A stretch of DNA of 35,389 nucleotides. It comes from Nitrospira sp. (lineage in GTDB: Bacteria > Nitrospirota > Thermodesulfovibrionia > Thermodesulfovibrionales > SM23-35). The stretch is from contig VGWX01000020.1 in the NCBI GenBank assembly GCA_016873615.1, forward strand, positions 1 through 35,389, in the 5' to 3' direction. The position numbers were made by a program, and so were the translations under genes. This document shows positions 1-35,389 of the stretch, piece by piece. Under the pieces are notes generated by a model. That model was not told where the DNA came from. It saw nothing but the letters and a program-made list of their open reading frames with translations, and searched no databases. Each line of letters opens with the position of its first letter. Position 1 is the stretch's first letter.

Positions 1-55
1 AAGTCCCAAGGGGAGTACGGTCTGTCACACCCGTGGTTAAGTTCATTGTTAATTT

Positions 56-101
56 ACCCTATCCTCTATCATACAAGGGGAGAGGGCAAGGGTGAGGGTG
101 T
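56..101. repeat. GC-rich palindromic repeat, intergenic copy downstream of lpxK
   Basis: A stretch reading TACCCTATCC ... AGGGTGAGGG forms imperfect inverted arms around a short AT-rich centre. Its G-rich arm (AGGGGAGAGGGCAAGGGTGA) resembles the palindromes embedded in lpxK (558-605) and waaA (about 1963-2013). It lies just past the lpxK stop and could also fold in the 3' end of that transcript, but no T-run marks it as a terminator. Bases 1-55 hold nothing I recognise. Confidence 0.55.
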
Positions 102-122
102 TAAACAGTTAATAAACAGACA

Positions 123-1166
123 CTAACTAAAAACCTCATCATAAAACCTTCCATCAACAGTAAATTCAATAGCCAGCGACACAAGGTTCTCAGGCATACT
201 GAAACTCCTGAGTCTCATTATATCTTTTTCTGTCGTAACAATCCACTCCGATTCGGTTCTTTCGGCATTATCTTTTATTGACTGCATGTCTCCTGCACTG
301 TACCTGTGATGGTCTCTGTATGCTAAAAATCCTTTTATCTGCAGACCTGCAGACAAAAGGGTTTCCCGGAAAGAATGAGGATTGCCAATACCGCAAAAAG
401 CAAAAACCATTTTGCCTTTGGCCTGTTCAAGAGAAAAGGTTTTCCCTTTTGCTGTTATAAATGCTTCAGGGCTATGTTCTGCAAGAAATATTGGGACATC
501 AGGGTTATATGTTTTTATTTCTTTAATCAGGCTTTCAATTTTGGGATGATGACTGTCACCCCCTCCCTTGCCCTCCCCCCTCGAGGGGGAGGGATGGGAG
601 GGGGTCTTTGTTATCACAATAATGTCAGCCCGCCTTATTTCTTTAACCGGCTCACGCAGAGTTCCAAGCGGAAGCATTTTCCTGTTTCCAAAAGGCACAG
701 AGCTGTCAATGAGCACTATATCCTTATTTCTGAAGAGGGCCCAGTGCTGGAACCCATCGTCGAGGAGAAACATATCCGGCTGAAGAGCTGAGGGCAAAGA
801 GCTGAGGCTGAACATGCCGGCTTCATACCTGTTTTTTCCTTTAACAACTGGAATATCTCTTAACTTTTCTGCCATCAGAACAGCTTCATCCCCGGCTTCG
901 TCTGCGCTTAACAAAGGCCCTTCGCCTCTGCTCACAAAGCAGGGGCCTTTTGCCTTGCCTTTATATCCGCGTGTAAGAATGCATGGACGAAAACCCCGCT
1001 GCTTTGCTTCTCCGGCTAAGGCTATTGTTGCAGGTGTTTTACCGGTTCCACCAAGGGTGATATTTCCGATACTGATAACCTGATGCGGCAGTCTCTTCTG
1101 ATTCATTGCGACATAGCCCTTTTTTATCGAATAGCCCAAAAAATAAAGGAGTTCAAAAAGTGTCAT
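123..1166 (-). CDS. lpxK: Tetraacyldisaccharide 4'-kinase (LpxK)
   Basis: This inner-membrane enzyme phosphorylates the 4' position of tetraacyldisaccharide-1-phosphate to give lipid IVA. The 347-residue product has an N-terminal hydrophobic stretch (about 4-12), a Walker A loop GNITLGGTGKTP at 34-45 and the family motif DDGFQH at 136-141. The ATG at 1166 overlaps the end of the upstream DUF2062 gene by 14 bp, so translation is probably coupled. The gene is the last of a minus-strand lipid A string. Two stretches look foreign to the family: residues 120-128, encoded by an 11-bp direct repeat, and residues 188-203, encoded by a GC-rich palindrome of exactly 16 codons. The conserved motifs lie outside both, so the enzyme is probably active. 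Confidence 0.93.
   Translation of the reverse strand: MTLFELLYFLGYSIKKGYVAMNQKRLPHQVISIGNITLGGTGKTPATIALAGEAKQRGFRPCILTRGYKGKAKGPCFVSRGEGPLLSADEAGDEAVLMAEKLRDIPVVKGKNRYEAGMFSLSSLPSALQPDMFLLDDGFQHWALFRNKDIVLIDSSVPFGNRKMLPLGTLREPVKEIRRADIIVITKTPSHPSPSRGEGKGGGDSHHPKIESLIKEIKTYNPDVPIFLAEHSPEAFITAKGKTFSLEQAKGKMVFAFCGIGNPHSFRETLLSAGLQIKGFLAYRDHHRYSAGDMQSIKDNAERTESEWIVTTEKDIMRLRSFSMPENLVSLAIEFTVDGRFYDEVFS
558..605. repeat. In-frame GC-rich palindrome inside lpxK
   Basis: The 48-bp element starts ACCCCCTCCC and ends GGGAGGGGGT, which are exact reverse complements. An inner palindrome CCCTCCCCC/GGGGGAGGG lies at 571-593. It is 16 codons long and encodes TPSHPSPSRGEGKGGG in LpxK, a Pro/Gly-rich segment unlike the surrounding enzyme. 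It is related to the copies at 56-101 and 1963-2013. An inserted mobile palindrome is the simplest reading. Confidence 0.8.
783..807. repeat. Two-copy 11-bp direct repeat inside lpxK
   Basis: AAGAGCTGAGG occurs at 783-793 and again at 797-807. It encodes the low-complexity segment SLSSLPSAL just before the DDGFQH motif of LpxK. The wording resembles the GAGCTGTGAGCT-type repeat found between the two tRNA genes at 9657-9763. Confidence 0.5.
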
Positions 1167-1587
1167 GACGGGCTCGCCTTCTCTTTAGAAAGAATTTTAT
1201 TAAAAAATATGATATTACGGACAGACCTGTGCCGAGCACGAGACTCCCTACGATGATCGGCCATAAATAATGGCTCAGATAATTAATCTCTTTTGAGAAC
1301 TTTATCTCAAGAAGCGTACCGTGAAGTATGAGGTTGCCCACCTCTGCGCTGATAAAAATCTGGAAAGGAAAGGATACGGGATTTGATATCTGTGCCCCGA
1401 GCAGTACTATCAGGGTATTTACCCTGAGTATAGATGCAAGAAGAATAGCTATGACTGTATGGGTGCCAAATACCGGGATAAAGGCAATGAAAACACCAAC
1501 TGCCAGGCTTAGCGCAATTTCATGGGGTGATAAACCCTTTTTAATGAATCTTAATATATAGTCTTTCAGTTTTGAAAAATATTTCAT
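1153..1587 (-). CDS. DUF2062 family membrane protein
   Basis: This is a 144-residue integral membrane protein of unknown biochemical role. Residues about 22-110 carry the DUF2062 pattern: PHEIALSLAVGVFIAFIPVFG is followed by a segment rich in small residues and then QISNPVSFPFQ, with two to three hydrophobic helices and a basic C-terminus. The ATG at 1587 overlaps the waaA stop as ATGA, and its own end overlaps lpxK by 14 bp. It is therefore locked into the lipid A/Kdo operon. A role in envelope lipid assembly is suggested only by context. Confidence 0.8.
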   Translation of the reverse strand: MKYFSKLKDYILRFIKKGLSPHEIALSLAVGVFIAFIPVFGTHTVIAILLASILRVNTLIVLLGAQISNPVSFPFQIFISAEVGNLILHGTLLEIKFSKEINYLSHYLWPIIVGSLVLGTGLSVISYFLIKFFLKRRRARHDTF

Positions 1588-2882
1588 ATGTATCTTTCAA
1601 CGATTTTCAGTGATCTTTCTACAGCGCCTGCATTTTTCCTGTAAAGCTCCTGTGCCTTTGATCCGGTCTCTCCTGCTTTCACTCGGGAAAGCAGAAGCTC
1701 TTTTAAGGTTGAATAGAGTTCATCTTCTCTGACCTCAATAGCAGCGCCTTCTGTATAAAAATCCCTGATCACAGGAAAATTCTCCATATGAGGCCCGCAT
1801 ACTATCGGCTTGCCCCAGCAAGCAGGTTCAAGAGGGTTCTGCCCGCCGTACCCCCTGAAACTTTTCCCGATGATCGCAATATCAGAAATGCCATAAATCG
1901 CTGATAATTCACCTACAGTATCAAGCAGAATAACTATTCCTTTAAGGTCGGATTTCGGGCTGACCTCTCTTTCCTGCCCTCTCCCTTGAGGGGGGAGGGT
2001 TAGGGAGGGGGTGTTCAACGCTGACCTTTTTATAAAAGATATACCTTTTGATTTCAGCATATCTTCAACCCCTTTAAACCTCTCAGGATGTCGTGGCGCT
2101 ATGACAAGATTGAGTATAGGAAAATCTTTTTTAAGCTCATTATATACAGATGTTATGAATTCCTCTTCACCCTCGTGCGTACTGCCGGCTGTAATCACAG
2201 GCCCCTTTATCTTTTCTGTCCATACAGGGATCTGAGAAGGCGGGCTGGCATCAAATTTAAAATTACCGGTATTCATTACCTTCTCTGTATTTACACCGAG
2301 GCTTTTTATCCTCTCTGCGTATTCCTCTCCCTGCATCCCGAAGAAATCTATATGGGAAAGTACCACTTTCATAAAAAAAGAGGCCCTTTTATATCCCCTG
2401 AATGAATTTTCAGAAATTCTTCCGTTCAGCAAAATAACAGGTATGCCATTTTTTCTGAAACTCCTGATTAAATTAGGCCAGAGTTCTGTTTCGATTATGA
2501 TGAGGATTACAGGTTTTACCTTTTTTATTACTGCGGTAATTACAGGGGGAATATCAAACGGCAGATACACAACACCTGTACCTTCAGGCGCCCTTTCTCT
2601 TGCCACCTTTTGTCCTGTATCAGTAATTGTTGAGAGGATAATCTTTTTTGACGGATATTTCTCTCTGAGACTTTTCAGGAGGGGAATTGCTGCCATAACT
2701 TCGCCCACAGATACGGCGTGAACCCAGATGGGTGATGAGTGATGAGTGACGAGTGATGAGTCAAAAAATCCGACTTTATCTTTCAGCCATCTTTTCCTGA
2801 TATGCCCCGGCCTTTTGAAATATTCAACCGGTAATACAAAAAGCAGGGCAATTATATATATGAGGCTGTAAAGGAAATACAT
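1584..2882 (-). CDS. waaA: 3-deoxy-D-manno-octulosonic acid (Kdo) transferase
   Basis: This inner-membrane GT-B glycosyltransferase moves Kdo from CMP-Kdo to lipid IVA. The product has one N-terminal membrane helix (residues 1-19), the motif WVHAVSVGEV with the likely catalytic Glu at 61, and GTGVVYLPFD, IIIETELWPNLI and GGQNPLEP further along. I chose the ATG at 2882, two bases past the lpxB stop. A longer reading from 2981 would overlap lpxB by 97 bp and add 33 residues unlike the family. Two inserted segments are visible. Residues 41-51 come from a four-copy heptamer next to the catalytic motif, and residues about 290-307 come from a GC-rich palindrome. Length is 432 residues against roughly 420-430 for the family. 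Its stop overlaps the DUF2062 start (ATGA). Confidence 0.93.
   Translation of the reverse strand: MYFLYSLIYIIALLFVLPVEYFKRPGHIRKRWLKDKVGFFDSSLVTHHSSPIWVHAVSVGEVMAAIPLLKSLREKYPSKKIILSTITDTGQKVARERAPEGTGVVYLPFDIPPVITAVIKKVKPVILIIIETELWPNLIRSFRKNGIPVILLNGRISENSFRGYKRASFFMKVVLSHIDFFGMQGEEYAERIKSLGVNTEKVMNTGNFKFDASPPSQIPVWTEKIKGPVITAGSTHEGEEEFITSVYNELKKDFPILNLVIAPRHPERFKGVEDMLKSKGISFIKRSALNTPSLTLPPQGRGQEREVSPKSDLKGIVILLDTVGELSAIYGISDIAIIGKSFRGYGGQNPLEPACWGKPIVCGPHMENFPVIRDFYTEGAAIEVREDELYSTLKELLLSRVKAGETGSKAQELYRKNAGAVERSLKIVERYI
1963..2013. repeat. In-frame GC-rich palindrome inside waaA
   Basis: Complementary arms around CCCTCTCCCTTGAGGGGGGA make a hairpin-capable element within the waaA reading frame. 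It encodes TPSLTLPPQGRGQERE, close in style to the TPSHPSPSRGEGKGGG encoded by the lpxK copy. The insertion sits in the region joining the two Rossmann-like lobes, where length variation should be tolerated. Confidence 0.72.
2734..2761. repeat. Four-copy 7-bp tandem repeat inside waaA
   Basis: The unit GATGAGT repeats four times without gaps (2734-2740, 2741-2747, 2748-2754 with one change to GACGAGT, 2755-2761). On the coding strand it gives SSLVTHHSS at residues about 42-50 of WaaA, immediately before the WVHAVSVGE motif. Gain or loss of one unit would shift the frame, so the count of four matters. Confidence 0.8.
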
Positions 2883-2884
2883 TT

Positions 2885-4084
2885 CTATGAATGAGCCTCT
2901 CCAGCCATTTCTATCACTATCTCTGCTGCCCTTTGAGATGGTTTCTTCCCTGAAAAAGGCTCTTTGATATTTCTGTAACAATGAAGCATGTCTTCTCTGT
3001 ATTTCGTGTCGGTAATAATTTTTTTCAGTTCTTTCACTATCTCGCCGGGATTGGCCATGTCCTGAAGCAGCTCTTGAACTACTTCCCTGCCTGAAAGAAT
3101 GTTTGCCAGTGATATATGTTTGACCTTAATAATACGTTTCCCGATTTGATAGGTTAAAGGCGCAAGTTTATAAACCACGACCATCGGGACTTCGAGGAAC
3201 GCAGTCTGCAGAGTAGCTGTGCCTGAGGCTACCACTGCAAGATCAGATGCTGCAAGAACTTTTACAGATTCGCCTTTTTTAATAACTACGCCTTCCTGTT
3301 TCAGTGTTTCCAGATAAGAATGATATCTTGTTTCATCCGTATTTGCAGCGAGCGGCATGCAAAACCCGTAATCTTTTCCTGATATATCAGGCTCTCTTTT
3401 AAACCTTGCGATGAATTCAATGATTAATGGCAGATGCCTCTTGAGTTCACTTGGTCTGCTGCCGGGCAGGAGAGACAGAAGCGGTCTGCCAGGCTCAAGG
3501 CCGATAGCAGCCTTAAAAAGACTTCGGTGTTCTTTGCTGAATTCAGAGCCTTGAACACCGAAGTCTTTTGATGATCCCAGGACAGATTCGATCTCTTCAA
3601 GCACAGGGTGGCCGATGAATTCACATGGCATCCCTGCATTTCTGTATATCTCTTCCTCGAAAGGGAGAATAACAGCCATCCTGTCTACAAGACCTGCGAT
3701 TTTTTTTACTCTGCCCTTACGCCATGCCCATACCTGAGGGCTTACATAATATAGAATCTTTATGCCGAGTGATCGGGCGAGCTTTGCCACCTTCAGATTA
3801 AAATCAGGATAATCGATGAGGACAAGAACTGCCGGTTTGCATTGTTTCAGCGCTTCAACAGTTTTGTTGAATGCTGCCTTGATTTTACTGAAAGCCGAGA
3901 TAGCCTCTGTAAGACCGAAGGCGTCTGATATGGATGAGATGAGTTCAACCCCTGCCTCGCTCATCTTCTCCCCGCCAACGCCCATTATATGTACATCAGG
4001 CCATTTACTCTTTAGCGCCTTCGCAAGGAGTGAACCGTATAATTCACCTGAACTCTCGCCTGCAACGATCATAATATGAGCCAT
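2885..4084 (-). CDS. lpxB: Lipid-A-disaccharide synthase (LpxB)
   Basis: This enzyme condenses UDP-diacylglucosamine with lipid X to form the lipid A disaccharide at the inner face of the inner membrane. The product begins MAHIMIVAGESSGELYGSLL, the hallmark N-terminus. It also has YYVSPQVWAWRKGRVKKI, EFIGHPVLEE, LLPGSRPSELKRHLP and ASGTATLQTAFLEVPMVV, all standard LpxB landmarks. The ATG at 4084 is preferred. A TTG start at 4099 is possible but adds only MRDSQ and has no better ribosome site. At 399 residues it is about 17 longer than the E. coli enzyme. The excess matches an 18-codon inverted-repeat element at residues 172-189. The waaA start follows two bases after its stop. Confidence 0.95.
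   Translation of the reverse strand: MAHIMIVAGESSGELYGSLLAKALKSKWPDVHIMGVGGEKMSEAGVELISSISDAFGLTEAISAFSKIKAAFNKTVEALKQCKPAVLVLIDYPDFNLKVAKLARSLGIKILYYVSPQVWAWRKGRVKKIAGLVDRMAVILPFEEEIYRNAGMPCEFIGHPVLEEIESVLGSSKDFGVQGSEFSKEHRSLFKAAIGLEPGRPLLSLLPGSRPSELKRHLPLIIEFIARFKREPDISGKDYGFCMPLAANTDETRYHSYLETLKQEGVVIKKGESVKVLAASDLAVVASGTATLQTAFLEVPMVVVYKLAPLTYQIGKRIIKVKHISLANILSGREVVQELLQDMANPGEIVKELKKIITDTKYREDMLHCYRNIKEPFSGKKPSQRAAEIVIEMAGEAHS
3516..3569. repeat. Perfect 17-bp inverted repeat embedded in lpxB
   Basis: AAAAGACTTCGGTGTTC (3516-3532) and its exact reverse complement (3553-3569) flank a 20-nt loop. The whole unit is 54 bp, or 18 codons, and encodes KDFGVQGSEFSKEHRSLF in LpxB. Here related enzymes pass directly from the GHPVLEE region to the GL-P-RP-LLPGSR region. 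This looks like a frame-preserving palindrome insertion and is a different sequence family from the GC-rich elements. Confidence 0.8.
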
Positions 4085-4137
4085 TTGACTATCCCGCAAC
4101 AGAGATTTTTGGGTTGCTGTCAGATTGAATTGAGAGG

Positions 4138-5229
4138 TCAGACAACTTCCCTGATTATCCTGGCTATCTTTTTTATCGTTGTTTCCTCAAGCTCAGGATA
4201 CATCGGCAGGGAAAGCGCTTCCTTTGCAGTCTTTTCAGCAACAGGAAAATCTCCTTTCTGATATCCTAAAAACTTCAATGCTTCCTGCAGGTGAAGCGGT
4301 ACAGGATAATAGACAACTGATGAAATACCGTTTTCCTTCAGTCTCTCCTGTATCAGGCCCCTTTTCCTGCTCGTGATCGTGTACTGATGATAAACATGAT
4401 ATATGCCTTTTTTTTCTGCAGGACATCTCACCGTATCCGCAAGGAATTTGTTGTAGAGCGCTGCATGCCGCCTTCTCTCTCTGTTGTAATCATCTATGCG
4501 CCTGAACTTTACCAGGAGGATGCCTGCCTGGATCTCATCCAGCCTGCTGTTAAACCCAACCCTTTTGTGTCTGTAGGAACCTTTAGAACCGTGGTTTCTC
4601 AGTTGTCTTATTATTTCAGCAACCTTCGGGCTGTTCAGGGTTATCATGCCGCCGTCGCCATATCCGCCGAGATTCTTGCTCGGATAAAAACTGAAGCAGC
4701 CGGCATCGCCAAAGCTTCCGGCCTTTATGCTGTTTACCTCTGCGCCAAAGGACTGCGCGCAATCCTCTATCACTTTGAGCTTTCTCTTCCCGGCAATCTT
4801 CATTATCCGGACCATATCAGAGGGATGCCCGAAAATATGGACCGGCAGAATTGCCTTTGTTTTTTTTGTGATATTTCCCTCTATCCGATCAACATCTATA
4901 TTGAATGTTTCAGGCTCTATATCAACAAATACCGGTGTAGCGCCGGTATAAAGTATAGCCTCAACAGTTGCAAAGAAGGTGAAAGGAGTTGTGATAACCT
5001 CATCTCCCACTCCGACGCCTGACGCCTCAAGCGCCAGATGAAGGGCATCGGTTCCTGAGGCAACGCCTATTGCTTCCCTGACGTCATAATAGGCTGCTAC
5101 CTTTTTTTCAAATTCAGAAACCTTTGCGCCAAGAACATAATGACTGCTTTCCAATATCTCTTTCAGGACAGTAAATATCTCTCCCCTGATCTCCTGAAAT
5201 TGTTTTTTTAGATCAACCATCGGGACCAT
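4138..5229 (-). CDS. gnnB: DegT/DnrJ/EryC1/StrS sugar aminotransferase, probable UDP-3-keto-GlcNAc aminotransferase (GnnB-like)
   Basis: This PLP-dependent fold type I aminotransferase acts on nucleotide-linked keto sugars. SGTDALHLAL (59-68), HIFGHPSDM, VIEDCAQSFGA and FYPSKNLGGYGDGG with the Schiff-base Lys at 185 mark the family. The ATG at 5229 is preceded by GAGGAG at good spacing. It lies 12 bp from an NAD-dependent sugar dehydrogenase and just before lpxB. In Acidithiobacillus ferrooxidans, gnnA and gnnB lie beside the lpx genes and convert UDP-GlcNAc to its 3-amino analogue, so LpxA can attach an amide-linked 3-acyl chain. The same reaction is inferred here from context. A WbpE- or ArnB-like role in O-antigen or other sugar synthesis is the main alternative. 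Confidence 0.75.
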   Translation of the reverse strand: MVPMVDLKKQFQEIRGEIFTVLKEILESSHYVLGAKVSEFEKKVAAYYDVREAIGVASGTDALHLALEASGVGVGDEVITTPFTFFATVEAILYTGATPVFVDIEPETFNIDVDRIEGNITKKTKAILPVHIFGHPSDMVRIMKIAGKRKLKVIEDCAQSFGAEVNSIKAGSFGDAGCFSFYPSKNLGGYGDGGMITLNSPKVAEIIRQLRNHGSKGSYRHKRVGFNSRLDEIQAGILLVKFRRIDDYNRERRRHAALYNKFLADTVRCPAEKKGIYHVYHQYTITSRKRGLIQERLKENGISSVVYYPVPLHLQEALKFLGYQKGDFPVAEKTAKEALSLPMYPELEETTIKKIARIIREVV

Positions 5230-5241
5230 TCGCTATCTCCT

Positions 5242-6159
5242 CTATTTCTGAATCCTTATCTTATCAGTTATTTCCATCACTACCTTAAGCGCATTCCTTC
5301 CTTCAACTGCAGAAACCTTTGGTTTTTTCCTCTCCCGTACACAAAATATGAAATCTTTCAGTTCTTCTTTTAACGGTTCCTTTTTCTCCGGTTTAAGGGT
5401 TTCGGTCAATATCCCTTTTTCGCCCCTGAAATGACGCGTTATCTCTGCATGTTGATAATCAATGGATATGTGATAATCCTTTCCAAAGATCTTCAGTTTT
5501 CTCTGTTTTTCCGGAGACAGGCGGCTCACTGTGGCAAGCGCTGCGCAGCCGTTTTCGAATTCAATCCATGCCTTTGCGACATCGATTTTGTCGGTGAGAA
5601 CTTTAGCCCCGACCGCCCTGATCTCCCTGATCGGCCGGGAGGCAAGACTGAGTATAATATCGATATCGTGTATCATAAGATCGAGTGTCACATCGACATC
5701 AGTCCCTCTGCCCAGAAAGGGTGAGAATCTCTCAGACTCGAGGAAGACCGGCTCCTTGAACATCTCAGCTGCAGCGATAATCGCCGGATTATACCGTTCA
5801 AGGTGCCCTACCTGAATAATGCGACCTGTCTTTTCAGCTTCCCTGATTAACTCATCAGCTTCGTCTATATTTACTGTTATCGGTTTCTCTATCAGCATAT
5901 CCTTTCCTGCCCTGAGGCAGTCAAGTGCGATATTATAGTGGGATGTTGTAGGAGTTACAACACTCAGGGCATCGACTTTTTCAAGAATATCCCTGTAGTC
6001 ATAATAAGGTCTGCACCCGTATTTATCTGCTAACGTATCAGCCTTTTTCTGATCAATGTCGACAACACCTAAGAGTTCTGCCTCTTCGATATCAGAATAG
6101 ATACGCGCATGGTGCTGTCCAAGATATCCAACCCCGATAACCCCTACCTTAACAGCCAA
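5242..6159 (-). CDS. gnnA: Gfo/Idh/MocA family oxidoreductase, probable UDP-GlcNAc 3-dehydrogenase (GnnA-like)
   Basis: This NAD-dependent dehydrogenase has 305 residues. Its Rossmann start is VGVIGVGYLGQHHA (5-18), the acidic residue VVDID lies at the end of beta-2, and the family motif EKP is at 90-92. The MIHDIDIILSL region carries the likely catalytic His. The start is TTG at 6159, supported by AGGAGG four bases upstream. The gene lies between trpD (11 bp away) and the aminotransferase. With that neighbour it would oxidise C3 of the GlcNAc in UDP-GlcNAc, the first step toward the 2,3-diaminoglucose of lipid A. The specific substrate is inferred from gene order, not from a residue I can point to. 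Confidence 0.75.
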   Translation of the reverse strand: MAVKVGVIGVGYLGQHHARIYSDIEEAELLGVVDIDQKKADTLADKYGCRPYYDYRDILEKVDALSVVTPTTSHYNIALDCLRAGKDMLIEKPITVNIDEADELIREAEKTGRIIQVGHLERYNPAIIAAAEMFKEPVFLESERFSPFLGRGTDVDVTLDLMIHDIDIILSLASRPIREIRAVGAKVLTDKIDVAKAWIEFENGCAALATVSRLSPEKQRKLKIFGKDYHISIDYQHAEITRHFRGEKGILTETLKPEKKEPLKEELKDFIFCVRERKKPKVSAVEGRNALKVVMEITDKIRIQK

Positions 6160-6170
6160 AAGACCTCCTC

Positions 6171-7181
6171 TTATAGAGAATTGCTCACCTTCTTTACCTC
6201 TTCAAGTTTTTTTAATGCCCTTCCCGAATCTATAGAATCAGAAGCCATACTGAAGGCAATCTTGAAATCCTCTGTTTTTCCGGCAGCAATAAGTCCAATG
6301 GCTGAGTTCATGAGGGTTATCTCCCTCCTCGCTCCTTCTTCACCATTCAGGATTGAGAGTGTAATGGCAGCATTCTTTTCCTTGTCGCCGCCCTGTATGA
6401 GTTCAATCTTGTGTCTCCATAATCCGAAATCCTCCGGCTCAATATAGAAATTCCCTACATCTCCGCCTTTAAATCGTGAAACCTTTGTTCTGCCGGATAT
6501 GCTCACCTCGTCAAGGCCGTCTTCGCCATGCACAACCATTGCATCTATGGCGCCGAGATTGCCAAGAACCCTTGCAAGTGTTTCAGTAAGTTTATCAGCA
6601 AATACACCAAGTATCTGCCTTTTTGCACCGGCAGGATTCGTTATCGGGCCGAGTATATTGAATATAGTCCTCAGTCCAATTTCACGGCGGGGACCGATAG
6701 CATACTTCATCGCCGGGTGGAAGAGCGGCGCAAAGAGGAATCCGAAGCCTGTTTCAAAAAGGCATGTCTCAACCTTTTCCGGAGGCAAATCTATTTTCAC
6801 CCCAAGCGCCTCAAGTACGTCAGCGCTTCCTGACCGGCTTGAGACAGAACGGTTGCCATGTTTTGCAACAGGAACTCCTGCCCCTGCAACGACAAAGGCT
6901 GTTGTTGTTGAAATATTAAAGGTATGCGCCATATCACCGCCGGTTCCACAGGTATCAAGGACTTCCTCAGGCGCTTTAATGGTTGCTGCCTTTTGCCTCA
7001 TTATACGGGCTGCCCCTGTTATTTCTTCTACAGTCTCCCCCTTAATCCTTAGGGCTGTAAGGAATGCTCCAATCTGGGCGTCTGTAGCCTTCCCCTCCAT
7101 TATTTCCTGCATGCAGACAGCCATTTCAGTCTCTACAAGACTTATATTATTGACAATTATGTTTATTGCTTCTTTTATCAC
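6171..7181 (-). CDS. trpD: Anthranilate phosphoribosyltransferase
   Basis: This cytosolic enzyme transfers phosphoribose from PRPP to anthranilate, the second step of the tryptophan branch. The 336-residue product carries the PRPP-binding motif DTCGTGGDMAHTFNIST and KHGNRSVSSRSGSADVLEALG, the family signature. GPITNPAGAKRQILGVF and VVHGEDGLDEVS follow, also typical. The start is GTG at 7181 with GAGGTG about a dozen bases upstream. It belongs to the trpE-trpG-trpD string, but a GC-rich palindrome lies between it and trpG. The downstream gene is gnnA, so tryptophan and lipid A genes probably share transcripts. No trpC, trpF, trpB or trpA follows. Confidence 0.96.
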   Translation of the reverse strand: MIKEAINIIVNNISLVETEMAVCMQEIMEGKATDAQIGAFLTALRIKGETVEEITGAARIMRQKAATIKAPEEVLDTCGTGGDMAHTFNISTTTAFVVAGAGVPVAKHGNRSVSSRSGSADVLEALGVKIDLPPEKVETCLFETGFGFLFAPLFHPAMKYAIGPRREIGLRTIFNILGPITNPAGAKRQILGVFADKLTETLARVLGNLGAIDAMVVHGEDGLDEVSISGRTKVSRFKGGDVGNFYIEPEDFGLWRHKIELIQGGDKEKNAAITLSILNGEEGARREITLMNSAIGLIAAGKTEDFKIAFSMASDSIDSGRALKKLEEVKKVSNSL

Positions 7182-7211
7182 AGTTGTTTATTTCACCTCA
7201 TGATAATTTCA

Positions 7212-7255
7212 AATCCCCCCTTTCCCCCTTTTCTAAAGGGGGGTCAAGGGGGATT
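7212..7255. repeat. GC-rich palindrome between trpG and trpD
   Basis: AATCCCCCCTTTCCCCC and GGGGGGTCAAGGGGGATT form arms around TTTTCTAAA. The element fits the same consensus as the two copies embedded in mnmA (19230-19273 and 19860-19904), including flanking CAAAT and ATTACT bases. It lies within the trp transcript and could fold as an RNA hairpin, possibly damping expression of downstream genes. Confidence 0.75.
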
Positions 7256-7262
7256 ACTAAAT

Positions 7263-7853
7263 TTATATGTCTTTATAAGACATATCTTTATTTAATTTAA
7301 GGAAATTCCTCAGAAGGTCTTTGCCTGCCTTTGTAAGGATTGATTCCGGATGGAATTGTACGCCTTCAAGAATAAACTCTTTGTGTCTTATGCCCATTAT
7401 TTCGTCAAGATCAGTCCATGCGGTTATCTCAAGACAGCCGGGCAAAGTTTCCTTCTTTATAAGGAGCGAGTGATATCTTGTTGCCTCAAAAGGATTCGGC
7501 AGACCTTCAAATACTGTTTTCCCGTCATGGGATATGAGTGAAGTCTTTCCATGCATAAGCCTTGGCGCCCTTATGATATGCCCGCCAAAAGCAGCGCCTA
7601 TGGATTGATGGCCGAGACACACGCCGAGAATCGGGATCTTTCCGGCAAAATGCTTAATTACTGCGATAGAAATGCCGGCCTCTTTGGGTGTGCATGGTCC
7701 GGGTGAAATTACTATCCGTTCAGGGCCCATTTTTTCAATTTCTGGAATCGTAATCTTATCGTTCCTGAAAACCTTTATTTCCTCGCCAAGCTCGCCAAGA
7801 TACTGAACGAGGTTATAGGTAAAAGAATCATAATTATCGATCATTAATAACAT
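7263..7853 (-). CDS. trpG: Anthranilate synthase component II / aminodeoxychorismate synthase glutamine amidotransferase
   Basis: This class I glutamine amidotransferase supplies ammonia to Trp[21 protein letters not shown] opens the protein. The catalytic triad is Cys79 in GVCLGHQS plus His168 and Glu170 in FHPES. At 196 residues it is full length. The ATG at 7853 directly follows an AT-rich repeat that separates it from trpE, and the alternative ATG three codons later is equally compatible. TrpG and PabA are hard to tell apart. Adjacency to trpE and trpD favours anthranilate synthase, and dual use for folate is possible because no other copy is in view. Confidence 0.94.
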
Positions 7854-7879
7854 AACTTTTCACTTTCAACTTTTAACTT
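7854..7879. repeat. AT-rich repeat at the trpE-trpG junction
   Basis: On the coding strand the junction reads AGTTAAAAGTTGAAAGTGAA and continues AAGTT up to the trpG ATG. The wording matches the repeat upstream of trpE (9470-9577) and inside bioW (17441-17506). The trpE stop codon TAA lies within it, and it occupies the place where a trpG ribosome-binding site would be expected. Confidence 0.6.
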
Positions 7880-9426
7880 AGTTCTTTCTCAGCCATTTCA
7901 ACTGCCTTCATCATCCCCATTGCCTTGTTTAGTGTTTCTTTATATTCCCTCTCAGGAATTGAATCAGCAACAATCCCTGCGCCTGCCTGAACATATATTT
8001 TATTGCCTTTTATTATAAGTGTTCTGATGGTTATGCAGGTGTCCATATTTCCCGAATAACTGAAGTATCCGACAGCGCCTGCATAAGGCCCCCTTTTTAT
8101 TGGCTCAAGCTCTTCTATGATCTCCATTGCCCTTACCTTTGGGGCTCCTGTCACTGTTCCTGCGGGGAAACAGGCCTCTAATACATCAAATGCATCCAGT
8201 CCGTTTTTCAGTCTGCCTTCTACGTTCGAAACAAGATGCATTACATGACTGTATTTCTCAACAGACATCAATTCTGTAACGTTTACAGAACCTGTTTCTG
8301 CAACCCTTCCCACATCATTTCTTCCAAGGTCAACAAGCATGATGTGTTCTGCCATCTCTTTGGGGTCTTTTTTCAGTTCTTCCTCAAGTATTTTATCTTC
8401 TTCCTCTGTCTCTCCTCTCCTTCTAGTGCCGGCTATAGGCCTTAAGATAATCTTTTGTCCTTCGAGCCTTACCAGTATCTCAGGAGACGAACCAACAAGT
8501 TTGGCGTCACCTGTGTCGATATAATACATATAAGGGGAAGGATTGATGACACGCAGGGCCCGATATATATTGAAGGGGTCTATATCAAATTCCCGGTCAA
8601 ACCTCTGAGACAATACAACCTGGATTATATCGCCTGAGATGATATAATCCTTGCAGCGAAGCACAGCATTTTCGAATGCCTCTTTTGCAGTAAAAGAAGA
8701 TGTATAGCCGGAAAATGAATGGCTCTCCTCCGGCCGGCCCAGAGGTGTAAAGGACAAATCAGCGGACTTGTCCTTTCTTTTATATCTTCTTTTCCCTGTT
8801 TTTGAACTCCTCAGTTTTTCTATAATATTCTCTATCTTCTCCTCTGCTTCCCTGTATGCGTCTTCAGGAGATTTAGCATTAATATGCGCATTTGATACGA
8901 CTTTTATTTTCCCTTTCAGGTTGTCAAATATCATGACGGTGTCTGTAACCATAAGGAAGATATCAGGAAGTCTGAGCCCAGTTTTTTTCTTATCAGGGAT
9001 CTCTTCAAAAAATCTGACCATCTCATACCCTATATACCCGACGAGACCGCCATAAAACCTCGGCAACCCTGCAACATCAACCGGTTTATATGCTGTTAAC
9101 TCTTTTTTTATGAACTCTAAGGGATTATCAGACTTGAACCTTTGAGCGCCTGTCTGATTGTCTTTTATTTCTACCCTGTTTCCCCAGCTTCTGATAATCC
9201 TTGACGGTCTTGAACCAAGGAAGGAATATCTTGCCCATTTTTCACCGCCTATCATACTTTCAAGCAGGAATGACGGCGAACCCCCGAGTTTCAGAGCAGC
9301 CGAGACAGGGGTTTCAGTGTCAGCAAGGATCTCTCTGTAGAGAGGGATAAGATTTCCCTTTGACGAAAATGACTTGAAACTTTCTAAGTCGGGGTACAGC
9401 ATATTGACAAAATCTGCCCTTTCCAT
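7873..9426 (-). CDS. trpE: Anthranilate synthase component I
   Basis: This enzyme converts chorismate and ammonia (from TrpG) to anthranilate. The 517-residue product has an N-terminal regulatory part with SPSFLLESMIGGEKWARYSF, where LLES is the tryptophan feedback-binding motif. The C-terminal chorismate-binding domain carries RPIAGTRRRGETEEED, EHIMLVDLGRNDVGRV and FPAGTVTGAPKVRAMEII. Feedback inhibition by tryptophan is therefore likely. The ATG at 9426 has no clear Shine-Dalgarno sequence. On the minus strand a TATAAT lies at 9448-9453, which would give a leader of only about 15 nt, and I see no Trp-rich leader peptide. It heads the long minus-strand string. Confidence 0.96.
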   Translation of the reverse strand: MERADFVNMLYPDLESFKSFSSKGNLIPLYREILADTETPVSAALKLGGSPSFLLESMIGGEKWARYSFLGSRPSRIIRSWGNRVEIKDNQTGAQRFKSDNPLEFIKKELTAYKPVDVAGLPRFYGGLVGYIGYEMVRFFEEIPDKKKTGLRLPDIFLMVTDTVMIFDNLKGKIKVVSNAHINAKSPEDAYREAEEKIENIIEKLRSSKTGKRRYKRKDKSADLSFTPLGRPEESHSFSGYTSSFTAKEAFENAVLRCKDYIISGDIIQVVLSQRFDREFDIDPFNIYRALRVINPSPYMYYIDTGDAKLVGSSPEILVRLEGQKIILRPIAGTRRRGETEEEDKILEEELKKDPKEMAEHIMLVDLGRNDVGRVAETGSVNVTELMSVEKYSHVMHLVSNVEGRLKNGLDAFDVLEACFPAGTVTGAPKVRAMEIIEELEPIKRGPYAGAVGYFSYSGNMDTCITIRTLIIKGNKIYVQAGAGIVADSIPEREYKETLNKAMGMMKAVEMAEKELS

Positions 9427-9447
9427 TAGAATTTTTTAGTAACACTC

Positions 9448-9453
9448 ATTATA
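9448..9453 (-). promoter_or_regulatory. Candidate -10 box for the trpE-lpxK string
   Basis: TATAAT on the minus strand lies 21 bases before the trpE ATG. The best -35 candidate (TTAACT at about 18 bp spacing) is weak and lies inside the AT-rich repeat, so the promoter call is tentative. Confidence 0.35.
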
Positions 9454-9469
9454 GCTTATTGTCCAAGCT

Positions 9470-9577
9470 TAAGTTAAGAGTTGCTGTTTCAAGTTAAAAG
9501 TTCAAAGTTAAGAGTGAAAAGTTTAATGCACTAAATTTTTCAAATTTTTAACTTATACCTTTTAACTTTTCATTTTT
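9470..9577. repeat. AT-rich imperfect inverted repeat between trpE and tRNA-Gly
   Basis: The left part (GTTAAAAGTTCAAAGTTAAG and following bases) and the right part (TTTTTAACTTATACCTTTTA and following bases) are approximate reverse complements. The 19-mer AAAGTTAAGAGTGAAAAGT recurs exactly inside bioW near 17454-17472. This points to a dispersed, probably mobile, AT-rich palindrome family. Confidence 0.65.
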
Positions 9578-9580
9578 AAT

Positions 9581-9656
<76 letters not shown>

Positions 9657-9763
9657 TATTAGCATTTAGCATAGAGTTCGTAGCTAAGAGTTATAAGCCA
9701 AATTTATTTTAATTACTCTGAACTCATTGCTTTTTGCTCATAGCTCACAGCTCATTGCTAAAA
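9657..9763. repeat. Imperfect palindrome between the two tRNA genes
   Basis: TAGCATTTAGCATAGAGTTC on the left and GCTCATAGCTCACAGCTCAT on the right form loose inverted arms built from AGCT/GCTC words. It fills nearly the whole spacer between tRNA-Gly and tRNA-Cys. Together with the element at 9470-9577 it brackets tRNA-Gly. Similar words occur in the direct repeat inside lpxK. Confidence 0.5.
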
Positions 9764-9764
9764 C

Positions 9765-9839
9765 GGCGGCGTACCCAAGTGGCAAGGGAGAGGTCTGCAA
9801 AACCTTTATGCAGCGGTTCAAATCCGCTCGCCGCCTCCA
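9765..9839 (+). tRNA. tRNA-Cys (anticodon GCA)
   Basis: The acceptor stem GGCGGCG pairs with CGCCGCC. The anticodon stem GAGGT/ACCTT encloses CTGCAAA with GCA as anticodon. The T arm is AGCGG-TTCAAAT-CCGCT, the discriminator is T, and CCA is encoded at 9837-9839. Its 3' part is overlapped on the opposite strand by the last 22 bp of the 610-codon gene that follows. Confidence 0.96.
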
Positions 9840-11650
9840 ACAAGCAATTGCTCCAGAACGGCAGGATCAAGTTTTCTTTTCTCGAAATATTCTTTCTCGA
9901 GTGTTTCTATATAAAATCTGTCAAGGCCGCTGTTATTCAGGAAGTCTTCCCTGAGTGAAGTCTCCTTGCCCTGTAATATCAGCGGTAAAATATAGTTGAG
10001 ATAAAAAGACTCTTTTCTCAGATCAATGAATACCTTTTCGAATAACCTCTTTGTTATTTCTCCGGAGATCTCTTTTTCAGCCAGTTCCCGGCTAATATCT
10101 TCTCTTATTTTCTCCCGGCCTTTTTTCGTATCGAGACCCGGATAAAAGCTGCGCATCCTTTCCTTTAAGGCAGCATGCGCCAAACGATAGAGTTTTCCCT
10201 CATCTGCGATCAACTTCAATTCTGAAACGACGTCCCTGAGTGATGCATCTCCTGCTGTGATCTTCCTGATGCCCTTTGATATAGCGCTGATCTTTTTCCC
10301 GCCATAACCTGTGATATATTTATTATTCAGAAGTTCTTTTATAAATAACTCATCAAACAGTTTTAGATCCAGATAGTCAAACTCCTTTTTATTCCCCATT
10401 AAGCTTCTCAGTGAATCCTCTGTAAACTCTATATTTTCCATAAACGCTATCTGACTTAACAGGTTGGATACATTATCATACCTGTCAAAATATGTAGCTA
10501 TTGAAGTAAACTCCTCGAACAGCCCGAAGTCGTTCGTTTCTCTGGCGCTTTCATCGCAGGCCCGCACAGTATCAAGGAGGATCTGTTCAAAACCCTTATC
10601 GCCCTTCAAGTCTGCCGCCTGCTTTGCCTTAATTAACCTCACTATGTCCTCATTGATTATGTGCCTTTTCAGGGACGGATCCTTAAAGAACAAACTCTGC
10701 AGGATCGCTCTTGTCTCCCTGAGGTATTCCGGCTCTTCTATCTCCTGTATCTTTCTGCCCTTTAAGAGGAGCTCATCGAGAGTCTCAAAAAGTACGCTCG
10801 GTATGTTGTTCCTTATCCCCAGGGTGCGCAACCTCCTGAGCCTTGCAAACTCTGAATGCTCAAGCGTATCCTTCGGGACCCCGCTCAAAAGTATATCTCT
10901 GTATTCATCGACAACGCGTTTGTTATCAGGGTGTCTGTACATGATATCTATTTTCATCCGTTCCTGCTGGTAACGGTCAATATTATGTTCTGAAACAATA
11001 TTATCTATATAGAGCTCCTCGTTTATAGCCAGAGATCTCTCCTTTGAATAAAAGGCGGAGAATGCCTTATAGAATTTCCGGTTACCGATGTGAATGAGTT
11101 TAAAAACGAATACCTGTGAATTATGCTCTTTTAACTCAGAGAGAAAACCGTCAACGATTTCAGTATCCAGGTCTTCAGTTATGAGATCTGTCCTCTTAAG
11201 AAATTTCCCGACAGCTCTGAGTATCTGCTTCTGCCTCTTTCTGTAATCTCCCGAGAAATCGGATGAAACAAAAAAGTAATAATTTTTTACAGCATGACCC
11301 TGGAGAAAAAGGCGGTAAAAAGACTCCCTGCCTTCTATATCGTTTGTAAAAATAACCCTTTCATTTTCATCGAGAAAAGCGCCGAACATGATAAGCCTGT
11401 TGGCAACAGTCCTTACCATTACATCCTTGAATGGTTTTTCTACCCCGAACATATACTCACAGAAATTTCCGCCGGTTCCCTTATAATGAATGCCGTCTTC
11501 TTCTATAGTAAATTCATTCCCTCTGGAGAAGAACCTGATGCTCGCAGGGCCCTCATCATAGAAATAGGTATTAAATGTGCCGGCGCCGCCAACAAAGGCA
11601 AAATACTCAATAGAGCCGATGCTTCCGTGAAGTCTGAGATCACTGATCAT
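9818..11650 (-). CDS. Uncharacterised 610-aa conserved protein (TIGR04442-like)
   Basis: No enzymatic motif is recognised. The N-terminal 150 residues look beta-rich with conserved-style segments such as GNEFTIEEDGIHYKGTGGNF, EYMFGVEKPF and NRLIMFGAFLDENE. The rest is mainly charged helices, including DRYQQERMKIDIMYRHPDNK. No signal peptide or membrane segment is visible, so it is probably cytosolic. From memory the opening (MISDLRLHGSIGSIEYFA) resembles an uncharacterised family found in Geobacter-type bacteria (TIGR04442), which should be verified. It lies downstream of, and reads in the same direction as, the TPR/pseudokinase gene, with a MITE-like palindrome between them. Its last codons (VGGGERI and stop) are antisense to tRNA-Cys, which is unusual. 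Confidence 0.8.
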   Translation of the reverse strand: MISDLRLHGSIGSIEYFAFVGGAGTFNTYFYDEGPASIRFFSRGNEFTIEEDGIHYKGTGGNFCEYMFGVEKPFKDVMVRTVANRLIMFGAFLDENERVIFTNDIEGRESFYRLFLQGHAVKNYYFFVSSDFSGDYRKRQKQILRAVGKFLKRTDLITEDLDTEIVDGFLSELKEHNSQVFVFKLIHIGNRKFYKAFSAFYSKERSLAINEELYIDNIVSEHNIDRYQQERMKIDIMYRHPDNKRVVDEYRDILLSGVPKDTLEHSEFARLRRLRTLGIRNNIPSVLFETLDELLLKGRKIQEIEEPEYLRETRAILQSLFFKDPSLKRHIINEDIVRLIKAKQAADLKGDKGFEQILLDTVRACDESARETNDFGLFEEFTSIATYFDRYDNVSNLLSQIAFMENIEFTEDSLRSLMGNKKEFDYLDLKLFDELFIKELLNNKYITGYGGKKISAISKGIRKITAGDASLRDVVSELKLIADEGKLYRLAHAALKERMRSFYPGLDTKKGREKIREDISRELAEKEISGEITKRLFEKVFIDLRKESFYLNYILPLILQGKETSLREDFLNNSGLDRFYIETLEKEYFEKRKLDPAVLEQLLVGGGERI

Positions 11651-11743
11651 GAGAGAAATATATCACAGGAATGGGTAAATATTCTATTGGGACAGATGCA
11701 TACTGATAAGTTCATAAGTTAATCTAAATTATTATCTTAATGT

Positions 11744-11862
11744 TGTCATTCTGGCTTGTCCAGTCGCCTCTTCTCCTCAGCGAACCCGCCTGAGTGCGGG
11801 AGCGACTCGCCGGGGCGAGAATCCTTCTTTTTCGGAAAGATTCCCGACAAGCGGGAATGACA
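11744..11862. mobile_element. MITE/REP-like palindromic element
   Basis: The 119-bp element starts TGTCATTCTGGCTTGTC and ends GACAAGCGGGAATGACA, which are near-perfect terminal inverted repeats. Inside are smaller hairpins: CCCGCCTGAGTGCGGG and CTCGCCGGGGCGAG. It has no coding capacity and is GC-richer than its surroundings. It lies in the 221-bp gap between two same-direction genes, and the folded RNA could act as a processing or attenuation site. Confidence 0.65.
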
Positions 11863-11871
11863 GAAAAGGCT

Positions 11872-13248
11872 TTATTTATGGTCTGAGTCTGTCTTTCCCT
11901 TTGAGAGGGTCTTTAGGTCGGCAAATATATCTTTTATATTCTGGTACCTGTCTTCCCTCACTTTCCTGAGGCAGCGTATAACAATTTCATCGAGCCATTC
12001 AGGCATATCTTCTACGCTGTCAATGACACCGGCTGAACCAAGACCCTCCAGGGTTCCGGTCAGCATCTCATATAGCATTACACCTGCGGAATAAATATCA
12101 GCCCTTTCATCCAGATCCACTTCCTTTAAAATTTCCGGAGGGATATAATCCGTGGATTGGGTCCTTTTCAGAAAAGATATGTTGTTCTGTGCATCAATCA
12201 CTATATTGTCCGGGCTTAAAAGACCAAAGGGCCAGCCGCTCTTATAGGCTTCCTGAAGGCTTTTCAGTATCTGAATCCAGAGCTTGAGACTGTATCTCGG
12301 CTCGATCCTTCCGCTCTGGATAAAGCTTCTCAAAGCAGTTTTCCCTTCAGGGATTTTCTCGTCCTGAGAAAGCGGCGTCAAAAGAGCTTTTAATTTGTCT
12401 TTCACATCTCTGAAGGCCGGATTAACCTTATCTATATCCTTGAGAACCTCGATCGCCTTCTGTGTATCGCCTGCTGCTTCAAGCAGTAATGCATAGGTAT
12501 GGAATTCCTCAAGTCTTGAGCTTTCCGGTTTCTTATTGTAAAGAAAGAAACCGAACATTTCTGCAGCCTCTTTCAGCATGCCTTCTTCTTTAAGTAGCAT
12601 AGCAGCCTGCTTATATTCTCCAGCCTCTCTCAACGCTTTTACCGCATAGATAGTTTTTCCTGACTGTTGCATAACTTTTGCTGCATCAATTTTCTTCCCT
12701 GCCTTTTCATAAAGGGTTGCAGCTTCATCAAACTCCCCTTCCGTCAGGGCAACCTCTGCAGCATCTTCAAGACTGCCGGCCTTTTCATACATCTCTTTGG
12801 CCTTACCGGACATCCCGAGGATGTTGTAGAGCAGGGCAGCCTGATTATAGTCGCGGCCTTTTTCATAGAACAAGGCGGCTTTGCGGGGGTCCTTCAGCTT
12901 CTTGTCATATACTCTGGCAGCCGAGACGAATTGCCCGGCCTTCTCGTATCCCTCGGCTTCTCTCCTGTAATCTTCGATTACCGTAGTTTTGAGTTTCTTC
13001 CCAATGGTTTGCCTGTAGATGAATCTGATAACAAAGAAAAGGGAAATAATAACAGGGATGAGAATAAGAAGAAAGATGGCAAAGAGCCCCTTTGATGCTT
13101 TTTCTTCAACTGAATCTCCAGAGGCAGCGACCTGAAGAATTGGAGTGTTTAAATATGTAACCAGAAGGTCAATAAATTTGATTGTGATTAAAGCATACCT
13201 CCCTGTGCCGTATATTATCATATTCTGAAAAAAGAAGGCCGGGAGCAT
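11872..13248 (-). CDS. Membrane-anchored helical-repeat protein with C-terminal pseudokinase domain
   Basis: The 458-residue product has one clear membrane helix at about 54-76, and the N-terminal 45 residues may be a second membrane-associated stretch. Residues 95-285 are TPR/SNAP-like helix pairs with recurring AA-LYEKAG words. Residues about 320-450 resemble the C-lobe of a Ser/Thr kinase: GLLSPDNIVID, YIPPEIL (the APE region), DERADIYSAGVMLYEMLTG and a C-terminal RCLRKVREDRYQN helix. The ATP-binding N-lobe is absent. The HRD segment reads FGL, with the catalytic Asp and following Lys lost, and no DFG is present, so it cannot be a normal kinase. It is probably a scaffold that binds partners through both modules. 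The start at 13248 is not strongly supported; the ATG at 13221 is an alternative. Confidence 0.85.
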   Translation of the reverse strand: MLPAFFFQNMIIYGTGRYALITIKFIDLLVTYLNTPILQVAASGDSVEEKASKGLFAIFLLILIPVIISLFFVIRFIYRQTIGKKLKTTVIEDYRREAEGYEKAGQFVSAARVYDKKLKDPRKAALFYEKGRDYNQAALLYNILGMSGKAKEMYEKAGSLEDAAEVALTEGEFDEAATLYEKAGKKIDAAKVMQQSGKTIYAVKALREAGEYKQAAMLLKEEGMLKEAAEMFGFFLYNKKPESSRLEEFHTYALLLEAAGDTQKAIEVLKDIDKVNPAFRDVKDKLKALLTPLSQDEKIPEGKTALRSFIQSGRIEPRYSLKLWIQILKSLQEAYKSGWPFGLLSPDNIVIDAQNNISFLKRTQSTDYIPPEILKEVDLDERADIYSAGVMLYEMLTGTLEGLGSAGVIDSVEDMPEWLDEIVIRCLRKVREDRYQNIKDIFADLKTLSKGKTDSDHK

Positions 13249-13409
13249 TATCAGGATCAGTTCTTATAGATAGGCATTGATATCCCGGATACGTCAGATG
13301 AAGTTTCTATTCAACACTTTAAGACACGCACAATTCTGAAAGGTAAGGGGCCTCTCGATTACGGGAATAAATATTTTCCTGTTTTTTAAATCCATGAAGT
13401 GGTATTGTA

Positions 13410-13415
13410 TATAAT
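13410..13415 (+). promoter_or_regulatory. Candidate -10 box for the RRM-rpsU operon
   Basis: TATAAT at 13410-13415, preceded by TTGTA, would start transcription near 13422 and leave a leader of about 70 nt before the RRM gene. No good -35 is visible. The remaining bases 13249-13400 show nothing I recognise. Confidence 0.35.
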
Positions 13416-13490
13416 CCTGCCTTTGAAGTCAGAGAAGCCTCAAAACTTTAAGGCGTTAGGGAATTTTATTCTATCAAGAGGGGTTAAGTT

Positions 13491-13823
13491 ATGGGCAAGA
13501 AACTGTATGTAGGAAGTATTCCATTTAGTGCAACAGAGGAATCTCTCCGGGAGCTTTTCTCAGGCATTGGAGAGGTTGAATCAGTAAAAATAATTACTGA
13601 TGCAGACACAGGGCGTTCCAAGGGTTTTGGCTTTATTGAAATGTCATCTGCAGAAGATGCTAAAAAAGCCATAGAACAGTTAAACGGCACAAAATTTATG
13701 GAGCGTTCTTTGACCGTTAATGAGGCAAGACCGCAGCAGCCAAGGGAAGGACGAGGATTCGGCGGAGGCAGGGGAGGGTATGGACAGGGAAGAGGATCAG
13801 GCTATGGAAGAGACAGGAGATAA
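13491..13823 (+). CDS. RRM-domain RNA-binding protein with Gly/Arg-rich tail
   Basis: This is a single RNA-recognition motif protein of 110 residues. RNP2 is LYVGSI (5-10) and RNP1 is KGFGFIEM (44-51), the aromatic RNA-contacting surfaces. From residue about 86 the tail is rich in Gly, Arg and Gln (GRGFGGGRGGYGQGRG), as in cyanobacterial Rbp and other bacterial cold-responsive RRM proteins. The ATG has AGAGGGG upstream at good spacing. Six bases separate its stop from the bS21 start, with the bS21 Shine-Dalgarno sequence lying in its last codons. Translation of the two is therefore likely coupled. Its RNA targets cannot be read from sequence. Confidence 0.93.
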   Translation: MGKKLYVGSIPFSATEESLRELFSGIGEVESVKIITDADTGRSKGFGFIEMSSAEDAKKAIEQLNGTKFMERSLTVNEARPQQPREGRGFGGGRGGYGQGRGSGYGRDRR

Positions 13824-13829
13824 ATTATC

Positions 13830-14021
13830 ATAGAGATAAGAGTAGTCGGCAATGATATAGAAAAAGCTATTAAAATTCTGAAGCGCAAAGTTCAGACTGA
13901 AGGTCTGCTCAAAGAAATCAAAGCGAGAAGTTTCTATGAAAAACCTTCAGTAAAAGAAAAACGAAAACGCGCAGAGGCACGCAAGACAAGGGCGAAGGCT
14001 CAGAAGCATAGAAGATTCTGA
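13830..14021 (+). CDS. rpsU: 30S ribosomal protein bS21 with apparent ATA start
   Basis: Translation gives a 63-residue basic protein, MEIRVVGNDIEKAIKILKRK onward to KHRRF. It matches bS21 in length, in the V-GNDIEKA-K-LKRK opening, in the RSFYEKPS-KEKRK middle and in the Arg/Lys tail. No ATG, GTG or TTG exists in frame: the preceding in-frame codons are TAA (13821), ATT, ATC and ATA. AGGAG at 13815-13819 precedes these candidates, with 10 nt to ATA 13830 and 7 nt to ATC 13827. I chose ATA because family proteins begin Met-Glu-Ile or similar. bS21 helps 30S subunits engage mRNA, so control through a poor start codon would be meaningful. A sequencing error is the alternative, but the whole frame is intact. 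Confidence 0.88.
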   Translation: MEIRVVGNDIEKAIKILKRKVQTEGLLKEIKARSFYEKPSVKEKRKRAEARKTRAKAQKHRRF

Positions 14022-14155
14022 TAAGATTCTAATAAAAACCCCTTTTTTGTTAACATTTTGCAAAACTGCGGATATTGCCGCCTTCAGGGCCTATAGAAGG
14101 GGCTGTTCGGTGTTTCTACCCGCACAAAATATCAAGCTAAAAGGAGGAATAAACA

Positions 14156-14701
14156 ATAGCTAATCAAAGACGAGTATTGCCCGGCAGGGTCGCTGATCTT
14201 ACGCGCGTAAACAACCAGATCAGGCTGATTAAAGCCAAAGAGATACGAGTCATTGCCGATGAAGGGCAAATCGGCATCATGGATATTGAATCTGCATTGA
14301 AGTTGGCTGGGGAAAGAGATTTAGATCTTGTGGAAGTCAGCCCCGATGCTGATCCGCCGGTCTGTAAGATCATGGATTACCGGAAATTTAAGTTCGATAA
14401 TAGCAAGAAACTTCAGAAGGCCAGAAAAAAACAGGCGACGCAAACCCTCAAGGAAATCAGGCTGCGCCCGTTGATCGATACCCATGATTACGAGTTCAAG
14501 AAGCGGAATGCCCGGAAATTTATTGAGCATGGGGATAAGGTTAAGGTGACAATGCGTTTTAAAGGGCGAGAATTGGGTCGCCAGGAACTGGGGACAAAGG
14601 TTCTGAACAGGTTGGTGTTGGAACTGGCGGATATCGCAAAGGTGGAAATACAGCCTAAGATGGAAGGCCGCCAGATGGTAATGATTCTTATGGCTTTGTA
14701 G
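14156..14701 (+). CDS. infC: Translation initiation factor IF-3 with apparent ATA start
   Basis: IF-3 binds the 30S subunit, blocks premature 50S joining and rejects non-standard start codons. The frame contains VNNQIRLIKAKEIRVI, DLVEVSPDADPPVCKIMDY, KEIRLRPLIDTHDYEFK and GRQMVMILM, all characteristic. I chose ATA at 14156, which gives 181 residues (E. coli has 180) and lies 8 nt after a perfect AAGGAGG. The first TTG in frame (14177) is 29 nt from that site. infC in E. coli starts at AUU, which lets IF-3 repress its own translation, so an ATA start fits the same logic. Unusually, rpmI and rplT do not follow and thrS does not precede. The 134-bp gap before it (14022-14155) contains small stems such as CCTTC/GAAGG but no clear terminator. 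Confidence 0.92.
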   Translation: MANQRRVLPGRVADLTRVNNQIRLIKAKEIRVIADEGQIGIMDIESALKLAGERDLDLVEVSPDADPPVCKIMDYRKFKFDNSKKLQKARKKQATQTLKEIRLRPLIDTHDYEFKKRNARKFIEHGDKVKVTMRFKGRELGRQELGTKVLNRLVLELADIAKVEIQPKMEGRQMVMILMAL

Positions 14702-14771
14702 GTATTCAGAAAGTCTTTGAAGTCGAGCGCCTGCCTTTCTTCCCCTAACCTTATTGGCTGTTCGCTGCTTG

Positions 14772-14800
14772 TTGCCGAAAAATGACTTTTTGGCTATGAT
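14772..14800 (+). promoter_or_regulatory. Promoter of the lytic transglycosylase gene
   Basis: TTGCCG at 14772-14777 and TATGAT at 14795-14800 are separated by 17 bp. The transglycosylase ATG begins 7 bases after the end of the -10 box, so the predicted transcript starts at or next to the start codon. No Shine-Dalgarno sequence is present. Confidence 0.55.
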
Positions 14801-14806
14801 AATTTT

Positions 14807-16723
14807 ATGAAGCGATTTTTATTCCTCATATTGTTTATTACTTCCTGCCTGCCGGTTTACAGTGGAGATCTGGACGGCAAGGAGTATCTAAAGAAGGGTA
14901 AATATGAACTTGATAAAGCGAAATATGAGGACGCTATTTTAAGTCTGTCTGCTGCAGCAAAAGAATATCCTTTACTGGCTGATTATGCACTGTTGTGGCT
15001 TTCTGATGCTTATCATGAAAATGGAAATCATGAAGAGTCACTGAATACTCTCCGCAGCCTCATCAAGAAGTATCCGCGTTCACCATTGGTTAAGAAAGCC
15101 CGTTCAAGAGAGCTTAAAGAGGCGGTTGAACTGTCTCAGGAAAATATCCAGAAGCTGTTTGAATCTTATGTTAAGGATTATTCCGGTGATACAGAGATTA
15201 AGTATATGTATGCACAGTGGCTTCAGAATAATGACCGGAAAGACAGGGCAAAAACGATCTTCAGGGATATATATATAGAAGCGGGTCCTTTTGCTAAAAT
15301 GGCATACAGTCAGTTAAGCGCTTCTGATATAAGTCCGGATGATATGATCCAACGCGCATCAAACCTCATGGATGAAATGGATTTCAGAGGCGCGGAATCT
15401 GCACTGAGATCAGCAATGCCGGAAGATGACGGAAGATTAAAAACCAAAGTCCTGAAGGTCCTTGGCCTTGCGCTTTTTAAGCAAAAAAAATATCGCGAGG
15501 CTGCTGAGGTCTATAAAAAGGTTAATGAAAGGTATTGGGAACTCCGTTCCCTGTATCGTGCAGGCGAGAGAGAGACAGTGTCTACTGCCATAAATGAACT
15601 CCTGGAGAGCAATGACAAAAGGATGGCATCTATACTGATCACTGTCGCATCGGACAAAAGGAGGGATGGCGCTGTTGACGAGGCTGTGCGTCTCTATGAG
15701 AATGTAATTGAACATTATCCTGCTGACAAGGAAGCTGCGCTCTGGGGAATTGGATGGACATATTTTCTGGCAGGAGAATACAAAAAGGCGTCCGATATAT
15801 TTTCAAGGTTAAACAGTGCGTTCAGCAGTCCAAAATACCTTTATTGGAAGGCCCGCAGCCTTGAAAAGGCAGGGGAGGATTCAGAGAAGATATATACGGC
15901 TATAATCGAGAAAGACTCGGATATATACAGTTTCATGTCTTACATAAGATTGAAAGGATCTCCTGATCAATCCAGGACAATAAAGCATATAAAACCTGTT
16001 ACAGGAACCCCTGTTATTTCAAAGAAGATAAACCGTATAGAGGCGCTCTCTGATCTTGGGTTCCCGAAAGAGGCTATTTCAGAACTGATCCAGATCTCAA
16101 AAAATACAGAATCCATGGAAGATATCCTCTATATCTGTTCAAAACTGCAGGAACTGGGTGAATACAAACACCTTGTAAGACTTGCCCTTAAAGTTCCGTA
16201 CAGGGAAGAAATTCACCGTTTCCTGTATCCTTACGCATACAGAGAAACTATTGAATATCTCTCAAAGAAGTATAACCTTGATCCGCTTTTGGCGCTTTCA
16301 GTAATAAGGGAAGAGAGCAGGTATGATCCGGATGCACGGTCTGTTGCCGGCGCTCTCGGGCTTATGCAATTAATGCCACAAACAGCCTATCGGCTTGATA
16401 ATAGGCTGGGATTAGAGATTGATGGTTCGCAGGACATTTTGAAGGTAAAAAACAATCTCCATGTCGGCATATATTACCTGAGCAGTCTCATTAAGGAGTT
16501 CGGGAGCTATGCCTATGCCATTGCAGCCTATAATGCCGGAGAGGAAACAGTTAGAAAATGGCTGCAAAAAGGAAAATATAGATCGCCTGACGAATTCATT
16601 GAAGATATCCCATATGCAGAGACAAGGAACTATGTCAAGAGGGTCTTAAGCGCGTTCGTGGCATATAAACGCATCTCTGCCACAGGGGAAGGCATTGTAG
16701 AAATCCCTGTTGAAAAACTGTAG
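14807..16723 (+). CDS. Soluble lytic murein transglycosylase (Slt-type)
   Basis: This periplasmic enzyme cleaves the MurNAc-GlcNAc bond of peptidoglycan to leave 1,6-anhydro-MurNAc ends. A signal peptide is visible at 1-20 (MKRFLFLILFITSCLPVYSG), with a Cys at 14 that could be a poor lipobox. Residues about 25-440 are TPR-like helical repeats forming the doughnut scaffold seen in Slt70. The C-terminal SLT domain has LALSVIREESRYDPDA with the catalytic Glu near residue 503, then GALGLMQLMPQTA and AIAAYNAGEETV, all diagnostic. The C-terminal region YAETRNYVKRVL is also typical. It probably has its own promoter and stands 34 bp before the zapB frame opens. Confidence 0.94.
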   Translation: MKRFLFLILFITSCLPVYSGDLDGKEYLKKGKYELDKAKYEDAILSLSAAAKEYPLLADYALLWLSDAYHENGNHEESLNTLRSLIKKYPRSPLVKKARSRELKEAVELSQENIQKLFESYVKDYSGDTEIKYMYAQWLQNNDRKDRAKTIFRDIYIEAGPFAKMAYSQLSASDISPDDMIQRASNLMDEMDFRGAESALRSAMPEDDGRLKTKVLKVLGLALFKQKKYREAAEVYKKVNERYWELRSLYRAGERETVSTAINELLESNDKRMASILITVASDKRRDGAVDEAVRLYENVIEHYPADKEAALWGIGWTYFLAGEYKKASDIFSRLNSAFSSPKYLYWKARSLEKAGEDSEKIYTAIIEKDSDIYSFMSYIRLKGSPDQSRTIKHIKPVTGTPVISKKINRIEALSDLGFPKEAISELIQISKNTESMEDILYICSKLQELGEYKHLVRLALKVPYREEIHRFLYPYAYRETIEYLSKKYNLDPLLALSVIREESRYDPDARSVAGALGLMQLMPQTAYRLDNRLGLEIDGSQDILKVKNNLHVGIYYLSSLIKEFGSYAYAIAAYNAGEETVRKWLQKGKYRSPDEFIEDIPYAETRNYVKRVLSAFVAYKRISATGEGIVEIPVEKL

Positions 16724-16835
16724 ACTTTAGCATCAGCATTTTGGTATTTTAGTTACGATGGTTTTAAAGAAGACCCTCTTTGACGACGACCAAATTATGG
16801 AACAACCAAAAGAGATAAAGAAGGAGGTTTTGCCA

Positions 16836-17057
16836 TTGGAAAAACTTAAAAATCTTGAAGACAAAATTTCAACCGCCATTGAGAGGGTCAAGACCCTTAA
16901 GGAAGAAAAATCAGCCACCGACAAAAGGATAAAGGATCTTGAAAGGCTGCTGGATGAAAAGAATCAGGAAGTTGAACAGCTCAGGGCTGAAAAGAGTCAG
17001 CTTAAAAGTCAACTTGAGACCCTTCTGAATGAACTTGAGACCCTTGAATTAGAGTAA
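16836..17057 (+). CDS. ZapB-like coiled-coil cell-division protein
   Basis: The product is a 73-residue, almost entirely heptad-patterned coiled coil (LEKLKNLEDKISTAIERVKT and onward to LETLLNELETLELE). I chose the TTG at 16836 because a perfect AAGGAGG ends 8 nt upstream. An ATG at 16758 would add 26 residues with no ribosome site and place that Shine-Dalgarno sequence inside the gene. It lies 4 bp before zapA. The pair suggests a ZapB-type partner that joins ZapA to organise the FtsZ ring. Short coiled coils are weak evidence alone, so the name rests on the neighbour. Confidence 0.72.
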   Translation: MEKLKNLEDKISTAIERVKTLKEEKSATDKRIKDLERLLDEKNQEVEQLRAEKSQLKSQLETLLNELETLELE

Positions 17058-17061
17058 TAAC

Positions 17062-17325
17062 ATGGGCAGTACCGAAGTTTACATACTTGGACAGAAATAT
17101 ACCATAAAGGGAGATGAACCTGAGGAATACATCAGGGACCTCGCTTCCTTTGTGGATAAAAAGCTGAAGGAAGTCTATAACTCATCTCCCAATATTACTC
17201 CGGTGAAGGCATCCATCCTCGCTGCACTGGATATTGCGGATGAACTTTTCAAGATGAAAAACCAGCAGGCAGAGCTGATAAAGATCGAAGAGAAAGCCTC
17301 TGCGCTGGCTTCATTGTTTGACTAA
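17062..17325 (+). CDS. zapA: Cell division protein ZapA
   Basis: ZapA is a small cytosolic protein that crosslinks FtsZ filaments at the division site. The 87-residue product has the typical opening EVYILGQKYTIKGDEPEEYI with the beta-strand/NG-like turn. A helix AALDIADELFKMKNQQAELI follows and forms the dimer coil. The ATG follows the zapB-like stop after 4 bases, so the two are co-translated. I looked for 6S RNA after it, as occurs downstream of zapA in some bacteria, but only about 75 bp separate it from bioW and they contain a promoter. Confidence 0.92.
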   Translation: MGSTEVYILGQKYTIKGDEPEEYIRDLASFVDKKLKEVYNSSPNITPVKASILAALDIADELFKMKNQQAELIKIEEKASALASLFD

Positions 17326-17360
17326 GTATTTCCCTTCTGCCGTATTTGCATCCTCATGAC

Positions 17361-17390
17361 TTGTCAATCCGTTTTCAGTATCGCTATAAT
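17361..17390 (+). promoter_or_regulatory. Strong promoter of bioW
   Basis: TTGTCA (17361-17366) and a perfect TATAAT (17385-17390) are separated by 18 bp. The start of transcription would fall near 17397, two to three bases before the bioW ATG at 17400. This rules out the upstream in-frame start at 17346 and predicts a practically leaderless mRNA. Confidence 0.7.
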
Positions 17391-17399
17391 CACACCTGT

Positions 17400-18263
17400 A
17401 TGAAAAATCTATGGAGCATACGGATGAGAGCCTCCAAAGAAGTTAATAGTGAAAAGTTAAGAGTGAAAAGTGGAAACTTAAAACATAAAACTCAAAACTT
17501 AAAACTGACTGAGATTCACGTCTCCGGCGCTGAAGGGCTTTACCCCTTGTCAGAGATTCAAAGGGTTGTTAGAAGGTATATTGAAAGGGCAATTTCCCAC
17601 CCCAGGGGCAGACCTGACAAGATTATCCTTTCTATTGAAGATATTAAGGAAAAGCCAAAAGAAATCGAGTCATTGCCGGTGAGAACAGTTCATTCTCAAG
17701 CACCGTCTGAAGCTAAAGATATTGCAATCAAGCTGCTGAAAGCAGCAGGGGTGTCGGAAAAGGCTATTCATGCCGCGCTAAAGCTGATAAAAAAAGGAGG
17801 CTTGAGGGGGGCATCGCTTATTTCTGCGGAAAAAGCCGAACGCCTTGAACCTGACAAGCAACGGGGGATCAGGGCATCACGTCTCGGCATTGATGCATCA
17901 GCGTTCAGGTTGCTTTCATCGAGACTTTCAAAGCATGGGATTAATACAGATACGGTCAAAGAAGCCCTTATACTCGCTTCTAAGGTTATATCTTATAAGG
18001 ATATAATAGCTGAGTTATGCATATCCGACGACCTGAGCTATACAACGGGGTATGTTGCATCAAAAAAATTCGGATACATAAGAATACCTAGTATAAAACC
18101 AAAGGGAAGCAAAACCGGCGGCAGGGCATTTTTTGTAAGAGAAGGGATACCTCTTGGAAAATGCATAAGGTATCTTGAAAGAAAACCAATAATGATCAAT
18201 AAGATTTCTCCATGCAGAGGCAAAGTTTCAATTGATGAAATTATCAATAGTCCTTATAAGTAA
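17400..18263 (+). CDS. bioW: 6-carboxyhexanoate--CoA ligase (pimeloyl-CoA synthetase, BioW)
   Basis: BioW activates free pimelate with ATP and CoA to pimeloyl-CoA, the first committed substrate of biotin ring assembly. The product has SIRMRAS near the N-terminus, then HVSGAEGLYPLSEI, RAISHPRGRPDKI, VKEALILASKV and AELCISDDLSYTTGYVASKKFGYIRI, closely following the Bacillus subtilis enzyme. It is 287 residues against about 259. The excess is largely a Lys/Asn/Ser-rich segment at residues 15-36, encoded by an AT-rich repeat, between RMRAS and HVSGAE. The ATG at 17400 is set by the promoter. No other bio gene is in the window. The C-terminus overlaps the next gene by 29 bp. Confidence 0.92.
   Translation: MKNLWSIRMRASKEVNSEKLRVKSGNLKHKTQNLKLTEIHVSGAEGLYPLSEIQRVVRRYIERAISHPRGRPDKIILSIEDIKEKPKEIESLPVRTVHSQAPSEAKDIAIKLLKAAGVSEKAIHAALKLIKKGGLRGASLISAEKAERLEPDKQRGIRASRLGIDASAFRLLSSRLSKHGINTDTVKEALILASKVISYKDIIAELCISDDLSYTTGYVASKKFGYIRIPSIKPKGSKTGGRAFFVREGIPLGKCIRYLERKPIMINKISPCRGKVSIDEIINSPYK
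17441..17506. repeat. In-frame AT-rich repeat inside bioW
   Basis: The left half contains GAAAAGTTAAGAGTGAAAAG and the right half AACTTAAAACATAAAACTCA, which form loose inverted arms. It spans 22 codons (66 bp). The 19-mer AAAGTTAAGAGTGAAAAGT is shared exactly with the repeat upstream of trpE. It encodes NSEKLRVKSGNLKHKTQNLK in a place where other BioW proteins have a short loop. Confidence 0.75.
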
Positions 18264-19119
18264 TCCTGCAGCCAAAAAGGCGTCCGACAGGAAAGTAGCA
18301 ATGGCCTCCTATTACCTTCAGTCAAAAGGCTGCACAGTAGAGGCGCTTTTTACAGAGAAAAGGGGGGACGCTGAGAGTCTTGCAAAAGAAGCGATTAAGA
18401 AGTCTCCATCTTTGGTAATAGCAGCCGGTGGAGATGGAACAATTAATGAGGTGATAAACGGTATCACAGGAACAGAGATACCGCTCGCAATTCTGCCTCT
18501 TGGAACCACAAATGTGCTCGCAAAGGAACTCGGCATACCTGAGACAGTTGAGGCATCTATGAAAATAGCTATCAGTCACACCCCCAAAAGTATATCCCTG
18601 GGGAAAATAGTCTATACAAGTTACTCATCGCTCATCACCCGCTACTTCTGTTTAATGGCAGGCATTGGTTTTGACGGCGAGTCGGTTTTCAGGATAAGCG
18701 AGGCGGTCAAGAAAATGTCAGGCAAAGGCGCATATATTTTAAGTGGACTGAAAACCCTGACCGGGTTCAATCCTGAGCAACTCACCTTCTCCATTAACGG
18801 GATGACGTATGCCGGATATTCGGCAATTATAGGAAATGCTGCAAAATACGGAGGACATTTTCGCGTTACCCCTGATGCAAGGCTGACAGATCCGTTTCTT
18901 TATGTCTGCCTCTTCAAAGGAAAAAAACGTCTGGATCTGATCAGGTATGTTTTGGGTATCGTAACCGGCCGTCATCTTGCATTTAAGGATATCGAATATC
19001 TGAAAGCAGGGAGTATAGAAATACAGGGTAGATCTCGCATTCAGATAGACGGGGATTACCTTGGCATGACTCCGGCGAAGATAGGTATTGTACCTAATGC
19101 ACTCAGACTGATTTTTTGA
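18235..19119 (+). CDS. Diacylglycerol/sphingosine kinase-like lipid kinase
   Basis: This is a 294-residue member of the DagK/YegS/LCB5 family, which phosphorylates lipid hydroxyls such as diacylglycerol using ATP. ISNPAAKKASDRK opens the catalytic domain. AAGGDGTINEVINGI is the nucleotide-binding GGDGT motif and LPLGTTNVLAKELGIP follows as expected. The C-terminal half is the beta-sandwich substrate domain with IQIDGDYLG. The ATG at 18235 lies within the last codons of bioW, and a TTG one codon earlier is possible. The gene ends 17 bp inside the convergent mnmA gene. Its natural lipid is unknown, and recycling of diacylglycerol is the default guess. Confidence 0.87.
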   Translation: MKLSIVLISNPAAKKASDRKVAMASYYLQSKGCTVEALFTEKRGDAESLAKEAIKKSPSLVIAAGGDGTINEVINGITGTEIPLAILPLGTTNVLAKELGIPETVEASMKIAISHTPKSISLGKIVYTSYSSLITRYFCLMAGIGFDGESVFRISEAVKKMSGKGAYILSGLKTLTGFNPEQLTFSINGMTYAGYSAIIGNAAKYGGHFRVTPDARLTDPFLYVCLFKGKKRLDLIRYVLGIVTGRHLAFKDIEYLKAGSIEIQGRSRIQIDGDYLGMTPAKIGIVPNALRLIF

Positions 19120-20320
19120 TTAACCCTCCGCCAATAACTTTATCTTCATTATAAAAAACAGCGCTCTGCCCGGGTGCAGGCGCCCATTGCGGTTCATCAA
19201 AGACCACCTTGACTATATTATTTATCAGTAATCCCCCCACCCCCCCTTTAGTAAAGGGGGGTAAAGGGGGATTTGCTCCTAAATGAATTGTTGCCGGCTG
19301 GTCTTGCATGGCAGAGCGAACCTTCACAGATGCCCTGAGGTTTAACCCATCTTTGTCTTCCCTTAATAAAGGTGAAATGTCCGGAATAATCCAGTTGATA
19401 TTTTGAACAACAAATTCCTGTTTCTTAGCAGCCTCACGGGGCCCGGCATATATTGTGTTGCTTTGAGTATCGATATTTATTACATAAAGGGGCTCTGGTG
19501 AAGCTATGCCCATGCCTTTTCTCTGGCCGATGGTATATCCACAGACTCCCTTATGGGCGCCTATGACCTTTCCGTTTAAATTAACGATCGGACCGGACGT
19601 CCCCGCAACAGGAAAGAGCTTATCAATAAATTTCAGGTAATTTCTGTCTTCAATGAAACATATCTCCTGACTTTCTGAGCGCTCTGCTGACGGAAGACCA
19701 AGCGCCCGTGCTATCCCCCTGACTTCTTTCTTTTTGTAATATCCAAGCGGAAGGATCAGCCTCTTCAGTACATCCTGATTCAGCATATGGAGGACATAAG
19801 ATTGATCCTTCTTGGAATCGATGCCTTTCCTGAGAAAGTAAAAATCTGTGAAATTTTCAAATCCCCCCTTACCCCCCTTTTCCAAAGGGGGGGCGGGGGG
19901 GATTACTGAAAATCTGCCTTGCTGCTGATTGCTTTCAATTCTCGCATAGTGTCCGGTTGCAATAAATTCCGCGCCTCTTTTTTCCGCCTCCTTTAAGAGA
20001 GAAGGAAACTTGATAAACCGGTTGCACAACACACATGGATTGGGAGTTAAGCCTGAAATATATGCCTTAACAAAAGGATCTATAACTTTCTCTCTGAAAT
20101 CGCTCCTCACATCTATTATGCTGTGTGATATCCCTAAATGAGAAGCTGTGCCTGATACCTCGTCCATAGCTTTGTAAGAGCAGCATACCGGAGCAGCTTC
20201 TCCTGTTTCATCCCATATGAGAAATGATACCCCTTCTACCTCATACCCTTTTTCTTTCAGCAGATATGCTGTAACAGAAGAGTCAACTCCCCCGCTCATT
20301 CCGACTATAACCCTGGGCAT
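19103..20320 (-). CDS. mnmA: tRNA-specific 2-thiouridylase MnmA
   Basis: MnmA thiolates C2 of U34 in tRNA-Lys, -Glu and -Gln, taking sulfur from a persulfide relay. The PP-loop is GMSGGVDSSVTAYLL (7-21). The catalytic cysteines are Cys96 in PNPCVLCN and Cys221 in SESQEICFIED. TIGQRKGMGIASPEPLYV and the C-terminal barrel segment VVFDEPQWAPAPGQSAVFY complete the family pattern. At 405 residues it is about 40 longer than usual. Two Pro/Gly-rich inserts explain this: residues 139-155 (VIPPAPPLEKGGKGGF) and 350-365 (NPPLPPFTKGGVGGLL). Both are encoded by copies of the same GC-rich palindrome and avoid the catalytic motifs. The gene ends convergently inside the lipid kinase gene. Confidence 0.95.
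   Translation of the reverse strand: MPRVIVGMSGGVDSSVTAYLLKEKGYEVEGVSFLIWDETGEAAPVCCSYKAMDEVSGTASHLGISHSIIDVRSDFREKVIDPFVKAYISGLTPNPCVLCNRFIKFPSLLKEAEKRGAEFIATGHYARIESNQQQGRFSVIPPAPPLEKGGKGGFENFTDFYFLRKGIDSKKDQSYVLHMLNQDVLKRLILPLGYYKKKEVRGIARALGLPSAERSESQEICFIEDRNYLKFIDKLFPVAGTSGPIVNLNGKVIGAHKGVCGYTIGQRKGMGIASPEPLYVINIDTQSNTIYAGPREAAKKQEFVVQNINWIIPDISPLLREDKDGLNLRASVKVRSAMQDQPATIHLGANPPLPPFTKGGVGGLLINNIVKVVFDEPQWAPAPGQSAVFYNEDKVIGGGLIKKSV
19230..19273. repeat. GC-rich palindrome inside mnmA (C-terminal copy)
   Basis: The element runs from AATCCCCCCAC to AAAGGGGGATT around TTTAGTAAA and matches 7212-7255 and 19860-19904 in inverted orientation (flanks AGTAATCC ... GGATTTG). It encodes NPPLPPFTKGGVGG in the C-terminal beta-barrel domain of MnmA. 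Confidence 0.85.
19860..19904. repeat. GC-rich palindrome inside mnmA (central copy)
   Basis: The 45-bp (15-codon) element begins AATCCCCCCTTACCCCCC and ends GGGCGGGGGGGATT around TTTTCCAAA. The flanks TTTCAAATCC and GGATTACT are the same as in the trpG-trpD copy. It encodes IPPAPPLEKGGKGG between the HYARIE and LRKG-D-KKDQSY segments of MnmA. Confidence 0.85.
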
Positions 20321-20378
20321 ATTTACACTATGACAGATGGACCTATTAAGGGGTAATTACTCATGAGGTCATCAGAAC

Positions 20379-20867
20379 CTATTTTGCAATCCATTCTGAA
20401 ACAGTCTGAAATCTGCTGACATGGATACACCGCGCTATTTTTACTAATATCAGTCTTGTTTCAGTAGAATGGATGACTTCATTAAGCCTGGGATGTTTGC
20501 GAATCAATGCCCTTATTAATTCTGACCACTTTCTCCCTTTTTTTACAGGAAAGGCGTTCCCTAAAATTGTCAGGGATTCAGCATGCATATAGTCTTTTTC
20601 TGTATTCGATCGTGTATCAATGAGAATGGAAACATTATTATTTTTAAGGATACTTTTATATTTCCTTGTTTTTTGAGGTGTAATAAATACAATCCCTTTC
20701 TTGTCGGGAGTAACTGCGTAAGCGATCATAGAAGTATAAGGTTGTCCATCAGATTCGGTTGCGAGTACAGCATGAAGCTGGTCTTTATCCAAGGCATTTA
20801 ACCTTTCAAGTACAGGTGCGCTGCCTTTTTTTACTCTGTCAGGTATTGATCCCTCTGATTTTTTCAC
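20379..20867 (-). CDS. Pyridoxamine 5'-phosphate oxidase-fold (flavin/F420-binding-like) protein
   Basis: The 162-residue product has the split-barrel PNPOx pattern: LHAVLATESDGQPYTSMIAYAV, then GIVFITPQKTRKYKSILKNNNVSILIDTR, typical of small FMN- or heme-binding members. The substrate cannot be assigned. The start is GTG at 20867, preceded by AAGGTGT that overlaps the photolyase stop. Only 8 bp separate the genes, so they form an operon. A related but distinct PNPOx-fold protein lies at 25139-25540. A role in flavin chemistry or oxidative stress alongside the photolyase is an inference from position. Confidence 0.8.
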   Translation of the reverse strand: MKKSEGSIPDRVKKGSAPVLERLNALDKDQLHAVLATESDGQPYTSMIAYAVTPDKKGIVFITPQKTRKYKSILKNNNVSILIDTRSNTEKDYMHAESLTILGNAFPVKKGRKWSELIRALIRKHPRLNEVIHSTETRLILVKIARCIHVSRFQTVSEWIAK

Positions 20868-20875
20868 ATTACACC

Positions 20876-22258
20876 TTATAAAGATTGAACATTTTCAATA
20901 TACTTGTTTATGTCAAATTTTGATTTACAGCCATTATAGCTCATATAGCGTATCTTTCCAAATACAGGCCGGCTATTCCATGCCCTGTCATGAATCCCTC
21001 CGATGCTCCAAGCGATCCCTGTGTATCCGTTCGGGTCTCTGCCGTCAAGTTCATACCTGTCATTAAGATAGACTGCTATTTCCATCGCCTGTTCAGGAGA
21101 TTCAGTCCACTCAAGGATCTTTTTTGCCCAGTACATCCTCAGGTATCCGTGCATCTTTCCCTTTTTTACCATTTCCATCTGTGCCGCATTCCAGAGTTCA
21201 TCATGTGTTAGGGCATTTTCGAACTGCTCAGGTGTATAAAGGTATTTTCTCCTGTCATTACGGTGCTCGTTCAATGTCTTTTTTGCCCATGCAGGAAATC
21301 CTTCAAAATTATCGTAGTTTGCATTGTAGAAGCAGAAATTATCTGAAAGTTCCCTGCGGACAATTAGTTCTTCGAGGAAAGCATCCCTCGATTTCTTGTC
21401 GGCGGAGATTTTAAAAGCCTCAAGAGCTACCCTCTGAGGTGATATCTGCCCAAAATGAAGATAGGGGGATATGTTCGATTGTCCATCACTGACAGGGTCA
21501 TTCCTCTGATTATAGTAAAGAGGAAGTTTATTTTTAAAAAATTCCTGCATTGTTCTGTATGCTGCCCTTTCACCAGGTATAATCCATTCAACTTCTTGAA
21601 TTGTAAGGTCAACATCGAGTGTCTTTAAGATTTTCCCCCAATCTATGATGCTGATTTTTTCTTCCCAATTATATGGATGCTTCTTCAGAGACGGGAAGTC
21701 TTCCAAATATTCCGGCAACAAGCGGTGAAGCTTAAGTCTTAAAGTACGAGCGCCGTATTCCTGTTTCGATGAGGCTGTCCAGCAGGGAACTATGTTGTGA
21801 GTATCTGCTTCATAGAATGGAATATCAATATTCTTCATTACAGACTCTTTCCATCCCTTATTGATACGCAGAGGACTAAAGTCCGCGACCATAGTTCCTA
21901 TTTCATATCCATTGATAAACTTGGGTATTTCTACTTCAGGCAATCCGGTGAGCAAGAAAAAGGGGATATTCTTTTTGTTAAGGTTCTTCTCCACTTCCTG
22001 CAATCCCTTTATCATAAAGCCATATTGCCTTATGGCCGCGTTGAGGAATCTCGGGACAAGGCAGAATATGACAGCTAAGGGAGTTTTTTGTTCTATTGCC
22101 AGTTCCTGAGCAAACAGAAGCGCCCAGTTATCATTCATTCTCTGATCGCGACTCATCCAAAGAACTACCGGTCCACGTCTCGCCCGACCTTCTCCTAACG
22201 TCTTCACTCTCTTGCTATCTATCATTTTGGATTTCTGTATGTGAAAAGAGGTATTCAC
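20876..22258 (-). CDS. phr: Deoxyribodipyrimidine photolyase, class II
   Basis: This FAD enzyme splits cyclobutane pyrimidine dimers in DNA using blue or near-UV light. VVLWMSRDQRMNDNWALLFAQ opens the antenna domain and MVADFSPLR follows. The C-terminal FAD domain has HGYLRMYWAKKILEWT, YLNDRYELDGRDPNGYTGIAWSIGGIHDR (in part) and GKIRYMSYNGCKSKFDINKYI, the class II signature. Full length is 460 residues. The start is uncertain: GTG at 22258 has no ribosome site, and ATG at 22225 is equally possible. A minus-strand TATAAT at 22270-22275 would give a very short leader. It is followed by a PNPOx-fold gene and diverges from a small Cys-rich ORF and a DUF523-DUF1722 gene. Confidence 0.94.
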   Translation of the reverse strand: MNTSFHIQKSKMIDSKRVKTLGEGRARRGPVVLWMSRDQRMNDNWALLFAQELAIEQKTPLAVIFCLVPRFLNAAIRQYGFMIKGLQEVEKNLNKKNIPFFLLTGLPEVEIPKFINGYEIGTMVADFSPLRINKGWKESVMKNIDIPFYEADTHNIVPCWTASSKQEYGARTLRLKLHRLLPEYLEDFPSLKKHPYNWEEKISIIDWGKILKTLDVDLTIQEVEWIIPGERAAYRTMQEFFKNKLPLYYNQRNDPVSDGQSNISPYLHFGQISPQRVALEAFKISADKKSRDAFLEELIVRRELSDNFCFYNANYDNFEGFPAWAKKTLNEHRNDRRKYLYTPEQFENALTHDELWNAAQMEMVKKGKMHGYLRMYWAKKILEWTESPEQAMEIAVYLNDRYELDGRDPNGYTGIAWSIGGIHDRAWNSRPVFGKIRYMSYNGCKSKFDINKYIENVQSL

Positions 22259-22281
22259 TTTTACGATATATTATAATAACC

Positions 22282-22293
22282 TTATAATTATAA
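22282..22293. promoter_or_regulatory. Perfect 12-bp AT palindrome in the divergent phr/small-ORF promoter region
   Basis: TTATAATTATAA is a perfect palindrome lying in the 45-bp divergent intergenic region, with TATAAT boxes on both strands nearby (22272-22277 plus, 22270-22275 minus). It may simply be overlapping -10 sequences or a site for a shared regulator. Confidence 0.35.
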
Positions 22294-22303
22294 AGGACAT
22301 ATA

Positions 22304-22462
22304 ATGTGTACGTCAGAACGCCCGGATATTAAAACCGCCATAGATAATTTAAAACAATCCCTGCCAATAGGGAAAAAAATCGGTCTGCTCATTAAAAATT
22401 CCCTAATCAAGATAACAACATTAAAAAGCTGTTGTGGTCATCCCGGAGAACCCGGCTGTTGA
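22304..22462 (+). CDS. Small 52-aa Cys-containing protein ending CCGHPGEPGC
   Basis: The ORF starts at ATG 22304 with AAAGGA 6 nt upstream. It runs 52 codons: MCTSERPDIKTAIDNLKQSL, a Lys/Ile-rich middle, and the end LKSCCGHPGEPGC before TGA. The four Cys (2, 43, 44, 52) and one His in a Gly/Pro-rich tail look like a metal or cluster ligand set, not random translation. The ribosome site and location between phr and the DUF523 gene support it. I know no family name for it. A role in metal or Fe-S handling for the neighbouring TudS-like protein is speculation. Confidence 0.6.
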   Translation: MCTSERPDIKTAIDNLKQSLPIGKKIGLLIKNSLIKITTLKSCCGHPGEPGC

Positions 22463-22476
22463 CGGAAATAATAGGC

Positions 22477-22492
22477 CTCACTGGTCAGTGAG
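22477..22492. promoter_or_regulatory. 16-bp perfect palindrome upstream of the DUF523-DUF1722 gene
   Basis: CTCACTGGTCAGTGAG has 7-bp arms with a 2-bp centre. It lies in the 107-bp gap between the small Cys-rich ORF and the DUF523-DUF1722 gene. No T-run follows, so an operator is as likely as a terminator. Confidence 0.4.
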
Positions 22493-22569
22493 ACTCTGTG
22501 AATGCGAAAAGAGCGCGATTAAAACCGCACATGTAATAAATTAAATTTATGAGATCACAGATAGTGTAA

Positions 22570-23517
22570 ATGCAAAAGATTAAAATCGGAATAAGTACTT
22601 GCCTCCTCGGTGAAAAAGTCCGTTACGACGGGGGACATAAGCTTGATCGATATATAACAGATACGCTTGGGCATTATTTTGAATGGTTTCCAGTATGTCC
22701 GGAAGTAGAATATGGTCTTCCTGTGCCAAGAGAATCAATGCATCTAATAGGTGATCCTGCTTCACCTCGCATTGTTACGATAAGAACCGGTGTTGACCAT
22801 ACCGAGGGCATGAAAAAATGGGCTACAGATAAATTGACAAAGCTTGAAAAAGAGAATCTTTGCGGTTTTATTTCCAAGAGTAAGTCGCCAAGTTCGGGGA
22901 TAGGAGGCATCAAAGTCTATGCTTCTTCAGGGATACCAAGCAATAAGGGAACAGGCATATTCGGGGGAGCATTCATGCGTTATTTTCCACTTATACCGGT
23001 CATAGATGATGGAAGGCTGCATAATCCGAATCTGAGAGAAAACTTCATAGAACAGGTCTTGGTATATAAAAGGTGGAAAGAATTTCTAAAGAATAGCACC
23101 AAAATCAGAGATCTAATTGTATTTCATACTAATCTCAAGCTTTTAATATTCTCTCATAGTCCAAAACATTACAGCACCCTCGGAAAACTCGTTGCTCAAG
23201 CAAAAAAATATAAGCCTGATGTGCTCTATTCTGAATACATAAGGATATTGATGGATGGATTGCGCCTTCTTGCTACGACCAAAAAAAACACAAATGTTTT
23301 ATTACATATAGCTGGATATTTCAAAAAACAGCTATCGTCTGAGGACAAGAGTGAATTGCTTGAAGTTATAGATCAATATCACAAAGGTCATATACCTCTA
23401 ATAGTACCGATAGTCCTTATTAATCACTATGTGAGAAAATTCGATGAACCTTACTTAAAAATGCAATTTTATCTGAATCCTCATCCCATAGAATTAATGC
23501 TTAGAAACCATGTTTAA
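22570..23517 (+). CDS. DUF523 (TudS-like Fe-S desulfidase) fused to DUF1722 (YbgA)
   Basis: Residues 1-150 are DUF523: GISTCLLGEKVRYDGGHK with Cys11, FPVCPEVEYGLPVPRE with Cys43 and LCGFISKSKSPSSG with Cys98. These three Cys coordinate a [4Fe-4S] cluster in the characterised TudS thiouracil desulfidase, and the Glu of CPE and the Ser-rich segment match its active site. Residues about 185-315 are DUF1722: LIVFHTNLKLLIFSHSPKHY, NVLLHIAGYFKKQLSSEDK and IVPIVLINHYV. In E. coli a DUF1722 gene (ybgA) lies beside phr, so the association with photolyase is conserved. A role in removing sulfur from damaged or free thiolated bases is inferred. No strong ribosome site precedes the ATG. Confidence 0.88.
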   Translation: MQKIKIGISTCLLGEKVRYDGGHKLDRYITDTLGHYFEWFPVCPEVEYGLPVPRESMHLIGDPASPRIVTIRTGVDHTEGMKKWATDKLTKLEKENLCGFISKSKSPSSGIGGIKVYASSGIPSNKGTGIFGGAFMRYFPLIPVIDDGRLHNPNLRENFIEQVLVYKRWKEFLKNSTKIRDLIVFHTNLKLLIFSHSPKHYSTLGKLVAQAKKYKPDVLYSEYIRILMDGLRLLATTKKNTNVLLHIAGYFKKQLSSEDKSELLEVIDQYHKGHIPLIVPIVLINHYVRKFDEPYLKMQFYLNPHPIELMLRNHV

Positions 23518-23576
23518 GAAAAACTACCGTGGTCTTTTAAAATCAAATTTTGTCTGACAATCTTGCAGTAAGATGA

Positions 23577-24074
23577 TCAACGCAAGACAACGATATACCA
23601 AACAAGTAAGAATAGGCTGCTCCACCATCCGATAACTGAGATGACAAAACTCATCGCGATCCTTATCTGTAAATCTACAGGCAGAAGTTCACGTGCTTTC
23701 CCCTCTTTCTCTCTCCTTAAAAGGTGTGGACTTACCCAGAAGGAAAGGAATGCCCCGTTTAAGATCAATGCAACTGCGAGGACTGCATGGATAAGTGAAA
23801 TGCCCGATAATCCAATATTCCTGTAAGTAATCAGACCACCAAGAATAGCTAAAAAGATACCTATCCAAATGAGGGGTTTTGTAATTTTGTGTGTCCTAAT
23901 TGTTGCCTCTGTCCAATAAGAAGATTTCCTGCCTAAGAATCCGTGAAGGTCAATAACTGTTACTGCTCCTAATCCAATAATAAATCCTGCAATAAAAAGA
24001 AAGAGGCCAAGGATATCAGTCCAGGGGGAAACCATATTGCTCCAAATACCTAAATAAACAAATAACTGTTCCAT
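23577..24074 (-). CDS. Hypothetical four-helix membrane protein
   Basis: The 165-residue product has four hydrophobic segments at about 17-41 (LGLFLFIAGFIIGLGAVTVI), 69-85, 91-115 and 139-163. A conserved-looking loop DLHGFLGRKSSYWTEATIRTHKITKP lies between the first two. The His in H-KITKP and the one before it could bind heme or metal, which recalls DUF2269/DUF2214-like membrane proteins, but I cannot assign a family with confidence. The ATG at 24074 has no Shine-Dalgarno sequence and an extended -10 about 12 bp upstream. It converges on the DUF523-DUF1722 gene (59 bp gap) and diverges from the SDR gene. Confidence 0.7.
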   Translation of the reverse strand: MEQLFVYLGIWSNMVSPWTDILGLFLFIAGFIIGLGAVTVIDLHGFLGRKSSYWTEATIRTHKITKPLIWIGIFLAILGGLITYRNIGLSGISLIHAVLAVALILNGAFLSFWVSPHLLRREKEGKARELLPVDLQIRIAMSFVISVIGWWSSLFLLVWYIVVLR

Positions 24075-24086
24075 GGTTTAATTGAA

Positions 24087-24095
24087 ATTATATCA
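24087..24095 (-). promoter_or_regulatory. Extended -10 promoter for the membrane protein gene
   Basis: On the minus strand TGATATAAT is an extended -10 (TGn followed by perfect TATAAT) ending 12 bases before the ATG at 24074. The predicted leader is only about 5 nt and there is no ribosome-binding site. Confidence 0.45.
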
Positions 24096-24232
24096 TATAA
24101 TAAAAAGAGGAGCCATCGATGTTGGCTATCAACCGATGTAAGTAGAAACTTATTTTTTCTTTTGATAAGGTTATTCTAAAGTCAAATTGATATTTGTACA
24201 GTATGCCTGTGAAAGAGAGGTAAAATAAGATT

Positions 24233-25135
24233 ATGAATATTGCAATCCTGGGTGCCCCCGGATGTGTCGGACGGACTATAATTAAGAGACTTCTTGATTC
24301 TTCACAACATAAAATCATAGCTTCCTATCGCATAGAGGAAGAGATCCCAAAAGATATTCAAAATGACCGTCTTATTTGGAAACAGGTCAATCTTCTTAAT
24401 CAATCAAATGCAGAAAACTTTTTACAAGGTTCTGAAATATTGATCTACCTCATACATTCTTTAGGAGCAAAAAATTTTGCAGAGCTCGATATACGGCTTG
24501 CAAATTCTGCTGGTAATGCAGCGAGGCAAGTGGGTATTAATAAGATCATTTACCTCGGTGGCATTGTTCCTGACAGCCGGAATGTGTCTCCTCATCTTAT
24601 CAGCAGGATGAAGACAGGACAGGCCCTTGCTTCTCACGGGATACCAGTCGCTGAAGTTCGCGCAAGCATATTGCTGGCAACCTGCAGCGTTTCTTATCTC
24701 ATTGTATATTTTCTCGCAAAACGACTTCCTGTCATGATAACACCCCGATGGCTAAATTCCCTCTGTGCACCTATTGCCCTTGAGGATGCAGCAAGTTTCC
24801 TCGCAGCTCTGATTCCTCGGGATATCAACGGTCATGAGGTTTTTGAAATAGGCTCTGATATTGTTCGATATCGGGAACTCCTGTCACTATGTGGCAAAGC
24901 AATCCGGGGAGTTGGTAATATTATAATCCCTGTCCCTCTTTTTGCGGTACATCTGTCTTCTCTTTGGATCCAGTTGATAACCCGTGTCCCCAATAGCGTC
25001 GGAGTAGCGCTTGCTGAAGGGCTAAAAAGCGATACAATACCTTCAAAAAACCGTTTCCGTGAGGTAACCGGAAGGGATCCGATTCCAGTCCAGTCCGTGC
25101 TTAAACAACTTGCAGAAGAAATGCGAAAGAAATAA
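24233..25135 (+). CDS. Atypical NAD(P)-binding short-chain dehydrogenase (NmrA/SDR-like)
   Basis: The 300-residue product starts with a Rossmann loop MNIAILGAPGCVGRTIIKRL. It has LIYLIHSLG and KIIYLGGIVPD strands, and the SRMKTGQALASHGIPVAEVRASI region typical of atypical SDRs related to NmrA and NDUFA9. The catalytic YxxxK is not obvious, so it may be a sensor or a non-canonical reductase. AGAGAGG lies about 16 bases before the ATG. Its end is 3 bp from the convergent PNPOx-fold gene. Similar SDRs occur in photolyase/lipocalin neighbourhoods of light-responsive gene clusters, but the substrate here is unknown. Confidence 0.8.
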   Translation: MNIAILGAPGCVGRTIIKRLLDSSQHKIIASYRIEEEIPKDIQNDRLIWKQVNLLNQSNAENFLQGSEILIYLIHSLGAKNFAELDIRLANSAGNAARQVGINKIIYLGGIVPDSRNVSPHLISRMKTGQALASHGIPVAEVRASILLATCSVSYLIVYFLAKRLPVMITPRWLNSLCAPIALEDAASFLAALIPRDINGHEVFEIGSDIVRYRELLSLCGKAIRGVGNIIIPVPLFAVHLSSLWIQLITRVPNSVGVALAEGLKSDTIPSKNRFREVTGRDPIPVQSVLKQLAEEMRKK

Positions 25136-25138
25136 GTC

Positions 25139-25540
25139 TCAGGACAAAACGATATTGCTTTTTCCACTTCCAATTAATGGCAGAATCTTTTCAATTGTGA
25201 AATATACAAGATACTTTGAGCCCTTCTGCTTGTCCTCGTCAGGGGTCAAGTTACGTCTGGTCATCTTGGATATTAAGGTTGAGTCAGTCTCTTCTTTTAA
25301 CTTTTTCAAAAACAACCTTACGCCGTTGTACCCCGAGACGTTTTCAATAAAGAGAAATGATGCATAGGGATTTGACCGCAGGTTAAGATGTGTTAGACGC
25401 TCTCTCATGATAAAAGCCAATGTTCCGTCATCAAAAACATGTGGGGTAGAGTAGATTGCCGCATCCACCTTGCCATCTGAATCAGCTGTAGAAAGAATTC
25501 CTATTCCATTTGTGTTGTGAAAGTATTCTTTAAGTGTCAT
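25139..25540 (-). CDS. Pyridoxamine 5'-phosphate oxidase-fold protein (second copy)
   Basis: The 133-residue product has the split-barrel pattern: IGILSTADSDGKVDAAIYSTP, DGTLAFIMRERLTHLNLRSNPYASFLFIE and GYNGVRLFLKKL. I chose the ATG at 25540 because TAGGAGAG precedes it at 4-5 nt and it lies 7 bp after the lipocalin stop. A longer frame to 25621 would overlap the lipocalin gene. The protein is shorter than and only loosely similar to the one at 20379-20867, so the two are not recent duplicates. It probably forms an operon with blc. A flavin-linked reductase or heme-binding role is possible. Confidence 0.8.
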   Translation of the reverse strand: MTLKEYFHNTNGIGILSTADSDGKVDAAIYSTPHVFDDGTLAFIMRERLTHLNLRSNPYASFLFIENVSGYNGVRLFLKKLKEETDSTLISKMTRRNLTPDEDKQKGSKYLVYFTIEKILPLIGSGKSNIVLS

Positions 25541-25547
25541 GTCTCTC

Positions 25548-26087
25548 CTATTTTTGCAGTGTTTTAATAAGTTTTGAGGTGTCATATTGTTTGTCTTTAA
25601 GGCGAGAAAGAATAGTTTCATATACTTCTCCCTTAATCTCTTTGCTGCGGCTCAATATCCATAGATATTGACGCTTTGGATGTCCTATGACAGCATATTC
25701 ATAATTTTCACCAAGATCAACTATCCAATAGTCTCCTGCAAAAGGCCAGAAAAAAGATACTTTGAGCTTGGCGTTTGTTTTTTTGTCAACAACCCATGCT
25801 TTTCCTTTTGCAGACCTTATCTTGCCGTCAAAGGTATTGTCATAGCATTCGTTGAAAACGGAAATCTTCCCATCTTTTCTTAGGGAATACGTTGCCTTGC
25901 TTCCCACACAGCCCTCTTGAAAACTGTGCGGATATCTCGCAATCTCATACCATGTCCCTGTGTAGCGGGTTAAATCAACATAAGGAACTACTGGTAAAGG
26001 CGGTGATGTTTTTCCCTGCATATTAATGCATCCTATTACAGTCAGAAGCATTGAAACTATTAATAAGGAACAGAGGGCTTTTGACAT
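25548..26087 (-). CDS. blc: Outer-membrane lipocalin (Blc-like lipoprotein)
   Basis: The 179-residue product begins with a lipoprotein signal, LLTVIGC, so Cys20 would be lipidated. The lipocalin motif YTGTWYEIARYPHSFQ and the later YWIVDLGENYEYAVIGHPKRQYLWILSR (in part) match bacterial lipocalin Blc, which binds fatty acids or lysophospholipids and is induced by envelope or starvation stress. CVGSKATYSL supplies a second Cys for a disulfide. It leads a two-gene operon with a PNPOx-fold gene. Lipocalins recur in light- or singlet-oxygen-induced clusters with photolyase, which fits the neighbourhood. The 275 bp upstream (26088-26362) hold no clear promoter for it. Confidence 0.9.
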   Translation of the reverse strand: MSKALCSLLIVSMLLTVIGCINMQGKTSPPLPVVPYVDLTRYTGTWYEIARYPHSFQEGCVGSKATYSLRKDGKISVFNECYDNTFDGKIRSAKGKAWVVDKKTNAKLKVSFFWPFAGDYWIVDLGENYEYAVIGHPKRQYLWILSRSKEIKGEVYETILSRLKDKQYDTSKLIKTLQK

Positions 26088-26345
26088 ATGTGATGCGATA
26101 TCTCCACTAATATTGCACTTTTTTAAAGGCTTGTCTAAAGATGTCTTTAAAGCACTATTATAGCAAAGATAATAACTGAGTGTTCGCTTTAATGCCTGGC
26201 ATCCAAGGGATCAGACGTTCTTGATAGCTCTGATTTTATATTGCAATTTTGCATATAAAACTTTACATTATATTTTTGTAAAACATCTGGTTAAAGAATT
26301 TTTCGAGCAACGCCTGTTTTTTTGATTAAAGGAGATTTTTGAATC

Positions 26346-26366
26346 ATGGGAGAGGATAACACATGA
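26346..26366 (+). CDS. Possible 6-codon leader ORF coupled to aroK
   Basis: ATG GGA GAG GAT AAC ACA TGA starts 11 nt after a strong AAAGGAG (26328-26334). It ends with its TGA overlapping the aroK ATG as ATGA. Ribosomes could terminate and restart on aroK. It may also be chance, because GGAGAGG inside it works as a Shine-Dalgarno sequence for aroK itself. Confidence 0.3.
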   Translation: MGEDNT

Positions 26367-26878
26367 AAAATATCGTGCTTACCGGGTTTATGGGAACAGG
26401 CAAAACCGCGGTCGGAATCGAGCTTGAACGCCTCCTTAAGCTGAAATTGATTGATGTGGATACGGAAATAGAAAAGTCGGAGAAGATAACAATCAATGAA
26501 ATATTCAAACAGTTCGGGGAGCCAAGATTCAGAGAGATCGAAACAGAGATGATCAGGAAACTTTCTTCTCAAAAAAATGTCATAATCTCCACTGGGGGAG
26601 GCGCTGTTTTAAAGCAGGAAAATATGGAGATCCTCAGACAGAACGGGGTTATTGTCTGTCTTATGGCAACACCCGAGACTATCCTGAACAGGACGAGTAA
26701 GAGTGATGAAAGACCGTTGCTGAAGGTAGAAAACCCTTTTGCAAAGATTAACGAGCTTTTGAATTTCAGAAGGCCTTTTTATGAAAAAGCGGATATAATG
26801 ATCGATACAGAAAATAAAACTCCTCTGCGGATTGCAGAGGAAATCATCAAGAAAGTAAAAGCATACAGTAAACAGTAG
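26363..26878 (+). CDS. aroK: Shikimate kinase
   Basis: This cytosolic kinase phosphorylates shikimate to shikimate-3-phosphate, step five of the chorismate pathway. The Walker A loop is GFMGTGKTAVG (8-18). The shikimate-binding Asp is in LIDVDTEIE, Arg in FREIE and STGGGAV at about 76-82, and the lid Arg is in SDERPLL. The length of 171 residues is normal. GGAGAGG precedes the ATG by about 7 nt. Its last codons and stop fall in a short repeat. With aroB it feeds chorismate to the trp genes in this window, though on the other strand and 17 kb away. Confidence 0.96.
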   Translation: MKNIVLTGFMGTGKTAVGIELERLLKLKLIDVDTEIEKSEKITINEIFKQFGEPRFREIETEMIRKLSSQKNVIISTGGGAVLKQENMEILRQNGVIVCLMATPETILNRTSKSDERPLLKVENPFAKINELLNFRRPFYEKADIMIDTENKTPLRIAEEIIKKVKAYSKQ

Positions 26879-26905
26879 GTAGTAGACAGCAGACAGTGAA
26901 GAACA
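26868..26905. repeat. ACAG/GTAGACAG short repeat at the aroK stop
   Basis: The words ACAGTA, ACAGTAG, GTAGACAG, CAGACAG follow one another from the last aroK codons into the aroK-aroB spacer. The aroK stop (26876-26878) is inside it, so the final residues YSKQ appear to be repeat-derived. Confidence 0.5.
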
Positions 26906-26927
26906 GATTTTGGATATATAAGGAAAT

Positions 26928-28013
26928 ATGGAAAAAATAAGGGTTGATCTCGCTGAGAGGAGTTACAACATTTTTATAGGCGCCGATAGCCTCGATGAAA
27001 TTGGGGATAAACTCAAATTGTTTGAACTGAGCCCGAGGATTGCAATTGTCAGTAACCCTACTGTTTTTTCACTCTATGGGGAGCGGGTCTCGGATGCAGT
27101 CAAAAAGGCCGGCTTCGACTTGCTTACAGTAATAATACCGGATGGTGAAGAGTATAAAAACCTTGATACCCTCAAGCGCATATATGACGACTTGCTTAAA
27201 TTTAAACTTGACAGGAAATCCGCTCTCATCGCACTCGGAGGCGGGGTAGTAGGAGATATTACAGGGTTTGCCGCTTCCACGTATATGAGAGGACTTGCAT
27301 ATATCCAGGCGCCTACAACTCTCCTCGCTCAGGTCGACAGTTCTGTGGGAGGCAAAACCGGGATAGACCATGAACTCGGGAAGAATATGATCGGGGCTTT
27401 CTGGCAGCCTGCTCTTGTATGGATAGATGTAGAGACTCTGACGACCCTTCCTCAAAGACAATTATTGGCAGGGCTTGCTGAAGTTATTAAATATGGTGTG
27501 ATTTATGATGAGAAATTATTCATGTACCTTGAGAAGGAGAGAGATAAGATTCTGAATCTTGACAGGGATGCACTGATCTACATTATTAAGCGTTCATGCG
27601 AAATAAAGGCAGAGGTTGTTTCAAAAGATGAGAGAGAAGCCGGATTAAGGGCAATATTGAATTACGGTCACACAATAGGCCATGCAATCGAGACTGTTAC
27701 AAAATACAGGAGATTCCTTCACGGAGAGGCAGTAGCAATCGGGATGAACCTCGAAGCCCGTCTTTCAAAGATGCTTGATCTGATTGATAAAGATCAGGTC
27801 TCGAGGATAAAAGGCCTTATTGAATCCTACGGTCTGCCGTCAGAAATGCCATCTGACCTCAATGCGAGCAGTATTTCCCTTTCCATGAAGCTTGACAAAA
27901 AGGCAGTCGCCGGTGAGCTTAAGTTCATCCTTCCTGAAAAAATCGGCAGCGTGCGAATAGAGAAAGGCATTCCGGAAAAGTCTGTCAGAGAAGTATTAGA
28001 AACCTGCAGTTAA
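26928..28013 (+). CDS. aroB: 3-dehydroquinate synthase
   Basis: This enzyme makes 3-dehydroquinate from DAHP using NAD+ and a divalent metal. The product of 361 residues has PDGEEYKNLDTLKRIYDDLL, the NAD-binding segment ALGGGVVGDITGFAASTYMRG (in part) and QAPTTLLAQVDSSVGGKTGID. The metal-binding Glu in LLAGLAEVIKYG and the two His in NYGHTIGHAIE and FLHGEAVAIGM are also present. All catalytic landmarks are there. The ATG follows AAGGAA in the 49-bp gap after aroK. It converges on pit with 24 bp between stops and no obvious terminator. Confidence 0.97.
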   Translation: MEKIRVDLAERSYNIFIGADSLDEIGDKLKLFELSPRIAIVSNPTVFSLYGERVSDAVKKAGFDLLTVIIPDGEEYKNLDTLKRIYDDLLKFKLDRKSALIALGGGVVGDITGFAASTYMRGLAYIQAPTTLLAQVDSSVGGKTGIDHELGKNMIGAFWQPALVWIDVETLTTLPQRQLLAGLAEVIKYGVIYDEKLFMYLEKERDKILNLDRDALIYIIKRSCEIKAEVVSKDEREAGLRAILNYGHTIGHAIETVTKYRRFLHGEAVAIGMNLEARLSKMLDLIDKDQVSRIKGLIESYGLPSEMPSDLNASSISLSMKLDKKAVAGELKFILPEKIGSVRIEKGIPEKSVREVLETCS

Positions 28014-28037
28014 CCGGAAAATTTTGTCATGCTTATT

Positions 28038-29024
28038 CTATCCCAGCATCAGATGCAGGACCTTATAAATAAGCCATGCGACTACCGAACATACCGGCAA
28101 TGTAAATATCCAAGCATTAATAATCTTTTTCCCAATGCCCCATCTTACAGCCGTTAATCTTTTTGTTGAACCCACTCCCATAATTGCAGTAGCAATAACG
28201 TGAGTGGTGCTGACAGGAAGCCCAAAGCAGCTTGCACCGAGGATCACCACAGTTGCGGATGTTTCAGCTGCAAAGCCATGTACGGGTTCAAGTTTAAGCA
28301 TACTGACTCCCATGGTCTTTATCACCTTCCAGCCACCGAATGTTGTCCCAACTCCCATAGCGAGAGCGCATGCAAGAATCACCCAGAAAGGAACTTCAAC
28401 TGAATGCAGGAAGCCCCCGCTCACAAGTGAGAGTGTGATAATGCCCATAACTTTCTGTGCATCATTTGAACCATGGCTGAATGCCATGAAACTCGCCGAA
28501 ATGATCTGAAGCTTTCCAAAATATTTATTAACAGTAGAGGTAGAGAGGTTTCTGCATGCCGCCAATATGAATCTCATGAACAGATACCCGAATAAGATGC
28601 CAACAACCGGGGACAGGAGGAGTGATAGAAATATTTTTGTGAGTCCCTGAAAATTTAGAATAATCAGACCGCCATGTGATACTGAAGCGCCTATAAGGCC
28701 GCCGATAAGCGCATGAGAGGCGCTTACAGGCAAACCCAAACGCGTCATCATAGTATTCCAGACAAAACCAGCAACGAGAGCTGCGGCTACAACCCCCTCT
28801 GTCACCGCATTGGGGTCAACTACTCCTTTCCCGATTGTTTTAGCGACGGCAGTCGTCATGAAAGCCCCAAGGACATTCAGCCCGCCGGCAAGCAGCACCG
28901 CCTGTGCAGGCTTCAGTACTCTCGTTGAAACAACAGTGGCAATTGCATTTGCTGCATCGTTATACCCGTTGCTTATATCGAACAATATGGCGAGAAAAAC
29001 GACAATAAGGACGACTTCAAGCAT
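28038..29024 (-). CDS. pit: Low-affinity inorganic phosphate transporter (PiT family)
   Basis: This inner-membrane transporter (328 residues, about 9-10 hydrophobic segments) carries metal-phosphate with protons or Na+. The two inverted PiT signatures are present: GYNDAANAIATVVSTRVL near residue 20 and SHGSNDAQKVMGIITL in the second half. GLPVSASHALIGGLIGAS and GLPVSTTHVIATAIMGVG are the matching repeat elements. Its ATG overlaps the DUF47 gene by 8 bp, and the two form the usual regulator-transporter pair. The block diverges from phoB-phoR. Confidence 0.93.
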   Translation of the reverse strand: MLEVVLIVVFLAILFDISNGYNDAANAIATVVSTRVLKPAQAVLLAGGLNVLGAFMTTAVAKTIGKGVVDPNAVTEGVVAAALVAGFVWNTMMTRLGLPVSASHALIGGLIGASVSHGGLIILNFQGLTKIFLSLLLSPVVGILFGYLFMRFILAACRNLSTSTVNKYFGKLQIISASFMAFSHGSNDAQKVMGIITLSLVSGGFLHSVEVPFWVILACALAMGVGTTFGGWKVIKTMGVSMLKLEPVHGFAAETSATVVILGASCFGLPVSTTHVIATAIMGVGSTKRLTAVRWGIGKKIINAWIFTLPVCSVVAWLIYKVLHLMLG

Positions 29025-29634
29025 GCTTCAGCACGATGGCTTCCAGTATATTGGCAACATCCTCACACTTATCAGAAGCATTTTCAAGGTGCTCGTAAAT
29101 CTCCTTCCATTTAATAACAAGGATAGGATCCTGTATTTCTTCAAACAGATGGCCGAGCGCATCTCTGAAACCCCTGTCTATCCTGTTTTCAAGTTTGTTG
29201 ATCTCGATGCAATACTCCTGGATATGGGCATAATTCTTTTCTTTCAGTTTCTTGATCGCCTTTTCAACAAACTCCACAGTCGTAAGGAGGTCTTTTGCCA
29301 TAGTAATTGACCACTTCGTGGATTCCTTTAATTTGAATACAGTGAGCCTGTCGGCAGCGCCCCAAATGAGGTCTACGATATCATCGAGTGTAGATGCAAG
29401 CGCATGGATATCTTCCCTGTCTATCGGTGTAACAAAGGTTTTGTTCAGTTTCCTCATAATGTCATGGGTAAAAACATCGCCTTCCTGCTCCAGTTCGTGC
29501 ACTTCTCTTGCCCAGGCATCCAGGTTACTGAAGTGTTCCATGATGCCGACCAATAATGTGGCAGCATGGGTCACATTTGCCGCAGCTTTTTCAAAAATTA
29601 AGAAAAAGTCAGTCTCTTTTGGGAAAATTTTCAT
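29017..29634 (-). CDS. DUF47 / PhoU-like Pit accessory protein
   Basis: The 205-residue all-helical cytosolic protein carries the DUF47 pattern: FFLIFEKAAANVTHAATLL near the start, ARVHELEQEGDVFTHDIMRKLNKTF-type residues in the middle (EQEGD and TPIDREDIHALASTLDDIVD). CIEINKLENRIDRGFRDALGHL lies near the end. The paired acidic motifs E-EGD and E-ID-D are the metal-binding positions of PhoU-like proteins. It is the first gene of the DUF47-pit operon and probably modulates Pit activity. No Pho box is obvious in the 105 bp between it and phoB. Confidence 0.92.
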   Translation of the reverse strand: MKIFPKETDFFLIFEKAAANVTHAATLLVGIMEHFSNLDAWAREVHELEQEGDVFTHDIMRKLNKTFVTPIDREDIHALASTLDDIVDLIWGAADRLTVFKLKESTKWSITMAKDLLTTVEFVEKAIKKLKEKNYAHIQEYCIEINKLENRIDRGFRDALGHLFEEIQDPILVIKWKEIYEHLENASDKCEDVANILEAIVLKHA

Positions 29635-29724
29635 ATTGCGCCTGTAGGGTTTATGTAGAATATAAAAATTTTAATCTAAAGTCAATAAATGAACTCTTAA
29701 TATTTGCATAAGAATAAAAAATCG

Positions 29725-29733
29725 TGCTATAAG
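29725..29733 (+). promoter_or_regulatory. Extended -10 promoter of phoB
   Basis: TGCTATAAG is an extended -10 (TGn before TATAAG). The phoB ATG at 29740 begins 6 bases after it. TTTGCA at 29703-29708 is a loose -35 at 19 bp. The mRNA would start at the ATG itself, and there is no Shine-Dalgarno sequence. Confidence 0.5.
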
Positions 29734-29739
29734 TATTAT

Positions 29740-30441
29740 ATGGATACACCGAAACATGTACTTGTTGTTGATGATGAGGCTGACCTTGTTGAACTCGTCT
29801 CATATAATCTCAGGAAAGAAGGCTTTTTAGTAGATTCAGCCGCTGATGGTGAATCAGCCCTGAAAAAAATCAAAAAAGGCAAATATGACCTTCTCATCCT
29901 TGACCTCATGCTTCCCGGAATACAGGGGATTGAACTCTGCCGTATTGTGAGAAATGACCCGAAGAACTCAGGTCTCCATATTATCATGCTTACTGCAAAG
30001 GGGGAAGAAATTGACAGGATAATCGGGCTCGAGATGGGAGCTGATGATTACATGACAAAACCTTTCAGTCCAAGGGAGCTTACAGCAAGGGTTAAGGCTG
30101 TTCTGAGAAGATTTACAGAAAAGCCGGTCATAGAAAAAATAATAAAGATTGGAGATATCGAAATAGACAGGGAAAGATATACTGTGACTATCAGGGGGAA
30201 GTCTGTTAAGCTGAGCGCAACAGAATACAAGCTCCTTCTTTTTCTTGCAGAAAGGAGAGGCAAGGTGTTCAGCAGGGGCCAGCTGCTTGATGCAGTTTGG
30301 CGGGATGAGGCATTTGTTGAGCCAAGGACAGTAGACGTGCATGTCCGGAGGTTAAGGGCCAATATCGAAGCAGATCCTGCAGAACCCAGGTATATCAAGA
30401 CCATGCGCGGCATTGGTTATCTGTTCAATGAAGAGAAATGA
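29740..30441 (+). CDS. phoB: PhoB-family response regulator
   Basis: The 233-residue product has an N-terminal receiver domain with VVDDEAD acidic residues (11-13), the phospho-acceptor Asp55 in LLILDLMLPG, Thr in MLTAKG and Lys in TKPFSPREL. A C-terminal OmpR/PhoB winged helix follows with KLSATEYKLLLFLAERRGKV, RTVDVHVRRLRANIE and TMRGIGYLF. I chose the ATG at 29740. An upstream TTG at 29704 would add 12 residues and lie ahead of the promoter. It overlaps the kinase gene as ATGA and faces away from DUF47-pit. The phosphate role is inferred from these neighbours plus family resemblance. Confidence 0.9.
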   Translation: MDTPKHVLVVDDEADLVELVSYNLRKEGFLVDSAADGESALKKIKKGKYDLLILDLMLPGIQGIELCRIVRNDPKNSGLHIIMLTAKGEEIDRIIGLEMGADDYMTKPFSPRELTARVKAVLRRFTEKPVIEKIIKIGDIEIDRERYTVTIRGKSVKLSATEYKLLLFLAERRGKVFSRGQLLDAVWRDEAFVEPRTVDVHVRRLRANIEADPAEPRYIKTMRGIGYLFNEEK

Positions 30442-32216
30442 AACCTCTTCTCTTCAGAAGAATCCTGATTTCATATCTGCTTATAACCCCATTGCTCCTC
30501 CTTTCCCTTGAACTCTACCTCTCAAGTTCCATAAAGAATGACCAAATCTCGAACCTCAGGAAAAACCTTGTTATTCAAGCCCGTTTAATTGCCGACCAGA
30601 TACCATCTTCTTTAACACGTAACCTGGATGATTTCTGTAAAAGGGTCAAAGAAAAATCAGGCGCAAGAGTCACTATCATTGACAGCTCCGGAGCGGTACT
30701 GGGAGATTCAGATGAACCTTCGGAAAAAATGGAAAATCATTCGGACAGACCCGAGATTCAGGATGCAGCAGTGAGTGATGCAGGAAGTTCTATACGCTAC
30801 AGCAAAACCCTTCAGAAGGATCTTTTTTATCTTGCGATATCAATAAAGAGCGATCCGGATAAAAGGTTCCTGAGACTGTCAATGCCTCTTTACGATGTTC
30901 AGAAAGCAATGAATACGATAAGGATAAGGATCATTATTGCGTCTCTTGCAGTCACATTTATTGTCATTCTTTTTGGACTTATACAGACAAGAAGGGTTAC
31001 AAAATCAATTGAAGGTATCACAGACTTCTCAAAGGAAGTCGCTGCAGGGCATTTCAAAAAGAGACTGTTTCTGAAAGAAAAAGATGAGCTTGGAGAACTC
31101 GGCAAGAATATCAGCAATATGGCCCAGGACCTCAGTGCGCGGCTCATTCAGACTGAAGAAGAAAAAGGCAAAGTTGAGGCTATTCTCAGGAATATGTCTG
31201 ATGGTCTGGTTCTGACAGATACGAAAGGAACGATACTATTGATCAATGCAGCTGTAAGAAACCTTTTCTCTGTCCAATCTGATATTACAGGTAAAACACT
31301 GACAGAGGCCCTGAGGAATGCAGACTTAATGGAGCTGATTGAGAGCGTTGTTGAAAACAAGGAAAAAGTATCGCGTGAGATTAAGATCACCAGACCCGGA
31401 GATCTTTATATCCTGGCAACTGCAACCCCATTTTATTCTCCTAAACCTGAAAACGAACTCTCGGGCGTTGTTTTACTCTTCCATGACATCACAAGACTCA
31501 GGAAACTTGAAGAGATTAGAAAGGATTTTGTTGCAAATGTTTCCCATGAAATAAAGACCCCTATTACAGCAATAAAAGGTTTTGCAGAGACCCTTATTGA
31601 AGGCGCCATTAATGACACGGATAATGCCCTTAAATTCCTCGGGACGATCAGGAACCACAGCGAACGTCTCAACTCACTTGTAAATGATCTTTTGACTCTC
31701 TCAAGCATAGAACTTGGAGATATATTGGTAACAAAGAAAACTATCAATCTTAATGAGATCATAGACACAGTATTTGCTACTTTGCAGGAAAAAGCCCAGG
31801 CTAAGGGACTATATCTCAGGAAAGAGGTGACACCGGGAATCACGGAGATCGATGCAGACAGGGACCGTCTGATTCAGATACTCATCAATCTTGTCGATAA
31901 CGGGATCAAGTTTACTGATACAGAAGGAATAACGATAAAAGTTAAAACTGAAAAGTTACAGGTTGAAGGTGAAGAAAAGGATTTCATTGCAATCTCTGTC
32001 GCAGATACAGGGGCGGGGATTCCCAAAAAACATCTTCCCCGTATCGGTGAAAGGTTTTACAGGGTTGACAGCGCGCGTTCAAGGGAGCTTGGCGGCACAG
32101 GGCTCGGTCTTGCAATAGTGAAGCACCTCGTTAAAGCACACGGCTGGGAGATGAAAATTGAAAGCACAGAAGGACAAGGCACCACGGTCCATCTCATCTG
32201 TCCTTCTGAGTTCTAA
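30438..32216 (+). CDS. phoR: PhoR-like sensor histidine kinase
   Basis: This 592-residue inner-membrane kinase has a membrane helix at about 8-28, a periplasmic domain of about 125 residues, a second helix at about 156-180, a HAMP linker and a PAS domain (MSDGLVLTDTKGTILLINAA). HisKA follows with VANVSHEIKTPITAIKGF (phospho-His near 370). The HATPase has NLVDNGIKF, DTGAGIP and GGTGLGLAIVKHLV. The architecture is that of PhoR with a full periplasmic sensor, which E. coli PhoR lacks. Between the N and G1 boxes the segment KVKTEKLQVEGEEKD is encoded by AT-rich repeat-like sequence and may be an insertion. It is translationally coupled to phoB. Confidence 0.9.
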   Translation: MKPLLFRRILISYLLITPLLLLSLELYLSSSIKNDQISNLRKNLVIQARLIADQIPSSLTRNLDDFCKRVKEKSGARVTIIDSSGAVLGDSDEPSEKMENHSDRPEIQDAAVSDAGSSIRYSKTLQKDLFYLAISIKSDPDKRFLRLSMPLYDVQKAMNTIRIRIIIASLAVTFIVILFGLIQTRRVTKSIEGITDFSKEVAAGHFKKRLFLKEKDELGELGKNISNMAQDLSARLIQTEEEKGKVEAILRNMSDGLVLTDTKGTILLINAAVRNLFSVQSDITGKTLTEALRNADLMELIESVVENKEKVSREIKITRPGDLYILATATPFYSPKPENELSGVVLLFHDITRLRKLEEIRKDFVANVSHEIKTPITAIKGFAETLIEGAINDTDNALKFLGTIRNHSERLNSLVNDLLTLSSIELGDILVTKKTINLNEIIDTVFATLQEKAQAKGLYLRKEVTPGITEIDADRDRLIQILINLVDNGIKFTDTEGITIKVKTEKLQVEGEEKDFIAISVADTGAGIPKKHLPRIGERFYRVDSARSRELGGTGLGLAIVKHLVKAHGWEMKIESTEGQGTTVHLICPSEF

Positions 32217-32346
32217 GGTCATAAACGATTCTGCAGAATCTGATAATGTTTCGTAACTTCCTTAAAGCTTTCTAAATAAATTTGTTAAATGGTAAAATGT
32301 TGTATATTTTCAATCAAATGTAATCAATCATGTCGAATTGCGGAAG

Positions 32347-33198
32347 ATGAAAGATAAAAATCAGATAAAAGAAATATCGCAAATATATGAAGCATTTTTT
32401 GATAATGCAAACGATGGGATACTTATTGCAGATATAGAAAATAAATATTTTCATGTGAGTAATAAGATGATTTGCCAGATGTTGGATTATTCAACAGAAG
32501 AGATAAAGAATATTGGGGTAATGAATATCCATCCTAATGAGGACCTCCCTTATGTCATAGAACAGTTCGAGAAGCTATTAAAAAAAGAATTAGTAATGGC
32601 TGTGAATATTCCAGTAAAGAGGAAAGACGGCAGTATTTTTTATGCAGATATTAATTCATTTCCAATAACACTATCTGGAAAAACCTATCTTGTTGGTGTT
32701 TTCAGGGATGTCACTGATCGCAAGCGGGGAGAGGAGGCACTGAAAGAAAGGGAAAAGGAATTAGAGATCAAAACAAAAAATCTTGAGGAAATGAATGCTG
32801 CGTTGAATGTGCTTCTCAAAAAGAGAGAGGAAGACAAGGCAGAACTTGAGGAGAAAGTCTTATTGAATATTAAGCAGTTGATTGAACCTTACGTGTTGAA
32901 ACTGAAACAGAGCGGGTTGGATGAAAGGCAGAAAACGCTTGCCGCCATTCTTGAATCAAACCTGAAAGATATCACCTCATCATTTGCATACAGTCTTTCA
33001 TCCAGGCACCTGAACTTGACTCCCGGAGAGGTTAAGGTGGCGAATCTGGTCAAGCAGGATAAGACGAGCAAAGAAATCTGTGAGATATTAGGGTCTTCCG
33101 AAAAGGTGGTTGCATTCCACCGCCAGAATATCCGGAGAAAACTCGGCTTACAGAACAAGAAGGTCAATCTGAAGTCCTGCCTTATAGCAAAAGCTTAA
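32347..33198 (+). CDS. PAS-coiled coil-LuxR-type HTH regulator
   Basis: The 283-residue cytosolic regulator has a PAS domain at about 8-128 (NANDGILIADIENKYFHVSN ... GVFRDVTDRKRGEE), a coiled-coil linker at about 129-190 (KEREKELEIKTKNLEEMNAA and on), and a C-terminal GerE/LuxR helix-turn-helix, LTPGEVKVANLVKQDKTSKE with the recognition helix near KVVAFHRQNIRRKLGL. No receiver or kinase domain is present, so it may sense a ligand directly through PAS. The ATG at 32347 is used; a TTG at 32338 is possible and neither has a clear ribosome site. Its linker is nearly identical to that of the partial gene at the window end. Confidence 0.85.
   Translation: MKDKNQIKEISQIYEAFFDNANDGILIADIENKYFHVSNKMICQMLDYSTEEIKNIGVMNIHPNEDLPYVIEQFEKLLKKELVMAVNIPVKRKDGSIFYADINSFPITLSGKTYLVGVFRDVTDRKRGEEALKEREKELEIKTKNLEEMNAALNVLLKKREEDKAELEEKVLLNIKQLIEPYVLKLKQSGLDERQKTLAAILESNLKDITSSFAYSLSSRHLNLTPGEVKVANLVKQDKTSKEICEILGSSEKVVAFHRQNIRRKLGLQNKKVNLKSCLIAKA
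32740..32911 (+). repeat. 172-bp duplicated coiled-coil module, copy 1
   Basis: This segment matches 35218-35389 with only two base differences, both silent third-position changes (AAA/AAG Lys, CTT/CTC Leu). It encodes the coiled-coil linker of the PAS-LuxR regulator. The flanking PAS parts of the two genes are much less alike. Confidence 0.9.
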
Positions 33199-33324
33199 AA
33201 TATAAGTACCAGTTTTAGCATAGCAATAACCTATCTATTTATAATCATTGCATAGCCTCTATTCTTTGATAATACTATTAAATTGAAATGGATCATACTC
33301 CAAATATACTCCGTTGCAAGGGGT

Positions 33325-33345
33325 GGGGCAGAGTTATACTGCCCC
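33325..33345. promoter_or_regulatory. GGGGCAG/CTGCCCC hairpin upstream of the GGDEF-EAL gene
   Basis: A 7-bp perfect stem (33325-33331 with 33339-33345) surrounds the loop AGTTATA, 23 bases before the TTG start. It could be a terminator without T-run, a leader structure hiding the ribosome site, or a remnant REP element. Nothing else is recognised in 33199-33324. Confidence 0.4.
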
Positions 33346-33368
33346 AGCAATACTGACAAAGACTTGAA

Positions 33369-34697
33369 TTGAAAAACCAGGGAAAAATTGCCCAAAAACC
33401 TGCTTCCTGCGATCCCCTAACAGGGCTTCATAACAAAGATGTCTTTTTTAACTATGTAACACAGGCAATTGCACTTGCAGCCCGAAATAAAAATATTGCG
33501 GCTATTTTGTTTATCTGCATTGATCGCTTAAAGCTTATTAACGATACACTTGGTGAAAATTATGGCAATAAATTATTAAAGATGATAGCAAAACGTCTAA
33601 AAGCTTGTGTAAGAAAGAGCGATGTTGTGGCTCGACCTGGCAGAGATGAGTTCATGATTTTGCTCCCCGAGATCAGACATGCAGAAGATGCAGCCCTAAT
33701 AGCCAGAAAGATATTTACCTCTTTGGAATCACCCTTTACTCTTAAAAACCATAAACTGATTGTGTCAATTAATGTCGGAATCAGCGTCTATCCAAACGAC
33801 GGTGATAGCGCTAAAGCTCTCCTCAATACATCTTATACAGCCTTGCAACGCTCAAGGGAACTCGGGGAAAACACATATCAATTCTATTCGCCGGCTTTAA
33901 CTGAAAGGGCGTTTGAGCGAATGGTAATGGAGAATGATCTGAAATTTGCTCTCCAACGTGAAGAGTTCATCCTTCACTACCAGCCGCAAATTGATCTTAA
34001 ATCAGGGATGATAACCGGCCTGGAGGCTCTTGTCCGCTGGCAGAAACCAAGAGACACACTAATTCATCCAAAGAGTTTCCTCTATTTGATGGAAGAAACA
34101 GGACTCATAGTGCCACTCGATGAATGGGTTTTACGCACAGCCTGCAAACAAAATAAAGTTTGGCAGGAAACTGGCCTCAAACCTTTACGTATCGCAGTGA
34201 ACATATCATCCTGTCTTTTCCATGAAAAAGACATTACATACACAGTTAGCAGAGTACTTGAAGAAACCGGCCTTGAGCCACAGTTCCTTGAACTGGAATT
34301 GACAGAGAGCATTTTTTTAAAAAACCTCGAGCGAACCGTGAAGGCGCTCAAAGTGTTAAGAAAGATGGGCGTAAATATTTCGATTGACGATTTTGGCACT
34401 GGCTACTCTTCCCTCAGTTATCTGAAATATTTTCCTATTAACAAGTTAAAGATTGTAGAGCCTTTTATATCTTCAGTCTCATTCAGCCCCACAGACGAAG
34501 TGATTGCAAGGGCGATTATCGCTTTAGCCCATACGCTGAATATGAAGGTCGTAGCTGAAGGCGTGGAAAAGAAGGAACAGATGCAATTCATCCGTTCCCT
34601 CAAATGTGATGAACTTCAGGGTAACATATTCAGCATTCCTCTTCCCCCTGAAGAGATAGGTAAACTTCTCAAAAAGGGGAAAAAATCAAGATTATAA
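33369..34697 (+). CDS. GGDEF-EAL protein with degenerate motifs in both domains
   Basis: The 442-residue cytosolic protein has no sensor domain. A GGDEF domain spans about 15-175 (DPLTGLHNKDVF; signature site reads GRDEF at 91-95) and an EAL domain spans about 185-430. In the EAL domain, EAL (219-221), Asn278, Glu313, Asp340-Asp341, Lys361, Glu397 and Gln417 are kept. The metal-binding Asp of the KID motif is Val363 (KIV), and the usual QGY is QGN. The cyclase site is probably dead and the phosphodiesterase site impaired, so a c-di-GMP receptor or scaffold role is plausible. The start is a TTG at 33369, the first codon before DPLTGL with no better choice. A 7-bp hairpin lies upstream. Confidence 0.88.
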   Translation: MKNQGKIAQKPASCDPLTGLHNKDVFFNYVTQAIALAARNKNIAAILFICIDRLKLINDTLGENYGNKLLKMIAKRLKACVRKSDVVARPGRDEFMILLPEIRHAEDAALIARKIFTSLESPFTLKNHKLIVSINVGISVYPNDGDSAKALLNTSYTALQRSRELGENTYQFYSPALTERAFERMVMENDLKFALQREEFILHYQPQIDLKSGMITGLEALVRWQKPRDTLIHPKSFLYLMEETGLIVPLDEWVLRTACKQNKVWQETGLKPLRIAVNISSCLFHEKDITYTVSRVLEETGLEPQFLELELTESIFLKNLERTVKALKVLRKMGVNISIDDFGTGYSSLSYLKYFPINKLKIVEPFISSVSFSPTDEVIARAIIALAHTLNMKVVAEGVEKKEQMQFIRSLKCDELQGNIFSIPLPPEEIGKLLKKGKKSRL

Positions 34698-34753
34698 GAA
34701 TTTCTCAAAATTTTATATTTTATTTAGACTAAAATTAGCTTAAAGGAATTTCA

Positions 34754-34993
34754 ATGGCTTATCAGATTAGCGATAAAACAAAGAAGCAATCAATAAAATG
34801 TCCTTACATGTTCCAATGCTTGAATAATGAGACCTGGAATCCTTGTTCTATCGAAAGAGATCTCCAGGGAGCATTTCTTGTTATAAAAACTAAAAGCAAC
34901 AAAAGCGCCTGCCCTTACTGTTTTCCTTATGCCTTTTCATACTATTGCACTTGCCCTATCAGACGTGAAATCTACCAACGTTACAATATATAA
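34754..34993 (+). CDS. Small Cys-rich protein (79 aa), unknown family
   Basis: The ATG at 34754 has AAGGA 7 nt upstream. The 79-residue product has eight Cys in ordered pairs: KCPYMFQC, NPC, ACPYCFPYAF and YYCTCPIRREIY. CxxxxxC and CPYC/CTC spacing suggest a zinc or Fe-S site. No membrane or signal segment is seen. It sits between the GGDEF-EAL gene (56 bp) and a PAS gene (8 bp after its stop), so it may be co-expressed with the latter. I do not recognise a named family and give no function. Confidence 0.78.
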   Translation: MAYQISDKTKKQSIKCPYMFQCLNNETWNPCSIERDLQGAFLVIKTKSNKSACPYCFPYAFSYYCTCPIRREIYQRYNI

Positions 34994-35001
34994 CCTCTGA
35001 G

Positions 35002-35389
35002 ATGAAAGATGATTATAAGACAAAAATTCAGCTTATAAATGAATTAGCGCAACTACGTCAAAAAATTACTGAGTTGGAGAAATCAGAAGCTGACTATAAA
35101 CAATTGAGTAAATATGTGAACACGACAAAAGACCTTATTCGTGACGTTGATGGCAAGCCTATAGAGATAGCGGGTTCTTGGTTCGACATAACAGACCGCA
35201 GACATGCAGAGGAGGAACTGAAAGAAAGGGAAAAGGAATTAGAGATCAAGACAAAAAATCTCGAGGAAATGAATGCTGCGTTGAATGTGCTTCTCAAAAA
35301 GAGAGAGGAAGACAAGGCAGAACTTGAGGAGAAAGTCTTATTGAATATTAAGCAGTTGATTGAACCTTACGTGTTGAAACTGAAACAGA
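35002..35389 (+). CDS. PAS-remnant coiled-coil protein, 3' end beyond window
   Basis: The ATG at 35002 opens a frame that runs off the window: 129 codons visible. Residues 1-35 are a coiled coil (INELAQLRQKITELEKSEAD). Residues about 40-70 are only the last strands of a PAS/PAC domain (LIRDVDGKPIEIAGSWFDIT), so most of the PAS fold is missing. Then follows a linker identical at protein level to that of the PAS-LuxR regulator at 32347. It probably also ends in a LuxR-type HTH outside the window. The internal loss of the PAS core suggests a deletion derivative of a full PAS regulator. Confidence 0.8.
   Translation, partial: MKDDYKTKIQLINELAQLRQKITELEKSEADYKQLSKYVNTTKDLIRDVDGKPIEIAGSWFDITDRRHAEEELKEREKELEIKTKNLEEMNAALNVLLKKREEDKAELEEKVLLNIKQLIEPYVLKLKQ
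35218..35389 (+). repeat. 172-bp duplicated coiled-coil module, copy 2 (cut by window end)
   Basis: This is collinear with 32740-32911 with two silent differences. The match continues to the last base of the window, so its true length is greater. Confidence 0.9.

Follow-up and report, generated by a model that had tools for sequence, protein, structure and literature searches.

A conserved bS21 paralog gene without a canonical start codon, next to a second IF3 gene, in Thermodesulfovibrionales

How would a ribosomal protein gene be translated if its reading frame offers none of the usual start codons? This question is raised by rpsU2, which lies in a 35,389-nucleotide stretch of Nitrospira sp. 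DNA, the whole of which is referred to here as the window (Table 1). The rpsU2 frame, 13830-14021, matches Pfam Ribosomal_S21 (PF01165) with 65.7 bits (curated cutoff, 27), and its product also matches solved bS21 chains (5nd8, E. coli, and others). The initial annotation, made from the letters of the window, had described an intact bS21 frame opening after an in-frame stop at 13821, behind an AGGAG ribosome site, with only ATT, ATC, and ATA available as starts. This description was borne out. The start region reads GAC AGG AGA, then TAA (13821), ATT (13824), ATC (13827), and ATA (13830), followed by GAG ATA AGA GTA GTC, and the window sequence contains no ATG, GTG, or TTG in this frame from the TAA to the conserved residues. 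As had been predicted for simple gene callers, an open reading frame lister restricted to ATG, GTG, and TTG starts lost the gene and listed nothing of ≥40 amino acids (aa) in its frame.

Table 1. Features of the rpsU2 locus in window coordinates
Feature	Position	Strand	Description and basis
RRM RNA-binding protein gene, first gene of the cluster	13491..13823	+	110 aa; ATG start; Pfam RRM_1, 89.3 bits
Shine-Dalgarno (SD) AGGAG of rpsU2	13815..13819	+	10 nt upstream of ATA
ATT ATC, in-frame alternative noncanonical start candidates	13824..13829	+	AGGAG spacing of 4 and 7 nt
rpsU2, bS21 paralog	13830..14021	+	63 codons; inferred start ATA 13830-13832, stop TGA 14019-14021; Pfam S21, paralog alignment, pN/pS
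SD AGGAGG of infC2	14142..14147	+	8 nt upstream of ATA; sequence
infC2, second IF3 gene	14156..14701	+	181 aa; inferred start ATA GCT AAT CAA; Pfam IF3_N and IF3_C, relatives

Comparison of the window's rpsU2 with each of seven other intact copies (59 codons) gave pN/pS values of 0.10 to 0.19, indicating purifying selection and thus that the encoded protein is maintained. From these comparisons, rpsU2 is predicted to be functional and to encode a second bS21. The source genome (2.9 Mb, 216 contigs) encodes three rpsU genes: rpsU2, a housekeeping rpsU1 that starts with ATG (MPYVRVRESDS...), and a second RRM-linked rpsU that starts with TTG (MEIKVNGNDVEK...). The initial annotation had held that another complete copy elsewhere in the genome would speak against its claim. 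Two are present, so the window copy is a paralog rather than the sole bS21; its role changes accordingly, and the observation about its start codon is unaffected. Housekeeping rpsU1 genes start with ATG in all 13 of 13 cases.

Start codons in relatives

We searched relatives order- and class-wide (176 and 230 genomes, respectively) and found intact rpsU2 in eight species-level genomes: the window's own, six from the same family, and one from a different family within the order. The named public counterparts are metagenome-assembled genomes (MAGs) assigned to Nitrospirota/Thermodesulfovibrionales, and MAGs appear to be the only source of sequences for the clade. None of the eight has a canonical in-frame start after the upstream stop. 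At the start column, seven have ATA and one (G007) has ATC; in related, mostly RRM-linked rpsU paralogs, the same column holds TTG (56), GTG (6), or ATG (3). Every ATA or ATC copy is preceded by AGGAG at a spacing of 10 nt (9 nt in G007). In a maximum-likelihood tree, which is rough given its ∼65 protein columns, the eight copies with AUH (AUU/AUA/AUC) starts form one clade (100/94 support), whose sister has a TTG start. Conversion of TTG to ATA requires two single-base changes, and the route through ATG crosses the best start, so retention of ATA looks selected.

Whether relatives carry ATG at this position was the check proposed at the outset; such relatives were looked for and none was found, a result that favors the finding. 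A miscalled or misassembled ATG is ruled out by the eight separately assembled species with a noncanonical start and by the purifying selection. The wider reading of rpsU2 as a pseudogene, or as an ATG-start gene altered by sequencing or assembly error, draws on the internal decay of the gene in G001 and G015, but with the identical state in all eight species, conservation of ATA, and selection this strong, we consider it barely credible.

The exact start is likely ATA 13830 rather than the neighboring ATT or ATC, judging from the alignment. This column is favored because it coincides with the TTG column of the paralogs and with their commonest SD spacing, as the modal AGGAG distance in TTG-start paralogs is also 10 nt. 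Codon −1 is ATT or ATC in seven species and ATA in G007; it is thus AUH in every species, so initiation could take place one codon upstream. A true start at ATT/ATC 13827, with all else as in the explanation preferred below, would have a 7-nt AGGAG spacing that is nearer the textbook optimum, and it would fit both the ATT/ATC found there in seven species and the AUU with which E. coli infC itself begins (PMC9410913). Another rpsU copy without a canonical start, in G051, likewise has ATT after AAGGAG-AAAGAT. We nevertheless regard a start at codon −1 as quite unlikely, since ATA is homologous with a TTG column that shares its 10-nt spacing and since many TTG paralogs also carry ATT or ATC at −1, immediately ahead of their actual start. 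Third-base conservation of ATA was rejected as proof of the exact start; adjacent Ile codons vary about as little.

Upstream gene, gene order, and the two IF3 genes

The stop codon of the RRM gene (TAA, 13821-13823) lies 6 nt ahead of the rpsU2 ATA, and translational coupling between the two genes had been suggested in the initial annotation. If bS21-2 were made by termination-reinitiation or stop readthrough from the RRM gene, the identity of the start codon would be nearly irrelevant, and the position of the RRM stop, in the same frame in six of eight genomes, would suit such a mechanism. However, the RRM gene and its TAA are missing upstream of rpsU2 in G007 and G151, where the extended open frame contains no canonical start over 53 and 21 codons, respectively, and the AUH start is retained. 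Neither coupling nor readthrough is therefore required, and we rejected them as a necessary general mechanism. TTG paralogs at equal spacing from an RRM gene also retain a real start codon. An out-of-frame ATG mini-ORF of nine codons (window 13804-13833) ends in TAG and overlaps the inferred ATA, and it terminates on ATA in several relatives as well, which could favor reinitiation, but its ATG is missing from G010 and G007, and a conserved start-overlapping mini-ORF was rejected. Taken together, production of bS21-2 from RRM translation seems very unlikely.

The order RRM-rpsU2-infC2 occurs in G000, G010, G013, and G014 and seems to be ancestral. It also occurs in G001 (L088) and G015 (L086), where rpsU2 has decayed through an internal deletion and a frameshift and the flanking RRM and infC2 genes are intact. 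In G008 and G017, infC2 has a different location, and rpsU2 is followed by a short remnant similar to the beginning of infC2; G007 retains rpsU2 without a close infC2. Loss of rpsU2 with infC2 kept, and rpsU2 without a nearby infC2, indicate that the pair is not obligatory.

In the window, infC2 is the next gene after rpsU2. Its product has IF3_N and IF3_C domains (95.2 and 119.4 bits) and matches solved bacterial IF3 chains. Among the 176 genomes of the order, 26 carry this gene (27 rows in the script output, as one genome was represented twice); it starts with ATA in 22, ATC in 3, and ATG in 1. The sole canonical codon near the N terminus is a TTG at codon 8; the ORF lister begins infC2 there, at 14177, which is seven codons late and leaves ATA as the only plausible start. 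In G151, this TTG is replaced by CCG and the ATA is kept. The housekeeping infC1 of the window's genome, ahead of rpmI-rplT (L148, G000:C132:1-4000), begins ATA AGC behind AGGAGGTGA, and infC1 starts with ATA or ATC behind GGAGGT at each of the 22 loci that were examined across the order. Several of the arginines of the E. coli IF3 C domain are retained in IF3-2; the corresponding residues of IF3-1 are K, F, or N. The duplicate may be a more E. coli-like discriminator than IF3-1.

Three genes with AUH starts were found (infC1, infC2, and rpsU2), and all of their products are 30S-initiation proteins. Essentially all of the ∼35 long frames in the window, picked mechanically, have ATG, GTG, or TTG near a plausible N terminus, with the exception of rpsU2 and infC2, so a genome-wide habit of ATA starts is unsupported among the window's frames. 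A special AUA-reading initiator tRNA was also set aside: among the tRNAs found in this fragmented assembly, where the usual Ile-GAT was likewise not seen, there were three CAT tRNAs and none with a UAU anticodon. No stable RNA fold was detected at the rpsU2 start (z = 0.73), and Rfam gave no match in window 13000-14900 at E ≤ 1.

Proposed control by IF3

E. coli IF3 rejects the AUU start of its own gene, resulting in self-limiting feedback (PMC9410913, citing Butler 1986 and Sacerdot 1996). In S. aureus, ribosome profiling identified an AUA start for infC and noncanonical starts for two other conserved genes, ccpN (AUA) and cvfC1 (AUU); such starts gave ∼10% of AUG reporter output, with ccpN reaching up to 30% in rich medium (PMC13009471). 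The best explanation of the present locus, to which we assign a probability of roughly 65%, is that rpsU2 is translated from AUA or AUC, with its output keyed to IF3 as for infC1 and infC2. The initiator tRNA would read AUA 13830, or AUC at the equivalent site in one species, to yield an ordinary formyl-Met bS21. As a poor start that IF3 rejects, AUA would cause rpsU2 output to drop as free IF3 rises, as in infC feedback. Points against this explanation are the nonobligatory pairing of rpsU2 with infC2, the AUH codon at −1, and the departure of IF3-1 from E. coli IF3 at several arginines.

The initial annotation had proposed start-codon discrimination by IF3 as a plausible link, and the ATA starts of the adjoining infC2 and the distant infC1 strengthen this proposal. 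Because both IF3 genes of the same genome share the start type of rpsU2, the supply of bS21 is probably tied to the IF3 level; we infer both the role of IF3 as sensor and the physiological purpose. Under such control, the start codon would define a small regulon of infC1, infC2, and rpsU2. A shortage of IF3 in relation to 30S subunits would allow all three products to be made, and an ample supply of IF3 would throttle them. Recruitment of rpsU2 to infC-type feedback would have occurred by a shift from TTG to AUH in a lineage where rpsU2 preceded infC2. More tentatively, and at somewhat less than even odds, AUH may serve as a shared key through which the IF3 level jointly sets IF3-1, IF3-2, and the bS21 paralog, with rpsU2-infC2 acting as an alternative initiation module.

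A simpler possibility is that the non-AUG start merely holds output of the paralog constitutively low, with no sensing role for IF3 and only a coincidental resemblance to the ATA of infC. The related paralogs already use weak TTG or GTG starts, from which ATA could be one further step down, and the starts of S. aureus citZ (AUA) and cvfC1 (AUU) lower output in a way that depends little, if at all, on the growth medium (PMC13009471). Yet TTG would have sufficed for a low level, AUH is the class of starts that IF3 rejects, and the AUH clade sits in an operon with infC2, itself AUH started. Based on these observations, we judge purely constitutive control to be unlikely.

Comparison with known systems

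IF3-sensitive non-AUG starts have been described in only a few genes, foremost that of IF3 itself. As in infC, rpsU2 has an AUH start behind an SD and a product that acts at 30S initiation; the start is conserved without a canonical alternative in eight of eight genomes, and the SD lies at a working distance. It differs in being a ribosomal protein paralog, so control by IF3 would act in trans rather than as self-feedback. E. coli pcnB (AUU) and S. aureus/B. subtilis ccpN (AUA) and cvfC1 (AUU) also combine a conserved AUU or AUA with an SD and lowered initiation (PMC9410913, PMC13009471), but they are not ribosomal protein genes and do not share an operon with an IF3 gene. In a literature search of limited range, we found no report of an IF3-sensitive non-AUG start in a ribosomal protein gene; rpsU2 would extend this known type of control to a duplicated ribosomal protein gene that is linked to a duplicate IF3 gene.

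Pairs of genes for an RRM protein (Rbp) and rpsU, with reported cold regulation, occur in cyanobacteria, and these also place the RRM gene directly upstream of rpsU; we know of no infC or AUA start associated with them. Flavobacterium rpsU is subject to initiation-level feedback via bS21-lacking ribosomes and has an exceptionally strong SD (PMC9976891). Output governed at translation initiation is the likeness that we propose for rpsU2. The Flavobacterium system depends on that very strong SD and on anti-SD release in SD-blind ribosomes, whereas rpsU2 has only AGGAG and its oddity is the start codon. By inspection, complementarity in rpsU2 is confined to the five-base AGGAG core, short of the extended SD of < −13 kcal/mol that characterizes the Flavobacterium type.

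The conserved rpsU2 beside an AUH-start infC2 suggests that a change of start codon alone can bring further genes under IF3 feedback and that IF3 supply can be tied to ribosome composition. If AUH does act as a shared key, IF3, the inspector of start codons, would control the makeup of the initiating 30S subunit. The gene also exemplifies a class of real genes that are lost to ATG/GTG/TTG callers. Among the relatives, G051 (L021, ∼1480-1680) carries another rpsU paralog without a canonical start, reading AAGGAG-AAAGAT-ATT ACA AAC ATT AAA, and this single MAG possibly presents an independent AUU start.
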